From: Martelella limonii
GTDB lineage: Bacteria > Pseudomonadota > Alphaproteobacteria > Rhizobiales > Rhizobiaceae
Direction: 5' to 3'
DNA: 64,000 nt
Assembly: GCF_013344475.1 (NCBI RefSeq)
Contig: NZ_JABUOU010000002.1
Coordinates: forward strand, 186,001-250,000
The translations under genes were made by a program, and so were the position numbers. Below the pieces are notes generated by a model. The model was not told the origin of the DNA, did no database searches, and was given only the letters and a program-made list of their open reading frames with translations. Positions 1 to 64,000 of the stretch are shown here, in pieces (position 1 is the first letter of the stretch; each line of letters begins with the position of its first letter).

Positions 1-7
1 GGTCGTA

Positions 8-496
8 TCAAGCTTCCTTCGACAGCGCCTCGTTGATATCGTCCTGAATGTCTTCCGGCTTCTCTGTCGGCGCGTAGCGCTTGACCGGCTCGCCGTCGCG
101 GCCGATGAGGAACTTGGTGAAGTTCCACTTGATCATGCCGGAGCCGAGAAAGCCGGGCCGTTCCTTCTTCAGATATTTGAACAGCGGATGGGCATCGTCG
201 CCATTGACGTTGATTTTCGCGAACATCGGGAACTCGATGTCGAACTTGGTCTTGCAGAACTGGGCGATCTCCGCCTCGTCGCCCGGCTCCTGACCGCCGA
301 ACTGATTGCAGGGAAAGCCAAGGACGGCAAAGGCCTGGTCCTTGTATTTTTCATGCAGCATCTCAAGCCCCTCATATTGCGGAGTGAACCCGCAGGCGCT
401 TGCTGTGTTGACGATCAGCAGCACATGGCCACGGAAATCGGCAAGGCTGACCTCCTCGCCGGTGATGCTCCGTGCGGTAAATTCATAGACGCTCAT
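8..496 (-). CDS. Glutathione peroxidase family protein
   Basis: Thiol peroxidase that reduces hydrogen and lipid hydroperoxides, probably with thioredoxin or glutathione as donor. The 162-residue product has the family's three signatures in order: NTASACGFTPQY with the peroxidatic cysteine (Cys, not selenocysteine), GFPCNQFGGQEPG with the catalytic glutamine, and IKWNFTKFLIGRDG with the tryptophan. I chose the ATG at 496 (MSVYEFTARS) because the family normally starts a few residues before the first beta strand; the frame stays open upstream to 580 but those 28 residues look non-coding and run into the brnTA promoter. It lacks the tetramerisation loop, like other bacterial BtuE-type enzymes. 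It stands alone, divergent from brnT. Confidence 0.93.
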   Translation of the reverse strand: MSVYEFTARSITGEEVSLADFRGHVLLIVNTASACGFTPQYEGLEMLHEKYKDQAFAVLGFPCNQFGGQEPGDEAEIAQFCKTKFDIEFPMFAKINVNGDDAHPLFKYLKKERPGFLGSGMIKWNFTKFLIGRDGEPVKRYAPTEKPEDIQDDINEALSKEA

Positions 497-565
497 GTAT
501 GTCCTCGAATAGAGCTTGATTGCCTCCATTGTGGCGCTGCAGGTCTTGGGTTTCAAGCAGCCATA

Positions 566-594
566 TTGAGGGGTGTACACTATTCGTGTATTCT
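566..594 (+). promoter_or_regulatory. Candidate brnTA promoter with palindromic operator
   Basis: A TTGAGG hexamer (566-571) and TATTCT (589-594) are separated by 17 bp, a good sigma-70 geometry 30 bp before the brnT start. The spacer holds the perfect 8-bp palindrome GTGTACAC (573-580), followed by a partial repeat GTGTAT (586-591). BrnT-BrnA complexes are known to repress their own promoter, so this palindrome is a reasonable operator. The assignment is inference from position and symmetry only. Confidence 0.45.
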
Positions 595-624
595 TATTGC
601 GTTGCCAGTTGTGGGGATGCTGGT

Positions 625-927
625 ATGGAATTCGAATGGGACGAGCTGAAACGTCTGCGGGTGCTCGATGAGCATGGTGTTGACCTGCTTTACGCCGCTC
701 TTATTTTTGAGGGAGCGGTGCTGACACGCGTTGATGATCGCCGCGATTACGGCGAAAGGCGAGAGATTTCGCTCGGTATGGTCGAGGGAGAGTGTTTTGT
801 GGACGTGCACACGGAGCGCGACGGCATTTGCCGGCTGATCACCGCCTGGAAAGGAGGACGAAATGAACGAACCATCTATGAAACGAGCCTCGCTCGCGGA
901 GTTGCGGGCGAGGAAGGCCCGGGGTGA
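625..927 (+). CDS. brnT: BrnT family ribonuclease toxin
   Basis: Toxin of a type II toxin-antitoxin pair. BrnT proteins have a RelE-like fold and cleave RNA to stop translation under stress. The 100-residue product begins MEFEWDELKRLRVLDEHGVD, the usual BrnT opening (FEWD, then KHGV-like), continues with a strand carrying DYGERREISLG, then VDVHTERDGICRLITAWKGGRNERTIYE, which matches the HTER...RIISAR...E-R-YE core. The ATG at 625 is chosen because upstream codons are not family-like. It overlaps the antitoxin gene by 65 bp, longer than the few bases usual for this family, so the last 20 or so residues after IYE may be an extension. Expression is probably autoregulated. Confidence 0.9.
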   Translation: MEFEWDELKRLRVLDEHGVDLLYAALIFEGAVLTRVDDRRDYGERREISLGMVEGECFVDVHTERDGICRLITAWKGGRNERTIYETSLARGVAGEEGPG

Positions 928-1141
928 ACTGAAAAACGGCGCTGATGCCAGCGAAGGCGAAAGCCTAGGCGTGAAATTTTGGTCGAAAGCCGAGATCAAG
1001 GCACCCGAGAGAAAACGGTCGGTGCACCTCAAACTCGATTCGGATGTCTTCAGCTTCTTCTATGAGCAGGCCGACGGCAAGGGGCATCTGACGCAGATGC
1101 AGGCCGTGTTGAAAGCCTATGCGGATGCCCACCGCCGTTGA
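863..1141 (+). CDS. brnA: BrnA family antitoxin
   Basis: Antitoxin partner of BrnT. It binds and neutralises the toxin through its N-terminal region and binds the promoter through a C-terminal ribbon-helix-helix. The 92-residue product has the BrnA pattern: a charged N-terminus (residues 1-50), then KRSVHLKLDSDVFSFFYEQ as the DNA-binding strand plus helix, and HLTQMQAVLKAYADAH as the last helix. A GGAGG ribosome binding site lies just before the ATG, inside brnT. The toxin-first order is typical. It ends 24 bp before the convergent ychF stop. Confidence 0.9.
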   Translation: MNEPSMKRASLAELRARKARGELKNGADASEGESLGVKFWSKAEIKAPERKRSVHLKLDSDVFSFFYEQADGKGHLTQMQAVLKAYADAHRR

Positions 1142-1165
1142 GCGGCAGGCATGTTCAGGGCGTGC

Positions 1166-2269
1166 CTAAGTATTGAAGCGGAAGTGGATCACGTCGCCGT
1201 CGACGACGACATATTCCTTGCCTTCGTCGCGTGCCTTGCCGGCTTCCTTGGCGCCGGTCTCGCCCTTGAAGCCGATGTAGTCGTCATAGGCGATGGTGTG
1301 GGCGCGGATGAAGCCGCGTTCGAAATCGGTGTGGATCACGCCTGCCGCAGCCGGGGCCTTGGTGCCGCGGCGGATGGTCCAGGCGCGTGTCTCCTTCGGG
1401 CCGACGGTGAAATAGGTGATCAGGTCGAGAAGCTTGTATCCGGCGCGGATCAGCCGGTCGAGGCCGGGCTCCTCAAGGCCCATTTCGGAGAGGAACAGTT
1501 CGGCTTCCTCGGCGTCGAGCTGCGCCACTTCGGCCTCGATCGCCGCCGAAATGATGACGGTCTCGGCTGCCTGGCCGGCGGCCATTTCCGCAACGGCCCT
1601 GGTGTGCGCATTGCCGTTGGCGGCATCGCCCTCGGCGACATTGCAGACGTAGAGGACAGGCTTGGAGGTCAGCAGGTTCAGAGCCTTCAGGATCTTCAGC
1701 TCTTCCGCATCGAGCTGGCCGAGAAGCCCGCGCACCGGCTTGCCGTCCTGCAGCAGCTTCAGCGAGGCATCCATCACGGGCAGCACGGCGAGTGCTTCCT
1801 TGTCCTTGCCGGTGGCGCGCTTGCGGGTCTGGTCGGCGCGGCGCTCGAGGCTTTCGAGGTCGGCGAGCATCAGCTCGGTCTCGATCGTCTCGGCGTCGGC
1901 GACCGGGTTGATGCGGCCTTCGACATGGGTGATGTCATCATCTTCGAAGCAGCGCAGCACATGCACCACGGCATCGACTTCGCGGATATTGGCGAGGAAC
2001 TGGTTGCCGAGACCTTCGCCCTTCGACGCGCCGCGTACGAGGCCTGCAATATCGACGAAGGAGATGCGGGTCGGGATGATCTCCTTCGATCCCGCAATCG
2101 CTGCCAGCGCGGTCATGCGCTCGTCCGGCACGGCGACTTCGCCGGTATTGGGCTCGATCGTGCAGAACGGGTAATTGGCTGCCTGCGCGGCCGCGGTCTT
2201 GGTCAGCGCGTTGAAGAGGGTCGACTTGCCGACATTGGGCAGGCCGACGATTCCGCATTTGAAACCCAT
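1166..2269 (-). CDS. ychF: Redox-regulated ATPase YchF (Obg-related)
   Basis: Universally conserved P-loop ATPase of the Obg/TRAFAC class that associates with ribosomes and modulates the oxidative stress response. Of its 367 residues, 9-17 are the Walker A motif GLPNVGKST, DIAGLVRGASKGEGLGNQFL is the G3/switch region, and the C-terminal TGS domain ends with the near-invariant GDVIHFRFN. The G4 region reads VCNVAEGDA rather than NKxD, the change that makes this family prefer ATP. Length is normal. It appears monocistronic, convergent with brnA and divergent from clpS. In many rhizobia it lies next to pth and rplY; those are absent here. Confidence 0.97.
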   Translation of the reverse strand: MGFKCGIVGLPNVGKSTLFNALTKTAAAQAANYPFCTIEPNTGEVAVPDERMTALAAIAGSKEIIPTRISFVDIAGLVRGASKGEGLGNQFLANIREVDAVVHVLRCFEDDDITHVEGRINPVADAETIETELMLADLESLERRADQTRKRATGKDKEALAVLPVMDASLKLLQDGKPVRGLLGQLDAEELKILKALNLLTSKPVLYVCNVAEGDAANGNAHTRAVAEMAAGQAAETVIISAAIEAEVAQLDAEEAELFLSEMGLEEPGLDRLIRAGYKLLDLITYFTVGPKETRAWTIRRGTKAPAAAGVIHTDFERGFIRAHTIAYDDYIGFKGETGAKEAGKARDEGKEYVVVDGDVIHFRFNT

Positions 2270-2487
2270 GGAATTTATCCTGCGTCTTGAATTCGTTTAT
2301 TGCGTGAGGCTATGGGCGATGATGCCTGCCAAGGTCAAGGCTCGATCGCCGAAACCGGGCTTTTCTCGCGCCGGGACTTGATAAAATGCCGGCGGAAGGG
2401 CAAAATGGACCCATTGTCGGGCGCCGCGACGGAAGGCTGCAGCCGGCACACAAATCCTCAACATATGATAGTTCAGAGAGCAAGCGC

Positions 2488-2799
2488 GTGAGCGATACGG
2501 GCGTCGATACCAAACGCAAGACCAAAACCGTGCCGAAGCTTGAACGGCCACGGCTCTACAAGGTCATTCTCGTCAACGACGACTATACCCCGCGCGACTT
2601 CGTGCTCGTGGTGCTGAAAGCCGTGTTCCGCATGAGCGAGGATCAGGGCTACAAGGTGATGATCACCGCCCACCAGAAGGGAAGCTGCGTGGTGGCGGTC
2701 TACAGCCGCGATATCGCCGAGACCAAGGCGAAGGAGGCGATCGACCTTGCGAAGGAAATCGGCTTTCCGCTGATGTTCAGGACCGAGCCGGAGGAATAG
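2488..2799 (+). CDS. clpS: ATP-dependent Clp protease adaptor ClpS
   Basis: Adaptor that binds the ClpA N-domain and delivers substrates carrying bulky N-terminal residues (N-degrons) to ClpAP. The 103-residue product has a basic unstructured tail (residues 1-25), then the core KVILVNDDYTPRDFVLVVLKAVF, whose NDDYTP and neighbouring residues form the N-degron pocket, and the final HQKGSCVVAVYSRDIAETKAKEA segment that contacts ClpA. I prefer the GTG at 2488 (VSDTGVDTKRK) because an ATG at 2465 leads to a stop and the longer in-frame version to 2386 adds low-complexity sequence. No clpA follows; a LysR gene converges from the right. Confidence 0.95.
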   Translation: MSDTGVDTKRKTKTVPKLERPRLYKVILVNDDYTPRDFVLVVLKAVFRMSEDQGYKVMITAHQKGSCVVAVYSRDIAETKAKEAIDLAKEIGFPLMFRTEPEE

Positions 2800-2811
2800 C
2801 GGCAGGGCGGT

Positions 2812-3726
2812 CTATTCCCGCTGCGGCGCCTGTGGTTGCGTGACATCCGCGAAATAGGCCTCTACCAGCCGCAAAAGCTCCTGGAATGCGGGTGAGAGCG
2901 CCGAGGTCTGGCGATAGATCGCCTTGGCGTGCCAATTCAGGAGAGGGCCCCGGTAGTCCAGCACGGCGAGGTCCCCGGCCTCAAGATAGGGCGCGAGCAG
3001 ATGACGCGGCGCGCCCGTCACAGCATCGCTTTCGCGCACCGCGCGAAACAGCAGTTCGTAATGGTCGGTCTGCAGCGCGATATGGGGACTGCCACCGGCA
3101 GAGGAGAGCCAGGGCAGCATTTCCACCGGCACTTCCGGCAAGGCAAGCGGATAGCGGAACAGCGTTGCTCGGTCGATCGCCTGCTGATCGGCCAGGGGGT
3201 GACCCGCCCGTGCGGCGAAGATCACCGGCTCCTCCAGAACAGTGTGCATCCGGAGAGTGCCGTCATCCGCCGGCTGGTCGGTCGAGGCGATGCCGAGGTC
3301 GATGCGGCCGGCAGCGACATCGGCAAGGATCTTCTGCGCTGTCCCGGTGTTGAGCGACAGGTGGACATTCGGAAACCTGCGGCAAAAGGCCGGAACGACC
3401 CTGCGCATGGCTCCATGGATCAGAACCGGCCCGGCGGCAAGCTTGAGCACGCCGCGTTCGCCCCCCGCGATCAGGTCCAGTTCGTCGCCAAGCCTTTGAA
3501 GGCGGGACAGGATATCGGGCGCGGCGGCGACCACATGCTGGCCGAATACAGTCAGTTCGACACCGCGCCGGGTCCTGACAAACAGGGTAACCCCAAGCGA
3601 TTCCTCAAGTTTCTGGATGCTTGCCGTCAAGGCGGGCTGCGTCAGGTTCAATTCCTGCGCGGCACGGTTGAATGTGCCGCAGCGACTGACGGCCAGGACT
3701 TGCGCCAGATGCTTTGCCGAGATCAT
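2812..3726 (-). CDS. LysR family regulator, probable regulator of the alkyl sulfate operon
   Basis: LysR-type transcription factor of 304 residues. The N-terminal winged helix-turn-helix (about residues 1-60) contains FNRAAQELNLTQPALTASIQKLEESLGVTLFVRTRRGVELT; the rest is the periplasmic-binding-like effector domain (about 90-295). It is transcribed away from the alkylsulfatase gene with 100 bp between the two start codons, the classic arrangement for a LysR activator and its target. In Pseudomonas the LysR protein SdsB plays this role for sdsA. The shared gap holds an exact inverted repeat. The effector (perhaps the alkyl sulfate or the alcohol) cannot be read from sequence. Confidence 0.9.
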   Translation of the reverse strand: MISAKHLAQVLAVSRCGTFNRAAQELNLTQPALTASIQKLEESLGVTLFVRTRRGVELTVFGQHVVAAAPDILSRLQRLGDELDLIAGGERGVLKLAAGPVLIHGAMRRVVPAFCRRFPNVHLSLNTGTAQKILADVAAGRIDLGIASTDQPADDGTLRMHTVLEEPVIFAARAGHPLADQQAIDRATLFRYPLALPEVPVEMLPWLSSAGGSPHIALQTDHYELLFRAVRESDAVTGAPRHLLAPYLEAGDLAVLDYRGPLLNWHAKAIYRQTSALSPAFQELLRLVEAYFADVTQPQAPQRE

Positions 3727-3737
3727 GGATCATGAAT

Positions 3738-3779
3738 AAATAAAATCTATAACTTCTGCAATTTAATTCGATTTTATTT
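3738..3779. promoter_or_regulatory. Inverted repeat in the lysR/alkylsulfatase gap, candidate operator
   Basis: AAATAAAAT (3738-3746) and ATTTTATTT (3771-3779) are exact reverse complements separated by 24 bp, inside the A+T-rich 100-bp gap between the divergent start codons. LysR proteins usually bind two dyad sites upstream of the target promoter. Chance is a real alternative because the region is A+T-rich. A GGGAGG ribosome binding site (3816-3821) precedes the alkylsulfatase start. Confidence 0.35.
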
Positions 3780-3826
3780 TAGGAAAAAGCCGATGTAGCA
3801 AAGGTGTCATGTTCTGGGAGGAATAG

Positions 3827-5785
3827 ATGACCTTTGGCAAGATGGCACATATCGTGCTGCTGTCGACGGTATGCATGGGAGGGTCGGCCGCCTTTGCCGA
3901 TCCGGCCAGCACCGTCACGGCAGCGCGCAATTCGGCAGTTCTGAAAGACCTCGATTTCAGCAATCGTCAGGATTTCGAGGACGCAACCCGCGGCTTCATC
4001 GCAGCCCTTGATCCCGCGATCATCACCGACGACAGCGGCGCACCCGTGTTCAATCAGGAACAGTACCGGTTCCTGGAGGGACAGGCGCCCGATACCGCCA
4101 ATCCAAGCCTCTGGCGGCAAGGGCAGCTCAACGCCATTCACGGCCTGTTCGAGGTAACCGACGGCATCTATCAGGTGCGCGGCTACGATCTTTCGAACAT
4201 GACGCTGGTTGCGGGGGAAACCGGCTGGATCGTGATCGATCCGCTGATCTCCGAGGAAACCGCGCGTGCCGGTCTCGCGCTTGCCAATGCCCGGCTTGGT
4301 GCGCGGCCCGTCGTCGCGGTGATCTATTCCCACAGCCATGCGGACCATTTTGGCGGCGTGCGCGGCGTGGTCGATCCGGAGCGGCTTGCGGCGGGCGCGG
4401 TCCAGATCATCGCCCCTTCCGGTTTCATGGAGCATGCGACCGCCGAAAACGTGATGGTCGGCAATGTCATGACCCGGCGCGCAGCCTACATGTACGGCAA
4501 TGTGCTTGAAGCCGGGCCTGAGGGTCAGATCGGCAGCGGTCTCGGCCAGACGACGTCCACCGGCACCGTGACGCTGATCCCGCCGAATGTGACCGTGTTC
4601 GAAACCGGCACGGAACTGACCGTCGATGGCGTGCCGATCGTCTTCCAGATGGCCAACGGATCCGAGGCGCCCTCGGAGTTCCTGTTCTACTTCCCGGAAA
4701 AGAAGACGCTGTGCCTCTCCGAGGTTACGAGCCACGTCATGCACAACGTCTATACCCCGCGCGGCGCGAAGATGCGTGATGCGCTGGCGTGGTCGAAATA
4801 TATCAACGAAACCATCCTGCTCTTCGGCGACGACGTCGAGGTCGCCTTTGCGGGCCATCACTGGCCGACATGGGGCAATCAGCGCATCAACGCGTTTCTG
4901 GAAGGTCAGCGCGATATCTACCGCTTCATCCACGATCAGACCGTCCGGCTTGCGAATGAAGGATATGGCCCGGTCGAAATCGCCAATATGATCACGCTGC
5001 CGGATGCGCTGGCACGGCAATTCGCAACGCGCGGCTATTACGGCAGCCTCAAGCACAACGCCGAAGCGGTCTACAACTTCTATCTCGGCTGGTTCGATGG
5101 CAATCCCGCAAACCTCGATCCGCTTCCGCCCGCAGAAAGCGGCGCGCGCTACGTCGCCTATATGGGCGGGGCGGATGCGCTTCTCGAAAAGGCGCAAGCC
5201 GCCTATGCGGAAGGCGACTACCGCTGGGTGGCGGAGGTGGTGGATCATCTCGTCTCCGCCGACCCCGCTAACACGGCCGCCCGTGCGCTGCAGGCCGATG
5301 CGCTGACGCAGCTCGGCTATCAGGCCGAAAGCGGGCCATGGCGTAATTTCTACTTGGCAGGCGCCAAGGAACTGCGCGACGGCGTGGTGCCAACGCCCGC
5401 GCCGCGCATCGGAGCCGATGTGATGGCCACGATGACACCGGAGAACTTCTTCGATTTCCTCGCCGTTCATCTCAATCCGGAGAAGGCGGGCGACCAGGCG
5501 CTGACCTTCAACTTCGACTTCACCGATGTTGATCAGCACTATGTGCTGAGCCTGAAGAACGCGGTGCTCAACAATACCGAAGGCGCGGTGGCAGAGGAGG
5601 CGGACGCCTCGTTTGCGCTGAGCCGCATGGCCTTTGGCGCACTGCTTCTGAAGAAGGCGACCTTTCAGCAATTGGCGGAAGTCGGAAAGGTGACCTTTGC
5701 GGGCGACCCTGCAGCACTCGGCGCTCTGGTGTCGATGATGGATACGTTCGATCCGTGGTTCCCGATCGTCGAGCCGGTGAGGTAG
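3827..5785 (+). CDS. Secreted alkylsulfatase (SdsA1/BDS1-like metallo-beta-lactamase fold)
   Basis: Type III linear alkylsulfatase that hydrolyses primary alkyl sulfate esters to the alcohol plus sulfate. The 652-residue product starts with a signal peptide (hydrophobic residues 6-22, likely cut after AFA at about 24), so it acts in the periplasm. The metallo-beta-lactamase domain carries HSHADH at residues 169-174, followed by GG, the dinuclear zinc motif; later histidines occur in [11 protein letters not shown] dimerisation region with [15 protein letters not shown] follows, and the last 120 residues ([20 protein letters not shown] onward) are the SCP2-like domain thought to bind the alkyl chain. 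Length matches SdsA1. First gene of an operon with alcohol, CoA-ligase and aldehyde genes. The longer chain specificity cannot be told. Confidence 0.92.
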
Positions 5786-5790
5786 GTGTC

Positions 5791-7395
5791 ATGCAGGCGT
5801 TCGACTATATCATCGTCGGCGGCGGTTCGGCAGGCGCCACGCTCGCAGGCCGCCTGAGCGAGGATCCAACGGTCACCGTCTGCCTGGTGGAAGCCGGAAG
5901 CCGTGACCGGTCGCCGCTCGTGCATGCGCCGCTCGGCGTCGCCGCATTGATCGGCACGCCGATCCACAATTACCGCTACAAATCGGTGCCGCAGAAGGGG
6001 CTGAACGGACGGCGCGGTTATCAGCCGCGCGGGCGCGGGCTCGGCGGCTCGAGTTCCATCAACGCAATGCTCTATGTCCGCGGCAACCGTTATGACTACG
6101 ATCATTGGGAAAGCCTCGGCAATGCCGGCTGGGGCTATGATGCGGTGCTGCCCTATTTCATCCGTGCGGAAGGCAACAGCGATTTTCACAATGCCTATCA
6201 TGGCAATGACGGCCCGCTTGGCGTCAGCTCGCCCTCGGACCCGAGCGATCTGAACGCCATGTTCCTGGAGGCCTGCGCGCATCAGCAGCTTCCGATCAAT
6301 CACGATTACAATGGCGCCGAGCAATACGGCGCCCACATTCTCCAGCGCACGATCCGGAACGGTGAACGCTGTTCGGCGGCGAAGGCCTACCTGACGCCCA
6401 ATCTCCATCGGCAGAACCTCACGGTGATCACCAATGCCCAAACCGAGCGGGTGGTATTCAGCGGACGTTCCGCCACCGGCATCGTTTATCGCAAGGAGGG
6501 CCAGCGCCATGAACTCAAGGCCCAGCGCGAGGTGATCGTGTCCGGCGGCGCCTTCGGCAGCCCGCAGCTCCTGATGCTCTCCGGCATCGGTCCCGCCGAG
6601 GAGCTTGAGCGTCACGGCATCACGCCTGTGCATGTGTTGCCGGGCGTGGGCCAGAATCTGCAGGACCATATCGATTACGTCATGACCTTCCGCGCCTCAT
6701 CGCGGACCCAGACTCTGGGCTTCAGCGTTGGGGGCGGCTTCAAGGTGCTGAAAGGCATCGTACAATGGGCGCGGCACCGGCGCGGGATCATCACCACCAG
6801 CATCGCCGAATCCGGCGCGTTTTTCCGCTCATCCCCGGATGTGGAGGCACCGGATCTGCAGTTGATCTTCGTCATCGGCATTGTCGATGACCACAACCGC
6901 AAGCTTCATTTCGGCAATGGCTTCAGCTGCCACGTGACGGTCGCCAGGCCGAAAAGCCGCGGGCATGTCGGGCTTGCGAGCGCCGACCCATCGAAACCAC
7001 CGGTGATTGATCTGAACTTCTTTGACAACCCGAAAGATATGGAGATTATGCTCAAGGGGGCGGAGAAAATGCGATCGATCCTGATGGATGAGGCGCTGTC
7101 GGGCGTGCGTGGCAAGCCGCTCTATGCGGCGATGATGGGGGATCGGACCGAACTGGAGCAGGATATCAGGAACCGGGCGGATACGCAGTATCATCCCGTC
7201 GGAACCTGCAAGATGGGCCATGATCCGCTGGCGGTGGTCGACAGCGAGCTCAAGGTTCACGGTGTTTCGGGTCTGCGCGTTGTCGATGCCTCGATCATGC
7301 CGACGCTGGTGACGGGAAACACCAATGCGCCGACGATCATGATCGCGGAAAAAGCGGCGGACATGATCCGCGCTGCACGCAATACGGGAGGATGA
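5791..7395 (+). CDS. GMC family FAD-dependent alcohol dehydrogenase
   Basis: Flavin-dependent dehydrogenase of the glucose-methanol-choline family, 534 residues. The FAD dinucleotide-binding motif [20 protein letters not shown] is at residues 5-24, and the second GMC signature ([17 protein letters not shown]) lies near the middle. The catalytic histidine is His468 in [11 protein letters not shown], with the second active-site position Asn510 in NTNAPT. The ATG at 5791, 5 bp after the alkylsulfatase stop, gives the correct N-terminus. In context it most likely oxidises the medium- or long-chain 1-alcohol freed by the alkylsulfatase, like AlkJ of alkane degraders. Annotation as choline dehydrogenase would be an over-call: no bet genes are nearby. 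Confidence 0.9.
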
Positions 7396-7396
7396 C

Positions 7397-9031
7397 ATGC
7401 TTGGAAAGATGATGGAACGCCCGCTGATCATCAGCGATCTGATCAGCCACGCCGCGCGCTACCACGGCGACGGCGCAATCATTTCTCGCGAGACGTCAGG
7501 CGAGGTGACGCAGACCGACTGGCGGCAGCTTGACCGCGGTGCGCGGCGGCAGGCAAGCGCGCTTCTGGCGCTCGGCCTGAATGTCGGCGACCGCGTTGCG
7601 ACGATTGCCTGGAACAACCGTCGGCATCTGCAGACCTGGTTCGCCGTCTCGGGCAGCGGGCTGGTGTGCCACACCATCAACCCGCGCCTCTCGCCCGAGC
7701 AGCTGGCGCTGATCATCAACGATGCGGGCGATCGCGTGTTGATGTTCGACAGGACCTTTCTGCCGCTGATCGTCGGCATCAAGGCCCATGTTCCGACGGT
7801 CGAGCACTTCATCCTGCTCGGCGAGCGCGACGAGGCGGCGGCAGAAGCGCTCTCCGGCCTGATGTTTCTCGATCTGATGGTCGACGCGGTTGACGATGAT
7901 TACCGATGGCCGGCGCTCGATGAGCGCCTGCCGTCATCGCTCTGCTACACATCGGGGACAACGGGCCTGCCGAAGGGCGTGCTCTACTCTCATCGCTCCA
8001 CGATGCTGCACAGCTTTTCGATATCGCTTCCCGACGCCATGAACCTGTCGGCGCGGGATGTGGTGCTGCCGGCGGTGCCGATGTTCCACGTCAATGCCTG
8101 GGGCGTGCCCTATGCGGCCGCGATGACGGGATCAACGCTCGTGCTGCCAGGCCCGGGGCTTGATGGTGACAGCCTGATCGACCTGATCGACACCTACCGT
8201 GTGACGCTCGCGCTCGGTGTGCCGACCATCTGGCAAGGGCTGCTCGCGGCGGCCCGCAAGCGGGGCAGCAGCCTTCCCTCGCTCGCGCGCACGATTGTCG
8301 GCGGAGCGGCCTGTCCGCCGGCGATGATCGACGCGTTCCGTTCGGAATTTGGCTGTGACACCATTCACGCCTGGGGCATGACCGAAACCTCGCCGCTCGG
8401 CAGCATCAACCAGCCAAAGGCCAAGCATGATCTGCTCCCTGAGGAGGAGATGACGGCGCTGCGCTGCAGCCAGGGCCGCCCGCCCTTCGGCGTCGATCTC
8501 AGGATCGTCGACGAGAACGGTGTCGAGCAGGCGCAGGATGGCGTGGCGCGCGGCCAGCTTCAGGTGCGCGGTCATTGGGTGGTCGACAGCTATTTCGGGC
8601 ACGCGCAGCGTGCAGTGACACAGGATGGCTGGTTCGACACCGGCGATATCGCCACCCTCGATGCCGACGGCTTCATGACCATTCGCGACCGGTCGAAGGA
8701 CCTGATCAAATCCGGTGGCGAGTGGATTTCCTCCGTCGAGCTCGAAAATATCGCCGTCTCTCACCCCGGCGTGAAAATGGCGGCAGCGATTGCAGCCAGA
8801 GACGAGAAATGGGGCGAGCGCCCGGTGATCATTGCGGTGAGAGCCGAAGGTTCGCAGATCGGAGAGGACGAGCTTATCGCCCATTTCAGGGGCAAGGTGA
8901 CATCCTGGCAGGTTCCCGACGCGGTCGTCTTCGTCGACAGCATTCCGATCAATGGCGCCGGCAAGATGCTGAAGACGGCATTGCGCGAGAGCCATGGCGA
9001 TGTTCTCGTCCTTCGAAAGGTCCTGTCATGA
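7397..9031 (+). CDS. Fatty acid-CoA ligase (AlkK-like)
   Basis: Acyl-adenylate-forming enzyme of 544 residues that converts a fatty acid, ATP and CoA to acyl-CoA. The P-loop-like motif [11 protein letters not shown] is at residues 184-194, [10 protein letters not shown] is the A5 substrate/ATP motif, [35 protein letters not shown] covers A7-A8, and NGAGKMLKT carries the C-terminal catalytic lysine. The sequence resembles medium/long-chain ligases such as AlkK. The start lies 1 bp after the GMC stop and its stop overlaps the aldehyde dehydrogenase start by ATGA, so the three genes are translationally coupled. The product feeds beta-oxidation. Confidence 0.9.
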
Positions 9032-10737
9032 ACGCCATGATGTTCAGCGAGCTTGATCGCGATCTCGCGACCCTCGACGCGGCCAAGGAAGAATGGGCGC
9101 GCACCTCGGTTGCCGAACGGATCACGCTGCTCCGCAAGGTCAAGGAAGCGCTGCATCCGGTTGTCGGGGACTGGGTCGCGGCAGCCGTCAAGGGCAAGCG
9201 CATCCCGGACGGTTCGCCGCTTGCGGGAGAGGAGTGGACCAGCGGTCCCTTTGCGCTGATGCGGGCCTGCAACGGCCTGATCGAAACGCTTTCCGAGCTG
9301 GAGGGCAAGGCCTTTCTCGACCGCCTGAAGATGCGCCAGACGGTAAGCGGCCAGCTCGCCGTCACCGTGACGCCGCATGATATCTGGGACCGGCTGCTGT
9401 TGTCGGGCATCAAGGCGGAAGTCTGGATGCAGAAACATGTCATGGTCGAAAATCTCGCAGACCACGTTGCGACCCTTTATGATACGCCTCTGGAGCAGCG
9501 CCAGGGCAAGGTGGCCCTGGTTCTCGGCGCCGGCAACATTGCCGCGATCGCGCCGCTCGATTGCTTCCAGAAGCTGTTTCTGGAAAACCAGGTCGTGCTG
9601 TTGAAGCTGAACCCGGTAAACGACTATCTGCTGCCGATGCTGACGGCCGCGCTCAAACCGCTGATCGACCGTGATGCGCTCCGGATCGTCACGGGGGGTG
9701 GCGCGGAGGGAGGGTATCTTTCCGAGCATCCGCTGGTGAGCGAACTCCATATCACGGGCGCAGGCGCCACCCATGACGCAATCGTCTGGGGGCGCGGCGA
9801 GGAGGCCGCGGCCAACAGGAAGGCCGGAACGCCGAAGAACAACCGCCGCTTCACTTCCGAGCTCGGCGCGGTCTGCCCCACGATCGTCGTTCCGGGACCC
9901 TGGTCCAAGCGCGACATCCGGTTTCAGGCGGAAAATCTTGCGACGCAGAAAATGCACAATAGCGGCTTCAACTGCGTGGCCTGCCAGGTTCTGATCCTGC
10001 CTTCGGGCTGGCGGCTGAAAAGCGATCTCATGCGCGAGACGATGGCAGCCATCGCGGCCTCGTCGCGCCCGGGCTATTATCCCGGCGCAGACGACCGGCT
10101 GGCGGATTTTGCCGCCCATGGCAAGATCAGGGAAACGATCATGCGCAAGGATGGTCCGGATTGCATCATCACCAATGCCGATGAGGATCCCTGGTTCACT
10201 GAGACCGAAATATTCGCGCCTGCCATGAGCATCCACGAAATCGACAGCCTGGATGTGGAGACCTATCTGCGCGAGGCGATCGCCTATGCCAATGATACAC
10301 TGCATGGCACGCTCGGTGCCAATATCCTGATCCATCCGACCACCCGCCGGGCGCTTGGCAAACAGAGGTTCGAGGCGCTGATCGCGGAACTGCGCTACGG
10401 CACGATCGCCATCAATGCCTGGACGGGGCTCGCCTTCCTGCTCAGCCAGTGTCCGTGGGGCGCGTTTCCCGGTCACACGCCGGAAGATGTCCAGAGCGGC
10501 ATCGGCACTGTGCACAACAGCTACATGTTTTCAGCGCCCGAGCGCACGGTGATCGAAGCGCCGTGGGAGCCTTTCCCGTGGAGCCTGCTTTCGGGGCGGA
10601 TGACCCTTTTGCCGAAGCCGCCCTGGTTCATCACCAACAAGCGCGCTGACAGGCTGGGCCGGCAACTGACCGAGTTCGAGTACCGGCCCGGCTGGTCTAA
10701 GATCCCGGGCCTGTTCCTGAATGCGCTTCAGGGCTGA
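9028..10737 (+). CDS. Aldehyde dehydrogenase superfamily protein
   Basis: NAD(P)-dependent aldehyde dehydrogenase-fold protein of 569 residues, longer than the usual 480-500. Recognisable parts are the cofactor strand KVALVLGAGNIAAIAPLD, the general-base motif SELGAVCPTIVV (Glu278, ELGGK-like) and the nucleophile region NSGFNCVACQVL with Cys316 in the place of the usual GQxC cysteine. The N-terminal 80 residues and the C-terminal tail (about residues 505-569, with PEPFPWSLLSGRM) are unlike classical fatty aldehyde dehydrogenases and mark a divergent subfamily. The ATG at 9028 overlaps the ligase stop. Context makes oxidation of the fatty aldehyde the likely role. Last gene of the operon, convergent with dgoA. 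Confidence 0.85.
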   Translation: MNAMMFSELDRDLATLDAAKEEWARTSVAERITLLRKVKEALHPVVGDWVAAAVKGKRIPDGSPLAGEEWTSGPFALMRACNGLIETLSELEGKAFLDRLKMRQTVSGQLAVTVTPHDIWDRLLLSGIKAEVWMQKHVMVENLADHVATLYDTPLEQRQGKVALVLGAGNIAAIAPLDCFQKLFLENQVVLLKLNPVNDYLLPMLTAALKPLIDRDALRIVTGGGAEGGYLSEHPLVSELHITGAGATHDAIVWGRGEEAAANRKAGTPKNNRRFTSELGAVCPTIVVPGPWSKRDIRFQAENLATQKMHNSGFNCVACQVLILPSGWRLKSDLMRETMAAIAASSRPGYYPGADDRLADFAAHGKIRETIMRKDGPDCIITNADEDPWFTETEIFAPAMSIHEIDSLDVETYLREAIAYANDTLHGTLGANILIHPTTRRALGKQRFEALIAELRYGTIAINAWTGLAFLLSQCPWGAFPGHTPEDVQSGIGTVHNSYMFSAPERTVIEAPWEPFPWSLLSGRMTLLPKPPWFITNKRADRLGRQLTEFEYRPGWSKIPGLFLNALQG

Positions 10738-10805
10738 GGCGGACCGGGGGAGAGGCGCGTGCGCTGCGGGGCTTCTGCAGCATGGCGCACGCCTGCCAAA
10801 CCGTC

Positions 10806-11423
10806 TCAGTCGCGCCGGGCTGCGATAAAGCGCCTTGCCTTTTCCGCCACGGTTTCGGCAGTCATCCCGGGCTTGTAAAGCGCGCCGCCGATGCCGAAAC
10901 CAGCGGCCCCGGCCTCGAGATAGGCCTGCATGTTTTCAGGTGTGATGCCGCCGACCGGCATCACCGGGATTTCCTTCGGAAGCACCGCCTTCCACGCCTT
11001 GATGACCGCAGGGGGAATGGCCTCTGCCGGAAATGCCTTGATGCCGGTTGCGCCCGCTGCAATGGCTGCGAAGGCCTCGCTCGGGGTTGCGACGCCCGGC
11101 AGGCTGATCATGCCGCGCGCTGCAGTCGCCTCGATTACGGCGGGATTGGCATTGGGAGAGATGATCACTCTTGCGCCGGTCGCCGCGACATCGGCCACCT
11201 GCGCCGGTGTCAGAACCGTGCCGGCGCCGATCAGGGCGCGGTCGCCGAAGCGGGCCTGCAGCGTCGCGATGCTCTTCAGCGGTTCGGGCGAGTTCAGCGG
11301 CACCTCGATGATGCGAAACCCGGCCGCAAAAAGTGCCTCTCCGATCGCCTCGGCCTCTTCCGGCCGGATGCCGCGCAAAATGGCGATCAGATTGCAGGCG
11401 CTCAGCGCTTCGGAAAGGGTCAT
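10806..11423 (-). CDS. dgoA: 2-dehydro-3-deoxy-6-phosphogalactonate aldolase
   Basis: Class I aldolase that splits KDPGal into pyruvate and glyceraldehyde 3-phosphate, the last step of De Ley-Doudoroff galactose breakdown. The 205-residue product has the KDPG/KDPGal fold: AILRGIRPEEAE near the N-terminus, the phosphate/catalytic region LIGAGTVLTPAQV, the Schiff-base lysine in GIKAFPAE and the closing PVGGITPENMQAYLEAGA. It could also act on KDPG, but adjacency to dgoK (4-bp ATGA overlap, dgoK first) favours the galactose version. It ends the minus-strand unit, convergent with the aldehyde dehydrogenase gene. Confidence 0.93.
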   Translation of the reverse strand: MTLSEALSACNLIAILRGIRPEEAEAIGEALFAAGFRIIEVPLNSPEPLKSIATLQARFGDRALIGAGTVLTPAQVADVAATGARVIISPNANPAVIEATAARGMISLPGVATPSEAFAAIAAGATGIKAFPAEAIPPAVIKAWKAVLPKEIPVMPVGGITPENMQAYLEAGAAGFGIGGALYKPGMTAETVAEKARRFIAARRD

Positions 11424-12361
11424 GACTGTTTGTCCTGTTTTGGTGTTTCGGCAATGATCCTGACGCCGAGCATGGCGGCCTCGTCGGGGCCGGGCTCGAC
11501 GGTGAGCCCGAAAAGGGCCGCGACCCGGCCATAGCGTTCGTTCATCACCTGATTGCCGATGATGCCGATCGCCTCGCCCGGATGCAGCCAGCCCGCCGCC
11601 CGGGCCTGCCGGAACTCGGATCCGATCAAGAGGCCCGAGACGTAATCGAAGATGTCGCCGGGCTGGAGCGCGCCTGCCAGAAGTCCGCTGCGGGCGCTGA
11701 AGAATGCGGCAAGCAGCGCCTTTGCGCCCGGATCATCGCTTGCGGCAAAGCGGGCGGCGCGGTCGAAGGCCTGCCAGACCGGCGTGCTGCCAGGCACGGG
11801 GTCGGGGGCCTTCGCAATGAAGGAGTGCCGCGTCAGAAGCGCGAAGATCTCGCCGGTCGCAAAGGTCTGGAAGCTGGCAATCCTGCCATGTTCGATCCGC
11901 GCCCATTTGCTGTGGGTGCCCGGCAGCACCAGCGTGCGGTCCCGCGCAAGACCGAAGCCGACGATCTGGGTTTCCTCGCCGCGCATGACATCGGGAAAGG
12001 GTCTCGCGGCGGGATCGCGCATGCCCGGCAAGAACGTCATCTTCGCACCGTTTTGAAGCGTGATGCGCCGGGCGCCTGCCGCAAGTTCGGCCACACCCGC
12101 CGGCGCATCGACATAGGGCACTTCGACCCAGCCGCTGCGGCTGGTGATCATGCCGCACGCGGCAACGGGGAAGGGGCCATGGGCGTCAAACCAGTCGCCG
12201 ATCAACCGGAAGAGCGCAGCCTCGAAATTCCCGTCTTCAACGTACTGGATGCCGCCGCTCTTGCTCTCGCGCCGGTCCAGTACCCGGCCATCGGCGGCAA
12301 TCAGCGTGGCGCGCAGCGCGCTCGTGCCCCAGTCGAGAATGGCGGTAAGCGTCTCTGTCAT
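11420..12361 (-). CDS. dgoK: 2-dehydro-3-deoxygalactonokinase
   Basis: Kinase that phosphorylates 2-keto-3-deoxygalactonate to KDPGal with ATP. The 313-residue product opens with the sugar-kinase phosphate motif ILDWGTSALRATLI, has CGMITSRSGWVEVPYV, and FLPGMRDPAARPFPDVMRGEETQI, a stretch highly characteristic of DgoK, followed by VLPGTHSKWARIE. It is transcribed ahead of dgoA with a 4-bp overlap. The araH gene ends 143 bp upstream on the same strand, so dgoKA could be the tail of the araFGH transcript or have its own promoter; no clear promoter was seen. Confidence 0.95.
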   Translation of the reverse strand: MTETLTAILDWGTSALRATLIAADGRVLDRRESKSGGIQYVEDGNFEAALFRLIGDWFDAHGPFPVAACGMITSRSGWVEVPYVDAPAGVAELAAGARRITLQNGAKMTFLPGMRDPAARPFPDVMRGEETQIVGFGLARDRTLVLPGTHSKWARIEHGRIASFQTFATGEIFALLTRHSFIAKAPDPVPGSTPVWQAFDRAARFAASDDPGAKALLAAFFSARSGLLAGALQPGDIFDYVSGLLIGSEFRQARAAGWLHPGEAIGIIGNQVMNERYGRVAALFGLTVEPGPDEAAMLGVRIIAETPKQDKQS

Positions 12362-12504
12362 GAGCCCTGCCTCGTTGATGGTCCGGTGTTAGCCGGCGGA
12401 ACGGTGTTCTGCAACGCCGCACGCGCCCTATCGCGCCGCCAGAACGCCTGTGCCCCGACGGCTGGACCGTCATCGCACGTCGCATCGGGCTCAGCCATCG
12501 CCGG

Positions 12505-13455
12505 TCAGCTTTTGCCGCGGGCTGCCGCAGAGCGCAGATTGTCGAGCAGCACGGCGAGCAGCAGGATCACCCCGCGTACGACATACTGGTAGAAGGCCTG
12601 GATATTCAGCAGGTTCATCACGTTTTCCGCAATCCCCATGATCATCACGCCGACGATCACGCCCATCATCGCTGCCCTGCCGCCGGCAAGAGAGACACCG
12701 CCGAGCACGCAGGCGGAGATCACCGACAGTTCAAGTCCATTGGCGGCGTTGGGCTGGCCGGAGGTGATGCGCGAGGCAAGCAGGATGCCGGCAATGGCGC
12801 AGACCAGGCCCTGCAGCGTGAAGATCCAGATCCGCATGCGCGCGACGTTGACGCCGGCAAGCCGCGAGGCTTCCGGATTGCCGCCGATGGCCAGCGTGTT
12901 CTTGCCGAAAACCGTGCGGTTGAGCACGAAGCCGAAGATCACGAACAGGATGGCCATGACCCAGATCGGCGTCGGGATCGTCAGAAAGCGCGAAAGCGCC
13001 AGCTGATAGAAGTTGGGATCGTTGATGCCGACCGCGCGGCCATCCGACACGATCAGCGCAAAGCCGCGCACGATCTGCATCGTCGCAAGCGTCGTGATCA
13101 GCGCATTGATCCGGAAATGGGCGATCACCACGCCGTTGAAGAAACCGACGAGGCTGCCTGCGACAAGCGCGCCTGCAATGCCGATCAGGATCGAGCCGGT
13201 CGCGTTGGAGACCATCACCGCGATCATGCCCGCAAACGCGACGATCGAGCCGACGGAAAGATCGAAATCCCGCGAGGCGAGGCAGAACATCATGGTGCAG
13301 GCGACGATGCCGATGGTGACGACCGATTGCAGCAACCCGAGCATGTTGCGCTCGCTGAGGAAGTTCGGAACCAGCAGCGACACGATCGCGAAGGCGATGA
13401 CGAAGATAACGACGAGTCCCTGGTCGCCGAGAAGTATCTTTTTGAAGGAGTTCAT
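12505..13455 (-). CDS. araH: L-arabinose/D-galactose-type ABC transporter permease AraH
   Basis: Inner-membrane permease of a CUT2 sugar importer, 316 residues with about nine to ten hydrophobic segments. It matches E. coli AraH along its length, including the near-invariant blocks ACTMMFCLASRDFDLSVGS, INALITTLATMQIVRG and FGKNTLAIGGNPEASRLAGV. I chose the ATG at 13455 because AGGA lies 9 nt upstream; an ATG at 13464 would overlap the araG stop (ATGA) but has its AGGA only one base away. With AraG and AraF it forms a complete transporter whose likely substrates are L-arabinose, D-galactose and D-fucose. Confidence 0.94.
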   Translation of the reverse strand: MNSFKKILLGDQGLVVIFVIAFAIVSLLVPNFLSERNMLGLLQSVVTIGIVACTMMFCLASRDFDLSVGSIVAFAGMIAVMVSNATGSILIGIAGALVAGSLVGFFNGVVIAHFRINALITTLATMQIVRGFALIVSDGRAVGINDPNFYQLALSRFLTIPTPIWVMAILFVIFGFVLNRTVFGKNTLAIGGNPEASRLAGVNVARMRIWIFTLQGLVCAIAGILLASRITSGQPNAANGLELSVISACVLGGVSLAGGRAAMMGVIVGVMIMGIAENVMNLLNIQAFYQYVVRGVILLLAVLLDNLRSAAARGKS

Positions 13456-13460
13456 CGAGA

Positions 13461-14981
13461 TCATTCCTGAATGGAGTTTGCGCCGGCGGTGCTCTTGTCG
13501 GGCAGGGCGGCGGTGAGGATCGCGCGCTCGTCGAATGCCGCGCGCGGCACATCGGCGGCAACCCGGCCTTCGCACATCACCATGATGCGGTCGGAAATTC
13601 CCATCACTTCCGGCAGTTCGCTGGAAATGACGATGATCGCCATGCCGGAGGATGCGAGTTCATAGAGGATTTCGTAGATTTCGGACTTGGCGCCGACATC
13701 AATGCCGCGCGTGGGTTCGTCGATCACGAGCACTTTGATGCCCTGTTCGGAAAGCCAGCGTCCGAGGATCACCTTCTGCTGGTTGCCGCCGGAGAGATTG
13801 ACGATATCCTGACGCGCCGACGGGGTGCGTACGCGCAGCTTGGCGATATAGGTGTCCGCCAGCGCGCTCTCCTTGCGGGTGTTGAGGATGCCCATCGGCG
13901 AGAAATGCCGCCGCGAGGAGATCGCGATATTCTCCCGGATCGAACGGCCCTGGATGATGCCCTCGAACTTGCGGTCCTCCGGGCAGAGAACCATGCCGGC
14001 ATTGATCGAGCGCTTGGGATCGTTCGGTGCGACCGTCTCGCCATCGATCGAGACGGTGCCGCCGGAGCGGCTATCTGCACCATAGAGCAAGCGGGCCATC
14101 TCGCTTCTGCCGGCGCCGATCAGGCCGAAAAAGCCGAGGATCTCGCCCTTGCGGACGGAAAAGCTGATCGGCTCGGGCAGTTTCGCGCCGGAAAGCTGAT
14201 CGACGGTGAGGCGGGTTTCACCGAGCGCGCGTTCACGCCAGCCCCAGATATTGCTGATTTCGCGCCCGACCATTTCGGAAATGATCTGGCTGCGGCTGGT
14301 GTCGGCAAGGCGCGTGTGGTTGGCGGCAAGCTTGCCGTCGCGCAGCACCGTCATGCTGTCGCAAAGCCTGAAGATTTCGTCGAGGCGATGGGAAACGTAG
14401 AGAATGACGGTGCCCTTCGCCTTGAGCTTTTCGATCATGGCGAAGAGGACTTCGCTTTCGCGCGACGACAGCGACGATGTCGGCTCGTCGAGCGCGATGA
14501 CCCGGGCATCCAGCATCACCGCCTTGGCGATTTCCACCATCTGGCGGGCGCCGATCGAAAGGGTTGCGACCTTGGCGGACGGATCGACGTCGATGCCGAT
14601 CTCGTCGAGCCGTTTGCGCACCGTATCCATCAGCGTCCGGCGGTCGATAATGCCGGAGCGGGCGGGAAAGCGGCCGAGCCAGAGGTTTTCAGCGACCGTC
14701 AGTTCGGGGACGAGCTGCAGTTCCTGATGGATCACGATCACGCCGGCATTAAAGGCGTCGCGGACCGAGCGGTAGTTCTGCGCCTGGCCGTCGATCGTGA
14801 TGGTCCCGGTATCGGCCGGCTGGTCGCCGGAGAGGATCCGGATCAGCGTGGACTTGCCGGCGCCATTTTCGCCCATCAGGCCGTGGACCGCGCCCTTCTC
14901 GACAGAAAAGGAGATGTCTGAGAGCGCCTGAACCCCCGGATACCCCTTCGAGATGTTTGAAAATTCTAGGAAGGCCATCAT
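13461..14981 (-). CDS. araG: L-arabinose/D-galactose-type ABC transporter ATP-binding protein AraG
   Basis: Double ATPase of the sugar importer, 506 residues with two ABC domains. The first has Walker A GENGAGKST at residues 37-45, a modified signature (LSIGARQMVEIAKA) and Walker B with ALDEPTSSL. The second has the degenerate Walker A usual in sugar importers (GLIGAGRSEMARL), a canonical NLSGGNQQKVILGRW signature and VIDEPTRGIDVGAK. Close similarity to AraG rather than RbsA or MglA agrees with its partners AraF and AraH. Either of two adjacent ATGs (14981 or 14978) may be used. It starts 70 bp after araF, with a strong hairpin between. Confidence 0.95.
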   Translation of the reverse strand: MMAFLEFSNISKGYPGVQALSDISFSVEKGAVHGLMGENGAGKSTLIRILSGDQPADTGTITIDGQAQNYRSVRDAFNAGVIVIHQELQLVPELTVAENLWLGRFPARSGIIDRRTLMDTVRKRLDEIGIDVDPSAKVATLSIGARQMVEIAKAVMLDARVIALDEPTSSLSSRESEVLFAMIEKLKAKGTVILYVSHRLDEIFRLCDSMTVLRDGKLAANHTRLADTSRSQIISEMVGREISNIWGWRERALGETRLTVDQLSGAKLPEPISFSVRKGEILGFFGLIGAGRSEMARLLYGADSRSGGTVSIDGETVAPNDPKRSINAGMVLCPEDRKFEGIIQGRSIRENIAISSRRHFSPMGILNTRKESALADTYIAKLRVRTPSARQDIVNLSGGNQQKVILGRWLSEQGIKVLVIDEPTRGIDVGAKSEIYEILYELASSGMAIIVISSELPEVMGISDRIMVMCEGRVAADVPRAAFDERAILTAALPDKSTAGANSIQE

Positions 14982-15004
14982 CGCCCCGCATGGAATAAGG
15001 AATG

Positions 15005-15030
15005 ATCCCGGCAGCTAGCGCTGCCGGGAT
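15005..15030 (-). terminator. Hairpin between araF and araG
   Basis: An exact 11-bp inverted repeat, ATCCCGGCAGC (15005-15015) and GCTGCCGGGAT (15020-15030), with a 4-nt loop, lies between the araF stop and the araG start. There is no long T run after it on the minus strand, so it is probably a partial terminator or an mRNA-stabilising 3' end for araF. Such hairpins commonly let the binding protein be made in excess over the membrane parts. Confidence 0.7.
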
Positions 15031-15051
15031 GCCTGTGCGTTTTGTCGAGGG

Positions 15052-16032
15052 TTATTCGATGCCGAGGTCCTGGCGGACTTGCTTGTAGTTGTCGCGCAGA
15101 GCCAGCGAACCGGAGGTCAGCGTCAGCATCGGCGGCTCCTCGTCATTGGCAATCCAGTCATACATGTTGACGGCGGTTTCATAGCCATGACGCTTCGGCG
15201 AGATGATCACGGTGCCGAAGAAGCCGGTGGGCGAGGGCTTGTTGAACTCGTTGATCGCCGACTCTGCGCCGCCAATGCCGATGCCGATCACGTTTTCGGC
15301 CGGAATGCCGACGGATTCGGTGGCGCGCACGGCGCCGAGCACGGCCTCGTCATTCAGGCCGACGGCGACCCAGTACTTGATGTCCGCATGCTGGTTCAGA
15401 ACCGTCGTTGCGGCGTTGAGCGCTGCTTCCGTGTCGGTCTTGGCCTGCGGGGCGTCGAAGATGTTTGCGGCGGGGAAGCCTGCAGCTTCGAGCACCGAGG
15501 TTGCGCCGTTGACGCGGTCGACGGCGGTCGGCAACTGGTCGTAGGAGACGCGGATCAGGCCGACATCCTTCATGTCCCAGCCGCGGGCCTTGATTTCCTC
15601 GACCATGGCTTCGCCCACGGTCTCGCCGATCTTGGTTGCCGAAATGCCCATATGCGGCACATCTTCGAGCGGCTGTCCATCAGCGCCGACCAGACGGTCG
15701 TCAACGGTCATCAGCTTCAGATCGTTGGCGGCAGCCTTGGCGACGATGCCGGGGCCGAGCTTGACGTCGGGAACGCAGATGATGAAGCCCTGGGCGCCCT
15801 GTGCGCCGAGATTGTCGATGGCAGACTGGACCTTCTCGCCATCGGCGGCGCCGATCTTGACCAGCGTGAAGCCCTTTTCCTGGGCGGCCTGGTCGGCGAA
15901 TTTCCATTCGTCCTGGAACCAGGGTTCTTCCGGCTGCTTGACGACGAAGCCGATCTTGACGTCTTCGGCCCAGGCCGCGTTCGCCATCATGGCGAGGGCG
16001 CTGGCGATGACGATTGCCTTGAGTGAACGCAT
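15052..16032 (-). CDS. araF: Periplasmic L-arabinose/D-galactose-type binding protein AraF
   Basis: Periplasmic sugar-binding protein of 326 residues. A signal peptide covers about residues 1-22 (cut after AWA), and the mature start VKIGFVVKQPEEPWFQDEWKFADQAA matches E. coli AraF almost residue for residue. In AraF this Lys-Gln-Pro-Glu-Glu-Pro-Trp-Phe segment contributes sugar-contact residues. Other conserved blocks are FIICVPDVKLGPGIVAKA and the hinge GVGLNDEAVLGAVRATE-like stretch. E. coli AraF binds L-arabinose, D-galactose and D-fucose. The neighbouring galM, dgoD, dgoK and dgoA argue that D-galactose is an important substrate here. The gntR gene is immediately upstream on the same strand. 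Confidence 0.95.
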   Translation of the reverse strand: MRSLKAIVIASALAMMANAAWAEDVKIGFVVKQPEEPWFQDEWKFADQAAQEKGFTLVKIGAADGEKVQSAIDNLGAQGAQGFIICVPDVKLGPGIVAKAAANDLKLMTVDDRLVGADGQPLEDVPHMGISATKIGETVGEAMVEEIKARGWDMKDVGLIRVSYDQLPTAVDRVNGATSVLEAAGFPAANIFDAPQAKTDTEAALNAATTVLNQHADIKYWVAVGLNDEAVLGAVRATESVGIPAENVIGIGIGGAESAINEFNKPSPTGFFGTVIISPKRHGYETAVNMYDWIANDEEPPMLTLTSGSLALRDNYKQVRQDLGIE

Positions 16033-16091
16033 GTTAAGTCTCCTCTGATCCGCAAGCCTCCGTGTGCGGTGTCGCCAGATATCCAGAAAAT

Positions 16092-16119
16092 ATCATACCG
16101 GTCAATATTTATGTATGAT
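16092..16119. promoter_or_regulatory. Candidate GntR operator upstream of araF
   Basis: ATCATAC (16092-16098) and GTATGAT (16113-16119) are exact reverse complements separated by 14 bp, in the A+T-rich 90-bp gap between the gntR stop and the araF start. A related ATATGATCGATATG stretch occurs near 16992 in the gntR/galM divergent region. Two similar sites flanking the regulator gene would fit control by the GntR protein, but this is inference from symmetry. Confidence 0.35.
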
Positions 16120-16122
16120 TAT

Positions 16123-16941
16123 TTATCGATTTTTATCAGACGCGGACGCAGCCATTCTGGTCCGGCGCAGCGCGTCGGTCATTTCGCTGCGCGCGACGCC
16201 GATGAGCTGTTCCATGGCATGGCGTGCGGCATCGGGCCTGCGCATGCGGATCGCTTCGAGCACGTCCTGATGGGCAAGGATCGCCTGTTCGTGCGACTGG
16301 CTGGCGCGGTTGGTAAGGCGGAAGCTTGCGAGAAGCGCCGCCCTTATGGCGCTCGCGAACTGGCGGTAGACCCAGTTGCCGCTGGCATTGATGATGGCGG
16401 TGTGAAACTCGAGATCGGCGCGGCTCCATTCCTCATTGTCGCGCGAGTTCGCCTCCACCATGTCCTCGAACGCCTTGGCGATCTGGTAAAGCTGGCGGGC
16501 GTTGGCATTGGCCGCGGCCTGGGCCGCCGCTGCAGGCTCCAGCAATTGCCGGGCATCGATCAGCGATGAATAGAAGGCGTCGTCGGCGCCGATGCTCAGC
16601 ATCACGTTGAGTACGATCGGATCAAGATAATTCCAGTTTTCCCGGGGCAGTACGATCGTCCCGGCGCGGGTGCGCGAGCGGACCATGCCGAGGGCTGAGA
16701 GATACTGCATCGATTCGCGCACGCTGGTGCGGCTCACGCCGAAGCGTTCCGTCAGCTCCATCTCGTTCGGCAGGGTGGCGTTCTCGGCAAATGTGCCGGA
16801 AACGATCAGTTCTACAAGCGATTGCAGAAGCGCCTCGCGGACGCTGCGCTTGCCGCGCTTTGCGATCGGCGCGCCGTCTTCCGTCAGAATTTGAACCATT
16901 GCTTCGTTTGTCACTGTGTTCTCTCGGCTCCGGGTCTTCAT
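16123..16941 (-). CDS. GntR/FadR subfamily regulator of the sugar cluster
   Basis: Transcription factor of 272 residues. Residues about 35-100 form the GntR winged helix (GTFAENATLPNEMELTERFGVSRTSVRESMQYLSALGMVRSRTRAGTIV), and the C-terminal half is an all-helical FCD domain with the metal-binding pattern DLEFHTAIINASGN and QSHEQAILAHQDVLEAI. FCD regulators of sugar-acid pathways usually sense a keto-deoxy acid intermediate and release DNA. Position between araFGH and the divergent galM-dgoD genes indicates local control; it may correspond to GguR/DgoR-type regulators. A shorter start (ATG at 16899) is possible because no strong ribosome binding site precedes 16941. Confidence 0.88.
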   Translation of the reverse strand: MKTRSRENTVTNEAMVQILTEDGAPIAKRGKRSVREALLQSLVELIVSGTFAENATLPNEMELTERFGVSRTSVRESMQYLSALGMVRSRTRAGTIVLPRENWNYLDPIVLNVMLSIGADDAFYSSLIDARQLLEPAAAAQAAANANARQLYQIAKAFEDMVEANSRDNEEWSRADLEFHTAIINASGNWVYRQFASAIRAALLASFRLTNRASQSHEQAILAHQDVLEAIRMRRPDAARHAMEQLIGVARSEMTDALRRTRMAASASDKNR

Positions 16942-17197
16942 TCAGCCAGAATCGCGCAAGCATGGCTGGTCTGGATGTCTTCTTTCTGTAATATGATCGA
17001 TATGTCTCTTTCATTCAAATTCCAAAATAAATACTATTTATAAATTGACTTTGAAACGGCCCGTTATAAGGTTCGGACCTCTGTCGGCAAACGGTTTGCG
17101 TCAGGGCGCGTAGGGCTGACGCCAGTCTTGCGTGTGATGGGAGCCGGCGTGTACGGCAAGCGGGAGAATAGGACTTGTCGCGGCGAGGGATGTGTGA

Positions 17198-18085
17198 ATG
17201 GCGGTGATCGACATCAGTTCCGGCGCGCTGTCCGTGACGGCATCGACGGCCGGCGGCGTTCTGCTCGGCTTCTGGCTGGAGGAGGACGGTGCGCGCGTGC
17301 CGCTGTTGCGGCCTGCCGTTCCGGAGGATGGCGCGCTTGGTTCATCCTGTTATCCGCTTGTGCCCTTCGGCAACCGGGTGCGCGATAACCGCTTCACCTT
17401 CGAAGGCCGCGAACATGTTTTAACACCCAACACAGCGTGGGACCCGCTCTATCTTCACGGCGAAGGCTGGCAGGCGGAGTGGTCGGTCGCAGATCGCGGT
17501 CCCGCCCATATCGCGATGCGCTTCAGCCATGCAGGCGGTGACACGCCTTATACCTATGAGGCCCGCCAGGAACTTGCGCTGGAAGACGGCGCACTCCGGA
17601 TGACGCTTTCCGTCGAAAACCGTGGAGATATGCGGCTGCCTTTCGGGCTCGGCTGGCATCCATTCTTTCCGATGACGCCCACAACCACGCTTCATGCGCC
17701 GGCTGCAAGGCTCTGGACCGAGGCGGAGGGCTTCCTGCCCGGCGAGCCGATCCTGCCTCCGGCCGAACTCGATTTCAGCACGCCATCGTCCCTGCCAGAG
17801 CGCTGGGTCAACAATGGTCTGGAAGGCTGGTCGGGCGAAGCGATAATCGCATGGCCGGAGCGCGCGACGAAGCTTGCGATCAGCGCCGATCCGCTGTTCA
17901 AGCATGCCTTCCTGTTCGTGTCCGATACCGCCTTCGATCCGTCATATCGGCGCGACTATTTCTGCTTCGAGCCGATGTCGCATCTGGCAAACGGCCACAA
18001 TCTTCCGGATCTCGGCGGGCTTGTACCTCTTGATCCCGGACAAAGGTTGACCGGCAGCATCCTGTTGAGGCCGGAGGGACTATGA
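17198..18085 (+). CDS. galM: Aldose 1-epimerase
   Basis: Mutarotase of 295 residues that interconverts alpha and beta anomers of sugars such as galactose. The family pattern is visible: FGNRVRDNRFTFEGRE near residue 65 (NR motif), PLYLHGEGW with a catalytic histidine, FGLGWHPFFPM with the second histidine, and FCFEPMSH with the base glutamate. It begins the plus-strand unit that is divergent from gntR, and supplies the anomer used by a pyranose dehydrogenase. Its stop codon overlaps a 37-codon ORF by ATGA. Confidence 0.9.
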   Translation: MAVIDISSGALSVTASTAGGVLLGFWLEEDGARVPLLRPAVPEDGALGSSCYPLVPFGNRVRDNRFTFEGREHVLTPNTAWDPLYLHGEGWQAEWSVADRGPAHIAMRFSHAGGDTPYTYEARQELALEDGALRMTLSVENRGDMRLPFGLGWHPFFPMTPTTTLHAPAARLWTEAEGFLPGEPILPPAELDFSTPSSLPERWVNNGLEGWSGEAIIAWPERATKLAISADPLFKHAFLFVSDTAFDPSYRRDYFCFEPMSHLANGHNLPDLGGLVPLDPGQRLTGSILLRPEGL

Positions 18086-18195
18086 TCGTCAACCTGTCTC
18101 GTGTTTTCGCGATTTCGCGCGGCCCATGCCGCGTCGTTCTTTACGCCGCCCGCAAGGCGGTTTGCCCATACATTTCTGATCGGAACCAGTCATGA
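18082..18195 (+). CDS. Possible 37-codon small ORF bridging galM and dgoD
   Basis: An ATG at 18082 overlaps the galM stop (ATGA) and the ORF ends in a TGA (18193-18195) that overlaps the dgoD start codon (ATGA at 18192). The predicted peptide starts [17 protein letters not shown]. It resembles nothing I recognise. Its codon third positions are about two-thirds G or C, lower than is usual in neighbouring genes, so it may be untranslated sequence. Continuous translation through it would couple dgoD to galM. Confidence 0.25.
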
Positions 18196-19340
18196 AGATC
18201 ACAAAGCTCACGACCTATCTCGCGCCGCCGCGCTGGCTCTTCCTCAAGATCGAGACCGACGAAGGCATCTGCGGCTGGGGGGAACCGGTCGTCGAAGGGC
18301 GTGCGCTGACCGTTCAGGCGGCGGTCGAGGAGATGGCGGACTATCTGATCGGCAAGGATCCGTTCCTGATCGAGGACCACTGGACGGTGCTCTATCGCGG
18401 CGGCTTCTATCGGGGCGGGGCAATCCACATGTCGGCGCTCGCCGGCATCGATCAGGCGCTCTGGGATATCAAGGGCAAGGCGCTCGGCCAGCCGGTGCAT
18501 CAGCTGCTCGGCGGCAAGCTGCGCGACCGGATCAAGGTCTATTCCTGGATTGGCGGCGACCGTCCGGCCGATGTCGCTGCCAATGCGAAAGATGTCGTCG
18601 CCCGTGGCTTCAAGGCGATCAAGCTCAATGGCTGCGAAGAAATGCAGATCGTCGATAGCAATGAGAAGGTCGAAAAGGCGGTCGAAACCATCGCCATCAT
18701 CCGCGAGGCGGTCGGCCCGCATATCGGCATCGGCGTCGATTTCCACGGTCGTGTGCACAAGCCGATGGCAAAGGTTCTGGCGAAGGAGCTCGAACCCTTC
18801 AAATTGATGTTCATCGAAGAGCCGGTGCTTTCGGAAAACAGGGAAGCGCTGAAGGAAATCGCCAACCACTGCTCGACCCCGATCGCGCTGGGCGAGCGGC
18901 TCTATTCGCGTTGGGATTTCAAGCCGGTCTTCGAGGCCGGCTATGTCGATATCATCCAGCCGGATCTGTCCCATGCCGGCGGTATCACGGAATGCCGCAA
19001 GATCGCGGCCATGGCCGAGGCCTATGATGTGGCGCTCGCCCCCCATTGTCCGCTCGGCCCGATTGCGCTTGCGGCCTGCCTGCAGGTGGATGCGGTTTCC
19101 TACAATGCCTTCATCCAGGAACAGAGCCTCGGCATCCATTACAATGAGGCCAATGACATTCTCGACTATATCTCGAACAAGGATGTATTCGAATATGCCG
19201 ATGGCTTCGTGGCCATTCCGCAGGGGCCCGGCCTCGGCGTCGAGATCGACGAGGACTATGTGATCGCGCGGGCGCGCGAGGGCCATCGCTGGCGCAACCC
19301 GATCTGGCGCCATGAAGATGGCAGTTTCGCCGAGTGGTGA
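18192..19340 (+). CDS. dgoD: D-galactonate dehydratase
   Basis: Enolase-superfamily enzyme of 382 residues that dehydrates D-galactonate to 2-keto-3-deoxygalactonate. The sequence follows E. coli DgoD closely: [18 protein letters not shown] at the start, [12 protein letters not shown], the metal and acid/base residues in GVDFHGRVH, the metal ligands in FIEEPV and ALGERLY, and the second catalytic histidine in [15 protein letters not shown]. It supplies the substrate of dgoK, whose gene lies across the araFGH block on the other strand. A short-chain dehydrogenase gene follows 10 bp later. Confidence 0.96.
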
Positions 19341-19350
19341 GGAGAAGATC

Positions 19351-20130
19351 ATGACCGGCAGGCTTGAAGGAAAACGGATATTTGTGACGGGCGCTGCGCA
19401 GGGCATCGGCCTTGCAATCGCCCGTGCAGTGGCGCGGGAAGATGCTGCCGTGTTTCTCGTCGATCGTGATCAGCCGCTTCTAAAACGGGAGGCGGAGGCT
19501 CTGCGGCAGGCAGGGGCGACGGTCGGGTTCATGTCTGCAGATATCACCGACGTGCCAGCCATCACCGATGCCATGGCGAAAGCATCAGAAGAGATCGGGC
19601 CGGTCAATGCCCTCATCAACAATGCCGGCGTCAATGTCTTTGCCGAACCGCTCGAGACATCCGAGGCGGAATGGGATCGCTGCTTCGATATCAACCTCAA
19701 GGGCGCCTGGAACTGCTGCAAGGCGGCATTGCCCGGCATGATCGAAGCCGGAGGCGGCGTGATCTTGAACATCGCCTCGACCCATGCCTTCACCATCATC
19801 CGCCACACCTTTCCGTATCCGCTGGCAAAGCATGCGCTGCTCGGCATGACGAAATCGCTCGGGCTGGAATATGCCGACCGCAACATCAGGGTGAACGCGC
19901 TTGCGCCGGGCTATGTCGCAACGCAGAAGGTTCTCGATTACTGGGCGAGCTTTCCCGATCCGGAAGCGGCCAAGGCCGAGACCATGAAGCTTCATCCCGG
20001 CGGAAGGATCGCGACGCCGGAGGAGATCGCGATGGCGGCGGTGTTCATGATTTCCGACGAATGTCCGTTCATGAACGCCACCTGCCTCACCGTCGATGGC
20101 GGCCTGAGTGTGCAGCAGCATCCGGCGTGA
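19351..20130 (+). CDS. Short-chain dehydrogenase, probable D-galactose 1-dehydrogenase
   Basis: NAD(P)-dependent SDR of 259 residues. It has the cofactor motif VTGAAQGIGLA near the N-terminus, NNAGVN, the catalytic Ser region NIASTHAF and the Tyr-Lys pair in YPLAK. The ATG at 19351 follows a GGAGAAG ribosome binding site just after the dgoD stop; these genes are clearly co-transcribed. In a pathway with galM, dgoD, dgoK and dgoA, the missing first oxidation (galactose to galactonolactone) is the best guess. Oxidation of L-arabinose or D-fucose is also possible. The substrate cannot be decided from sequence. Confidence 0.82.
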   Translation: MTGRLEGKRIFVTGAAQGIGLAIARAVAREDAAVFLVDRDQPLLKREAEALRQAGATVGFMSADITDVPAITDAMAKASEEIGPVNALINNAGVNVFAEPLETSEAEWDRCFDINLKGAWNCCKAALPGMIEAGGGVILNIASTHAFTIIRHTFPYPLAKHALLGMTKSLGLEYADRNIRVNALAPGYVATQKVLDYWASFPDPEAAKAETMKLHPGGRIATPEEIAMAAVFMISDECPFMNATCLTVDGGLSVQQHPA

Positions 20131-20175
20131 GGCGGGCAGGCAGGCGAGCCCTCTAGGTGGCAGGCGCCGTTCTGC

Positions 20176-21615
20176 TCAGCAGGGGATGGTGATCGTTGCG
20201 CGCAATCCGCCGAGCGGGCTGTCCGATAGGGTGACGTTGCCGCCATGAGAGCGGGCTATGTCGCGTGCGATCGCGAGCCCGAGACCGGTGCCGGACGAAT
20301 CCAGGTTGCGGGCGTTGTCCAGCCTCAGGAACGGCTTGAACACTTCCTCGCGCATGTCGGCGGCAATGCCCGGACCGTCGTCGTCGAAGGTCACCGTCAG
20401 CCATCGCTCGCCATGCATGGCGGTGATCTCCAGCCTTTGTGCATGCCGCTTGGCGTTGGAGGCGAGGTTGGCGATCAACCGGCCAAAGGCGTTCGGCCTG
20501 ACCGCCACCTCGTCTTCGCCGACAATGCTGTAGGCGAGTTCCTTTCCGGAGCGCTCGAAATCATCCTGCTGACGCTTGAAGATCTGCGACAGGCTTGCGG
20601 TCCCCGTGGTCTCTTCTGCATCGCCGCGGGCAAAGTCGATATAGCCCTGCAGCATCTTCTGCATCTCCTCGATATCCTCGTTGAGGCCCTCTACCTCGGG
20701 ACTGTCGCCGATCAGGGCAAGCTGCAGCTTGAAGCGGGTAAGAATGGTGCGCAGATCGTGGCTGACGCCGTTCAGCATGGTGGTGCGCTGCTCGATCTGA
20801 CGCTCGATGCGCTCGCGCATGAGGATGAAGGCGAGGCCGGCGCGGCGGATCTCGATGGCGCCGCGCGGCGTGTAGGGCACTTCCGAGCGGTGGCCCTTGC
20901 CGAAATCCTCCGCCGCCTTCGTCAGCTTCAGGATCGGCCGGATCTGGCCGCGCAGGAAGAGCGTTGCGATGCCGATCAGCACCAGCGAGGTGCCCACCAT
21001 CCAGAGAATGAAGATATGGGTGTTCGAGGCGTAGGTCATCGAACGGCGGGCGAAGATGCGAAGGATGCCGTCATCGAGCTTGATGCGGATTTCGACGAAG
21101 CTCGAATCGCCGAGCGTGTCGATCCAGAACGGGCGGCCGATCTTGGCCGAGATCAGCTCGGCCAGAACCTGGTCCAGAAGGCCGAAGAACGGCTTGGGCT
21201 GTGGCGGCGGCAGACCCGCGCCCGGCTCGAAGGCGACGCGAAGCCCCATGTCGCGGGCGGCGATCGAGATGATCTCGTTATCATAGGCGCCGTCGGTCGC
21301 ATCGATCAGGTCGATGATGGCGGCGATGTCGCCGGTGACGGCATCGGCAAGCCTGCGCGTCACCATCTGCCAGTGGCGTTCCATGAAAACGGTTGCCACC
21401 ACGGCCTGCAGCAGCAGCATCGGAATGATGATGATCAGCAGCGAGCGAGCGAACAGGCCGCGCGGAACCCGGTGGTGGGTCCAGCGGGCGACGACCTTGT
21501 AGGCGCCCGCGATATGGCGAAGGCCCGGCAGGCGCACCATCGCGCGCGTCCGCGCCCTGATGGCGTCAGCGGCGCGTTCGCAGGCGTCCTTCATGCTGGC
21601 TGGCCAGAGTTCCAA
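20176..21615 (-). CDS. EnvZ-type sensor histidine kinase
   Basis: Membrane sensor kinase of 479 residues. A transmembrane segment (about 56-78) and a second (about 200-222) flank a periplasmic domain. HAMP follows (about 223-275), then the phospho-acceptor box NGVSHDLRT with His286, and a HATPase domain with NLASNAKRHA (N box), DDDGPGIA (G1) and SSGTGLGLAIARDIARSHGG (G2). The residue after HDLRT is Ile291; most EnvZ-like kinases have proline there. It is the last gene of a marR-regulator-kinase unit, 3 bp after the response regulator gene. Similar gene sets in rhizobia are sometimes called petRS; the signal is unknown. Confidence 0.92.
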   Translation of the reverse strand: MELWPASMKDACERAADAIRARTRAMVRLPGLRHIAGAYKVVARWTHHRVPRGLFARSLLIIIIPMLLLQAVVATVFMERHWQMVTRRLADAVTGDIAAIIDLIDATDGAYDNEIISIAARDMGLRVAFEPGAGLPPPQPKPFFGLLDQVLAELISAKIGRPFWIDTLGDSSFVEIRIKLDDGILRIFARRSMTYASNTHIFILWMVGTSLVLIGIATLFLRGQIRPILKLTKAAEDFGKGHRSEVPYTPRGAIEIRRAGLAFILMRERIERQIEQRTTMLNGVSHDLRTILTRFKLQLALIGDSPEVEGLNEDIEEMQKMLQGYIDFARGDAEETTGTASLSQIFKRQQDDFERSGKELAYSIVGEDEVAVRPNAFGRLIANLASNAKRHAQRLEITAMHGERWLTVTFDDDGPGIAADMREEVFKPFLRLDNARNLDSSGTGLGLAIARDIARSHGGNVTLSDSPLGGLRATITIPC

Positions 21616-21618
21616 GTC

Positions 21619-22317
21619 CTAATCCCGGCTGAGGCGGTATCCGATACCGCGGACGGTCTGAAGATAGAGCGGGTTTGCCGGGTCGACCTCGATCTTGCGG
21701 CGGAGCCGGTTGATCTGGACGTCGATGGTGCGTTCGTTGATTTCGCTGGCGCTGCTGACGAGATCGTAGCGCGCAACCGTCTCGCCCGCCTTTTCGGCCA
21801 GCATGGTCATGATATCCTGCTCACGGTCGGTAAGCTTGATCGGGGTCGATCCCTTCTTCAGTTCCCGCCGGGCAATCGAGAACGAGTAGGGCCCGAATAC
21901 GACCTGTTCGATGACGGGCGTCTTGGGCGTATCGGCGCGGCGCAGGATGTTGCTGATCCGAAGAAGCAGTTCGCGCGGTTCGAACGGCTTTGCAAGATAG
22001 TCGTCGGCACCCGCCTCGAGCCCGGCGATGCGGGAATCGGCTTCCGCCTTCGCCGTCAGCAGCAGAACGGGCACCGGGCGTTCGGCGCTCAGGTGGCGGG
22101 TAAGCGAAACGCCGTCTTCGCCGGGCATCATCACGTCGAGAACGAGCATGTCGAAATCGAGCCCTTCTAGCTTGCGGCGCGCTTCCGCCGCATCGGCGGC
22201 GGTCGATACCCGGTAGCCGTTCTCGCCGAGATAGCGTTTCAAAAGCGTGCGGATGCGGGTGTCGTCATCGACGATCAGCAGGTGGGCGGCATCGTCGTCC
22301 ACGTCGGTTGTCATCAA
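21619..22317 (-). CDS. OmpR-type response regulator
   Basis: Two-component response regulator of 232 residues. The receiver domain has the acidic pair in LIVDDDTRIR, the phospho-acceptor Asp61 in LVLDVMMPGEDG, and LTAKAEADSRIAGLEAGADDYLAKPF with the conserved lysine. The C-terminal winged helix includes LTDREQDIM and NERTIDVQINRLRRKIEVDP, ending TVRGIGYRL. Its start overlaps the marR stop by ATGA and the kinase follows 3 bp later, so the three are one translationally coupled unit. Confidence 0.94.
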   Translation of the reverse strand: MMTTDVDDDAAHLLIVDDDTRIRTLLKRYLGENGYRVSTAADAAEARRKLEGLDFDMLVLDVMMPGEDGVSLTRHLSAERPVPVLLLTAKAEADSRIAGLEAGADDYLAKPFEPRELLLRISNILRRADTPKTPVIEQVVFGPYSFSIARRELKKGSTPIKLTDREQDIMTMLAEKAGETVARYDLVSSASEINERTIDVQINRLRRKIEVDPANPLYLQTVRGIGYRLSRD

Positions 22318-22802
22318 TCGCTCCCGTTGTTCATGGCAGAGGCCGGATCATGGTCGCACATTCTGGTGAGAAATTGGCTGACCGCACGGCGCTGATCGCG
22401 GTCCATTCCGGCAAGGGCGCGGTCGATGCGCCGAAGCTGTGGAGACAGCAGTTCGTTGCGGAGGTTTTCGCCTTCCTCCGTCAGGTAGAGCCGCCGCTGC
22501 CGTCTGTCCTCCGGACCTGCGGTCTGGCACACATGGCCGCTGTCGATCAGCTGTTTCAGCACGCGGGCAAGGCTCTGCTTGGTGATGCGCAGGATGTCGA
22601 GCAGGTCCGCAACGCTCATCCCGGGACGGCTGCCGACAAAGTGGATGACGCGGTGATGGGCGCGACCGAAGCCGATATCGCCCAGAATGGCATCCGGATC
22701 GGCGGTGAAGTCGCGATAGGCGAAAAACAGCAGTTCGACGACCGCGACATCCACAGGATCGGAGGTCGGTGTGGGATGGATCGCCTGGTTTTTCGCTCCC
22801 AA
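22314..22802 (-). CDS. MarR family transcriptional regulator
   Basis: Winged-helix regulator of 162 residues. The DNA-binding core reads MSVADLLDILRITKQSLARVLKQLIDSGHVCQTAGPEDRRQRRLYLTEEGENL, including the wing DRRQRRLYLT that is typical of MarR proteins. It heads the operon with the OmpR-type regulator and kinase (4-bp overlap). It is divergent from the GloB-like hydrolase gene with about 120 bp between, so it may control both directions. The ligand is unknown. Confidence 0.9.
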   Translation of the reverse strand: MGAKNQAIHPTPTSDPVDVAVVELLFFAYRDFTADPDAILGDIGFGRAHHRVIHFVGSRPGMSVADLLDILRITKQSLARVLKQLIDSGHVCQTAGPEDRRQRRLYLTEEGENLRNELLSPQLRRIDRALAGMDRDQRRAVSQFLTRMCDHDPASAMNNGSD

Positions 22803-22921
22803 GACCGGTTTCCTTTCTCGCTGTTTGAAATCAGGTAAACTCTGACATAGGTGTTGTGTTAGGTTTAAAACGGTCGCGACGGAAATGGAAGCCGTTGGTC
22901 CACAAGGGAGATATCACGTCT

Positions 22922-23569
22922 ATGGCGCAACTTCAGGCCGGGATCATTCCCGTCACCCCCCTTCAGCAGAACTGCACCGTGCTGTTCGATCTGGAAGCGC
23001 GGGAGGGCGTGGTCGTCGATCCCGGAGGCGATGTCGATGTCATCATCCAGACCATCGAGGAAAACGGCATCGCGCTGAATGCGATCTGGCTTACCCATGG
23101 TCATCTTGATCATGCGGGCGGCGCAATGGAACTGAAGGAGCGGCTGGGGATCGAGATCGTCGGGCCGCACGAAGATGATCGGTTCATCCTGGAGAGCATC
23201 GAGGAAAGCGCAGAGCGCTTTGGTATGACAGGCATGGTGCGCGACTGTTACCCGGACCGCTTTTTGAAGGATGGCGATACCGTCGGCTTCGGCGACCATC
23301 TGTTCGAGGTCTTCCATACGCCCGGCCATGCTCCCGGCCACGTCATCTTTTTCAACCGCGCCCAGAATTTCGCCCATGTCGGAGATGTGTTGTTCCACGG
23401 TTCGGTCGGCCGGACCGATCTTCCCGGCGGCGATCACGATACGCTGCTTGCCTCGATCCGCGACAAGCTGTTTCCGCTCGGAGACGATGTCGGCTTCATC
23501 TGCGGCCATGGCCCGGGCGGCCGCATCGGCGAGGAACGCCGCAACAATCCGTTCCTGAAGGGAATTTGA
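22922..23569 (+). CDS. MBL-fold hydrolase (GloB/YcbL-like)
   Basis: Metallo-beta-lactamase fold hydrolase of 215 residues related to glyoxalase II. HxHxDH is at residues 59-64 (THGHLDHAGG), with further metal ligands in FHTPGHAPGHV, GDVLFHGSVGRTDLPGGD and ICGHGPGG. The C-terminal substrate domain of true GloB is missing, so this is the short YcbL type, which may act on glutathione or other thioesters. The ATG at 22922 follows an AAGGGAG ribosome binding site; the frame extends upstream to 22856 without family-like residues. Confidence 0.92.
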   Translation: MAQLQAGIIPVTPLQQNCTVLFDLEAREGVVVDPGGDVDVIIQTIEENGIALNAIWLTHGHLDHAGGAMELKERLGIEIVGPHEDDRFILESIEESAERFGMTGMVRDCYPDRFLKDGDTVGFGDHLFEVFHTPGHAPGHVIFFNRAQNFAHVGDVLFHGSVGRTDLPGGDHDTLLASIRDKLFPLGDDVGFICGHGPGGRIGEERRNNPFLKGI

Positions 23570-23615
23570 GCGGCTGGACTGGGCGTTTTCACCTCCAGAC
23601 CTTGCCGGCCGTCTT

Positions 23616-24269
23616 TCAGACGACGATCAGATGCCCGCTTCCCTGATCGTCCGCGCCGGTTTTTAACATTGCGCTGCCATTTTCCATCCGCACCTCGCCT
23701 GATGCAAGACGCGCAAGCGCGGCGGGATAAAGCCTGTGCTCGACGGTCAATATCCGCTTTGCAAGCGTGTCCGCGTCATCATCCGGGTAAACCGGAACCG
23801 CCGCCTGTCCGATGATCGGGCCTTCATCCATGCCTTCGGTCACGAAATGCACGGTGCAGCCGGCAAGGCGCATGCCGGCGTCAAGCGCGCGCTGATGCGT
23901 GTCGAGGCCGGGAAACAGCGGCAGAAGAGACGGGTGGATGTTGATGATTTTGCCCTGATAGGCGCGAATGAAGTCGCCTGACAGCAGCCGCATATAACCG
24001 GCGAGGCAGATGTAGTCCGGCGCGATGTCGGCAAGCTTGCCGAGAATGGCCGCCTCGTGGGCCTGCTTGTTCTCATAGCTTTTGCGCGCGAACGAGAAGG
24101 TCGCGATTCCCCGCGCCTCGGCCTTGGCGATGCCGCCTGCTTCCGGCTTGTCGGAGATGACGGCGACGATCTCGGCAGGGAAATCCGGCGCGGTGGCCGC
24201 TTCCGCAAGCTTTTCCATGTTGGAACCGCTGCCCGAGATGAAAACGACGACGCGTTTCCTTCCGCTCAT
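23616..24269 (-). CDS. purN: Phosphoribosylglycinamide formyltransferase
   Basis: Folate-dependent GAR transformylase, third step of purine synthesis, 217 residues. The start [16 protein letters not shown] is the phosphate-binding loop; [23 protein letters not shown] carries the catalytic Asn and His, and [17 protein letters not shown] carries the Asp. Its start overlaps the purM stop by 4 bp, so purM and purN are coupled. The C-terminal 15 residues are variable between species. Confidence 0.96.
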
Positions 24270-25339
24270 AGCGCGATCATGCCCTTGTAAACGGTGCCTT
24301 CCATGCCTTCCTTGCGGGCGACGATGCGTCCGAGCCTGAAGGCCTTTTCGCCTTCGCCTTGCAGCGCTTCAAGCACAGCTTCAAGCTGGTCCTTGCGGCA
24401 GACGCCGATCATGCCGACGCCGCAGTTGAAGGTCCGCATCATTTCGGCCGGGGCGACGCCGCCGGCGCGGGCGATCCAGGAAAATACGGACGGCACGGTG
24501 ATCGCCTCAAGGTCGATCTCGGCGGAAAGCGTTGCCGGGAGAACGCGCGGTATGTTTTCTGGGAAGCCGCCGCCTGTGATGTGGGCGAGCGCCTTGATCG
24601 CGCCGGTCTTGCGGATGGCGGCAAGGAGCGGCTTCACATAAATGCGGGTGGGCTCCAGCAGCGCTTCGCCGAGCGACTTGCCGGGCGCAAACGGGGCAGG
24701 GGCCTGCCAGCCGAGGCCATTCAGTTCCGCGACCCGGCGCACCAGCGAGAAACCGTTGGAATGAACGCCGGAAGAGGCGAGGCCGAAGATCACATCGCCT
24801 TCTTCGAGGTTTTCGGATGGCAGCAATGCGCCGCGTTCGGCCGCCCCGACCGCAAAGCCTGCAAGGTCGTAATCGCCCTTGGAATACATGCCCGGCATTT
24901 CCGCCGTCTCGCCGCCGATCAGTGCGCAGCCGGCCTGGCGGCAGCCCTCGGCGATGCCTTCGACGATGGTGGCGCCTTCATCCGGATCGAGCGCGCCGGT
25001 CGCGAAATAGTCGAGAAAGAACAGCGGCTCCGCGCCCTGCACCACGAGATCGTTGACGCACATGGCAACGAGGTCGATGCCGACCGTATCGTGCTTGCCG
25101 GCTTCGATTGCAATCTTCAGCTTGGTGCCGACGCCGTCATTGGCGGCCACCAGCACCGGATCGGTAAAGCCTGCGGCCTTGAGGTCGAACAGGCCGCCGA
25201 AGCCGCCGATTTCGCCATCGGCGCCCGGACGCCGCGTCGATTTGACAGCCGGCTTGATTTTCTGGACCAGAAGATTGCCGGCATCGATATCGACGCCCGC
25301 ATCGCTGTAGGTGAGGCCGTTTTTCCGCGTTTCGCTCAT
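24266..25339 (-). CDS. purM: Phosphoribosylformylglycinamidine cyclo-ligase
   Basis: AIR synthetase, fifth step of purine synthesis, 357 residues. It opens [23 protein letters not shown], contains [31 protein letters not shown] and [25 protein letters not shown] with the nucleotide-binding residues, and [14 protein letters not shown], all characteristic of PurM. I chose the ATG at 25339 (MSETRKNG); the frame is open back to 25420 but upstream residues are not family-like. The 269-bp gap to the divergent AI-2E permease gene holds no ORF; no purine riboswitch was recognised. Confidence 0.96.
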
Positions 25340-25608
25340 GGGGCGATCCCTCATGCAAAAGTCAAAGCCGGGCATTGCATGGAGTTTTGCATGATGCAAG
25401 TGTGTAGCCGGATCCCGCAACCGATTTCGACAGATAACGCCGCCAGAAACCGAATTTCATCGGTGGATATCGGGGAACGGCGCGTCTGCCTGCCGTTGGT
25501 GCTTGACGCTGGGTGCGGGATACTCAACAAACGGGTAAGCCGGCAATTTTAAAGTGCCGGGTCTAAGCCATCATCGCCAGAGCGCGAACCGGAGCGGGAG
25601 TTTTTTTC

Positions 25609-26736
25609 ATGGCGGGTCGGATCAGTGCCGCGGGCTTGCGCAGGCAGATCTATTTCTGGCTGCTCTTTGCTGCCTTCGTCGCGCTCTTTCTGTTCGTGTT
25701 CCGCGGCATCCTGCTGCCGTTCGTGGCCGGCATGGCGCTCGCCTATTTCCTGGATCCGATCGCAGACCGGCTGGAAAAGATCGGCTTCAACAGGCTGTGG
25801 GCGACCACAACCATCATGCTGTTCTTCCTGATCCTGGTGATTGCGGTCCTGCTGCTCTTCATTCCGCTCCTGGTGCAACAGTCATATGAGATCGCCCAGC
25901 AGTTCCCGAAATACATGTACGAACTGGAGCGGTATCTCGAGACCACGCAGTTCTCCCGCGTGATTGCATGGGCCAATGACCAGCTTGCATCGGTGAGCAA
26001 AAATCTCGGCAACATGCTGTCCAACGGCGCTTCCATCGCAGGTACAGTCTTCGGGCAGATCTGGAGCTCGTCGATGGCGGTGATCAATCTGGTCTCCTTC
26101 TTCGTCCTCGCGCCCGTCATTGCCTTCTATCTCCTTCTCGACTGGGACCGCATGGTGAAGAAGATCGACCAGTGGGTGCCGCGCGGTCAGGTTGACGACG
26201 TGCGCTATCTCGCGGGTCAGATCAACGAGGTGATTTCCGGCTTCGTGCGCGGGCAGGGCTCGCTCTGCATCATCCTCGCGGTCTATTACGCGATCACGCT
26301 CACGCTCGCAGGCCTCAACTTCGGCGCGCTGATCGGCATCTTCGCGGGGCTGGTAAGCTTCATCCCCTATCTTGGATCGACCTCCGGTCTGATTCTGTCG
26401 ATGGGGGTTGCGATGTTCCAGTTCTGGCCGGATTTCTGGATGATCGCGCTGATCTTCGGGATCTATCTGTTCGGCCAGTTTCTCGAGGGCAATGTGCTGC
26501 AGCCGAAGCTTGTCGGCTCCAGTGTCCGCCTGCACCCGGTCTGGCTGATGTTCGCCTTGTTCGCCTTCGGGGTGCTGTTCGGCTTCGTCGGACTTCTGGT
26601 GGCGGTTCCGGTTTCTGCCGCTGTCGGCGTGCTCGTCCGGTTTGCGATCGACCGGTATCTTACCAGCGATCTCTACTGGGACGGGATCGATCATCATGCC
26701 GATGAACCGACGCCGGTCGTTGAAGAAGGGAAGTGA
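25609..26736 (+). CDS. AI-2E family transporter (PerM-like)
   Basis: Polytopic inner-membrane protein of 375 residues with around eight hydrophobic segments, including a pair near the N-terminus (about 18-75) and a group from about 210 to 340. The conserved family blocks are LVSFIPYLGS, the FGQFLEGNVLQPKLVGSSVRLHPVWLMFAL stretch, and VAVPVSAAVGVLVRF. Members are called autoinducer-2 exporters or permeases, but substrates are largely unproven. Its stop overlaps the hdaA GTG start, so hdaA is translated from the same mRNA. Confidence 0.9.
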   Translation: MAGRISAAGLRRQIYFWLLFAAFVALFLFVFRGILLPFVAGMALAYFLDPIADRLEKIGFNRLWATTTIMLFFLILVIAVLLLFIPLLVQQSYEIAQQFPKYMYELERYLETTQFSRVIAWANDQLASVSKNLGNMLSNGASIAGTVFGQIWSSSMAVINLVSFFVLAPVIAFYLLLDWDRMVKKIDQWVPRGQVDDVRYLAGQINEVISGFVRGQGSLCIILAVYYAITLTLAGLNFGALIGIFAGLVSFIPYLGSTSGLILSMGVAMFQFWPDFWMIALIFGIYLFGQFLEGNVLQPKLVGSSVRLHPVWLMFALFAFGVLFGFVGLLVAVPVSAAVGVLVRFAIDRYLTSDLYWDGIDHHADEPTPVVEEGK

Positions 26737-27422
26737 GCCTCACCGTGCTTCGTGACAAGACCTTGCAGCTGCCGCTGGCGCTCGGGCACGATCCCGCTGC
26801 CGATCGGGACCACCTGCTGATCTCGACCTCGATCATGCCGGCCATCGATCTGATCGACCGCTGGCCTGTCTGGCGCACGCCCGTGACCGTTCTGGTCGGG
26901 CCGCCGGGTTCCGGCAAGACCCACCTCTCCACGATCTGGAAGGGTTTGAGCCAGGCGCGGGTCGTGACGGAGGAGCTTCGGGAGGGGCGGCCGATCGCGC
27001 CGCGCCAGGGCGCTTTCCTGTTCGAGGATGCCGATCGCGTGCCCTTTGACGAGACCGGTCTGTTTCACCTGATCAACACCGTACGCCAGCATAACGGCAC
27101 CCTGTTGATCACGGCCCGTTCGCTGCCGCAGCTCTGGCAGCTCACCCTGCCGGATCTCAAATCCCGGCTTGCCGCAGCGACCACCGTCGAGATCGGTCCG
27201 CCGGACGATGTCTTGCTGAAACAGGTGATCTTCAAGCTGTTCGCCGACCGTCAGCTGGAGGTCGATGATCGCCTCGTTGCCTATATCGTGACGCGCATGG
27301 AGCGCTCGCTCGATGCAGCAAGCCAGATCGTCGATGCGATCGACAAGCTGGCGCTGTCGCGCGGCCGCCGCATCACCCGTGCGCTTGCCGCCGAGGTGCT
27401 GACGGAGCGTGAAACCTTCTGA
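26733..27422 (+). CDS. hdaA: DnaA-inactivating protein HdaA
   Basis: DnaA-related AAA+ protein of 229 residues without the DnaA DNA-binding domain. With the sliding clamp it stimulates ATP hydrolysis by DnaA to stop re-initiation. The N-terminal LQLPLALGHDP is the clamp-binding motif (QLPL type), Walker A is VGPPGSGKTHL, and the box VII/sensor region is TRMERSLDAASQIVDAIDKLAL. The GTG start at 26733 overlaps the permease stop (GTGA). In rhizobial genomes I recall, hdaA is followed by ppk; here ruvB converges on it instead. Confidence 0.93.
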   Translation: MSLTVLRDKTLQLPLALGHDPAADRDHLLISTSIMPAIDLIDRWPVWRTPVTVLVGPPGSGKTHLSTIWKGLSQARVVTEELREGRPIAPRQGAFLFEDADRVPFDETGLFHLINTVRQHNGTLLITARSLPQLWQLTLPDLKSRLAAATTVEIGPPDDVLLKQVIFKLFADRQLEVDDRLVAYIVTRMERSLDAASQIVDAIDKLALSRGRRITRALAAEVLTERETF

Positions 27423-27516
27423 CGCGCTGCGTGAAAAGCCTGATCGTTTCTCGACACGTGAGAGGCCGGTCGCCTCCATGGCCTCGAGCGCTTTGATGGC
27501 CGCTTCGGATTCCGCC

Positions 27517-28560
27517 CTATTCGCCCTCTTCGAACAGCCGGAACTGCGTCAGCTCGGCATCCTTCGGCGGCGTCAGGCCGAGATGTTTCCAGGCCGTTGC
27601 CGTCATCACCCGCCCGCGCGGCGTGCGCTGGATGAAGCCCTGCTGGATCATGTAGGGCTCGATGATGTCCTCAATGGCATCGCGCGGCTCGGAAAGGCCG
27701 GCCGCGATCGTCTCGATCCCCACCGGGCCGCCGCCGAAATGCTGGCAGATCAGGTTGAGATAGCGGCGGTCGAGCTGGTCGAGACCCATATGGTCGACCT
27801 CAAGGCGCGTCAGCGCCTCGTCGGCAATCGCGCGGCTCACGCCCGGCGCGTCGGCGACTTCGGCAAAATCGCGGACCCGGCGCAGCAGCCTGCCGGCGAT
27901 GCGCGGCGTGCCGCGCGCGCGCCGTGCGATCTCGCGCGCGCCATCATCGCTCATGCCGAGGCCCATCAGCCGCGCGCCGCGGCGAATGATCAGCTCCAGC
28001 TCCTCGGCGGTGTAGAAATTCAGCCGCACCGGAATGCCGAAACGGTCGCGTAGCGGCGTCGTCAACAGGCCAAGCCGGGTGGTTGCGGCAACCAGCGTGA
28101 ATTTGGAAAGGTCGATCTTCACCGAACGCGCGGCCGGACCTTCGCCGATGATCAGGTCGAGCTGGAAATCCTCCATCGCCGGATAGAGGATTTCCTCGAC
28201 CGCCGGGCTGAGCCGGTGGATCTCGTCGATGAACAGCACATCGCGCTCTTCGAGATTGGTCAGAAGGGCCGCAAGATCACCCGCCTTGGCGATCACCGGG
28301 CCGGAGGTGGAGCGGAAATTGACGCCAAGTTCCTTGGCCATGATCTGTGCAAGCGTGGTCTTGCCAAGGCCGGGCGGACCGACGAACAGAACGTGGTCCA
28401 GCGCCTCGCCGCGCCGCTTGGCCGCCTCGATGAAAATCTTCAGGTTGGCGCGCGCCTCCGCCTGGCCGGTAAAGTCATCCAGCGTCTGCGGCCGGAGCGC
28501 GGCGTCAAGGTCTTCCCCGCGCTTGTCCGGCGATATCAGGCGGTCGGCTTCATTGTCCAT
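27517..28560 (-). CDS. ruvB: Holliday junction branch migration helicase RuvB
   Basis: AAA+ motor of the RuvABC resolvasome, 347 residues. It has [43 protein letters not shown]-type Walker A (cited here across its parts), Walker [10 protein letters not shown], sensor 1 [19 protein letters not shown] and the winged-helix C-terminus ending [10 protein letters not shown]. It lies 54 bp after ruvA on the same strand. It is the last gene of ruvC-ruvA-ruvB; tol-pal genes that often follow are absent, and hdaA converges. Confidence 0.98.
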
Positions 28561-28614
28561 CGGCTATAGTCTTTTCCAGATTCCATGCGGGCGGCACAGC
28601 ATAACGACGCAAAT

Positions 28615-29235
28615 CTACTGCGACAATTCCTTCAATCCCAGACGGATCAGCATCGGGCTCTGCGCGTCTTCGCCGGCCTTTTTCAGCGCGGCGGCAACGG
28701 CGCCTGCGGCCTGGTCGCGCGAGTAGCCGAGATTGGTAAGCGCCGATATCGCGTCGGAGACCGCAGCCGGGGCGGCGCCTTCACCAACCTCCCGGCGGAA
28801 CGAGATCGCCTCGCTGTCACCCATGGAAAGCCCGGAAGGCACCTTGTTCTTGAGTTCCGTGACGATGCGTGTGGCGACCTTGGGGCCGACGCCCGGCGCG
28901 CGCGAAACCGCGGTCTTGTCGCCAAGCGCAATGGCATTGGCAATCTCGCCGGTGGCAAGCGTGGAGAGGATGGCAAGCGCCACCCTTGCGCCGACGCCCT
29001 GCACGCTCTGCAGAAGGTTGAACCAGCCGCGTTCTTCCGCGCTCATGAAGCCGTAAAGCTTCAGCTGATCTTCGCGCACGAAGGTTTCGATGTAGAGCAC
29101 CACCGCTTCGCCCACGGAACCGATGCGCGACAATGTGCGCGCCGAACAGAATGCGACGTAACACACGCCGTGGACATCGACCACCACATGGTCGTCGCCG
29201 ATCTCATCGATCACGCCCTTGAGCTTGCCGATCAT
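28615..29235 (-). CDS. ruvA: Holliday junction branch migration protein RuvA
   Basis: Tetrameric Holliday-junction binding protein of 206 residues that loads RuvB. Domain I is the N-terminal OB fold ([26 protein letters not shown]-like start, here with CYVAF), domain II has the two helix-hairpin-helix motifs ([17 protein letters not shown] and [19 protein letters not shown]), and domain III (about residues 155-206) binds RuvB. The N-terminal [11 protein letters not shown] has Cys where Gly is usual, a minor change. Confidence 0.97.
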
Positions 29236-29310
29236 GCCGCCATTTCCTTCAACCGTGATCCATTCACCTGTTAGCCCCGCGCGGCAGCGTTATCGCTGCA
29301 GCACCTTCTC

Positions 29311-29826
29311 TCACCCTGCCGCCATCGCCGCCTTCAGCATTCGGTTTCCACCGCGATTATGGGCGTGGCAGATGGCGATGGCGAGCGCGTCCGCGGCATC
29401 GCTGCCCTTGAACTTCACCCGCGGCATCAGCACCTTGAGCATCATGTGGATCTGCTCCTTGTCGCCATGCCCGACGCCGATGACGGCCTTTTTCACTGCG
29501 TTCGGCGCATATTCGGCCACCTGCAGGCCCGCAAGCGAGGGCACCAGAAGCGCAATGCCGCGCGCCTGGCCGAGCTTCAGCGTCGCGACGGCATCCTTGT
29601 TGACGAATGTCTGCTCGACGGCCGCCTCGTCGGGGCGGAAGCCGTGCACCACTTCCGAAAGCCCATCATGGAGCTGGCGCAGACGCGAGGCGAGGTCCAG
29701 GTCGCCATCGCTCGTCACCGTGCCGGAATCGACGAACTTCAGGGAATTGCCGAGCGTCTCGATGACGCCCCAGCCCGTGCGCCTGAGCCCCGGATCGATG
29801 CCGATGATGCGAATCGTCTTTTCCAT
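29311..29826 (-). CDS. ruvC: Crossover junction endodeoxyribonuclease RuvC
   Basis: Holliday junction resolvase of 171 residues. The acidic catalytic residues are visible in [15 protein letters not shown] (Asp), the DEAAVEQTF block (Glu) and [15 protein letters not shown] (two Asp). It is the first gene of the ruvCAB unit. A gene-free 100-bp stretch with a terminator separates it from the upstream aldo/keto reductase gene, so ruvCAB likely has its own promoter there. Confidence 0.97.
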
Positions 29827-29885
29827 GCGTTCACCCTATCTTTCCTCCGCAATAGCTTCCAGAAAAAAGTGAACAAAACAAAAAC

Positions 29886-29913
29886 ATGCGGAGGGCCGCC
29901 AGACCCTCCGCAT
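29886..29913 (-). terminator. Rho-independent terminator of the aldo/keto reductase gene
   Basis: ATGCGGAGGG (29886-29895) pairs with CCCTCCGCAT (29904-29913) around an 8-nt loop. On the minus strand the stem is followed by GTTTTGTTTTG, a T-rich tail. It lies 22 bp past the aldo/keto reductase stop and 60 bp before ruvC, so it insulates ruvCAB from that gene. Confidence 0.8.
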
Positions 29914-29934
29914 GGCATTTTACGTCTTTGGCGT

Positions 29935-30819
29935 TCAGCCCGCGATCGCGTCGAGACGCTTGAGGTGGTCCTCTCCGAGCTTCAGGTCTGCGGCCGCGAT
30001 GTTTTGGCGCAGATGGGCACGCGAGGAGGTGCCGGGGATCACCAGAATGTTGGGGCTGCGCTGCAGCAGCCAGGCAAGCGAAACCTGCTGGATCGAGGTG
30101 TCGAGTTCGTGCGCGACCTGATCCAGAATATCGGCCTGATAGGGCAGGAAGCCGCCGAGCGGGAAATAGGGCACATAGGCAATGCCCTGTCCGGCGAGGT
30201 CTTCGATCAGCGCATCGTCGGTGCGGTGGATCAGATTGTAATGGTTCTGGACGCAAACGATCGCGGCGATGCCCTGCGCAATCTTTACCTGGTCCGAGGT
30301 GACGGTCGAGATGCCGATATGGGCAATCAGCCCTTCTTCCTGCATCTTGCGCATCGCCTCCATCGGCGCCTCGATCTCTTCGTCCGGGCTGAAGCCATCA
30401 ACGCTGCCCATCCTGAGATTGACGATCGGGATGCGGTCGAGCTTCAGCCGCTCCAGATTGTCCTCGACCGACTTGCGCAGGAAATCCGGGCTGTGGTTCA
30501 TGTTCCACCCGCCCTTTTCATCGCGCCAGCCGCCAATCTTGGTGACGAGGGTGAGATTTTCCGGGTATGGGGCAAGCGTCTCTGCGATCAGCCTGTTGGT
30601 CACGTAGGGTCCGTAGAAATCGCTGGTATCGATATGGTCGATGCCGAGCGCCATCGCTTCCTTCAGCACCGCGCGGCATTCCTCCGGGTCTTCCGGCTCG
30701 CCGAAGACATGAGGCCCTGCAAGCTGCATCGCGCCGTAGCCCATGCGGTTCACGGAGATATCGGTTCCGGGAAAGGTGAAGCGGCCGGCGGCGGCAGCGG
30801 GGCCTGGAACGTTGTTCAT
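29935..30819 (-). CDS. Aldo/keto reductase family oxidoreductase
   Basis: NADPH-dependent TIM-barrel reductase of 294 residues. The active-site pattern is present: Asp and Tyr in HIDTSDFYGPYVTN, Lys in LTLVTKIGG and His in NMNHSPDF, with NLRMGSVDG and the late VIPGTSSRAHLRQNIAA cofactor-binding block. It most resembles broad-range bacterial aldehyde/ketone reductases. It is divergent from a LysR gene with 91 bp between, so that regulator probably controls it. Substrate unknown. Confidence 0.88.
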   Translation of the reverse strand: MNNVPGPAAAAGRFTFPGTDISVNRMGYGAMQLAGPHVFGEPEDPEECRAVLKEAMALGIDHIDTSDFYGPYVTNRLIAETLAPYPENLTLVTKIGGWRDEKGGWNMNHSPDFLRKSVEDNLERLKLDRIPIVNLRMGSVDGFSPDEEIEAPMEAMRKMQEEGLIAHIGISTVTSDQVKIAQGIAAIVCVQNHYNLIHRTDDALIEDLAGQGIAYVPYFPLGGFLPYQADILDQVAHELDTSIQQVSLAWLLQRSPNILVIPGTSSRAHLRQNIAAADLKLGEDHLKRLDAIAG

Positions 30820-30910
30820 GCGATTGATCCTTTTCTATGCATCGATTTCTAAGATATAGCGAACGCGCACCTGATTGATAATCCGGACAATTTCGAATAC
30901 CGTGATCGGC

Positions 30911-31864
30911 ATGCCGAACAATTCCATCCTGCCTTCTTTCGATGATCTGCTGACCTTCCTCGTGATTACGAGAACGGGCGGCTTTCGCGCCGCTGCCAGA
31001 AGGCTAGGCGTTTCGCCCTCCACCGTCAGCGAAACCATGACGCGGCTTGAAGCAGAACTTGGCGTTCCGCTTCTCATCCGCACCACCCGCAGCGTCCATC
31101 TGACCGAGGCAGGCCGGGCGCTCGCTGATCGTCTGGAACCGGTGATTGCGGAAGCGCGGTCTGCGATTGCCGATGCCACAAGCAGCGAGGGCGTGGTTCG
31201 CGGCCGTCTGAAAATCCAGGTCCCGGGTGCCGTGATGCACGACATCCTTCCGCCGATCATCGACGGTTTCGCAAAGGCCCATCCCGAGGTCCGGCTTGAA
31301 ATACTGGTCGACGATCGCTTCACCGACATGATTGCAAGCGGCTGCGATGCCGGCATCCGCTATGGCGAACACCTTGCACAGGACATGATTGCGGTGCCGA
31401 TCGGACCGCGCCAGCAGCGCGGCGCGCTTGCCGCCTCGCCGGATTATCTCGCGCGCAGGGGAAGGCCCGGCCACCCGCGCGACGTGCTGGCCCATGATTG
31501 CATCCTGATGCGGTTTGCCTCGGGCGCGCTTACCGGATGGGAATTCGAAAAGGCGGGCGAAGTCATCACGCTCGATCCGCCGGCAAAGATCATCATCGCG
31601 ACCAATGGATGGCAGGCAGCCGTCAAGCTTGCGATCGAGGGGCACGGCTTGTTCTGCACCTTTCGAAACTGGCTGGAACCGCATTTCGCAACGGGCGAAC
31701 TGGTGCCGCTGCTTGAGGATTGGTTTCCGCCGTTCGAGGGCCCGTTTCTCTATTATTCCAGCCGGCTGACCCCGCGTCCGCTCAGCGCCTTCATCGATTA
31801 TGTGGGCAAATATCGCCGCAGCGAAGGGGAGGCGGCTGGCAAAATCGCAGTCCCGCCTTTGTAA
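30911..31864 (+). CDS. LysR family transcriptional regulator
   Basis: LysR-type regulator of 317 residues. The helix-turn-helix region reads TGGFRAAARRLGVSPSTVSETMTRLEAELGVPLLIRTTRSVHLTEAG (about residues 20-65), and the effector domain contains VRLEILVDDRFTDMIASGCDAGIRYGE, which resembles the group that regulates oxidoreductases. I chose the ATG at 30911; a TTG at 30875 gives a longer form without better support. It faces away from the aldo/keto reductase gene and is followed 59 bp later by a flavin oxidoreductase, so it may control both. Confidence 0.88.
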   Translation: MPNNSILPSFDDLLTFLVITRTGGFRAAARRLGVSPSTVSETMTRLEAELGVPLLIRTTRSVHLTEAGRALADRLEPVIAEARSAIADATSSEGVVRGRLKIQVPGAVMHDILPPIIDGFAKAHPEVRLEILVDDRFTDMIASGCDAGIRYGEHLAQDMIAVPIGPRQQRGALAASPDYLARRGRPGHPRDVLAHDCILMRFASGALTGWEFEKAGEVITLDPPAKIIIATNGWQAAVKLAIEGHGLFCTFRNWLEPHFATGELVPLLEDWFPPFEGPFLYYSSRLTPRPLSAFIDYVGKYRRSEGEAAGKIAVPPL

Positions 31865-31923
31865 TTCCCATCTTGCATTCCTAATTATGTGTCAAAGACA
31901 CACATTCCGGGACAGGACACCTC

Positions 31924-32928
31924 ATGACAGCATTTTCCATTCTCGACCTCTGTCCGGTGGTCGAAGGCGGCACGCTTTCGGAAGCTTTTGATGCCACGCG
32001 ACAGATGGCGAAGACGGCAGAGGAAGCGGGCTACACCCGTTTCTGGCTGGCCGAGCATCACGGCATGACGGGCATTGCCAGTGCCGCAACCTCGCTGGTG
32101 ATTTCGGAGGCCGCGCGCGCCACAACCACGATCAGGGTCGGTTCCGGCGGCATCATGCTGCCGAACCATTCGCCGCTGGTGATTGCAGAACAGTTCGGCA
32201 CGCTGGAAGCGCTTTATCCCGGACGCATCGATCTCGGCCTTGGCCGTGCGCCGGGAACAGACATGAACACCGCGCGCGCTTTGCGGCGCAATCTCGATGC
32301 CGGCGCCCAGACCTTCCCGAACGACATTGTCGAATTGCAGCAGTTGATGGACGATCCTGCGGAGGGGCAGCGGCTTCTCGCCAATCCGGGGGCGGGCGCA
32401 AAGGTGCCGGTCTATATTCTCGGGTCTTCCACCTACAGCGCGCATCTTGCGGCCATGCTCGGCCTTCCTTACGCCTTCGCATCCCACTTCGCCCCGGACA
32501 TGCTGTTCGAGGCGCTGCACATCTATCGCAGCAATTTCAAGCCGTCCGCCCAGCTCGACAAGCCCTATGTGATCGTGGGCGTGATGGGGGCCATGGCCGA
32601 TAGCGACGAAGAAGCCGACTATCTGTTCACCTCCGCCCAGCAGAGCTTCGTGGCGCTCCGCCGCAATGCCCGCGGCAAGACGCCGAGGCCGGTCGAAAGC
32701 ATGGACGGTCTGTGGACCGACATGGAACGCATGTCGATCGAGCATACGTTCCAGTTTGCAGTTGTCGGCGGGCCGAAGACGGCGCAGGCAAAGATGAGCC
32801 GGTTCCTGGCAGACACCCGCGCCGATGAGGTGATCATCTCGCTGCCGATTCACTCCCTCGAAGCCCGGCTGAAAGCCGTCGGCATGTTCGGGGCGCTGAG
32901 GCGGGATCTTCTGCAGCACGCCGGCTAG
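31924..32928 (+). CDS. LLM class flavin-dependent oxidoreductase
   Basis: Luciferase-like monooxygenase fold protein of 334 residues that uses reduced FMN or F420-type flavin. The start [26 protein letters not shown], then [68 protein letters not shown], and [14 protein letters not shown] are typical of the MsnO8/YhbW-type subgroup. The substrate is unknown. Grouping with a LysR gene and an aldo/keto reductase suggests a small detoxification or redox cassette. Confidence 0.9.
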
Positions 32929-33060
32929 CGGCGCGCTTGCCGCTATTTACGTGAACAAAAAGCTGACGACGGCGCGCAGGCCAGGGAACGAACCTCCGCC
33001 ATGGCCGCGCCGTCGGCAAACATCAGCCAGGCTGCGAAAAAGCGGCCACCCTCATGGGCG

Positions 33061-33252
33061 ACATCCTCGGGCTTGGCCCGAGGATCGAGGCAGTTTTGCG
33101 CAGGCTAAAAATAACGTGAAAATTCAATTGCTTGAACGCTAGATGCTCGGATCAAGTCGAGCATGACACCTGTGGGTGAGGTTCGCGTGCGCGAGAGGAG
33201 CTGAACCTCAGGCTTTGTCGGCAGTCTGAGATCTTCCCGGTACGGGAAGATC
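33061..33252. repeat. Dispersed paired-palindrome repeat, copy A
   Basis: The 369-bp gene-free gap 32929-33297 holds one copy of the repeat family seen elsewhere in this window. Palindrome 1 is ATCCTCGGG / CCCGAGGAT (33063-33085, 5-nt loop); palindrome 2 is ATGCTCGG...CGAGCAT (33143-33164). It ends in a TTTGTCGGCAGTCTGA tail (33215-33229) shared with the array after aspS. A third hairpin, ATCTTCCCG / CGGGAAGAT (33231-33251), may terminate yebC transcription. The part 32929-33060 shows no gene or signal. Confidence 0.8.
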
Positions 33253-33297
33253 GGAATTTTGCTCGCCCTTGAGACGGGCGCTGAGCTTGCTGCGGTA

Positions 33298-34044
33298 TCA
33301 GGCCGAAAGCTTGGCCATCACCTCGTCATCGACCTCGAAGTTGGAATAGACGTTCTGAACGTCGTCATCGTCTTCGAGGTTCTCGATCAGGCGCATCAGC
33401 GAGGTGGCGCGCTCTTCGTCGACGGGGATGGTGTTCTGGGGTTTCCAGATCGCCTTGACGCTTTCGGCTTCGCCGAGCGCGCTTTCAAGCGCGGTCGAGA
33501 CTTCGTTCATGTCCTCGAACGCGCAATAGATGGTGTGGCCGTCCTCGTCGGAAACGACATCCTCGGCACCTGCCTCGATCGCTGCTTCCATGATCGTATC
33601 GGCGTCGCCCGCTTCAGCCTTGTAGACGATCTCACCGACATGGTCGAAGGAGAAGGAGACCGAACCGGTTTCACCCAGCGCGCCGCCGGCCTTGGCGAAG
33701 ATCGAGCGGACATTTGAAGCCGTGCGGTTGCGGTTGTCGGAGAGCGCTTCGACGATCACCGCGACGCCGCCCGGGCCGTAGCCTTCGTAGCGCACTTCGT
33801 CATAGTTCTCGGCATCTCCGCCCGAGGCCTTCTTGACGGCGCGTTCGATGTTGTCCTTGGGCATCGACTGGGCCTTGGCATTCTGGATCGCCAGGCGCAG
33901 GCGCGGGTTCATGTCCGGGTCGGGCGTGCCCATCTTGGCGGCGACGGTGATCTCGCGCGCAAGCTTGGAGAACATTTTCGACCGCACCGAGTCCTGCTTG
34001 CCCTTGCGGTGCATGATGTTTTTGAACTGTGAATGGCCAGCCAT
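33298..34044 (-). CDS. yebC: YebC/PmpR family transcriptional regulator or translation factor
   Basis: Conserved protein of 248 residues. YebC proteins bind DNA in some bacteria and have been shown to ease ribosome stalling at proline runs in others. The start [18 protein letters not shown] and the block [17 protein letters not shown], then [28 protein letters not shown], identify the family. It usually lies directly before ruvC; here about 3.5 kb of other genes intervene. A hairpin 46 bp past the stop may end its transcript. Confidence 0.95.
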
Positions 34045-34132
34045 GGCTCCGCCCTGTCTTTGTTATGAAATCCCGGATTTGGCGCCCTTATAAGGGGCAG
34101 AAGCCGCGCATTCAAGCCCGATGGCGCTGTCG

Positions 34133-34948
34133 TTACCACACGCCATTCAGCAGAACGAACTGCGGCGCGCGGGGAAGGGAGGCAAGGGACAGGCGGATAC
34201 TGCGCGCATCCGAGTAGAGGATCTCGTAGTCGCCGGCAAACATTGCCGCGAAGTCGCGCACGCGCGGGCCGGTGCGGTGCATCGGCAGAACCACGGAGGA
34301 ATGGAGCCTCTCGATGACGTTCCGCATGCTCTCAGCCCCAAGCGTCAATCCGCCGTCGACCGGCACCATGACGACGTCGAGCCTGCCGATTTCGGCGATG
34401 TCGCTGTCAGCGAGTTCATGATGAAGATGGCCAAGATGGCCGATGCAGAGATCGGCGAGCTCGAAGATGAAGATCGAATTGCCATCCTCCTCGAACGTGC
34501 CGAAGGCGCGGATATCGGTGGAGACGTTGCGGATATGGACGTCTCCGACGACCATATCGTGATTGGCCGGCTCGCCGGGCGTGTCGCCCCAGCCATGCAG
34601 CACCATCCCGATGCCGGGATCGGGCGTCATCGTGAAATGGCTTTCATGCGCCTTGTTCATGGTGGCGACATCCGGCGGGCCGCCGGGCAGCAGAAATCCG
34701 GAATAGTCGGTCGCGATCCGGATGCCGCCAGGGCTTTCGATCAGGAAGGTAGAATGCCCGACGAAGGTGATGGTGACCTCCGGCGCCTCGTAGGCAACCG
34801 GTGCGAAGCTTGCGAATGTCACATCGGGCAGTCGTTCGGCGATTGCCTGGCACTGGCTGACGGGCGGGCGCGGCTCTTGGGCGGCGACCGTTGCAGCAGA
34901 CGCCGACACGGCTAGGACAAGGATGGCGCATTCTCGAAACATGGCCAT
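34133..34948 (-). CDS. Secreted UlaG-like MBL-fold hydrolase
   Basis: Metallo-beta-lactamase fold protein of 271 residues with a signal peptide (hydrophobic 6-21, cut near AAQ at about 23). The start ITFVGHSTFLIESPGGIRIATDY, the metal-type histidines in LCIGHLGHLHHEL, VPVDGG and LPMHR fit the UlaG/YtnP-like branch. The usual first metal motif HxHxDH appears as AHESHFT (here after MNK), lacking the Asp-His ending, so metal content or activity may differ. It is divergent from the ion channel gene. Substrate unknown. Confidence 0.82.
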   Translation of the reverse strand: MAMFRECAILVLAVSASAATVAAQEPRPPVSQCQAIAERLPDVTFASFAPVAYEAPEVTITFVGHSTFLIESPGGIRIATDYSGFLLPGGPPDVATMNKAHESHFTMTPDPGIGMVLHGWGDTPGEPANHDMVVGDVHIRNVSTDIRAFGTFEEDGNSIFIFELADLCIGHLGHLHHELADSDIAEIGRLDVVMVPVDGGLTLGAESMRNVIERLHSSVVLPMHRTGPRVRDFAAMFAGDYEILYSDARSIRLSLASLPRAPQFVLLNGVW

Positions 34949-35231
34949 TCTCCCGGAAGGTCAGGATTTTGCGAGTGTGCGGCAGAAGGCCGAAAAGGTC
35001 CATGGAGGCGCGGTTTTCCGGAGATCACACCTTCGTGAAGTCAGCCGCGTGGATGCTCTGAAAAATTGGATCTTGCGGACCTTGTTTTCGCTGCCCGATT
35101 TGCCCATTTCCTGCGCGGTAAAGAACGCTTGGAGCCCTGCCTGATGGAAAGGCGAACGCGCTCCAGCCGATTTTTCACGGGCAGTTCCGGGCGCGCCGGA
35201 TGGGCTAATTCTTCAGGGAGATCATGACGGC

Positions 35232-36032
35232 ATGCGTGAAAAGGTGCTCGCTCTGACAATGTCGAAGAGGTGGGAAGCCTTTATTCTGACGGTCATCATC
35301 ATCAATGCCATCACGCTCGGTTTCGAGACGTCCGAGATCGTCATGCAGAGCGCCGCGGGACCAATCCTGCGCCTTTTCGACCGGGTCGTGCTGGCGATCT
35401 TCGTCGTCGAAATCGGGCTTCGTCTCTATGCGCACCGGCTCCGCTTCTTCCGTGATCCGTGGAGCCTGTTCGACTTCACGATCGTTGCGATCAGCCTTCT
35501 GCCTGCAACGGGACCGCTTCAGGTGCTGCGGGCGCTGCGCATTCTTCGGGTGCTGCGTCTGTTGTCGATGATCCCGTCGCTCAGGCGCGTGATCGGCGGG
35601 CTGGTGGCAGCCCTTCCCGGCATGGGGTCGATCATCGTGCTGATGGCGCTGGTATTCTACATCTTCTCGGTCATCGCCACCAAACTCTACGGCGAGGCCT
35701 TCCCCGAATGGTTCGGAACGCTCGGCGCTTCGATCTATTCGCTGTTCCAGATCATGACGCTCGAAAGCTGGTCGATGGGCATCGTCCGTCCGGTGATGGA
35801 CGTCTACCCCAATGCCTGGCTGTTCTTCGTGCCCTTCATCCTGTCGACGGCCTTCACCGTGCTCAACCTGTTCATCGGTATCATCGTCTCGGCGATGCAG
35901 AAGGAACACGAACAGGAACTGCTGGAGGAAAACCGGCAGGCGCGGGAGCCGGACATGCAACTGATCATCTCGGAGCTCAAGGCGCTGAGACAGGAGGTTG
36001 CGGCGATGAGGGCGGAACGGCCCGTGACGTAA
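35232..36032 (+). CDS. Voltage-gated sodium channel (BacNav type)
   Basis: Single-domain six-helix channel of 266 residues that would assemble as a tetramer. S1-S3 are at about 13-90. S4 is LRALRILRVLRLL with arginines at 100, 103, 106 and 109. The pore helix and selectivity filter read TLESWSMG (residues 176-183), the sodium-selective LESWS filter of NaChBac and NavMs, followed by IVRPVMDVYP. The last helix ends LFIGIIVSAMQ and runs into a charged coiled coil (about 220-262) typical of these channels. It stands alone, divergent from the MBL gene. Its physiological role is unknown; motility and pH responses are the known roles in Bacillus. Confidence 0.92.
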   Translation: MREKVLALTMSKRWEAFILTVIIINAITLGFETSEIVMQSAAGPILRLFDRVVLAIFVVEIGLRLYAHRLRFFRDPWSLFDFTIVAISLLPATGPLQVLRALRILRVLRLLSMIPSLRRVIGGLVAALPGMGSIIVLMALVFYIFSVIATKLYGEAFPEWFGTLGASIYSLFQIMTLESWSMGIVRPVMDVYPNAWLFFVPFILSTAFTVLNLFIGIIVSAMQKEHEQELLEENRQAREPDMQLIISELKALRQEVAAMRAERPVT

Positions 36033-36079
36033 ACGGGGAGGCGGGAGCGAAGACGATGCTCGCCCCGCTTTCCTCCGTC

Positions 36080-36221
36080 ATGCTCGGGCTTGTCCCGAGC
36101 ATCTAATCACGTGTCGACACGAAAAGCGTTTCGGGTAAAAATCATTGATTACGGTTCGTGAATAACCGCCAATGCAGCTCGTGCGGAGCGTTGGTTAGAT
36201 CCTCGGGTCAAGCCCGAGGAT
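36080..36221. repeat. Dispersed paired-palindrome repeat, copy B
   Basis: In the gap between the channel gene and ppx, ATGCTCGGG / CCCGAGCAT (36080-36102, loop CTTGT) and ATCCTCGGG / CCCGAGGAT (36199-36221, loop TCAAG) form two perfect 9-bp-stem palindromes 96 bp apart. They are inverted with respect to each other and to copy A. No gene lies in 36033-36300. Confidence 0.8.
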
Positions 36222-36300
36222 GACGCGGAGTATGGGGACAGGTTTGTCTGAACTCTGAGTTTGAACCGTGGGGCGGGCTATTTCGAACGTCAGAAACGTT

Positions 36301-37821
36301 TCAAACCGTCGCCACCACCAGCTTCTTGCCCGTCAGCTTGGCAAGCTGATCCAGTCTTCCTTCCACGCGTTCGCCGATGAAGTCGGCGTGCTGCTCCGGC
36401 ACCACCAGTTCCAGGTCGAAATCCGGATTCCGGGACGGCAGGAAATCGAGTGTGCCGACGATGCCGGGCATGGAGGCGGAGAACAGGTAGGCGACGCGCA
36501 GCAGGCCACCCAGCAGCTTGGCGCGTTCGAGAAGTTCCGGCGTTGCGATCGTGCCGAGACCGTCGGTGTGGTCGTCGTCGCGCAGGCCCTCATAGCGGTA
36601 GTAATTGGTGAGCGCGATGAAGGCGCGGCCGGGATGGGTGATGCCGGTGAGCGCGGAGTGGGCAATGACGTTCAGCGACTGGCGGCCGCGGAAATCGGGA
36701 TGGGCGCGCCAGCTGATATCGGCGAGCAGGCAGGCGGCCTGGCGGTAGCGCGCTTCCTCCGGGGTTTCCTCCACGCCGAAGCGGCGGAGCATCAGACCGG
36801 TCCATGCGGCGATTTCAGCGGCATGTTTGGGCGAGCGGGCGCGCAAAAGCGCAAGCTGGCGTGCGGCGACGAGCAGCGGGTCCTGATCCTGCTCTTCCGC
36901 ATTCAGCAGCGAATAGAGCAGGCCCTCGCGCACGCCTTGCGCTGAGAAGCTGATCGATTTCGGCTGCATGATCGTCAGCACCTCGCGCATGGCGATCGCG
37001 CCGAAGGGCAGAAGCATGCGCCGGTTCTTGGAGATCGCCTGCCATGCAGGCTCCTTCTGCTCCTCATCGGCGCCGATCCGGTCGAGGAAGGCCATCATCT
37101 CGTCGAAGCCGATCTCGTAGCCCTGCATCATCGTCAGCGGGTAATTGTTGACCTCCATATGGAGGCGAGCGATGTTTCGCCACGTGCCGCCGACGGCGTA
37201 GAAGGTGCGGCCACGTCCCGTCTCGAGAAAGGGCACCTTCTTCACCTGTTTCTTGGCGAAGTTGCGGGCCTTGGAGAGCGAGCCTTCCGAAAGCTCCGAC
37301 AGCCGGATGCCGCCGAGCGGCAGCGTGATGCCGTCGCCATAGGTCTTGTTCTTGATGTCGATGAGTTCGAGAGAGCCGCCGCCAAGGTCGCCGGCAATGC
37401 CGTCCGGCTCGTGGAAGCCGCTGATGATGCCGTAGGCAGAATAAAGCGCTTCCTCGCGTCCTGTCAGAACGCGGATCTCGACGCCGAGAATGTTCTGGGC
37501 CGCTTCGATGAAGGCGGGGCCATTGGAGGCTTCGCGCGCGGCGGCGGTCGCCAGCACATGCATCGTGCCGGAGCGCGCCTGGCTTGCAAGCGCGCGGAAC
37601 CGCTTCAGCGCCCTCAACGCCCGGTCGACGCCTTCCTCGTTCATCTTGCCGCTGGCCGCGATGCCGCGGCCAAGTCCGCAAAGGACCTTTTCGTTGAAAA
37701 GCACTGTCGGCGCACGCGACAGGCCTTCATAGATGACGATGCGAACCGAGTTCGACCCGATATCGACCACGGAGACAGGGGAAATTCCGCGAAGGCGCCC
37801 CTGCGCTTCTGATTCGACCAT
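36301..37821 (-). CDS. ppx: Exopolyphosphatase / GppA family phosphatase
   Basis: Hydrolase of the actin-like Ppx/GppA family, 506 residues, which trims terminal phosphate from polyphosphate or removes phosphate from pppGpp. It starts VSVVDIGSNSVRIVIYEG, has ATAAAREASNG, the EALYSAYGIISGF catalytic glutamate region, and GIAGDLGGGSLELIDI, the phosphate-binding loop. The C-terminal half is an HD-like helical domain. It follows ppk by 11 bp on the same strand, so polymer synthesis and breakdown genes are co-transcribed. Confidence 0.95.
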   Translation of the reverse strand: MVESEAQGRLRGISPVSVVDIGSNSVRIVIYEGLSRAPTVLFNEKVLCGLGRGIAASGKMNEEGVDRALRALKRFRALASQARSGTMHVLATAAAREASNGPAFIEAAQNILGVEIRVLTGREEALYSAYGIISGFHEPDGIAGDLGGGSLELIDIKNKTYGDGITLPLGGIRLSELSEGSLSKARNFAKKQVKKVPFLETGRGRTFYAVGGTWRNIARLHMEVNNYPLTMMQGYEIGFDEMMAFLDRIGADEEQKEPAWQAISKNRRMLLPFGAIAMREVLTIMQPKSISFSAQGVREGLLYSLLNAEEQDQDPLLVAARQLALLRARSPKHAAEIAAWTGLMLRRFGVEETPEEARYRQAACLLADISWRAHPDFRGRQSLNVIAHSALTGITHPGRAFIALTNYYRYEGLRDDDHTDGLGTIATPELLERAKLLGGLLRVAYLFSASMPGIVGTLDFLPSRNPDFDLELVVPEQHADFIGERVEGRLDQLAKLTGKKLVVATV

Positions 37822-37832
37822 GTATTCCCGGC

Positions 37833-40013
37833 TTATTTGTTGCGGCCTGAAAGCAGGCCCGCGATGAGCTTCGGCGCACTCGATTTCAATGCTTCTCCGC
37901 GGCCGGAAAGGCTCGGATTGGTCATGAAATACTCCTGCGCGTTGAACGGTTCCTCACCCTCGCGCGGCTCCACCCGTCGCGAGGTTCCGTCGGGCAGTAT
38001 CTCGTAGCTCTGCTGGTTGTCAATGATATTGCCCAGCATGATCTGGGACAGGACCTGTTCATGCACAGTCGGATTGATCACGGGAACGATGGTTTCCACC
38101 CGCCGGTCGAGATTGCGCGGCATCAGATCGGCCGAACCGAGATAGACATGCGCATTCTCCGAAGGCAGGCCGTGGCCGTTGCCGAAGCAGTAGATCCGGG
38201 AATGCTCCAGGAAGCGGCCGACGATCGACTTGACCCGGATATTCTCCGAGAGACCCGGCACCTGCGGGCGCAGGCAGCAGATGCCGCGCACCACGAGATC
38301 GATCTGCACGCCCTCGCTGCTTGCGCGGTAAAGCGCATCGATGATCTTGGGGTCGACCAGCGAGTTCATCTTCATCCAGATCGCGCCCGGAAGCCCGCTC
38401 TTCACATGCTCGATCTCTTCCTCGATATGCTGGAGGATGCGCGGCCGCATGGTTTTCGGCGATACGGCGAGCTGCATGTTTTCTTCAAGTTCACCGTAGC
38501 CGGTGATGAAGTTGAAGATCTCGGCAACGTCGTTGGCAATCTCCGGATTGCAGGTGAAGTAGGACAGGTCGGTATAGATCTTCGCCGTGATCGGGTGGTA
38601 GTTGCCGGTGCCGATATGGCAATAGGTGCGCAGATTGCGGTCTTCGCGGCGCACCACCATGGAAAGCTTGGCGTGGGTCTTCAGCTCGATGAAGCCGAAG
38701 ACGACCTGCACGCCCGCGCGTTCCAGGTCGCGCGCCCAGCGGATATTGGCTTCCTCGTCGAAGCGGGCCTTGAGCTCCACCAGCGCCGTCACCGACTTGC
38801 CGGCCTCGGCGGCGTCCACCAGCGCACGCACGATCGGGCTGTCATTGGAGGTGCGGTAAAGCGTCTGCTTGATCGCGAGAACGTTCGGGTCGCGCGCCGC
38901 CTGGATCAGGAACTGGACGACGACATCGAAGGATTCGTAAGGGTGGTGGACCACGAAATCCTTCTCGCGGATCGCGGCGAAGCTGTCGCCGATATGTTCG
39001 CGCACGCGTTCGGGAAAACGCGGGTTGAAGGGCTTGAACAAAAGGTCCGGGCGCGGGGTCTTGGTGATTTCGGAGAGCGTATTGAGCGCCAGAAGCCCCG
39101 GCAGCACGGCAACGCGGTCTTCGGGAACGCCGAGCTCGTGGATCACGAAATGGCGCAGCGATGCCGGCATCTCGCTGTCGGTCTCGATCCGGATCACGGA
39201 GCCGCGGCGGCGGCGCTTCAGCGCGCTCTCGAAGTAGCGCACCAGATCTTCCGCCTCTTCCTCAAGCTCGATATCGCTGTCACGGATGACGCGGAACGTG
39301 CCGTATCCCTGAACCTCGTAACCCGGATAGAGCCGGTGGATGAACAGGCCAATCAGGTCTTCCATGGTGATGTAGCGGATCGCGCCGTCGAGATCGGGAA
39401 GACGCACGAAACGGTCCATCGAGGGCGGCAGGCGCAGAAGGGCATTCATCGGCTCGCGGCCATGGCGCGAGACGAGCTGCAGTCCCATGGAAAAGCCGAG
39501 ATTGGGAATGAACGGGAAGGGGTGGGCCGGGTCGATCGAGAGCGGTGTCAGCACCGGGAAGATGCCGCGTTCGAACTCGTTGGTGAGCCAGATCCTGTCC
39601 TCGTCGGAGATCACCGAGGGACGCACGATCATCACGCCTTCATTGGCCATATACTGCTGAAGCACGGCAAGGGCTGCCTGCTGCTCCATCTGCAGGTTGT
39701 CGATCTCGCGCAGGATTTCGGCAAGCTGCTCGGCCGGCGTCTTGCCGTCGGCGGAAAGCATCGTCACGCCCTGGCGCACCTGACCTTCGAGGCCTGCGAC
39801 GCGCACCATGAAGAACTCGTCGAGATTGGCTGCCGAAATCGAAAGAAACCGCACGCGCTCCAGAAGCGGATGGGCCGGATTGAGCGTTTCTTCGAGAACC
39901 CTTCGGTTGAACTGCAGCCAGGAGAATTCCCGATTGATGAATCGCGTCGGGCTCTGTGTGATATCCTCTGCACTGCTGACGATTTCGGAAATGCTCGAAG
40001 ACAGGTCGTTCAT
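37833..40013 (-). CDS. ppk: Polyphosphate kinase 1
   Basis: Reversible polyphosphate polymerase using ATP, 726 residues and four-domain as in E. coli Ppk. Recognisable parts are the N-terminal INRELSWLQFN-like start (here [17 protein letters not shown]), the [27 protein letters not shown] block, the autophosphorylated histidine in LKTHAKL and [10 protein letters not shown], and the late [19 protein letters not shown]. The ATG at 40013 is preceded by AGAGGAA 6 nt away; two upstream in-frame ATGs lack this. It is first in the ppk-ppx unit. Confidence 0.97.
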
Positions 40014-40123
40014 GGTGTTCCTCTTCTCGGCCGAGGCCGGCGTGCAGTCAGTCATTATTGCCGGATAGCGGAGTTTGGCAACGATACTATGACAAAGGAA
40101 AGGCGCGCGCGACTGCTGCAATC

Positions 40124-41038
40124 TCAATCGGCGCTGTGAAAGCCGTTAACAAGTCTCTGGAACCGCCCGGGCGTCATGCCGTAGGTCTTTGAGAAATGCC
40201 GCGTCATGTGGCTCTGATCGGCGAAGCCGGCACTCGCTGCCGCAGCGGCCAGCGTTTCTCCTGCGGCGATCAGGCTTCTGGTGTTCGAAAGGCGGCGCTG
40301 AAGGAGGTAGCGGTGCGGACTGGTCCCGTAAAGCGAGCGAAACTGCCGCGCCAGCGTGAACCGGTCGAGGCCTGTGATTTTTTCCAGATCGATCGACAGG
40401 ACGTTTTCGTCCGCATATGCGGCGAGATACGCGCGGCATTCGGCCAGTGACCGTCGATCGAGCTTTTCCGTCTTTTTATGAAGCCGTGTATCGGAGAGGC
40501 GCAACAGGCTTTGCGCGATCTCTCCCAGCAAAGCGTCGCGCTCCAGCCCGGCGAGCGCTGTATCGAGGTCAAATAGGGCTTCGACAAGGCTCGTCCGGAG
40601 TGTCGCGTCGCTCAAGACGGGCGCAGTGACGAAAGGAAGGCATGCGGCGCGGCCTTCCAGCGCCGCGCTGATGAGCTCGGGGGCGATGTAGATCATCCGG
40701 TAGACCAATCCTGCCTCGGTGCCGGCGCCGCCGTCATGCAGTTCGTCGGGATGGAGGATGATCAGCCGTCCCGGTTTCGAGAAGCGTGATGCGCCCCGAT
40801 AGCTGAAGGTCTGGACGCCGGAGACCGTGACGCCAAGCGCATAGGTGTCATGTCGGTGCGGCGAAAAGCCGTTTCCGTGAAACCGCGCCTCGATCCGCTC
40901 GATCCCGTCCCTGTCGGGCGCCGACAGGATGATATCGGCCGAGCTTGTGCACGAACGTTCAAGATCGCCGCCGGCCGGCGCTGCTAGCTTCGCCGGAGCC
41001 CCCGATCTTTCAAATCCCTTCCCGGAGTTTTCACCCAT
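40124..41038 (-). CDS. AraC family transcriptional regulator
   Basis: Regulator of about 304 residues with an N-terminal cupin-type AraC ligand domain ([38 protein letters not shown]) and two helix-turn-helix motifs at the C-terminus ([29 protein letters not shown] and [31 protein letters not shown]). Its start is awkward. The first family-like residues ([16 protein letters not shown]) have no ATG, GTG or TTG just before them, and the nearest in-frame ATG is at 41038, overlapping the divergent DUF2000 start by two bases. The true start may be that ATG, a CTG, or within a leaderless message. It probably controls the DUF2000 gene. Confidence 0.85.
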
Positions 41039-41444
41039 GTTCGACACCAAATTCGTCATCATCGTGCGCGAGGATCTGGCCAACTGGCAGAAGCTGAATG
41101 TCACGGCCTTCCTCGCGACCGGTGTTGCCAGCGCCAATCCCGATATCATCGGCCAAGAATACAGGGACCGCACCGGCAATGTCTATCATCCGATATCTGG
41201 CCAGCCGATCATCGTGCTCGCGGGCGATCAGGCCGTACTTTCCAAGGCCCAGGCCCGTGCGCTCGAACGCGGGGTGACGGCCTCGCTCTATGTGGAGGAG
41301 ATGTTTGCGACCGGACACGACGCCGCCAACCGGGCGGTGTTTGCGGAATTTGCGCCGGACGATGCCAAGGTCGTGGGCATAGCCTTCATCGCCGACCGGA
41401 AGATTGCCGACAAGATCACCAAGGGTGCACGAATGCATCCATGA
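41037..41444 (+). CDS. DUF2000 family protein
   Basis: Small conserved protein of 135 residues without signal peptide. The family hallmarks are KFVIIVREDLANWQKLNVTAFLATGVASANP at the start and GVTASLYVEEMFATGHDAANR later; structures in this family have a peptidyl-tRNA-hydrolase-like fold, but the function is unknown. A GGAG ribosome binding site lies about 9 nt before the ATG. The gene is head to head with the AraC gene, a pairing common for this family, which suggests AraC-controlled expression. Confidence 0.85.
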   Translation: MFDTKFVIIVREDLANWQKLNVTAFLATGVASANPDIIGQEYRDRTGNVYHPISGQPIIVLAGDQAVLSKAQARALERGVTASLYVEEMFATGHDAANRAVFAEFAPDDAKVVGIAFIADRKIADKITKGARMHP

Positions 41445-41448
41445 GGGA

Positions 41449-41474
41449 CGCCCGGCCGTTTGACCGGCCGGGCG
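41449..41474. terminator. Bidirectional hairpin between convergent genes
   Basis: CGCCCGGCCG (41449-41458) and CGGCCGGGCG (41465-41474) form a perfect 10-bp G+C stem with a 6-nt loop. It sits exactly between the stops of the DUF2000 gene and the convergent phytase-like gene. No strong T run follows on either strand, so it may end transcription in both directions only partially. Confidence 0.65.
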
Positions 41475-41481
41475 CGAGAGC

Positions 41482-42822
41482 TTACTTCGCGTTCAGGAAG
41501 TCGGAGACTTCGAGGATCACGAATTCGTTGTCGTCGGCGGCGTTGAGGCTGCGGCCGGCCGAGAACGGCAGGTTGTTGTCGTTGCCGACGATGATGTGGT
41601 CGGCGTCGATGACGTCAACATCCTCGATCGTGACGAACGGCATGGTGTAGACGCCGTCCTTGCCGCCCTGGCGGGCAACGCCGTTCGGATCGGCGATCGC
41701 CATCAGGTCGATGTAGCCGACCTTGCGGGCAGCGCCGTTGACGTTGTCGTCATTCATCTCGATCTTGTAGATGCGCTTCAGCATGGCGGGCTTTTCGAAG
41801 CAGCCGGTGGCCGTATCGGAGGCGCAGGCCATCGACGGGTCGCCTTCGCCGCCATCGCGCTCGATGACGAGACCGGTGGTGGCGTCGATCATGTTGAAAT
41901 CACCGATATTGGTGCCGCCATCGGCGAACGGATAGAGCCAGTAGCGGCCGGTCCATTCCTTGGCGGCGGTATCGAATTCCAGGACGCGCAGCGCCGGCTT
42001 GCCGTCTGCCATTTCCGGCTTGCCGTCGGTGACGATCGGCTTTTCGAGCAGCGCGTAGAGGTGGGCGCCATCCGGCGAGATCGCCATGCCTTCAAAGCCG
42101 CCGGAGCGCGGCAGGTTGTAGGCGGGCATTTCGCCGCCCGGGTTCGGCATCGACAGCGAAACGTTGTCGGGCGAAAGCACCGGCTGGCCATCGGCAAGCG
42201 TTTCGTAAACGGCCTGCAACTCGCCCGCCTTGTTGAACTTCAGGAGGTAGGGGCCGAGCTCGTCGCCGATCCAGAAGCCGTCTTCGACCGGCTGGATGGA
42301 TTCGATGTCGAAGTCCGCGCCGGTCAGATAGCGGCTGTCGGAGCCTTCGAGCACGATCGGGAAGGGGACGACCATGTTGGGGTCCGAGAGGAAGATGGTT
42401 TCCTTGCGGTCAACGGTGCCCGCATCCCAGTCGAAGCCGAGATGATGAATCATCAGGGCGGCGTCGGAGGAGTTTGCCTTGGAGCCGAAACCGTTGTCTG
42501 AGAGCGACCAGAACGTGCCGTCGCCCATGGCCTTGATGCCGGAAAAGCCCTGCACCGGTTGGCCGTCGAACGGGGTGCCAAGGCCGGTTTCGCGCTTGGC
42601 GGACATGCCGGGCACGCTGCCGATCTCGGTGACGCGCGGCTGGCCCGGCTTCAGGAACTTAGCCGAGGTCTGGATATAGGCCGGCGCATCCTGCGGCGCG
42701 GCGATGATGGTGTTTGCCGGAAGAATGGCGTGGCTGGTCAGCGTTGCCGAGAATTGGGTGTCGTCGGCAAGGGCGGTGCCAGCCAGAAGCGTGGCGGCAG
42801 CCGCCAGAAAGAGGGTCTTCAT
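41482..42822 (-). CDS. Secreted esterase-like protein of the phytase-like family
   Basis: Periplasmic beta-propeller protein of 446 residues with a signal peptide (residues 1-19, cut after TALA). The family core is GFSGIKAMGDGTFWSLSDNGFGSKANSSDA, later ESIQPVEDGFWIGDELGPYLLKFNKAGEL and GFEGMAISPDGAHLYALLEKP, ending with GNDNNLPFSAGRSLNAADDNEFVIL. Members are annotated as esterase-like activity of phytase; real substrates (phytate or other phosphoesters) are mostly untested. Its ribosome binding site is inside a hairpin. Confidence 0.88.
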   Translation of the reverse strand: MKTLFLAAAATLLAGTALADDTQFSATLTSHAILPANTIIAAPQDAPAYIQTSAKFLKPGQPRVTEIGSVPGMSAKRETGLGTPFDGQPVQGFSGIKAMGDGTFWSLSDNGFGSKANSSDAALMIHHLGFDWDAGTVDRKETIFLSDPNMVVPFPIVLEGSDSRYLTGADFDIESIQPVEDGFWIGDELGPYLLKFNKAGELQAVYETLADGQPVLSPDNVSLSMPNPGGEMPAYNLPRSGGFEGMAISPDGAHLYALLEKPIVTDGKPEMADGKPALRVLEFDTAAKEWTGRYWLYPFADGGTNIGDFNMIDATTGLVIERDGGEGDPSMACASDTATGCFEKPAMLKRIYKIEMNDDNVNGAARKVGYIDLMAIADPNGVARQGGKDGVYTMPFVTIEDVDVIDADHIIVGNDNNLPFSAGRSLNAADDNEFVILEVSDFLNAK

Positions 42823-42829
42823 GAAATAT

Positions 42830-42852
42830 CCCCGTGTGTTGAAAACACGGGG
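42830..42852 (-). promoter_or_regulatory. Hairpin covering the phytase-like gene ribosome binding site, or rnd terminator
   Basis: CCCCGTGT (42830-42837) pairs with ACACGGGG (42845-42852) around a 7-nt loop. In the minus-strand mRNA the 3' arm ends in GGGG, 7 nt before the ATG at 42822, so the Shine-Dalgarno sequence would be paired. The same hairpin lies 54 bp past the rnd stop and could end rnd transcription. Both roles are inference. Confidence 0.5.
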
Positions 42853-42905
42853 AGCGTTAGCGGTTGCTTATGTCGGAGATTTCACGAAGCGATGAAGCTT
42901 TCGTG

Positions 42906-44060
42906 TCAAACGTCGATCATCTCGACTTTCCTGTCGACGAAACGCAGAGCGACATCGCCGGCGAGAAGCCTGAGCGCCGGGTCGCCGTAAAGCTTTCGGC
43001 GCCAGCCCTTCATGGCTTCGACGTCGGCATTTTCGCCTTCCGAGGCGATCCTGTCGAGATCGTCGGAGGATGCGATCACGCGGGCGGCGACCTGGTTCTG
43101 CTCGGCAACGATCTTCAGCAGCACCTTCAGCAGTTCCGCCGCTGCGGCAGCGCCTTCAGGAAGCTGCGGCTGGCGGGGCAGGCGCGGAAGCTCCGCCTTC
43201 GGAATGGCAAGCGCGCTCTTGACCGCTTCCATCAGACCGGCGGCGGGCTGCGAGCGTTCCCAGCCCTTCGGGATCATGCGCAGCTTGGCAAGCGCGTCCG
43301 GCTCGGTCGGGTGCTGCTGGGCGATTTCGTAGATCGAGTCGTCCTTCAGCACGCGGCGGCGCGGCACATCGCGCGCGCGCGCCTCGTTCTCGCGCCACTC
43401 GGCAACCTTCTGCATCACGGCAAAATCGAGCGGCTTCTTGATCCGGAGCTTGAGCCGCGTCCAGGCCTGTTCCGGCGGCAGGTCGTAGGTTTCGGGATTT
43501 TCGAGGATCGCCATTTCCTCTTCCACCCAATCGGTGCGACCCTCGCGCTCCAGCTCTTCCTTGAGCTTCAGGTAGACGTCGCGCAGATGGGTGACATCGG
43601 CGAGCGCATAGGAAAGCTGCTTCTCGTTCAGCGGTCGCGCGCGCCAATCGGTAAAGCGCGAGGACTTGTCGATATGCGCGCCGGTCAGCCGTGCGACCAA
43701 CTGGTCATAGGAGATGCTGTCGCCGAAGCCGCAGACCATGGCTGCAACCTGGGTGTCGAACAGCGGCGCCGGCAGCATGTTGCCGAGATGGTAGACGATC
43801 TCGAGATCCTGGCGCGCCGCGTGGAACACCTTCACCACGGAGGTGTCGGCCATCAGTTTGAAGAACGGCGCAAGATCGAGCCCCTTGGCCAAAGGATCGA
43901 CCAGCACTTCCAGGTCAGGACTTGCCATCTGGATCAGGCAGAGCTGCGGCCAGAACGTGGTTTCGCGGATGAATTCGGTATCGATCGTGACGAAGTCGGA
44001 TTTGGCGAGCGTCTCGCAGGCCTCGGCAAGGGCGGCGGTGGTTTCAATCATCTCAAACAA
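42906..44060 (-). CDS. rnd: Ribonuclease D
   Basis: 3'-to-5' exoribonuclease of 384 residues that matures tRNA and other RNAs. The DEDDy exonuclease motifs are FVTIDTEFIRE (Exo I, Asp and Glu), VFHAARQDLEIVYHLG (Exo II, Asp) and KQLSYALADVTHLRDVYLKL (Exo III, Tyr-x3-Asp). An HRDC domain follows (RDVPRRRVLKDDSIYEIAQQHP). Divergent from aspS across a 497-bp gap. Confidence 0.95.
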   Translation of the reverse strand: MFEMIETTAALAEACETLAKSDFVTIDTEFIRETTFWPQLCLIQMASPDLEVLVDPLAKGLDLAPFFKLMADTSVVKVFHAARQDLEIVYHLGNMLPAPLFDTQVAAMVCGFGDSISYDQLVARLTGAHIDKSSRFTDWRARPLNEKQLSYALADVTHLRDVYLKLKEELEREGRTDWVEEEMAILENPETYDLPPEQAWTRLKLRIKKPLDFAVMQKVAEWRENEARARDVPRRRVLKDDSIYEIAQQHPTEPDALAKLRMIPKGWERSQPAAGLMEAVKSALAIPKAELPRLPRQPQLPEGAAAAAELLKVLLKIVAEQNQVAARVIASSDDLDRIASEGENADVEAMKGWRRKLYGDPALRLLAGDVALRFVDRKVEMIDV

Positions 44061-44220
44061 CGTATCTTCCTGTTACGCCATCTTTCCTTGGCCTTTGCGG
44101 CGGCGATGTCAAGGGAAGGGGTGGGGGCGTATGCAAAACGCGGCCCGAATACGCGGTTGAGGGATTGGATTCTCGGTGCCGGTTCAACGATGTCATGAGG
44201 CGTTGGCCTCACGCACTCCC

Positions 44221-44361
44221 GTCATCCTCGGCCTTGTGCCGAGGATCTAACCCCGTTTCGTCGCGAGCGGAGTTGGCGTTGTGTCGAGGTTTAAGGAGAG
44301 CGGCCGACACGCCTGTCGTGGGGTGACGTGCTTGGATCCTCGGCACAAGGCCGAGGATGAC
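44221..44361. repeat. Dispersed paired-palindrome repeat, copy C, inside a 497-bp gap
   Basis: The gap 44061-44557 between rnd and aspS has no credible gene. It holds two palindromes, ATCCTCGGC / GCCGAGGAT at 44224-44246 and at 44336-44358. The full 27-bp segments 44221-44247 and 44335-44361 are exact reverse complements of each other, 87 bp apart, so a long cruciform or RNA stem is possible. This is the best-preserved copy of the family in the window. Confidence 0.85.
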
Positions 44362-44467
44362 GCAGAGACGGGGAAAGGTCAGTGTGCCACCGACGTTCAT
44401 GCGGGAATTTGACTTATTCTCTTTGACTCGAGACAACCCGATTTCCGCCCCTCAACAGGCCTTTTCC

Positions 44468-44496
44468 TTGACAAAACGCCCCCGCCGTGCGTTTTT
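44468..44496 (+). promoter_or_regulatory. Candidate aspS promoter
   Basis: A perfect TTGACA hexamer (44468-44473), preceded by C as in rhizobial CTTGAC promoters, lies 85 bp before the aspS start. The expected -10 position 17 bp later (44491-44496, GTTTTT) is a poor match, so only the -35 element is convincing. Confidence 0.35.
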
Positions 44497-44557
44497 CCGC
44501 GCGAATTCATGACAAGGGGCCGCGCCGCGCGCCCGAAAACCCTTTACGGATACGATT

Positions 44558-46345
44558 ATGCACCCCTATCGCAGCCATACCTGTGCCGCTCTCAACAAGT
44601 CCGACGTTGGCCAGACCGCCCGCCTTTCCGGCTGGGTGCACCGCGTGCGCGACCATGGCGGCGTGCTCTTCATCGACCTGCGTGACCATTACGGCATGAC
44701 CCAGGTGGTTGCCGATCCGGATTCGCCTGCCTTCGCCACTGCCGAGAAGGTGCGCGGCGAATGGGTGATTCGCATTGACGGCAAGGTGCGTGCCCGTACC
44801 GAAGATACGGTCAACAAGAACATGGCGACCGGCGAGATCGAGCTCTATGCCGAGGAAATCGAGGTTCTGTCGGCTGCCAAGGAACTGCCGGTTCCGGTGT
44901 TCGGCGAGCCCGAATATCCGGAAGATGTCCGTCTCAAGTACCGCTTCCTCGATCTGCGCCGCGAAACGCTGCATGCCAACATCGTCAAGCGCACCAAGAT
45001 CGTCGCCGCGATGCGCGCCGCCATGGCCGACAACGGCTTCGGCGAATATTCGACGCCGATCCTGACGGCCTCGTCGCCGGAAGGCGCGCGCGACTTCCTG
45101 GTGCCGAGCCGTATCCATCAGGGCAAGTTCTACGCGCTGCCGCAGGCCCCGCAGCAGTACAAGCAGCTGCTGATGGTCGCCGGTTTCGACCGGTATTTCC
45201 AGATCGCGCCGTGCTTCCGCGACGAAGACCCGCGCGCCGACCGCCTGCCGGGCGAGTTCTACCAGCTCGACGTCGAGATGAGCTTCGTCACCCAGGAAGA
45301 CGTCTGGGAAACGATGGAGCCGGTGATGACCGGCATCTTCGAAAAGTTCGCCGAGGGCAAGCCGGTCACCAAGAAGTGGCCGCGCATTCCCTATGACGAG
45401 GCGATCCGCAAATATGGTTCCGACAAGCCGGACCTCCGCAACCCGATCGTGATGGAAGCCGTCACCGAACATTTCGCCGGCTCCGGCTTCAAGGTGTTTG
45501 CCGGCATGATCGAGAAGAACCCGAAGGTCGAAGTCTGGGCAATTCCGGCTAAGACCGGCGGTTCGCGCGCGTTCTGCGACCGGATGAACTCCTGGGCGCA
45601 GGGCCAGGGCCAGCCCGGCCTCGGCTACATCTTCTGGCGCAAGGAGGGCGAGAGCCTCGACGGCGCCGGCCCGCTTGCCAAAAACATCGGCCCGGAGCGC
45701 ACCGAGGCGATCCGCGCGCAGCTCGGCCTCGATGAGGGCGATGCCTGCTTCTTCGTCGCTGGCGAACCGTCCAAGTTCTACAAGTTTGCAGGCGAAGCCC
45801 GCACCCGCGTCGGCGACGAGCTGGGCCTCACCGACAAGGACCGCTACGAGTTTTGCTGGATCGTCGACTTCCCGTTCTATGAATGGCTGGAAGACGAGAA
45901 GAAGGTCGATTTCTCGCACAACCCGTTCTCGATGCCGCAGGGCGGCCTCGCGGCGCTTGAAAACGAAGACCCGCTGACGATCAAGGCCTACCAGTATGAC
46001 GCCGTCTGCAACGGCTACGAGATTGCCTCCGGCTCGATCCGTAACCAGCTGCCGGAAGTCATGGTCAAGGCGTTCGAGATCACGGGCAAGAGCGCTGCCG
46101 ACGTGGAAGAGCAGTTCGGCGGCCTCTACCGCGCCTTCCAGTACGGCGCGCCCCCGCATGGCGGCTGCGCCTTCGGCATCGACCGCATCGTGATGCTGCT
46201 CGCCGGCGCCAAGACCGTGCGCGAAGTGGCCCTGTTCCCGATGAACCAGCAGGCCCAGGACCTGCTGATGGGCGGCCCGTCCGAAGCCGAACCCGCGCAG
46301 CTGCGCGAACTTGGCCTGAGGCTGATGCCGAAGAAAGCCGACTGA
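44558..46345 (+). CDS. aspS: Aspartate-tRNA ligase
   Basis: Class II aminoacyl-tRNA synthetase of 595 residues that charges tRNA(Asp), possibly also tRNA(Asn). An N-terminal OB-fold anticodon domain (about 15-110, [22 protein letters not shown]) is followed by the catalytic core: motif 2 with [23 protein letters not shown], the bacterial insertion (GAD) domain, and motif 3 [16 protein letters not shown], with the active-site MPQGG. A strong terminator follows at 46372. Confidence 0.98.
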
Positions 46346-46371
46346 CACTTTCAGTCTTTGCATTTGAAAGA

Positions 46372-46400
46372 CCCCGGCGAGCGATCGCCGGGGTTTTCGT
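46372..46400 (+). terminator. Rho-independent terminator of aspS
   Basis: CCCCGGCGA (46372-46380) pairs with TCGCCGGGG (46385-46393) around a GCGA tetraloop, followed by TTTTCGTTTG. It is 26 bp past the aspS stop. Degraded copies of its 3' half and tail recur at about 46617 and 46843 inside the tandem array. Confidence 0.88.
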
Positions 46401-47030
46401 TTGTTGACAAATCTCCCCCGGGGTCATCCTCGTGCTTGACACGAGGATCCAGGCAACACGGTCAGCGTCGGCAATAAGGCGCAGGAAAATCAACCGTTTG
46501 ACCCGCCTGGATGCTCGGATCAAGTCCGAGCATGACTCTGTGGGTGCGGTTTGAGTTAGTGAAAATCTCCCAAGCTTTGGTCTTGTCCGCAGTCTGACCA
46601 CCGCGAACGACCGCCAGGGTTTTCGTTTTTTGACAAACCTCCCCCGGGGTCATCCTCGCGCTTGACACGAGGATCCAGGCAACACGGTTAGCGTCGGCAA
46701 TAAGGCGCAGTAAAATCAACCGTTTGACCTGCCTGGATGCTCGGATCAAGTCCGAGCATGACTCTGTGGGGGATGTTGGAGTGAGTGAATTTCTCACAAG
46801 CAGTGGTCTTGTCAGCAGTCTGAACACGGCGAGCGATCGTTGGGGTTTTCGTTTGCTGAAAAACCTGTCCTCAAACTCGGGGTCATCCTCGTGCTTGACA
46901 CGAGGATCCAGGCAACACGGTCAGTGTTCGCAACAAGGCGCAGGAAATCAACCGCTTGAGTCGCCTTGATGCTCGGATCAAGTCCGACGAGGACAGGTGT
47001 GAGTGAGGTCGGCGCGCGTGAATGGCTCTG
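46376..47030. repeat. Tandem array of about three 226-bp units, each with two palindromes
   Basis: The 869-bp gap 46346-47214 is gene-free and mainly made of a tandem repeat. The landmark GGGTTTTCG recurs at 46391, 46617 and 46843, spaced exactly 226 bp. Each unit carries palindrome 1 (ATCCTCG...CGAGGAT at 46426-46448, 46652-46674, 46885-46907) and palindrome 2 (ATGCTCGGA / TCCGAGCAT at 46511-46533 and 46737-46759, decayed near 46969). Units 1 and 2 are very similar; unit 3 is more diverged and ends in degraded sequence. Units share a GCAGTCTGA tail with copy A. The remaining 47031-47214 is A+T-rich upstream sequence of the ABC transporter, with no clear promoter. Confidence 0.88.
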
Positions 47031-47214
47031 AAACTGTGACCTTATTATACTTTCGGCTAATGCTCACCCGTGCAAAGAAGAAAATGGCAAATAAATATTG
47101 AAGTGGAGAAGAATGGAATATAAATTCTTTTTTACGCGGAACGGGGAGCGGACCGCGCTTGGAGGAAACTGGCAGCCGTGAGGAGATGGGGCCGGTTTCG
47201 ATTGGGAGGAAATC

Positions 47215-48162
47215 ATGAAAAAGCAATTACTTGCATTCGCCGCGACCGCTTTGGCGCTTGGCGCCATGCTGCCTGCCGCAGCGCATGCCGAGGGCGAGCG
47301 TTTCGTTCTGATTTCGCATGCGCCGGATAGCGACAGCTGGTGGAACACCATCAAGAACGCGATCAATGTTGCGGGCGATCAGATGGATGTCGAGGTCGAG
47401 TACCGCAATCCGCCGACGGGCGACCTTGCCGACATGGCGCGCATTGTCCAGCAGGCGTCCGCGTCGAACCCGGATGGCATCATTGTCACCATCGCGGATT
47501 ATGATGTTCTTTCCGGCCCTGTCGCCGATGCGGTTGCCAAGGGCATTCCGGTCATCACCATCAATTCGGGCACCGAGGAACAGTCGAAGCAGCTCGGCGC
47601 AATGATGCATGTCGGCCAGCCGGAATATACCGCCGGCAAGCTTGCGGGCGAGCGCGCCAAGAAGGAATCGGGTGCCTCAAGCTTCCTCTGCGTCAACCAC
47701 TACATCACCAATCCGGCTTCGGTCGAGCGTTGCCAGGGCTTTGCTGATGGTCTCGGCGTCGAACTCGGCGACCAGATGATCGACAGCGGCATGGACCCGT
47801 CGGAGGTCAAGTCGAAGGTCTCGGCCTATCTCAGCGCCCATCCCGATACCGGCGCGATCCTGACGCTCGGCCCCAACTCCGCCGAACCGACGCTTGCGGC
47901 CCTTGAGGAAACCGGAAAGTCCGGCGAGATCTACTTCGGCACCTTCGACCTGTCGACTGCCATTGCCGATGCCATCAAGGCCGGAACGATCAACTTCGCG
48001 ATCGACCAGCAGCCCTATCTGCAGGGCTACCTTCCGGTCGTGATCCTGACCAATTACGCCCGCTACGGCGTGATGCCCTCCAACTCGATCAATTCCGGTC
48101 CCGGTTTCACGACCAAGGACAATATCGAGCTGGTCGAGAAATACGCCGGTCAGTACCGCTAG
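47215..48162 (+). CDS. Sugar ABC transporter periplasmic binding protein (CUT2/RbsB-like)
   Basis: Periplasmic binding protein of 315 residues with a signal peptide (residues 1-25, cut after AHA). The mature protein begins RFVLISHAPDSDSWWNTIKNAINVAGDQMDVEVEYRNPPTGD and has ITINSGTEEQ and CVNHYITNPASVERCQGFADGL, as in the FrcB/RbsB group of type 1 sugar binders. With the next two genes it forms a full importer resembling the Sinorhizobium FrcBCA system, but the sugar (fructose, ribose, a polyol or other) cannot be told. A hairpin follows its stop. Confidence 0.9.
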   Translation: MKKQLLAFAATALALGAMLPAAAHAEGERFVLISHAPDSDSWWNTIKNAINVAGDQMDVEVEYRNPPTGDLADMARIVQQASASNPDGIIVTIADYDVLSGPVADAVAKGIPVITINSGTEEQSKQLGAMMHVGQPEYTAGKLAGERAKKESGASSFLCVNHYITNPASVERCQGFADGLGVELGDQMIDSGMDPSEVKSKVSAYLSAHPDTGAILTLGPNSAEPTLAALEETGKSGEIYFGTFDLSTAIADAIKAGTINFAIDQQPYLQGYLPVVILTNYARYGVMPSNSINSGPGFTTKDNIELVEKYAGQYR

Positions 48163-48170
48163 ATCGTGAT

Positions 48171-48196
48171 CGCCGCGCCCTCGGGCGCGGCGTTTT
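48171..48196 (+). terminator. Hairpin with T tail after the sugar-binding protein gene
   Basis: CGCCGCGCCC (48171-48180) and GGGCGCGGCG (48183-48192) can form a long G+C stem followed by TTTTCC. It lies 8 bp after the stop and 88 bp before the permease start. It probably acts as a leaky terminator or 3' stabiliser, giving more binding protein than membrane components. Confidence 0.75.
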
Positions 48197-48280
48197 CCTG
48201 AAAACCCGCAAACCGAGATGACCCGCGCGCCAGCCGGCCGCGCAGCGGCATCTCATTGCCCTCAGAAACGGGTGAAAGCC

Positions 48281-49417
48281 ATGTCGGAAGCACCGACCCG
48301 CAAACCGATAGACGAGATGGTGGCCGAAGAGCGCATGCGGCCTGTGCCACGCTGGCGCAAGGCGCTTGTGCGGCCGGAACTCGGCAGTATCTGCGGCACA
48401 ATCCTGGTATTCGTATTCTTCATGTTCATTGCCGGCGACAGCGGCATGTTCTCCGCTGAAGGCTTCATCAACTGGGGCACCGTTTCCGCGCAGTTCGCCA
48501 TCATCGCCGTCGGCGCCTGCCTGTTGATGATTGCAGGAGAGTTCGACCTTTCGATCGGCTCGATGATCGGCTTTTCAGGCATCATCATCGCGCTCCTGAC
48601 GGTGCAGGTGGGACTGCCTGCCTGGGTCGCGATCCTGGTCGCGTTTGCGCTTGCGCTCGCGATCGGCGCACTCAACGGCTATCTGGTCATCCGCACGGGG
48701 CTTCCCTCGTTCATCGTCACGCTTGCCTTCCTGTTTATCCTGAGGGGCCTTACGATCTATATCGCGATCTCCGCCACCTCGAAGACCATCATCGGCGGTG
48801 TGCGCGAGGCAGCCGAGGGCGACTGGCTGGCCGCTCTCTTCGGCGGCAAGGTGCTGACGGGGCTTTTCACCTGGCTTGCCGATCAGGGCATGATCTCCAA
48901 GTTCGTCGCCGGTCCCCGGGCCGGCCAGCCCGTGGTGGACGGCATTCCGATGCTGATGGTCTGGGCGCTTGTGCTGATCGTCATCGGACATTTCATCCTG
49001 GTGCGCACCAAATTCGGCAACTGGATCTTTGCCGCCGGCGGCGATGCGCAGGCCGCGCGCTATGTCGGCGTCCCGGTCAACCGGGTCAAGATCCTGATGT
49101 TCATGCTGACGGCCTTCTGCGCCACCGTGTTCGCCACCTGCCAGGTCATGGAATTCGGCTCGGCTGCGGCAGACCGCGGTCTTCTGAAAGAGTTCGAGGC
49201 GATCATTTCGGTGGTCATCGGCGGCGCGCTTCTGACCGGCGGCTATGGTTCCGTGATCGGCGCAGCGCTTGGCGCGCTGATCTTCGGTGTGGTCCAGCAG
49301 GGGCTGTTCTTCGCAGGCGTCGAAAGTTCGCTGTTCCGCGTCTTCCTCGGTGTCATCCTGCTGCTCGCCGTCATTCTCAACACCTATATCCGCCGCCGCA
49401 TCACGGGAGAACGTTAA
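48281..49417 (+). CDS. Sugar ABC transporter permease (FrcC-like)
   Basis: CUT2-family permease of 378 residues with about ten membrane segments. The conserved loop [20 protein letters not shown] and [20 protein letters not shown] are present, with [31 protein letters not shown] near the cytoplasmic coupling region. The ATG at 48281 is chosen; an upstream frame to 48218 overlaps the hairpin region. An extended loop between about 175 and 235 is longer than in RbsC. It ends 1 bp before the ATPase gene. Confidence 0.9.
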
Positions 49418-49418
49418 G

Positions 49419-50198
49419 ATGAGCACGCCCCTGATCGAACTCGTCGATATCGAGAAGCATTTCGGCCCCGTCATCGCGCTTGCGGGCGTTTCGCTGTCGG
49501 TCAACGCCGGAGAATGCCATTGCCTCCTCGGCGATAACGGCGCCGGCAAGTCGACCTTCATCAAGACGATGTCGGGTGTTCACAAGCCGAGTTCCGGCCG
49601 CATCCTCGTCGATGGCAAGGAGAAGGTGTTCTCCGATCCGCGCGACGCGATGGCGGCAGGCATTGCCACCGTCTATCAGGATCTCGCCATGATCCCGCTG
49701 ATGTCGGTGACCCGCAATTTCTGGATGGGTCGCGAGCCGGAAAAGCGCTTCGGCCCGATCAAGGTATTCGACCACAAGAAGGCGGGCGCGATCACGGTCG
49801 GCGAGATGGCGAAGATGGGCATTCACCTGCGCTCTGCCGATCAGGCCGTGGGCACGCTTTCGGGCGGCGAACGGCAGACGGTGGCCATTGCCCGCGCGGT
49901 CTATTTCGGTGCGCGGGTTCTGATCCTCGATGAGCCGACCTCGGCGCTCGGCGTGCGCCAGACGGCCAATGTGCTCTCCACCATCGACCGCGTGCGCAAG
50001 GCCGGCGTCGGCGTCATCTTCATCACCCACAATGTCCGCCATGCGCTCGCTGTCGGCGACCGGTTTACCGTGATCAATCACGGCAAGACGCTCGGTACCG
50101 CAAGGCGCGGCGAGATTGGTGCTGAGGAGCTTCAGGACATGATGGCCGGGGGACGCGAAATGGTCGAGCTGGAATCCTCGCTGGGCGGCACGGTCTGA
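49419..50198 (+). CDS. Sugar ABC transporter ATP-binding protein (FrcA-like, single domain)
   Basis: ATPase of 259 residues with a single ABC domain, unlike the double AraG/RbsA type. Walker A is GDNGAGKST, the Q-loop stretch is [23 protein letters not shown], the signature [15 protein letters not shown], Walker [12 protein letters not shown] and the switch histidine is in [11 protein letters not shown] single-domain ATPase with a CUT2 permease is the FrcA arrangement. The ATG at 49419 follows the permease stop by 1 bp. No regulator of its own is adjacent; pcaQ converges from the right. Confidence 0.93.
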
Positions 50199-50450
50199 GG
50201 CTTCGCTCTGCGGACGCAGGGGAGCATTAACCGGTGCTGGAGACCCCGCGACGTTCGGCGATGGTGCCAGCGACAACTCCTTCAAGGGAACGCTCAAGAT
50301 CCGGTTCTGATCATCGGCTCATGCAGACAATGGACGCGGGCAGTCGAAACACTTCCCGCGTTTTGCTTTCCGCTTTCGTTCCGGCGTCCCCTCCGGATCA
50401 TCATCGAGGCGGAAGCCGGGTGTGCCTTCCCCATGATCTTGCCCGTCGCA

Positions 50451-51377
50451 TCACGACGGCCCGCGCAAGGGATCGCGGGTCGCGACGCTTGCCAGAGCGT
50501 CGATCAGCGTGTCGAGTTCCGGCGCGCGCGTCGCATTTTCCTTCAGCGAGATCCCCACCGGTCCACCCAGCAACTCGTTGCGCACCGGCAGCACGGTGAG
50601 CGTGCCTGCGGCAAGCTCTCTGGCAACGACGCCTCCCGAGATGAACCAGATCGTGTCCGATGTCTCGACCACGCGGCGGCCGAAGGCATGGGACACGTTC
50701 TCATAGGCCGGCACTGGCATGCCGAGACCGAGCGATTGCAGGAAGGCCCGCACCGATGCGTGGATCACTGCGCCGGAGGGCGGCAGCATCAGCGGAAAGC
50801 GCAAGAAATCGTCGGGCTCCCAGGCGCGCGCGCGCAAGGGGTGGCCGGGGCGGATGACCGGTACCACGCGTTCCCAGTATAGCTGGCGGAAACTCAGACC
50901 TTCGCCGGCGCCTGATGGCGGCATGCGGCCGACCACGATATCAAGGGCGCCTTCGCGAAGCTGCGACAGCAGCAGCCAGTTCGGTCCGGTGGTAACCCGC
51001 AGCGTGCAGGCCGGATGGCGCTTGCGGAAGGCTTCGGCGGCATCCGGAAACAGCTCCGTTGCCGCCGTCGGCAGCACGCCCGCGGCAATCTTCCGGTTGT
51101 CGGCGGCCCCGCCTTGCAGAAGGGTCTGCGCCCGCATCAATTCGCCAAGCGCTGCACCGGCCGATTGCTGGAAGAGCCGGCCGGCGGGCGATACCACCAG
51201 GCGGCGGCCGGACCTGTCGAACAGGGGCGTGCCCAGAATATCCTCCAGCTCGTGAATGGTTTTCGAGGCAGCCGGCTGACTGATCTTCAGCGCGTCCGCC
51301 GCTGCCGACAGACTGCCGAGACGCGCTGTCTCCAGAAAGCAGTCGAGATGTCGCAAACGAAGGCGAGGATGCAGCAT
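50451..51377 (-). CDS. pcaQ: LysR family regulator PcaQ
   Basis: LysR-type activator of protocatechuate genes, 308 residues. The DNA-binding end reads RLRLRHLDCFLETARLGSLSAAADALKISQPAASKTIHELEDILGTPLFDRSGRRL, which has the RHL...F opening and the SQPAASKTIHELE helix typical of PcaQ. The effector domain senses beta-carboxy-cis,cis-muconate or gamma-carboxymuconolactone in the known cases. It is divergent from pcaC with 149 bp between starts. The preceding 252-bp gap 50199-50450 after the ABC genes shows nothing recognisable. Confidence 0.9.
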   Translation of the reverse strand: MLHPRLRLRHLDCFLETARLGSLSAAADALKISQPAASKTIHELEDILGTPLFDRSGRRLVVSPAGRLFQQSAGAALGELMRAQTLLQGGAADNRKIAAGVLPTAATELFPDAAEAFRKRHPACTLRVTTGPNWLLLSQLREGALDIVVGRMPPSGAGEGLSFRQLYWERVVPVIRPGHPLRARAWEPDDFLRFPLMLPPSGAVIHASVRAFLQSLGLGMPVPAYENVSHAFGRRVVETSDTIWFISGGVVARELAAGTLTVLPVRNELLGGPVGISLKENATRAPELDTLIDALASVATRDPLRGPS

Positions 51378-51380
51378 GAT

Positions 51381-51396
51381 ATAACCTAGGAGTTAT
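51381..51396. promoter_or_regulatory. Candidate PcaQ binding site
   Basis: ATAACCTAGGAGTTAT contains the inverted repeat ATAAC / GTTAT (51381-51385, 51392-51396) around 6 bp. From memory, PcaQ boxes in Sinorhizobium and Agrobacterium have the form ATAACC-N4-GGTTAA, close to this. It lies 3 bp upstream of the pcaQ start and 130 bp upstream of pcaC, so it would both repress pcaQ and activate the pca operon. Confidence 0.6.
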
Positions 51397-51526
51397 GGTT
51401 GATTGCGATCTTTATAATTTTTTTCGGGTTTCAGCTATGGCAAATTCAAGATCGCGCCGCGCAGCTCGTGCGCGCGGGGCCTGCGGGAGCGGTGTGGCTG
51501 GCTCGGCTTTTGGGAGGGATGGTCCG

Positions 51527-51913
51527 ATGAGCGAACGTTACGATGACGGCATGGCTGTGCGCCGGGCGGTGCTCGGCGATGATCATGTCGACCGGGCCGA
51601 GGCGGCCAAGACCGATTTCGATGCGCCGTTTCAGGCCCTGATCACGGAAGCCGCCTGGGGCACGGTCTGGGCGTCGGGCGGCATTTCGCGGCGCGAGCGT
51701 TCCATGCTCACGCTCGCCCTTCTTGCGGCAACCGGAAATTTCGAGGAAATCCCGATGCATATCCGCGCAACGGCGCGCACCGGGGCAAGCAAGCGCGATG
51801 TGCAGGAGGCGCTGCAGCATGTGGCGATCTATGCCGGCGTCCCGCGCGCCAACCACGCGCTGAAGCTCGCCAGACAAACCTATGCCGAAATGGAGGCGGC
51901 AAAAGATGAGTGA
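51527..51913 (+). CDS. pcaC: 4-carboxymuconolactone decarboxylase
   Basis: Decarboxylates gamma-carboxymuconolactone to beta-ketoadipate enol-lactone in the protocatechuate branch. The 128-residue product is of the AhpD-like fold, with [68 protein letters not shown] as its core. A GGGAGG ribosome binding site precedes the ATG at 51527. It overlaps pcaH by 8 bp. In many rhizobia pcaD precedes pcaC in the operon; there is no room for it here. Confidence 0.94.
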
Positions 51914-52634
51914 TCCCGGTCCCCTGATCCCGCGTGACCGCGCGGCCCATCCGCCCGCCTTGGATCCGGGCTACAAGACCTCGGTCTCCCGCTCGCCCAA
52001 CCTGCCGCTGCTGTCGCTTGAAAGCGGCCCGACGGAGGAAACCGGCCCGATGTTCGGTCATGGCCTGTTCGGTGCGCTCGACAACAATCTCATCCTGAAC
52101 TGGACGCAAGGCAAGGCGCCCGCCATCGGCGAGCGGATCCTGGTCCACGGACGGGTTCTGGACGAAAATGCGCGGCCCGTGCCGCGGACGCTTGTCGAAA
52201 TCTGGCAGGCCAATGCCGGCGGTCGCTATCGCCACAAGAAGGATAGCTATCTTGCCCCGCTTGATCCCAATTTCGGCGGGTGCGGGCGAACGCTGACGGA
52301 TGACGACGGCTATTACCAGTTTCTCACCATTCGCCCGGGCGCCTATCCCTGGCCCAATCGCGGCAATGACTGGCGGCCGATGCATATCCATCTGTCGATC
52401 TTCGGTCACAGTTTCGGCCAGCGGCTGATCACGCAGATGTATTTCGAGGGCGATCCGCTGATCCCGCTCTGTCCGATCGCGGCAACCGTGAAGGACCACG
52501 GACAGCTCGACAACCTCGTTGCGCCCCTCGACATGGCCTCGTCTCGGCCGCTGGATTTTCTGGCCTACAGGTTCGACATCGTGCTGCGCGGCCGCCGCCA
52601 GACCATGTTCGAGAACAGACTGGAGGGGATGTGA
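51906..52634 (+). CDS. pcaH: Protocatechuate 3,4-dioxygenase beta subunit
   Basis: Iron-bearing subunit of the intradiol ring-cleaving enzyme, 242 residues. The core [34 protein letters not shown] is the intradiol signature with one iron tyrosine; the others are the Tyr in [13 protein letters not shown] and the two histidines in MHIHLSIFG. It starts inside the last codons of pcaC and is followed 1 bp later by pcaG, as expected for subunits needed in equal amounts. Confidence 0.96.
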
Positions 52635-52635
52635 T

Positions 52636-53235
52636 ATGGCCCAGAAACTCGAAAAACTGCGCGAAACCGCCTCCCAGACCGCAGGACCCTATGTCCATAT
52701 CGGCATGATGCCAACCTATGCCGGCAATGGCGGTTCCTATGAAACCGAAATCGGCGCGCGGTCCTTCGAGGACGGTGCGCGGGGTACGGTCATCGAGATC
52801 ACCGGCGCCGTCTACGACGGACTGGGCAATGTCTTGCGCGATGCATTGATCGAAAGCTGGCAGCCGGACGCAGACGGCAGGTTCGCGGGCGAGGCGGGTG
52901 CAGACTCGAAGGTCTCCGGCTTCTGCCGCTTTGCCGCCGATGCCGAGACCGGCCAGTTCACGCTTTCAACCGTGAAGCCCGGCCGCGTTCGCCATCGCTC
53001 GGGCGTAATGCAGGCGCCCCATATTGCGCTCTGGATCGTGGCGCGCGGCATCAATGTCGGCCTGCAGACACGCATCTATTTCGAGGACGAGGACAATGAT
53101 GGCGATCCGCTGCTTTCCCGCATCGAACACCGCACGCGTGTGGAAACGTTGATCGCGAAGAAGGTCGGCGAGAACCGCTATCGTTTCGATATCCGCCTGC
53201 AGGGCGCAAACGAAACCGTCTTTCTCGACATGTAG
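52636..53235 (+). CDS. pcaG: Protocatechuate 3,4-dioxygenase alpha subunit
   Basis: Partner subunit of PcaH, 199 residues, with the same fold but no iron ligands. QTAGPYVHIGMMP, ITGAVYDGLGNVLRDALIESWQPDADGRFAG and RHRSGVMQAPHIALWIVARGINVGLQTRIYF are family blocks. It begins immediately after the pcaH stop. A 119-bp gap to pcaB follows. Confidence 0.96.
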   Translation: MAQKLEKLRETASQTAGPYVHIGMMPTYAGNGGSYETEIGARSFEDGARGTVIEITGAVYDGLGNVLRDALIESWQPDADGRFAGEAGADSKVSGFCRFAADAETGQFTLSTVKPGRVRHRSGVMQAPHIALWIVARGINVGLQTRIYFEDEDNDGDPLLSRIEHRTRVETLIAKKVGENRYRFDIRLQGANETVFLDM

Positions 53236-53354
53236 CGGCCCTTGCTCCGCGCGCTCCCATGCGTCACCCTTTGTAAGGATGCCGGGGCCCCGCTGTCTGA
53301 TAGGTCGGCGAAAAACGGTTTCGCCATGGTCCGTGCCACACAGGAAAGTAAGCG

Positions 53355-54431
53355 ATGAGCGCAAGCGTGTTTGAAGATCCCTGGCTGTCCGGCCTGTTCG
53401 GCGATGACGAGATCGCCGCGATCTGGTCGCATCGGGCCCGGCTTGCGCATATGCTCGCCTTCGAGGTCGCGTGGAGCCGGGCGCTGGGCAGCGTTGGACT
53501 GGCCGAGGCTGGAGCGGCGGAAGAAGCCGCCGCCGCAATCCTCGCCACGCGAGTTGATGATGACGCGATCCGCGCCGGCACAGCAAGGGACGGCGTTCCG
53601 GTTCCGGCGCTGGTGCGCGCGCTCAGGGCCGAGGCCGGGGCGGGACCGGTCCATGACGGGGCCACATCGCAGGATGTCATCGACACCGCCCTGGCACTGA
53701 CGCTCAAGGCGACTTCGGACCTGGTGGCGGCCCGGCTCATCCGTCTGGGGCAGGCGCTGGAGGCGCTTGATGCCCGCTTCGGCCATGTGCCGCTCATGGG
53801 CCGCACCCGCATGCAGGCGGCCACGGAAATCTCAGCGGGAGACAGGATAGCATCGTGGCGGTTGCCGCTTGAGGATCATGCGGACCGGCTCCGCGTGCTG
53901 CGCCCGCGCATTGAATGCGTGCAGGTGGGCGGAGCGGCCGGCGATCGCCGCGCCCTTGGCCGGCACGCCCAGGCGGTGACCGACCATGTGGCGGACAGTC
54001 TCGGGCTCGCCGCCACGGCACGCGCCTGGCATGCGCGGCGCGATGGTGTGGCCGAATTTGCGGGTTTTCTCTCGCTGGTCACCGGCACGCTCGGCAAGAT
54101 CGGGCAGGATATCGCGTTGATGGCAGAGCTCGGGGACATCGCGCTGTCAGGCGGCGGCGGCTCGTCATCGATGCCGCACAAGCAGAACCCCGTCCTTGCC
54201 GAACTCCTCGTGACGCTCGCCCGTTTCAACGCCGTCCAGCTTTCCGGCATGCATCAGGCGCTGGTGCACGAGCAGGAGCGTTCGGGCGCTGCATGGATGC
54301 TGGAGTGGATGATCCTGCCGCAAATGGCATCCGCCGCAGCGCGTGCGCTGGCGGCAGGCATCACGCTCATCGAAAGCGTGGTCCGGATCGCGGACTTTCC
54401 GGCCGCCGAAAGCCGAGGACGGGAAGAATGA
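53355..54431 (+). CDS. pcaB: 3-carboxy-cis,cis-muconate cycloisomerase
   Basis: Fumarase/aspartase superfamily lactonising enzyme of 358 residues that acts on the product of PcaHG. It has the superfamily signature GGGSSSMPHKQNPVLAEL and the catalytic stretch GATSQDVIDTALAL. At 358 residues it is about 90 shorter than Pseudomonas PcaB; the C-terminal helical domain is missing. Short forms are usual in rhizobia, so this is not a truncation. The last gene of the operon; the route on to succinate and acetyl-CoA (pcaD, pcaIJF) is elsewhere. Confidence 0.93.
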   Translation: MSASVFEDPWLSGLFGDDEIAAIWSHRARLAHMLAFEVAWSRALGSVGLAEAGAAEEAAAAILATRVDDDAIRAGTARDGVPVPALVRALRAEAGAGPVHDGATSQDVIDTALALTLKATSDLVAARLIRLGQALEALDARFGHVPLMGRTRMQAATEISAGDRIASWRLPLEDHADRLRVLRPRIECVQVGGAAGDRRALGRHAQAVTDHVADSLGLAATARAWHARRDGVAEFAGFLSLVTGTLGKIGQDIALMAELGDIALSGGGGSSSMPHKQNPVLAELLVTLARFNAVQLSGMHQALVHEQERSGAAWMLEWMILPQMASAAARALAAGITLIESVVRIADFPAAESRGREE

Positions 54432-54545
54432 GCGCGCGACCGGTCTGATCGGGCGCAGCCGGAGGGTTGCGAAGAAGACCGAGCCGCGAGGGCATTGAAT
54501 CTCGCAGGCCTTTAGCCGTTCTGCCTTTGGCTTCGTGTCTCCCGG

Positions 54546-54568
54546 ATGCTCGGGTCGCGCCCGGGGAC
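54546..54568. repeat. Degenerate copy of the palindrome family
   Basis: ATGCTCGGG (54546-54554) faces a decayed CCCGGGGAC (54560-54568) around 5 nt; the end of the gap has GCAGTCTGG near 54625, similar to the tail of the other copies. The 228-bp gap 54432-54659 has no gene. Confidence 0.5.
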
Positions 54569-54659
54569 GACACGCTTGGGAAAGTTTGGCCTGGACCAAG
54601 ACCTCTGCAGCCGCGAGTTTCTCAGCAGTCTGGGGGGAGGTACTCTCCCCCCATTTAAG

Positions 54660-55889
54660 TTACTGGTTCGCGCTGATCTGCAGGTTCAGCAGCTGCGGAA
54701 TGGACTTGGGCGCGGCGGCGCCTGCCATCACAACGGCCAGGATCGGCATCTGCATGCGCGGCTTGATGCTGACGGAGATGTTCTGCGGATCGGCAAGATA
54801 GGTCGAGACAGCCGTCGACACCGCGGCAGAAAGCTCGGGCATCTCGAGTTGGCCAAGGCTGGAACGCATCTGCGATTTCAGATCGGAGACCATTGCCTCC
54901 GGCGTCGTATCCTTCTCGCGTGCCATGGCGGCGATCACGCGGTTGGTGAAATCGCCCTCATCGGAAAAGCCCAGCGACAGGCTTTTGATGCCGATCTTCT
55001 GGCCGAGTTCCATGAGTTCCTTCTGGTAGGGATTTTCCTCGGAAGGCGTATCGCTGTCCTGCTCGGTGGCGGCGATCTCGGAAATGGCCTTGAAGGTTTC
55101 GAGCGTTTCCAGCGTCAGGCCGGACATTTCAAGCGTAAAGTCGAGCGTGCCGACATTGTCGGTCGCAAGGCTGTAGCGGGCAAGGTTAAGGATGCCGGAG
55201 TTCAGATCCCAGTCGCCGTTGATGTTGAGGGTCGAACTGGTCTTCATCAGGCCAAGCTCTTCAAGCATCGCCTTCTTGTCGGCGTCGATCTCATCGTTTC
55301 CGGACAGGTCAAGCGTGATGCCGGTCACGTCGGCATTGTAGTCCGCCTTGGTGCGGGCGTCGTTGAAGGTCTGCTGGGCCGCAATCTTGTCGACCGTCAT
55401 GGCCGCATCGCCGTCAAAGTCGAAGGTCATGCCGTTGATCTCGGTGGTCTCGCCATAGCCCCATCCGGCCGGAAGCAGCGTGTCGGGCGTGGCCGGCACG
55501 TGAACATTGGTTTCGGTCATGGATGCGATCGCGACATCGACGTCATCCATCGCAAATCCCATCGAGGGCACCATGGTCTTGCCGATCAGATAGCTGCCAT
55601 CGGCTGCCTCGGTCACATTCTCGAGCGCGATCGTTACGGGCGCGGTTTGCTTGAAATCTTCAAGCTCGCCTTCATTCGCAACGGGCGAAAACACCATGCC
55701 CGTGATCGTGACGTTGCCGTCCGGCCCTTCAACCGCGCTGTCATAGGTGAAGGTAAGCTGGCTCTGCTGCTCGTTGACGGCCTTGATCTTGTTCATCAGG
55801 TCGTCGGTGTCGAGCGCGAAAGCGGGAGCCGCGCAGATCGCCAGGAAACTGCCTGTGAGGAAAACCTGTTTGAGACGTGTCATGCGCAT
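54660..55889 (-). CDS. Secreted protein of unknown function
   Basis: Not recognised by me. The 409-residue product has a clear signal peptide (residues 1-25, cut after AFA), so it is periplasmic or outer-membrane facing. The mature part is acidic and rich in Asp, Thr and Ser, with regular beta-type segments such as VTITGMVFSP, TEINGMTFDFDGDAAMTVDKI and DYNADVTGITLDLSG, then a more helical region from about residue 265 (EISE onward). The layout recalls AsmA- or DUF2125-like envelope proteins but I cannot confirm that. A GGGAG site lies 6 nt before the ATG at 55889. It stands alone, divergent from parC. Confidence 0.75.
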   Translation of the reverse strand: MRMTRLKQVFLTGSFLAICAAPAFALDTDDLMNKIKAVNEQQSQLTFTYDSAVEGPDGNVTITGMVFSPVANEGELEDFKQTAPVTIALENVTEAADGSYLIGKTMVPSMGFAMDDVDVAIASMTETNVHVPATPDTLLPAGWGYGETTEINGMTFDFDGDAAMTVDKIAAQQTFNDARTKADYNADVTGITLDLSGNDEIDADKKAMLEELGLMKTSSTLNINGDWDLNSGILNLARYSLATDNVGTLDFTLEMSGLTLETLETFKAISEIAATEQDSDTPSEENPYQKELMELGQKIGIKSLSLGFSDEGDFTNRVIAAMAREKDTTPEAMVSDLKSQMRSSLGQLEMPELSAAVSTAVSTYLADPQNISVSIKPRMQMPILAVVMAGAAAPKSIPQLLNLQISANQ

Positions 55890-56056
55890 GAAATGCTCCC
55901 TTGGAAACTGAATCTGCTGTCTGGTTTAGGGGCCATATAAGGCCGAAATGCAATTTTGCGATGACCGGCCTCAAAAATCGGCCGATTTCCCTTGTTTTCA
56001 GGGGATTGAGCGCTGCTTGCCTTGCAGCGGCCCGTGGCATCCACTAACACGAAACC

Positions 56057-58336
56057 ATGGGAAAAGAACTGACACCGCCAGATGACGGCGACAACAATAT
56101 CGATGTCGTTGACCTGCGCAAGGCGCTTGAAGAACGTTACCTCGCTTATGCGCTGTCGACGATCATGCATCGCGCGCTTCCGGATGTGCGCGACGGGCTG
56201 AAGCCGGTTCACCGCCGCATCATTCACGGCATGAGCGAGATCGGTGTCAGGCCCAATGCGGCCTACAAGAAATGCGCCCGTATCGTCGGCGATGTCATGG
56301 GTAAGTTCCACCCCCATGGCGATGGCTCGATCTATGATGCGCTGGTGCGTCTGTCGCAGGATTTCTCCCAGCGTTATCCGATGGTCGACGGGCAGGGCAA
56401 TTTCGGCAATATCGACGGCGATAGCGCTGCTGCCATGCGTTACACCGAGGCGCGCATGACCGATGTCGCCGCGCTGATGCTGGAAGGCATCGACGAGGAT
56501 GCCGTCGATTTCCGCCCGACCTATAACGAGGAAGACGACGAGCCGGCGGTGCTGCCCGGCGCGTTTCCGAACTTGCTTGCCAATGGCTCGACCGGTATTG
56601 CCGTCGGCATGGCGACCTCGATCGCGCCGCACAACGCCCATGAACTCTGCGAGGCGGCGATCTATCTGATCAAGCATCCCGATGCGACCATCGAGGATGT
56701 GATGACCCTGCCGGGCGCCGAGGGACCGAAGGCGAACATGATCCAGGGACCGGACTTCCCGACCGGCGGCATCATCGTCGAGGATTTCCAATCCATGGTC
56801 GAAACCTACCGGACCGGGCGTGGCGGCTTCCGGGTGCGCTCGCGCTGGGAAAAGGAAGATCTCGGCCGCGGCAATTATCAGATCGTCATCACCGAAATCC
56901 CCTATGGCGTCCAGAAGTCGCGTCTGATCGAGAAGATCGCGGAGCTGCTGATTGCCCGCCGCCTGCCGCTGCTGGAAGACATCCAGGACGAATCCGCCGA
57001 AGATATCCGCGTCGTCCTGACGCCGAAATCGCGCGCGGTGGATCCCGAACTTCTGATGGAATCGCTGTTCAAGCTTACAGACCTTGAACAGCGCTTCTCG
57101 ATGAACATGAACGTGCTCTCGCAGGGCAAGGTGCCGAAGGTGATGGGCCTTGTGGACGTGCTGAAGGAGTGGCTCGGCCACCGCCGCGACGTCCTTCAGC
57201 GCCGGTCCCGGCATCGCCTTGCAGCCATCGATCGCAGGCTCGAAATTCTCGGCGGCCTGCTGGTCGCCTATCTGAACCTTGACGAGGTGATCCGGATCAT
57301 TCGCGAGGAGGATGAGCCGAAACAGGTGATGATGACCCGTTTCGAGATCACGGACGTCCAGGCCGAGGCCATCCTCAACATGCGCCTGCGCGCGTTGCGC
57401 AAGCTCGAAGAATTCGAGATCCGGAAGGAATTCGACGCGTTGACCGCTGAAAAGTCCGAGATCGAGGGACTGCTCGCCTCCGACGAGAAACAGTGGCAGA
57501 CGGTTGCCTGGGAGATCGGCGAGGTCAAGAAGAGCTTTGCCAAGGCGACAGAGATCGGCCGCCGCCGCTCGACCTTCGCGATTGCGCCCGAGACCGATAT
57601 CGAGGCGATCCAGCAGGCGATGATCGAGAAGGAACCGATCACGGTCGTGATCTCCGAAAAGGGCTGGATCAGGGCGCTGAAGGGCCATGTCGATACGTCA
57701 AGCGTGGCGTTCAAGGAAGGCGACAGCCTCAAGCTCGCCTTCCCGGCCCAGACCACGGACAAGCTGCTGATCGTCACGACAGGCGGCCGCGTGTTCACGC
57801 TTGGCGCGGACAAGCTTCCGGGCGGGCGCGGACATGGCGAGCCCCTGCGCATCATGGTGGATTTCGATGCCGATCAGGATGTGGTGACGGCCTTCGTCCA
57901 CGAAGCCTCGCGCAAGCAGCTGATCGCGTCCAACGCAGGCAATGGTTTCATCGTTGACGAAGACCAGATGGTGGCCAATACCCGCAAGGGCAAGCAGGTG
58001 ATGAATGTGTCTGCCAAGGACGAGGTCAAGCTCTTGACGCCGATCTTGGGCGATCACATCGCCGTCATCGGCGAGAACCGCAAGCTGATCGTGTTTCCGA
58101 TCTCGCAGGTTGCCGAAATGGCCCGCGGCAAGGGCGTCCGGCTCCAGCGCTACAAGGATGGCGGCCTGTCGGATGCCAAGACATTCACGCTTGCCGCTGG
58201 CCTGACCTGGGAAGACAGCGCCGGGCGCACCCATACGCGCTCCGAGGATGAGCTGCTGGAATGGCGCGGCGACCGTGCCATGGCCGGCCGCATCGCGCCC
58301 AAGGGCTTCCCGAGGAACGGCAAGTTCAAGGGATAG
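56057..58336 (+). CDS. parC: DNA topoisomerase IV subunit A
   Basis: Decatenating type IIA topoisomerase subunit, 759 residues. The N-terminal winged-helix region has [25 protein letters not shown] carries the catalytic tyrosine. The primase-like TOPRIM subunit ParE is encoded elsewhere. The C-terminal beta-pinwheel (about residues 510-740) distinguishes it from GyrA by weaker repeats and no GyrA box was seen. In the quinolone-determining region [10 protein letters not shown] the usual Ser/Ala is Gly90. Convergent with the LysE gene. Confidence 0.95.
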
Positions 58337-58351
58337 GCATTTCCGAGGTGC

Positions 58352-58981
58352 CTAAACCTTCGCCGTCAGAAGCTTCACGCCCGCAAAGATGAAGAAGCCG
58401 CCAAGCGTCGCCTCGACGACGCGGCGGAAACGGGTGAGGCCGGCGCGGACGACGCCGCTCGACAACAGCAGCGCGTAGGCGCCGTGGCCTGCAAATGACA
58501 GCAGGAACGAGCCAAGCACGAAAACCGGGATGATCGCGGCCGGGGCATCGCCGACGCCGCCGACGCCGGCAATTGCCAGCCAGAACAGGATTGCCTTGGG
58601 GTTCGAAACCTGAAGGATATAGCCGGCAGCCGCCTGCCTGCGCAGCGATCCGGGCGCCGATGCCGCAGCCTTGAGCGGCGGCGGGTTGACCACCTTGGCA
58701 AATGATTTCAGCGCCAGAAAGAACAGGTAGCCTGCGCCCAAGAAGCGCACGATCTCCATCGCATAGGCAAGCTTTGCGAAGACGATCGAAAGGCCGAGCA
58801 CAGTTGCGATCGAAAGCGTCATGCTCCCGCAGGCGACACCAAATGCCGTTCCCAAGGCCGAGCCGCGCCCACGTTCCATCGCTACACCCAGGATCAGCAT
58901 CACGCTAGGCCCCGGCGAAACAACGCCGACAAGCTGGATCGACCAGGCGAGCATGAATTGCGGCAGATAGTCCCAAAGCAT
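58352..58981 (-). CDS. LysE family amino acid exporter
   Basis: Inner-membrane exporter of the LysE/RhtB superfamily, 209 residues with about five to six membrane segments. The family start SIQLVGVVSPGPSVMLILGVAMERGRGSALGTAFGVACGSM includes the conserved GPxxM motif, followed by FLGAGYLFFLALKSF. Members export basic amino acids, homoserine, threonine or cysteine; the substrate is unknown. Convergent with parC. Confidence 0.9.
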   Translation of the reverse strand: MLWDYLPQFMLAWSIQLVGVVSPGPSVMLILGVAMERGRGSALGTAFGVACGSMTLSIATVLGLSIVFAKLAYAMEIVRFLGAGYLFFLALKSFAKVVNPPPLKAAASAPGSLRRQAAAGYILQVSNPKAILFWLAIAGVGGVGDAPAAIIPVFVLGSFLLSFAGHGAYALLLSSGVVRAGLTRFRRVVEATLGGFFIFAGVKLLTAKV

Positions 58982-59126
58982 CGGCAGCCTCTCCTTCAGC
59001 GCTCAGGCGAGGGCCGCACCCTCCGGCGAGCGACGGCCGTTCCGATGAATATACGAACAAAAGAAGAACATAGCAAGCCGCCCGTCGGCATGATGATCAG
59101 GCGTTCGGGCGAGTCGCGTCCGAAGC

Positions 59127-59594
59127 CTAGCTGGCTGCGGATGCATCGCGCTTCTTCAGCTCGTCGCGGATCTCCAGGAGCACCTGAAGTTCGCTCGGGC
59201 CGGGCGGAGGATTTGGAACGGCGGCCTCTTTCTCGGCGGCCTTGCGATGCTCTTCTGCGGCCGCGCGCGCCCGATTGATGGCCTTGACCAGCATGAACAC
59301 GACGAAGGCGATGATCAGGAAGTTGATGACGGCGGTAATGAAAGAGCCGTAGGCAAAGATCGCCGCGCCTTCCTCGCGCGCTGCAGACAGGCTCGCGCCT
59401 TCCGGAACGCTGCCGCTCAGGACCACATACATGTCCGAGAAATCGATGCCGCCGATGATGAGGCCGATGATCGGGTCGATCAGATCGGAGACCACCGATC
59501 GCACGATCGCCGTGAATGCGGCGCCGACGATGATGCCCACCGCCATGTCCACGACGTTGCCCCTGGCGATAAAATCACGGAATTCCTTCAGCAT
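59127..59594 (-). CDS. mscL: Large-conductance mechanosensitive channel
   Basis: Pentameric pressure-release channel of 155 residues. The N-terminal amphipathic helix and TM1 are [44 protein letters not shown] (pore helix with conserved Gly/Ala pattern); TM2 is [22 protein letters not shown]. The charged cytoplasmic bundle after TM2 (about 110-155) ends in [14 protein letters not shown], the conserved LLxEIRDLL-like helix. No partner gene is evident. Confidence 0.96.
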
Positions 59595-59708
59595 GCAGCT
59601 TGACCCTCGGTTTGCGACAATGAACAGCGCTTATTGCGTTGCTTCCGATTGAAATCTAGCGCTGCAGCCGCCCGGCTTCCAGCGGGGCATGGAAAAAAGT
59701 GGGGAAGT

Positions 59709-60461
59709 TCAGCTGTCTTCCGGGTCGGGCGCGGCGCGCTCCCATCCCTGTGCGGTCAGATGCTCCTGCGGGTGGAAGCGTTTCTTGTAATCCATCTTGC
59801 GTGACCCCTTTACCCAGTAGCCGAGATAGACATAGGGCAGGCCAAGCGTGCGGGCGCGCGCCACATGATCGAGGATCATGAACGAGCCGAGCGAACGCTT
59901 CACATAAGCGGGATTGAAGAAGGAATAGACCATGGACAGCCCGTCGACCATGAAATCGGACAGCGCGACCCCTACCAGCTCGCCCTCCTCTTCGAGCAGG
60001 CCGGTTGCAACCCGGTATTCTATGATCCGGGTTTCCACATGGGTTTCCTCGACCATGACCTTGTAGTCGTCGAGGCTCATGTCGGCCATGCCGCCGCGCT
60101 GGTGGCGGCTGTCGAGATAGGTGCGGAACAGGTCGAACTGTTCTGCCGTCGCAAATGCCGGACGCTCCGTGCCGACCAGATCGGCATTCTTCGCCCTGGT
60201 GCGGCGCAGCGAACGGCCGAATTCGAATTCGCCCGCAACGATGCGCACCGAAACGCAGGCGCGACAATGTTCGCAGGCAGGGCGATAGGCAATGTTCTGG
60301 GAGCGGCGGAAACCGCCTTGGGTCAACAGTTCGTTCATCTCGCCGGCGCGCGGGCCGACAAGATGCGTAAACACCTTCCGCTCCCGCTCTGCCTCAAGAT
60401 AGGGGCACTGGGCCGGTGCGGTCAGGTAGAACTGCGGCGACTGAAAGGTTTGCGTATTCAT
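59709..60461 (-). CDS. bpt: Bacterial aminoacyl-tRNA-protein transferase (Bpt-type)
   Basis: Transferase of 250 residues that attaches leucine (or arginine) to proteins starting with Asp or Glu and thereby marks them for the ClpS/ClpAP N-degron pathway. [16 protein letters not shown] and [21 protein letters not shown], with its cysteine cluster, are typical of ATE1-like Bpt proteins. I chose the ATG at 60461 ([11 protein letters not shown]). Bpt of Vibrio transfers leucine; the tRNA used here is unproven. ClpS is encoded at the other end of this window. Confidence 0.92.
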
Positions 60462-60547
60462 GCCCGGCGTACCATGCAACGACACTCACCGACAGCATGG
60501 CGCAAATCGCGGGAACGTCAACCTTGGAGATTTCGCGAAGCGCGATT

Positions 60548-61015
60548 TCAGTAGCGCGCTTCCTCTCGCACCACGACGGCGCCGATCAGAAAATCGTGAA
60601 GCAGCCGCTTGCGATCGGTGAAAAGGCCGACCAGCAGAACCAGCGGGGTCAGCAGCGAATTGAACAGCCAGAACAGCGCCAGATGAACGAGTGCGGTCAG
60701 GAAATCGATCTTCAGCCCGTCCGTGCGCAGCATTCTGAGGCCGAACATGCGCATGCCGGGCGAAGCCTGGGCGGTTCCGCCGATGCTGAAGCCGAAATAG
60801 AAGCCCGCCACGATGAAGTAGAGGACCGGATAGAGGAAGAAGGCGAGCCCGAGCGTGGCGATCCCGAGGAAGAACACCACCACCGCGGCCGGAACCCACA
60901 GGATCGCGATCAGCAGGTAATCGACTATGAACGCCATTACCCGGCGCGACAGCACGCCCGAATAGGCATGGTCAGTCGTGGGCGCCTGATAGGGCATGTC
61001 GCGTTCAAGGGTCAT
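60548..61015 (-). CDS. RDD family membrane protein
   Basis: Small membrane protein of 155 residues with three to four hydrophobic helices. The defining Arg-Asp-Asp positions appear as VLSRRVMAFIVDYLLIAILW, FGLRMLRTDGLKIDF and LLTPLVLLVG. Function unknown; some RDD proteins are sodium or cation antiporters. The ATG at 61015 has GGAG 7 nt upstream, better than the ATG at 61033. It follows hemB by 80 bp on the same strand. Confidence 0.82.
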   Translation of the reverse strand: MTLERDMPYQAPTTDHAYSGVLSRRVMAFIVDYLLIAILWVPAAVVVFFLGIATLGLAFFLYPVLYFIVAGFYFGFSIGGTAQASPGMRMFGLRMLRTDGLKIDFLTALVHLALFWLFNSLLTPLVLLVGLFTDRKRLLHDFLIGAVVVREEARY

Positions 61016-61095
61016 CTCTGTCTCCGGTTTCATATTGTCTTGCCGAAAGATGTGGGGTGTCTCCCGGCAAATGCAATGAAGGCGGAGAGCCGTGA

Positions 61096-62118
61096 TCACG
61101 ATTTTGCGAGTTTCTCGGCCGCTTCGATCGCGAAATAGGTCAGAATGCCGTCGCAGCCGGCGCGTTTGAACGACAGTAGCGTCTCCATCATGACCCGATC
61201 GCCATCGATCGCGCCACGCTCTGCGGCCATCTTGATCATCGCGTACTCCCCCGAGACCTGATAGGCGAAGACCGGCAGACCGAATGTGTCCTTCAGCCGC
61301 CAGCAGATATCGAGATAGGGAAGGCCGGGCTTGACCATCAGCATGTCGGCACCTTCTTCCACGTCGAGGGCTGCATCGCGCAGCGCCTCCGTGGCGTTTG
61401 CGGTGTCGACGTAATAGCTCGCCTTGTCGCCCTTCAGCAGGCCCTTGGTGGAGATCGCCTCGCGGTAGGGGCCGTAGAAGCCGGACGAGAATTTGGTGGC
61501 GTAGGACATGATCGCGACGTCCTGGAAGCCGGCCATGTCGAGGCGTTCTCGAATGGCGCCGATCCGGCCATCCATCATTTCCGACGGTGCGATGATATCG
61601 GCACCGGCTTGCGCCTGGGCGACCGCTGCCTCGCAGATCTGGTCGACGGTCTGATCGTTGACGATCTCCTCGCCGGAGAGGATGCCGTCATGGCCATGGC
61701 TGGTGAAGGGATCGAGCGCGACATCGGTGATCACGCCGAGCGATGGTGCGGCCTTCTTCAGCGCGCGGGTTGCGCGGTTGATGAGATTGTCGGGGTTCAG
61801 CACTTCCGAACCCGTCATGTCGCGCTTTTCCATTTCGATATTGGGAAAGGTCGCAATTGCCGGAATGCCGAGATCGGCGGCCTTCTTCGCCGCTTCGCAG
61901 AGCCGGTCGACGCTCATGCGCATCACGCCGGGCATGGCGGGGATCGGCTCCTCGATATTGTCGCCCGGAATGACGAACACCGTCCAGATCAGGTCATCGA
62001 CCGTCAGCCGGTTCTCGCGCACCAGCCGGCGGGTCCAGTCGGCCTTGCGCAGTCGGCGCATGCGGCGGTGACCGGTGATCCTGTCCACCAGGTGGGTCTT
62101 GTCGTTCGCATCGCTCAT
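61096..62118 (-). CDS. hemB: Delta-aminolevulinic acid dehydratase (porphobilinogen synthase)
   Basis: Condenses two 5-aminolevulinates to porphobilinogen in haem synthesis, 340 residues. The active-site lysines are in MSYATKFSSGFYGPYREA and LMVKPGLPYLD. The region that carries three zinc-binding cysteines in E. coli reads DVALDPFTSHGHDG here, with Asp and no Cys. This is the magnesium/potassium-dependent type known from Bradyrhizobium and Pseudomonas. ATG at 62118 (MSDANDKTHL) is chosen over an upstream open frame to 62202. Confidence 0.97.
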   Translation of the reverse strand: MSDANDKTHLVDRITGHRRMRRLRKADWTRRLVRENRLTVDDLIWTVFVIPGDNIEEPIPAMPGVMRMSVDRLCEAAKKAADLGIPAIATFPNIEMEKRDMTGSEVLNPDNLINRATRALKKAAPSLGVITDVALDPFTSHGHDGILSGEEIVNDQTVDQICEAAVAQAQAGADIIAPSEMMDGRIGAIRERLDMAGFQDVAIMSYATKFSSGFYGPYREAISTKGLLKGDKASYYVDTANATEALRDAALDVEEGADMLMVKPGLPYLDICWRLKDTFGLPVFAYQVSGEYAMIKMAAERGAIDGDRVMMETLLSFKRAGCDGILTYFAIEAAEKLAKS

Positions 62119-62250
62119 CGTGTTCTCCGCAGTGTCCTTGTTCCGGCCCGGCTTGTAGCATGCCGGGGGCTTGCGCAAAACACGACTTTTTGTCGCTGCC
62201 ATCCATTCGTTCAGGGTTTGTCAGAGCCGGTTTTGAGCGTATAAGGCGCC

Positions 62251-62628
62251 ATGAATTCAGAACAGACGCGCCCCCCTCAGCAAAGCTTCTCGCAGACCGC
62301 CTTCGTCGCCTTCAAGCGCTGCGTGGCCGCATTCCTGCTGGTGATCGCGCTTTACAACTGGGCCGAGCTCATCGGCCTTGCGGGCGATGGCCGTTTCGAC
62401 CTGATTTCGCCGGATCAGCGGATCGTCGAGGTGGTGCTGGCCGTCGCCTATCCGGTCGCGGCTGCAGGCTTGTGGTTCGGCGTTGGCTGGGGGCTGGTGC
62501 TCTGGGTGATCGGAGCGGTTGTCGAGGTTGCCTTGTCGGCGACGCCGGCCTTTGTCGGTCTTCACATTTTGTTGTTTGGCCTCTACGGCGCCTTCTGGAT
62601 TTACCTTGCCTTCATTCGCCACCGGTAG
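62251..62628 (+). CDS. DUF6163 family membrane protein
   Basis: Protein of 125 residues with four hydrophobic segments (roughly 25-45, 65-82, 85-100, 102-120). The sequence WAELIGLAGDGRFDLISPDQRIVEVVLAVAYPVAAAGLWFGVGWG is characteristic of a small family of unknown function I know from rhizobia. It is divergent from hemB with 132 bp between. It may be transcribed with nothing else. Confidence 0.78.
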   Translation: MNSEQTRPPQQSFSQTAFVAFKRCVAAFLLVIALYNWAELIGLAGDGRFDLISPDQRIVEVVLAVAYPVAAAGLWFGVGWGLVLWVIGAVVEVALSATPAFVGLHILLFGLYGAFWIYLAFIRHR

Positions 62629-62656
62629 AATGGCGCCAATGATAGCCGGGGTCGAT

Positions 62657-62686
62657 TTGAAACCCGACAATAATTGGCCATATTGA
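62657..62686 (+). promoter_or_regulatory. Candidate promoter of the L,D-transpeptidase gene
   Basis: TTGAAA (62657-62662) and TATTGA (62681-62686) are 18 bp apart, about 64 bp before the start codon. The -10 match is weak. Confidence 0.3.
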
Positions 62687-62749
62687 TATGCAAGGGCAGA
62701 CCAACGCAGGCGTTTTTGACGCCCGAGGGACAAACGAGATTTGGAATCC

Positions 62750-64000
62750 ATGACAAAAGACCTGAACAAGATCACCAAGGCCGTTTCGCGGCGCAGCTTC
62801 ATTGCTGCTGCAGCCGGTGTGGTGGCGCTTCCCAAGCTTGCGGCAGCCCAGACAGCTGTCGATGCTCTGATCAACACCCCCGGCCGCGGCAACTGGGACG
62901 AGCAGTTCGATGCCGTCACGTCGCGCGCCCAGGCTGCGGTCAGCTCCAACCAGCCGATCCTCAGCCCCAATGCCCCGATGAACATCATGCAGGCGATGGC
63001 GGAATATCAGCGCATCAACGCCAATGGCGGCTGGCCGGAAGTCCACCCCAACGTGCCGCTGCAGTTCGGTGTCTACGATCAGTCCGTGCGCCAGCTGCGC
63101 CAGCGCCTGATGGTCTCCGGCGACATGCCGCAGGAAGCCGGCATGTCCGATCAGTACGACTCCTACGTCCAGGGCGCCGTCAAGCGCTTCCAGGCCCGCC
63201 ACGGCCTGGCCGAGACCGGCTATATCGACGAGTACACGCTGAAGGCGCTGAATGTCAGCGCGGCTGTGCGTCTGGCGCAGCTTGAGACCAATCTCGCCCG
63301 CGTCGAGGATCTCGGCTCAGACCTCGGTCAGCGTTACGTGCTGGTCAACATTCCCGCAGCCTATTGCGAGGCCGTTGAAAACGATGTCGTCGCGCTGCGC
63401 AACGTTGCCATCGTCGGCCGTCCCTCGCGCCCGACGCCGCTTCTCAGCTCGAAGATCTTCGAAGTCATCTTCAATCCGCCCTGGACCGTGCCGCGCTCGA
63501 TCATCCAGAAGGATATCATGCCGCTGATGCGCAAGGACCCGAACTATCTGGTCGACAACAAGATCCGCCTCTACAACGGCAAGGGTCAGGAGGTCGATCC
63601 GATGACGGTGGACTGGAACGCCGAGACCGCGCCGAACCTGACCTTCCGTCAGGATCCGGGTCCCAACAGCGCCATGGCCTCGACCAAGATCAACTTCCAC
63701 AACAAGTACGCGGTCTACATGCACGACACGCCCAGCCAGTCGCTTTTCAACGACGTGGTGCGTTTCGAATCGTCCGGCTGCGTGCGCATCAGCAATGTCC
63801 GCGACCTCGATGTATGGCTGTTGAAGAACACCCCCGGCTGGAACCGTCAGAAGATCGAGGAAACGATCCATGCCGGCATTTCGACGCCGGTGAATCTTGC
63901 CGATCCGGTGCCGAACCACTTCGTCTACATCACCGCATGGTCGACCAAGGACGGTATCGTCCAGTTCCGCGACGATATCTACAATCTCGATGGCGCACCG
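62750..64000 (+). CDS. L,D-transpeptidase with peptidoglycan-binding domain (cut by window end)
   Basis: Periplasmic YkuD-family enzyme that makes 3-3 crosslinks in peptidoglycan or links proteins to it. The first 417 codons are present; the frame is open at base 64000. The N-terminus has a twin-arginine-like signal (SRRSFIAAAAGVVALPKLAAAQ, residues about 14-35). A peptidoglycan-binding domain covers about 130-165 (DSYVQGAVKRFQARHGLAETGYIDEYTLKALN). The YkuD domain follows (VLVNIPAAYCEAVEND) with the catalytic site YMHDTPSQSLF and SSGCVRISNVRD, Cys344. The long region between these is as in YcbB-type enzymes of rhizobia. Confidence 0.93.
   Translation, partial: MTKDLNKITKAVSRRSFIAAAAGVVALPKLAAAQTAVDALINTPGRGNWDEQFDAVTSRAQAAVSSNQPILSPNAPMNIMQAMAEYQRINANGGWPEVHPNVPLQFGVYDQSVRQLRQRLMVSGDMPQEAGMSDQYDSYVQGAVKRFQARHGLAETGYIDEYTLKALNVSAAVRLAQLETNLARVEDLGSDLGQRYVLVNIPAAYCEAVENDVVALRNVAIVGRPSRPTPLLSSKIFEVIFNPPWTVPRSIIQKDIMPLMRKDPNYLVDNKIRLYNGKGQEVDPMTVDWNAETAPNLTFRQDPGPNSAMASTKINFHNKYAVYMHDTPSQSLFNDVVRFESSGCVRISNVRDLDVWLLKNTPGWNRQKIEETIHAGISTPVNLADPVPNHFVYITAWSTKDGIVQFRDDIYNLDGAP

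Follow-up and report, generated by a model that had tools for sequence, protein, structure and literature searches.

With DDE transposases, the target duplication is usually short and of a length determined by the enzyme. For IS1182, whose family transposases we take to be of the DDE type, ISfinder reportedly lists very variable target repeats. The palindromic repeat RIME carries two large palindromes. IS1272/TnSha1, an IS1182-family system of Staphylococcus, is described in the available text of two papers as targeting stem-loops that are often terminators, with weak sequence preference or none, and as replacing or partly deleting the target hairpin with no target duplication (PMC4923244; PMC5678879). 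One possible pathway in the second paper (pathway b of Fig 13, likewise from the text available) would duplicate the whole stem-loop by joining at its 5' feet, a proposal made on paper and accompanied by no example in that text. The short intergenic element YPAL, or RU-2, of Yersinia has target duplications of 3-26 bp that span or lie beside dyad symmetry, and its inverted repeats are internal, while CIR, found in Caulobacter and Brucella, consists of two long stem-loops joined by a linker, is without terminal inverted repeats and is marked by GANTC sites, according to the accessible part of their description, which names no helper for YPAL (PMC2229807).

The locus considered here is an array behind the aspartyl-tRNA synthetase gene aspS in a 64,000-nucleotide stretch of the Martelella limonii genome, hereafter the window. 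Its element resembles IS1272 in its hairpin target and in the family name of the transposase, and differs in that the hairpin is duplicated, flush in 36 of 46 loci, and not deleted. It fits pathway b, as far as the available text of PMC5678879 sets it out, and brings to it a helper, a rule for the duplication length and empty sites. It shares with YPAL a variable target duplication at or beside dyad symmetry, here of 16-33 bp and near the hairpin length in 34 of 36 loci, but its termini are inverted repeats, a comparison made by description. It can be set beside RIME, by description only, as a rhizobial intergenic repeat (PMC2573895, from the text available). CIR, again compared by description, is likewise alphaproteobacterial with two stem-loops, but the window family has terminal inverted repeats. 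In the literature searched, which covered few subscription papers and no ISfinder entries, no account was found of an IS1182 element or a rhizobial MITE that duplicates a whole hairpin, though one may exist in print elsewhere; a relative is known in IS1272, whole-hairpin duplication has been proposed on paper and YPAL comes close. From the sequence comparisons set out below, we consider it very probable that the aspS array was built by a mobile element that targets terminators and duplicates the whole hairpin, that this element was mobilised by an IS1182-family transposase, and that the array then grew in place.

Table 1. Coordinates, within the window, of the aspS array and of other copies of the element.
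Feature	Position	Strand	Evidence
Presumed aspS (aspartyl-tRNA synthetase), whose terminator is the insertion target	44558..46345	+	595-aa ORF; relatives encoded at 80 loci fetched from Rhizobiales records
T0, aspS terminator stem-loop, intact	46372..46393	+	Letter-for-letter once in the aspS stretch of two congeners; -22.5 kcal/mol (with flanks)
T0 T tail (TTTTC)	46394..46398	+	Sequence
E1, first element copy (putative MITE), ends CTGA	46399..46597	+	Profile match 2-207 of 207, E 1.1e-55 (E1 itself in profile); ends like dispersed copies
E1 first palindrome	46426..46448	+	Sequence
E1 second palindrome	46511..46533	+	Sequence
T1, duplicated terminator hairpin, decayed	46598..46619	+	5/22 positions changed relative to T0; -7.1 kcal/mol
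E2, second element copy	46625..46823	+	Profile match 2-207, E 2.2e-55 (E2 itself in profile)
T2, duplicated terminator hairpin, decayed	46824..46845	+	4/22 positions changed relative to T0; -7.7 kcal/mol
E3, third element copy, mosaic, approximate end	46851..47041	+	Profile match 2-196 to 47045, E 4.8e-49 (E3 outside profile)
Another copy, 5' end missing	33055..33229	+	Profile match; 3' end flush with hairpin GATCTTCCCGGTACGGGAAGATC
Divergent copy	36059..36248	-	Profile match E 1.6e-17
3' half of a copy	54540..54632	+	Profile match E 8.3e-7; ends CAGTCTG directly before inverted repeat and T run

We take the reading frame in front of the array to be aspS, as the preliminary description named it. 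The array is the single strong one that TRF detected in the window (46370-46987; period 226, 2.7 copies, 86% matches, score 910, against a score of 40 for the two remaining arrays listed), and its overall order is T0-E1-T1-E2-T2-E3 (Table 1). The preliminary description had reported such an array, with exact 226-bp steps and with units 1 and 2 close to each other. The array is real and these two units are 90% identical across 226 bases without gaps; the exact step holds from unit 1 to unit 2 but not for unit 3, which is shifted by 6-7 bp within the element and brings the repeat spacings to 226 and then 232-233. Both palindromes recur in every unit, as had been noted, the second being altered in unit 3. 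The preliminary description had spoken of a paired-palindrome element; the element is larger than that, in that about 199 of the 226 bp of a unit belong to a dispersed, apparently transposable element with terminal inverted repeats TCAGNYTGYTGACAAANC and the two palindromes inside.

Unit 3 is a mosaic. Compared with unit 1 in 25-base windows, it agrees at 21-25 of 24-25 positions over the first 125 bases, and its tail (bases 151-175) matches the subtype of copy L091 at 22 of 25 positions, against 14 of 25 for unit 1. With only 77% identity to unit 1 overall and the tail of another subtype, it may owe its present form to conversion or to a separate insertion. The junctions between units proved to be decayed copies of the aspS terminator, as first proposed: T0 is the same as in the empty site described below, and the folding energy of T1 and T2 is down by about two thirds, as would be expected of spare terminators. 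The native T tail TTTTC stands at each of the three junctions where other copies of the element read TCA, so the first aspS insertion was atypical or has changed since. The right-hand limit of the array lies near 47041, where host sequence of congeners aligns again; the 3' end of E3 and the adjoining host bases are missing, as is a distal terminator copy, if one ever existed. A search of window positions 44000-49500 against Rfam gave four matches, the best with E 0.033, all under the gathering scores.

Unit 1 has at least 56 matches in its own 4.54-Mb genome (40 of 94 candidates scored) and the consensus at least 51 (40 of 81 candidates scored), 18 of which cover at least 189 of the 207 positions and many of which cover one palindrome only. 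When the query was extended past the unit, ten matching pieces stopped at 46595-46597 and five started at 46396-46402. Alignment of 22 dispersed copies with the three units delimits an element of about 200 bp, with a 5' end near GTTTGTTGACAAACC, the two palindromes and a 3' end near CTTTGTCAGCAGYCTGA; beyond these ends, most aligned rows show a terminator-like hairpin that varies between loci and matches between the two sides of one locus. The consensus and the profile (207 positions) were built from 21 of these 25 rows, leaving out u3, L096, L099 and L100. The end pattern TCAGNYTGYTGACAAANC (18 bases, at most one mismatch) has 18 matches in the own genome and from 0 (G003) to 113 (G007) across 12 congeners, and the reversed pattern has none in any of these 13 genomes. 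Short, bounded by terminal inverted repeats and with no gene recognised inside, the element has the build of a MITE.

Facing end pairs in the congeners lie 81-396 bp apart, most of them 194-228 bp. Elements of other sizes with the same ends include two of 114 bp (L248 and L249, G008), one of 81 bp (L254, G005), for which a flank duplication is not clear, and one of 396 bp (L235, G007). An end pair 1444 bp apart (L236, G007) was considered as an autonomous partner and rejected, being by eye a MITE copy whose second palindrome is interrupted (L236:1001-2444) by an IS481-family element with its own 5-bp duplication, ACGAG. In the window, a facing palindrome pair like that of the element, without the element ends, lies at 44201-44377, between the gene at 42906-44060 and aspS.

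The hairpins that flank a copy belong to its locus. In the own genome, left and right flanks align with a score of at least 12 in 17 of the 25 aligned rows (one of these, L093, not flush), whereas 590 cross pairs used as a control never scored above 14 and had their 99th percentile at 11; the eight rows below the threshold are u3, whose right flank is lost, L081, L092, L095, L096, L097, L098 and L100. In congeners, loci were selected by their inverted ends alone so as to avoid choosing on body similarity. This gave 42 opposite-facing end pairs, 81-396 bp apart, among the matches listed, leaving out L160, L161, L164, L172, L197 and L198, already fetched by similarity, and the interrupted L236; two own-genome end pairs (the L090 pair and C3:49379-49573) also stand outside this set, and the 40 congener loci fetched by similarity were displayed only and excluded from the scoring. 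The flank score reached at least 12 in 34 of the 42 loci, versus 5 of 1722 mismatched pairs (maximum 16), and the other eight have no clear flank duplication. At L213, for instance, the same 21 bases, a perfect hairpin, stand on each side, flush with TCAG and CTGA. Since single, non-tandem copies carry the hairpin of their own locus on both sides, the terminator copy appears to come with the insertion of the element. The preliminary description had derived the junctions from duplication of a block that starts within the terminator; local tandem duplication agrees with the kinship of neighbouring units reported below, but the array event would not have been the first to copy the terminator.

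The length of the duplication follows that of the hairpin. Adding four IS loci to the 42 end-picked congener loci gave 46 loci, and an ungapped flush duplication (score at least 10) was found in 36 of them, with lengths of 16-33 bp (median 22); the ten that scored below 10 do not pass the flush test and were omitted from the length comparison. Hairpin length was estimated from one flank alone and then compared with the duplication length. The two agreed within 2 bp in 34 of 36 loci with the left flank, and in as many with the right; when the left lengths were permuted 5000 times, the agreements averaged 15 and never exceeded 23. A flush hairpin is present at 37 of 46 left ends and 34 of 46 right ends, versus 22 of 365 shifted control positions. 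At least four T are found in the seven bases past the right hairpin in 19 of 34 cases, and at least four A in the seven bases preceding the left hairpin in 26 of 37, the background of this tract test being 7 of 92. The targets thus resemble intrinsic terminators, often bidirectional, and after insertion one side tends to keep a hairpin and its A tract, the other a hairpin and its T tract. Many of the duplications are imperfect and hence presumably old.

Empty sites were found at two loci. In the congeners G001 and G005, 67 and 70 bp separate the end of aspS from sequence matching the window from 47041 onward, and the 22-base hairpin occurs once; the alignment is usable from the end of aspS onward, and the hairpin was confirmed by exact match. 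The second is at the L090 locus, where G011 has one hairpin (by eye). At the L083 locus, where the congeners are rearranged, no clean empty site was seen. A profile search of 80 aspS loci with flanks of up to 4 kb, a set from which close kin of the window may be missing and whose closest members are Rhizobium and Shinella at 84-86%, found the element at none of them and returned one 30-base palindrome match. In G006 (L258, 1-3101), about 1.9 kb of other sequence, with AraC-like and SDR-like open frames (named by eye), lies between the end of aspS and the downstream gene for a periplasmic binding protein.

The same ends bound larger elements in other Rhizobiaceae. The exact end pattern is present in 17 of the 151 Rhizobiaceae genomes scanned, with IS-sized end pairs in G031 and G021, and five complete IS elements of 1475-1544 bp were recovered (L259, L260, L277, L278 and L319). 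They share with the window element its 18-bp ends, the hairpin target and the hairpin duplication; they are about 1.5 kb long with a transposase gene, against about 200 bp and no recognised gene for the window element, and the similarity was compared at the ends only, where they differ by at most one mismatch over the 17 bases compared. The elements at L278 and L277 (1532 and 1529 bp) encode intact transposases of 461 aa, which belong to the IS1182 family (NF033551, E 1.6e-142 and 3.4e-143, over the cut-off). The gene is broken at L260 and at L259, where both pieces match NF033551 below the whole-protein cut-off. Comparison piece by piece, made for five of six pairs, puts the identity among the transposases from the four genomes at 77-88%. 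Exact hairpin duplications of 19 bp and 22 bp flank L277 and L278, L259 is flanked by GGGGGAGCCAGTTCGGCTCCCCC and GGGGGAGCCCGTTCGGCTCCCCC, and L260 by a diverged 16-bp hairpin pair (13/16). In G065, a second copy of the L277 element (L319), with one difference in 1529 positions, sits at another terminator with an 18-bp hairpin duplication of its own; that two near-identical copies have different flanking hairpins shows the hairpin to be part of the target, duplicated along with the insertion. Of 15 further single ends, from IS or MITE (L262-L276), 14 are flush on a hairpin. On the basis of these ends and this habit we file the window element as a putative IS1182-family MITE, presumably mobilised in trans.

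At E 1e-100 the helper itself is found in 4 of 121 family genomes. Transposase profile and similarity searches of the own genome and of the 12 congeners yielded no intact helper that has these ends; in the own genome no transposase match passes the cut-off (best weak match E 4.5e-4) and none reaches E 1e-100. Helpers can be lost, and their presence in the host genome is not a strict requirement for a MITE. Movement of the element in the own genome and its congeners is therefore past, or depends on an IS beyond the genomes examined. One congener gene is over the transposase cut-off, an IS1182-family gene in open frame in G008 (C30, L279); it was rejected as a partner, since its identity to the helper is about 31% and the stretch read around it does not contain these ends. 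Among 37 listed places with a transposase match, 20 loci were compared with the helper and, except for G008, gave short pieces or nothing. The IS1202 family, a candidate for long duplications, was dropped as the transposase found is of the IS1182 family, and a Cas1-like geometry, as in CRISPR adaptation, was considered and dropped upon finding the transposase. The helper IS (L259, L260, L277 and L278) have small palindromes just inside their ends, AAACCCC..GGGGTTT, which recall those of the MITE and may matter for end recognition. In G029, G116, G119, G083, G026 and G063, many of the end-pattern copies listed are no more than about 130 bases from the end of a contig, which suggests a high-copy IS that breaks short-read assemblies.

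In the mechanism that we infer, transposition included, a MITE of about 200 bp would be moved in trans by an IS1182-family transposase that recognises the stem-loop of an intrinsic terminator, possibly extruded as a cruciform, and no sequence. The element ends would be joined to opposite strands, one at each outer foot of the stem, and repair would copy the whole hairpin to both sides, giving A tract, hairpin, TCAG..element..CTGA, hairpin and T tract. Each side would keep a hairpin with a tract that serves one strand (A on the left, T on the right), so that entry would probably cost little. At aspS, the first insertion would have produced T-E-T, and slippage or unequal exchange between direct repeats, either hairpins or elements, may then have produced T0-E1-T1-E2-T2-E3, with a later deletion removing the distal end of the array. 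T0 would have stayed intact and the spare terminators T1 and T2 would have decayed; conversion or a separate insertion may have contributed to the departure of unit 3. For the TTTTC at the junctions, one guess is an exchange at a shared GTTTG, which would also have restored the T tail to T0.

How much of this could be explained with no mobile element at all? That slippage simply duplicated in tandem a block whose start lies in the terminator, copying terminator and palindromes together, is in our opinion very unlikely. Local duplication did take part: in the copy-to-copy comparison, which omitted L096, L099 and L100, units 1 and 2 and the unit pairs at two other tandem loci are mutual nearest relatives (92%, 93% and 92%), against 84% at best among other pairs, and this argues that arrays grew in place. 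But a duplication without a mobile element is contradicted by the single copies, of the own genome and of congeners, that have a matching hairpin on either side, and speaking against it are also the same ends at many unrelated loci and the existence of empty sites. For the array step only, three elements might have inserted successively, each into the terminator copy left by its predecessor. This is conceivable, if rather unlikely: each duplicated hairpin would be a fresh target, and unit 3 has the 3' tail of the other subtype and is without the deletion of about 7 bases common to units 1 and 2, but these two units are 92% alike when the best copy outside the array reaches 78%, and the odd TTTTC is common to all three junctions.

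A palindromic repeat of the RIME or REP type, spread by a RAYT (a Y1 transposase) or by recombination, would make the flanking terminators selected and not duplicated. RIME repeats do exist in rhizobia (PMC2573895, from the part of the text available), and short matches limited to the palindromes occur in G015, G025 and G040, the first two without the exact end pattern. We nonetheless find this extremely unlikely, because the flanking hairpins match each other, in 34 of 42 own pairs against 5 of 1722 cross pairs, where a general terminator would not account for the match, and the ends are inverted repeats common to an IS1182-family element. The array is repetitive and the assembly consists of 40 contigs, yet an artefact is scarcely credible when units 1 and 2 differ by about 10% and unit 3 by more, too much for stuttered reads of one unit, and when congeners whose assemblies have 1-4 contigs (G012, G005) show the T-E-T layout again.

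The reading that we favour, a terminator-targeting element followed by growth of the array in place, can be widened from this locus to one branch within the IS1182 family, together with the MITEs of that branch, and there we lean towards it with more reserve. Transposition would be defined by structure, with strand transfer at the outer feet of the extruded cruciform, so that the length of the target hairpin sets that of the duplication; this would be the mirror of IS1272, and would bring with it a near-neutral niche, a structured 3' untranslated segment and T-E-T-E arrays. The length of the target duplication follows the target's own stem-loop and both target copies remain, which makes structure-dependent transposition directly readable, whereas until now the case for it has been made from IS1272, where the target is erased. 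A likely helper family can also be named for one class of rhizobial palindromic repeats. That the terminator is regenerated by the insertion suggests why such elements gather behind genes. If true, the duplication of terminators would open to elements a near-neutral niche behind genes, where transcripts would gain a structured 3' untranslated segment and T-E-T-E arrays would be seeded.
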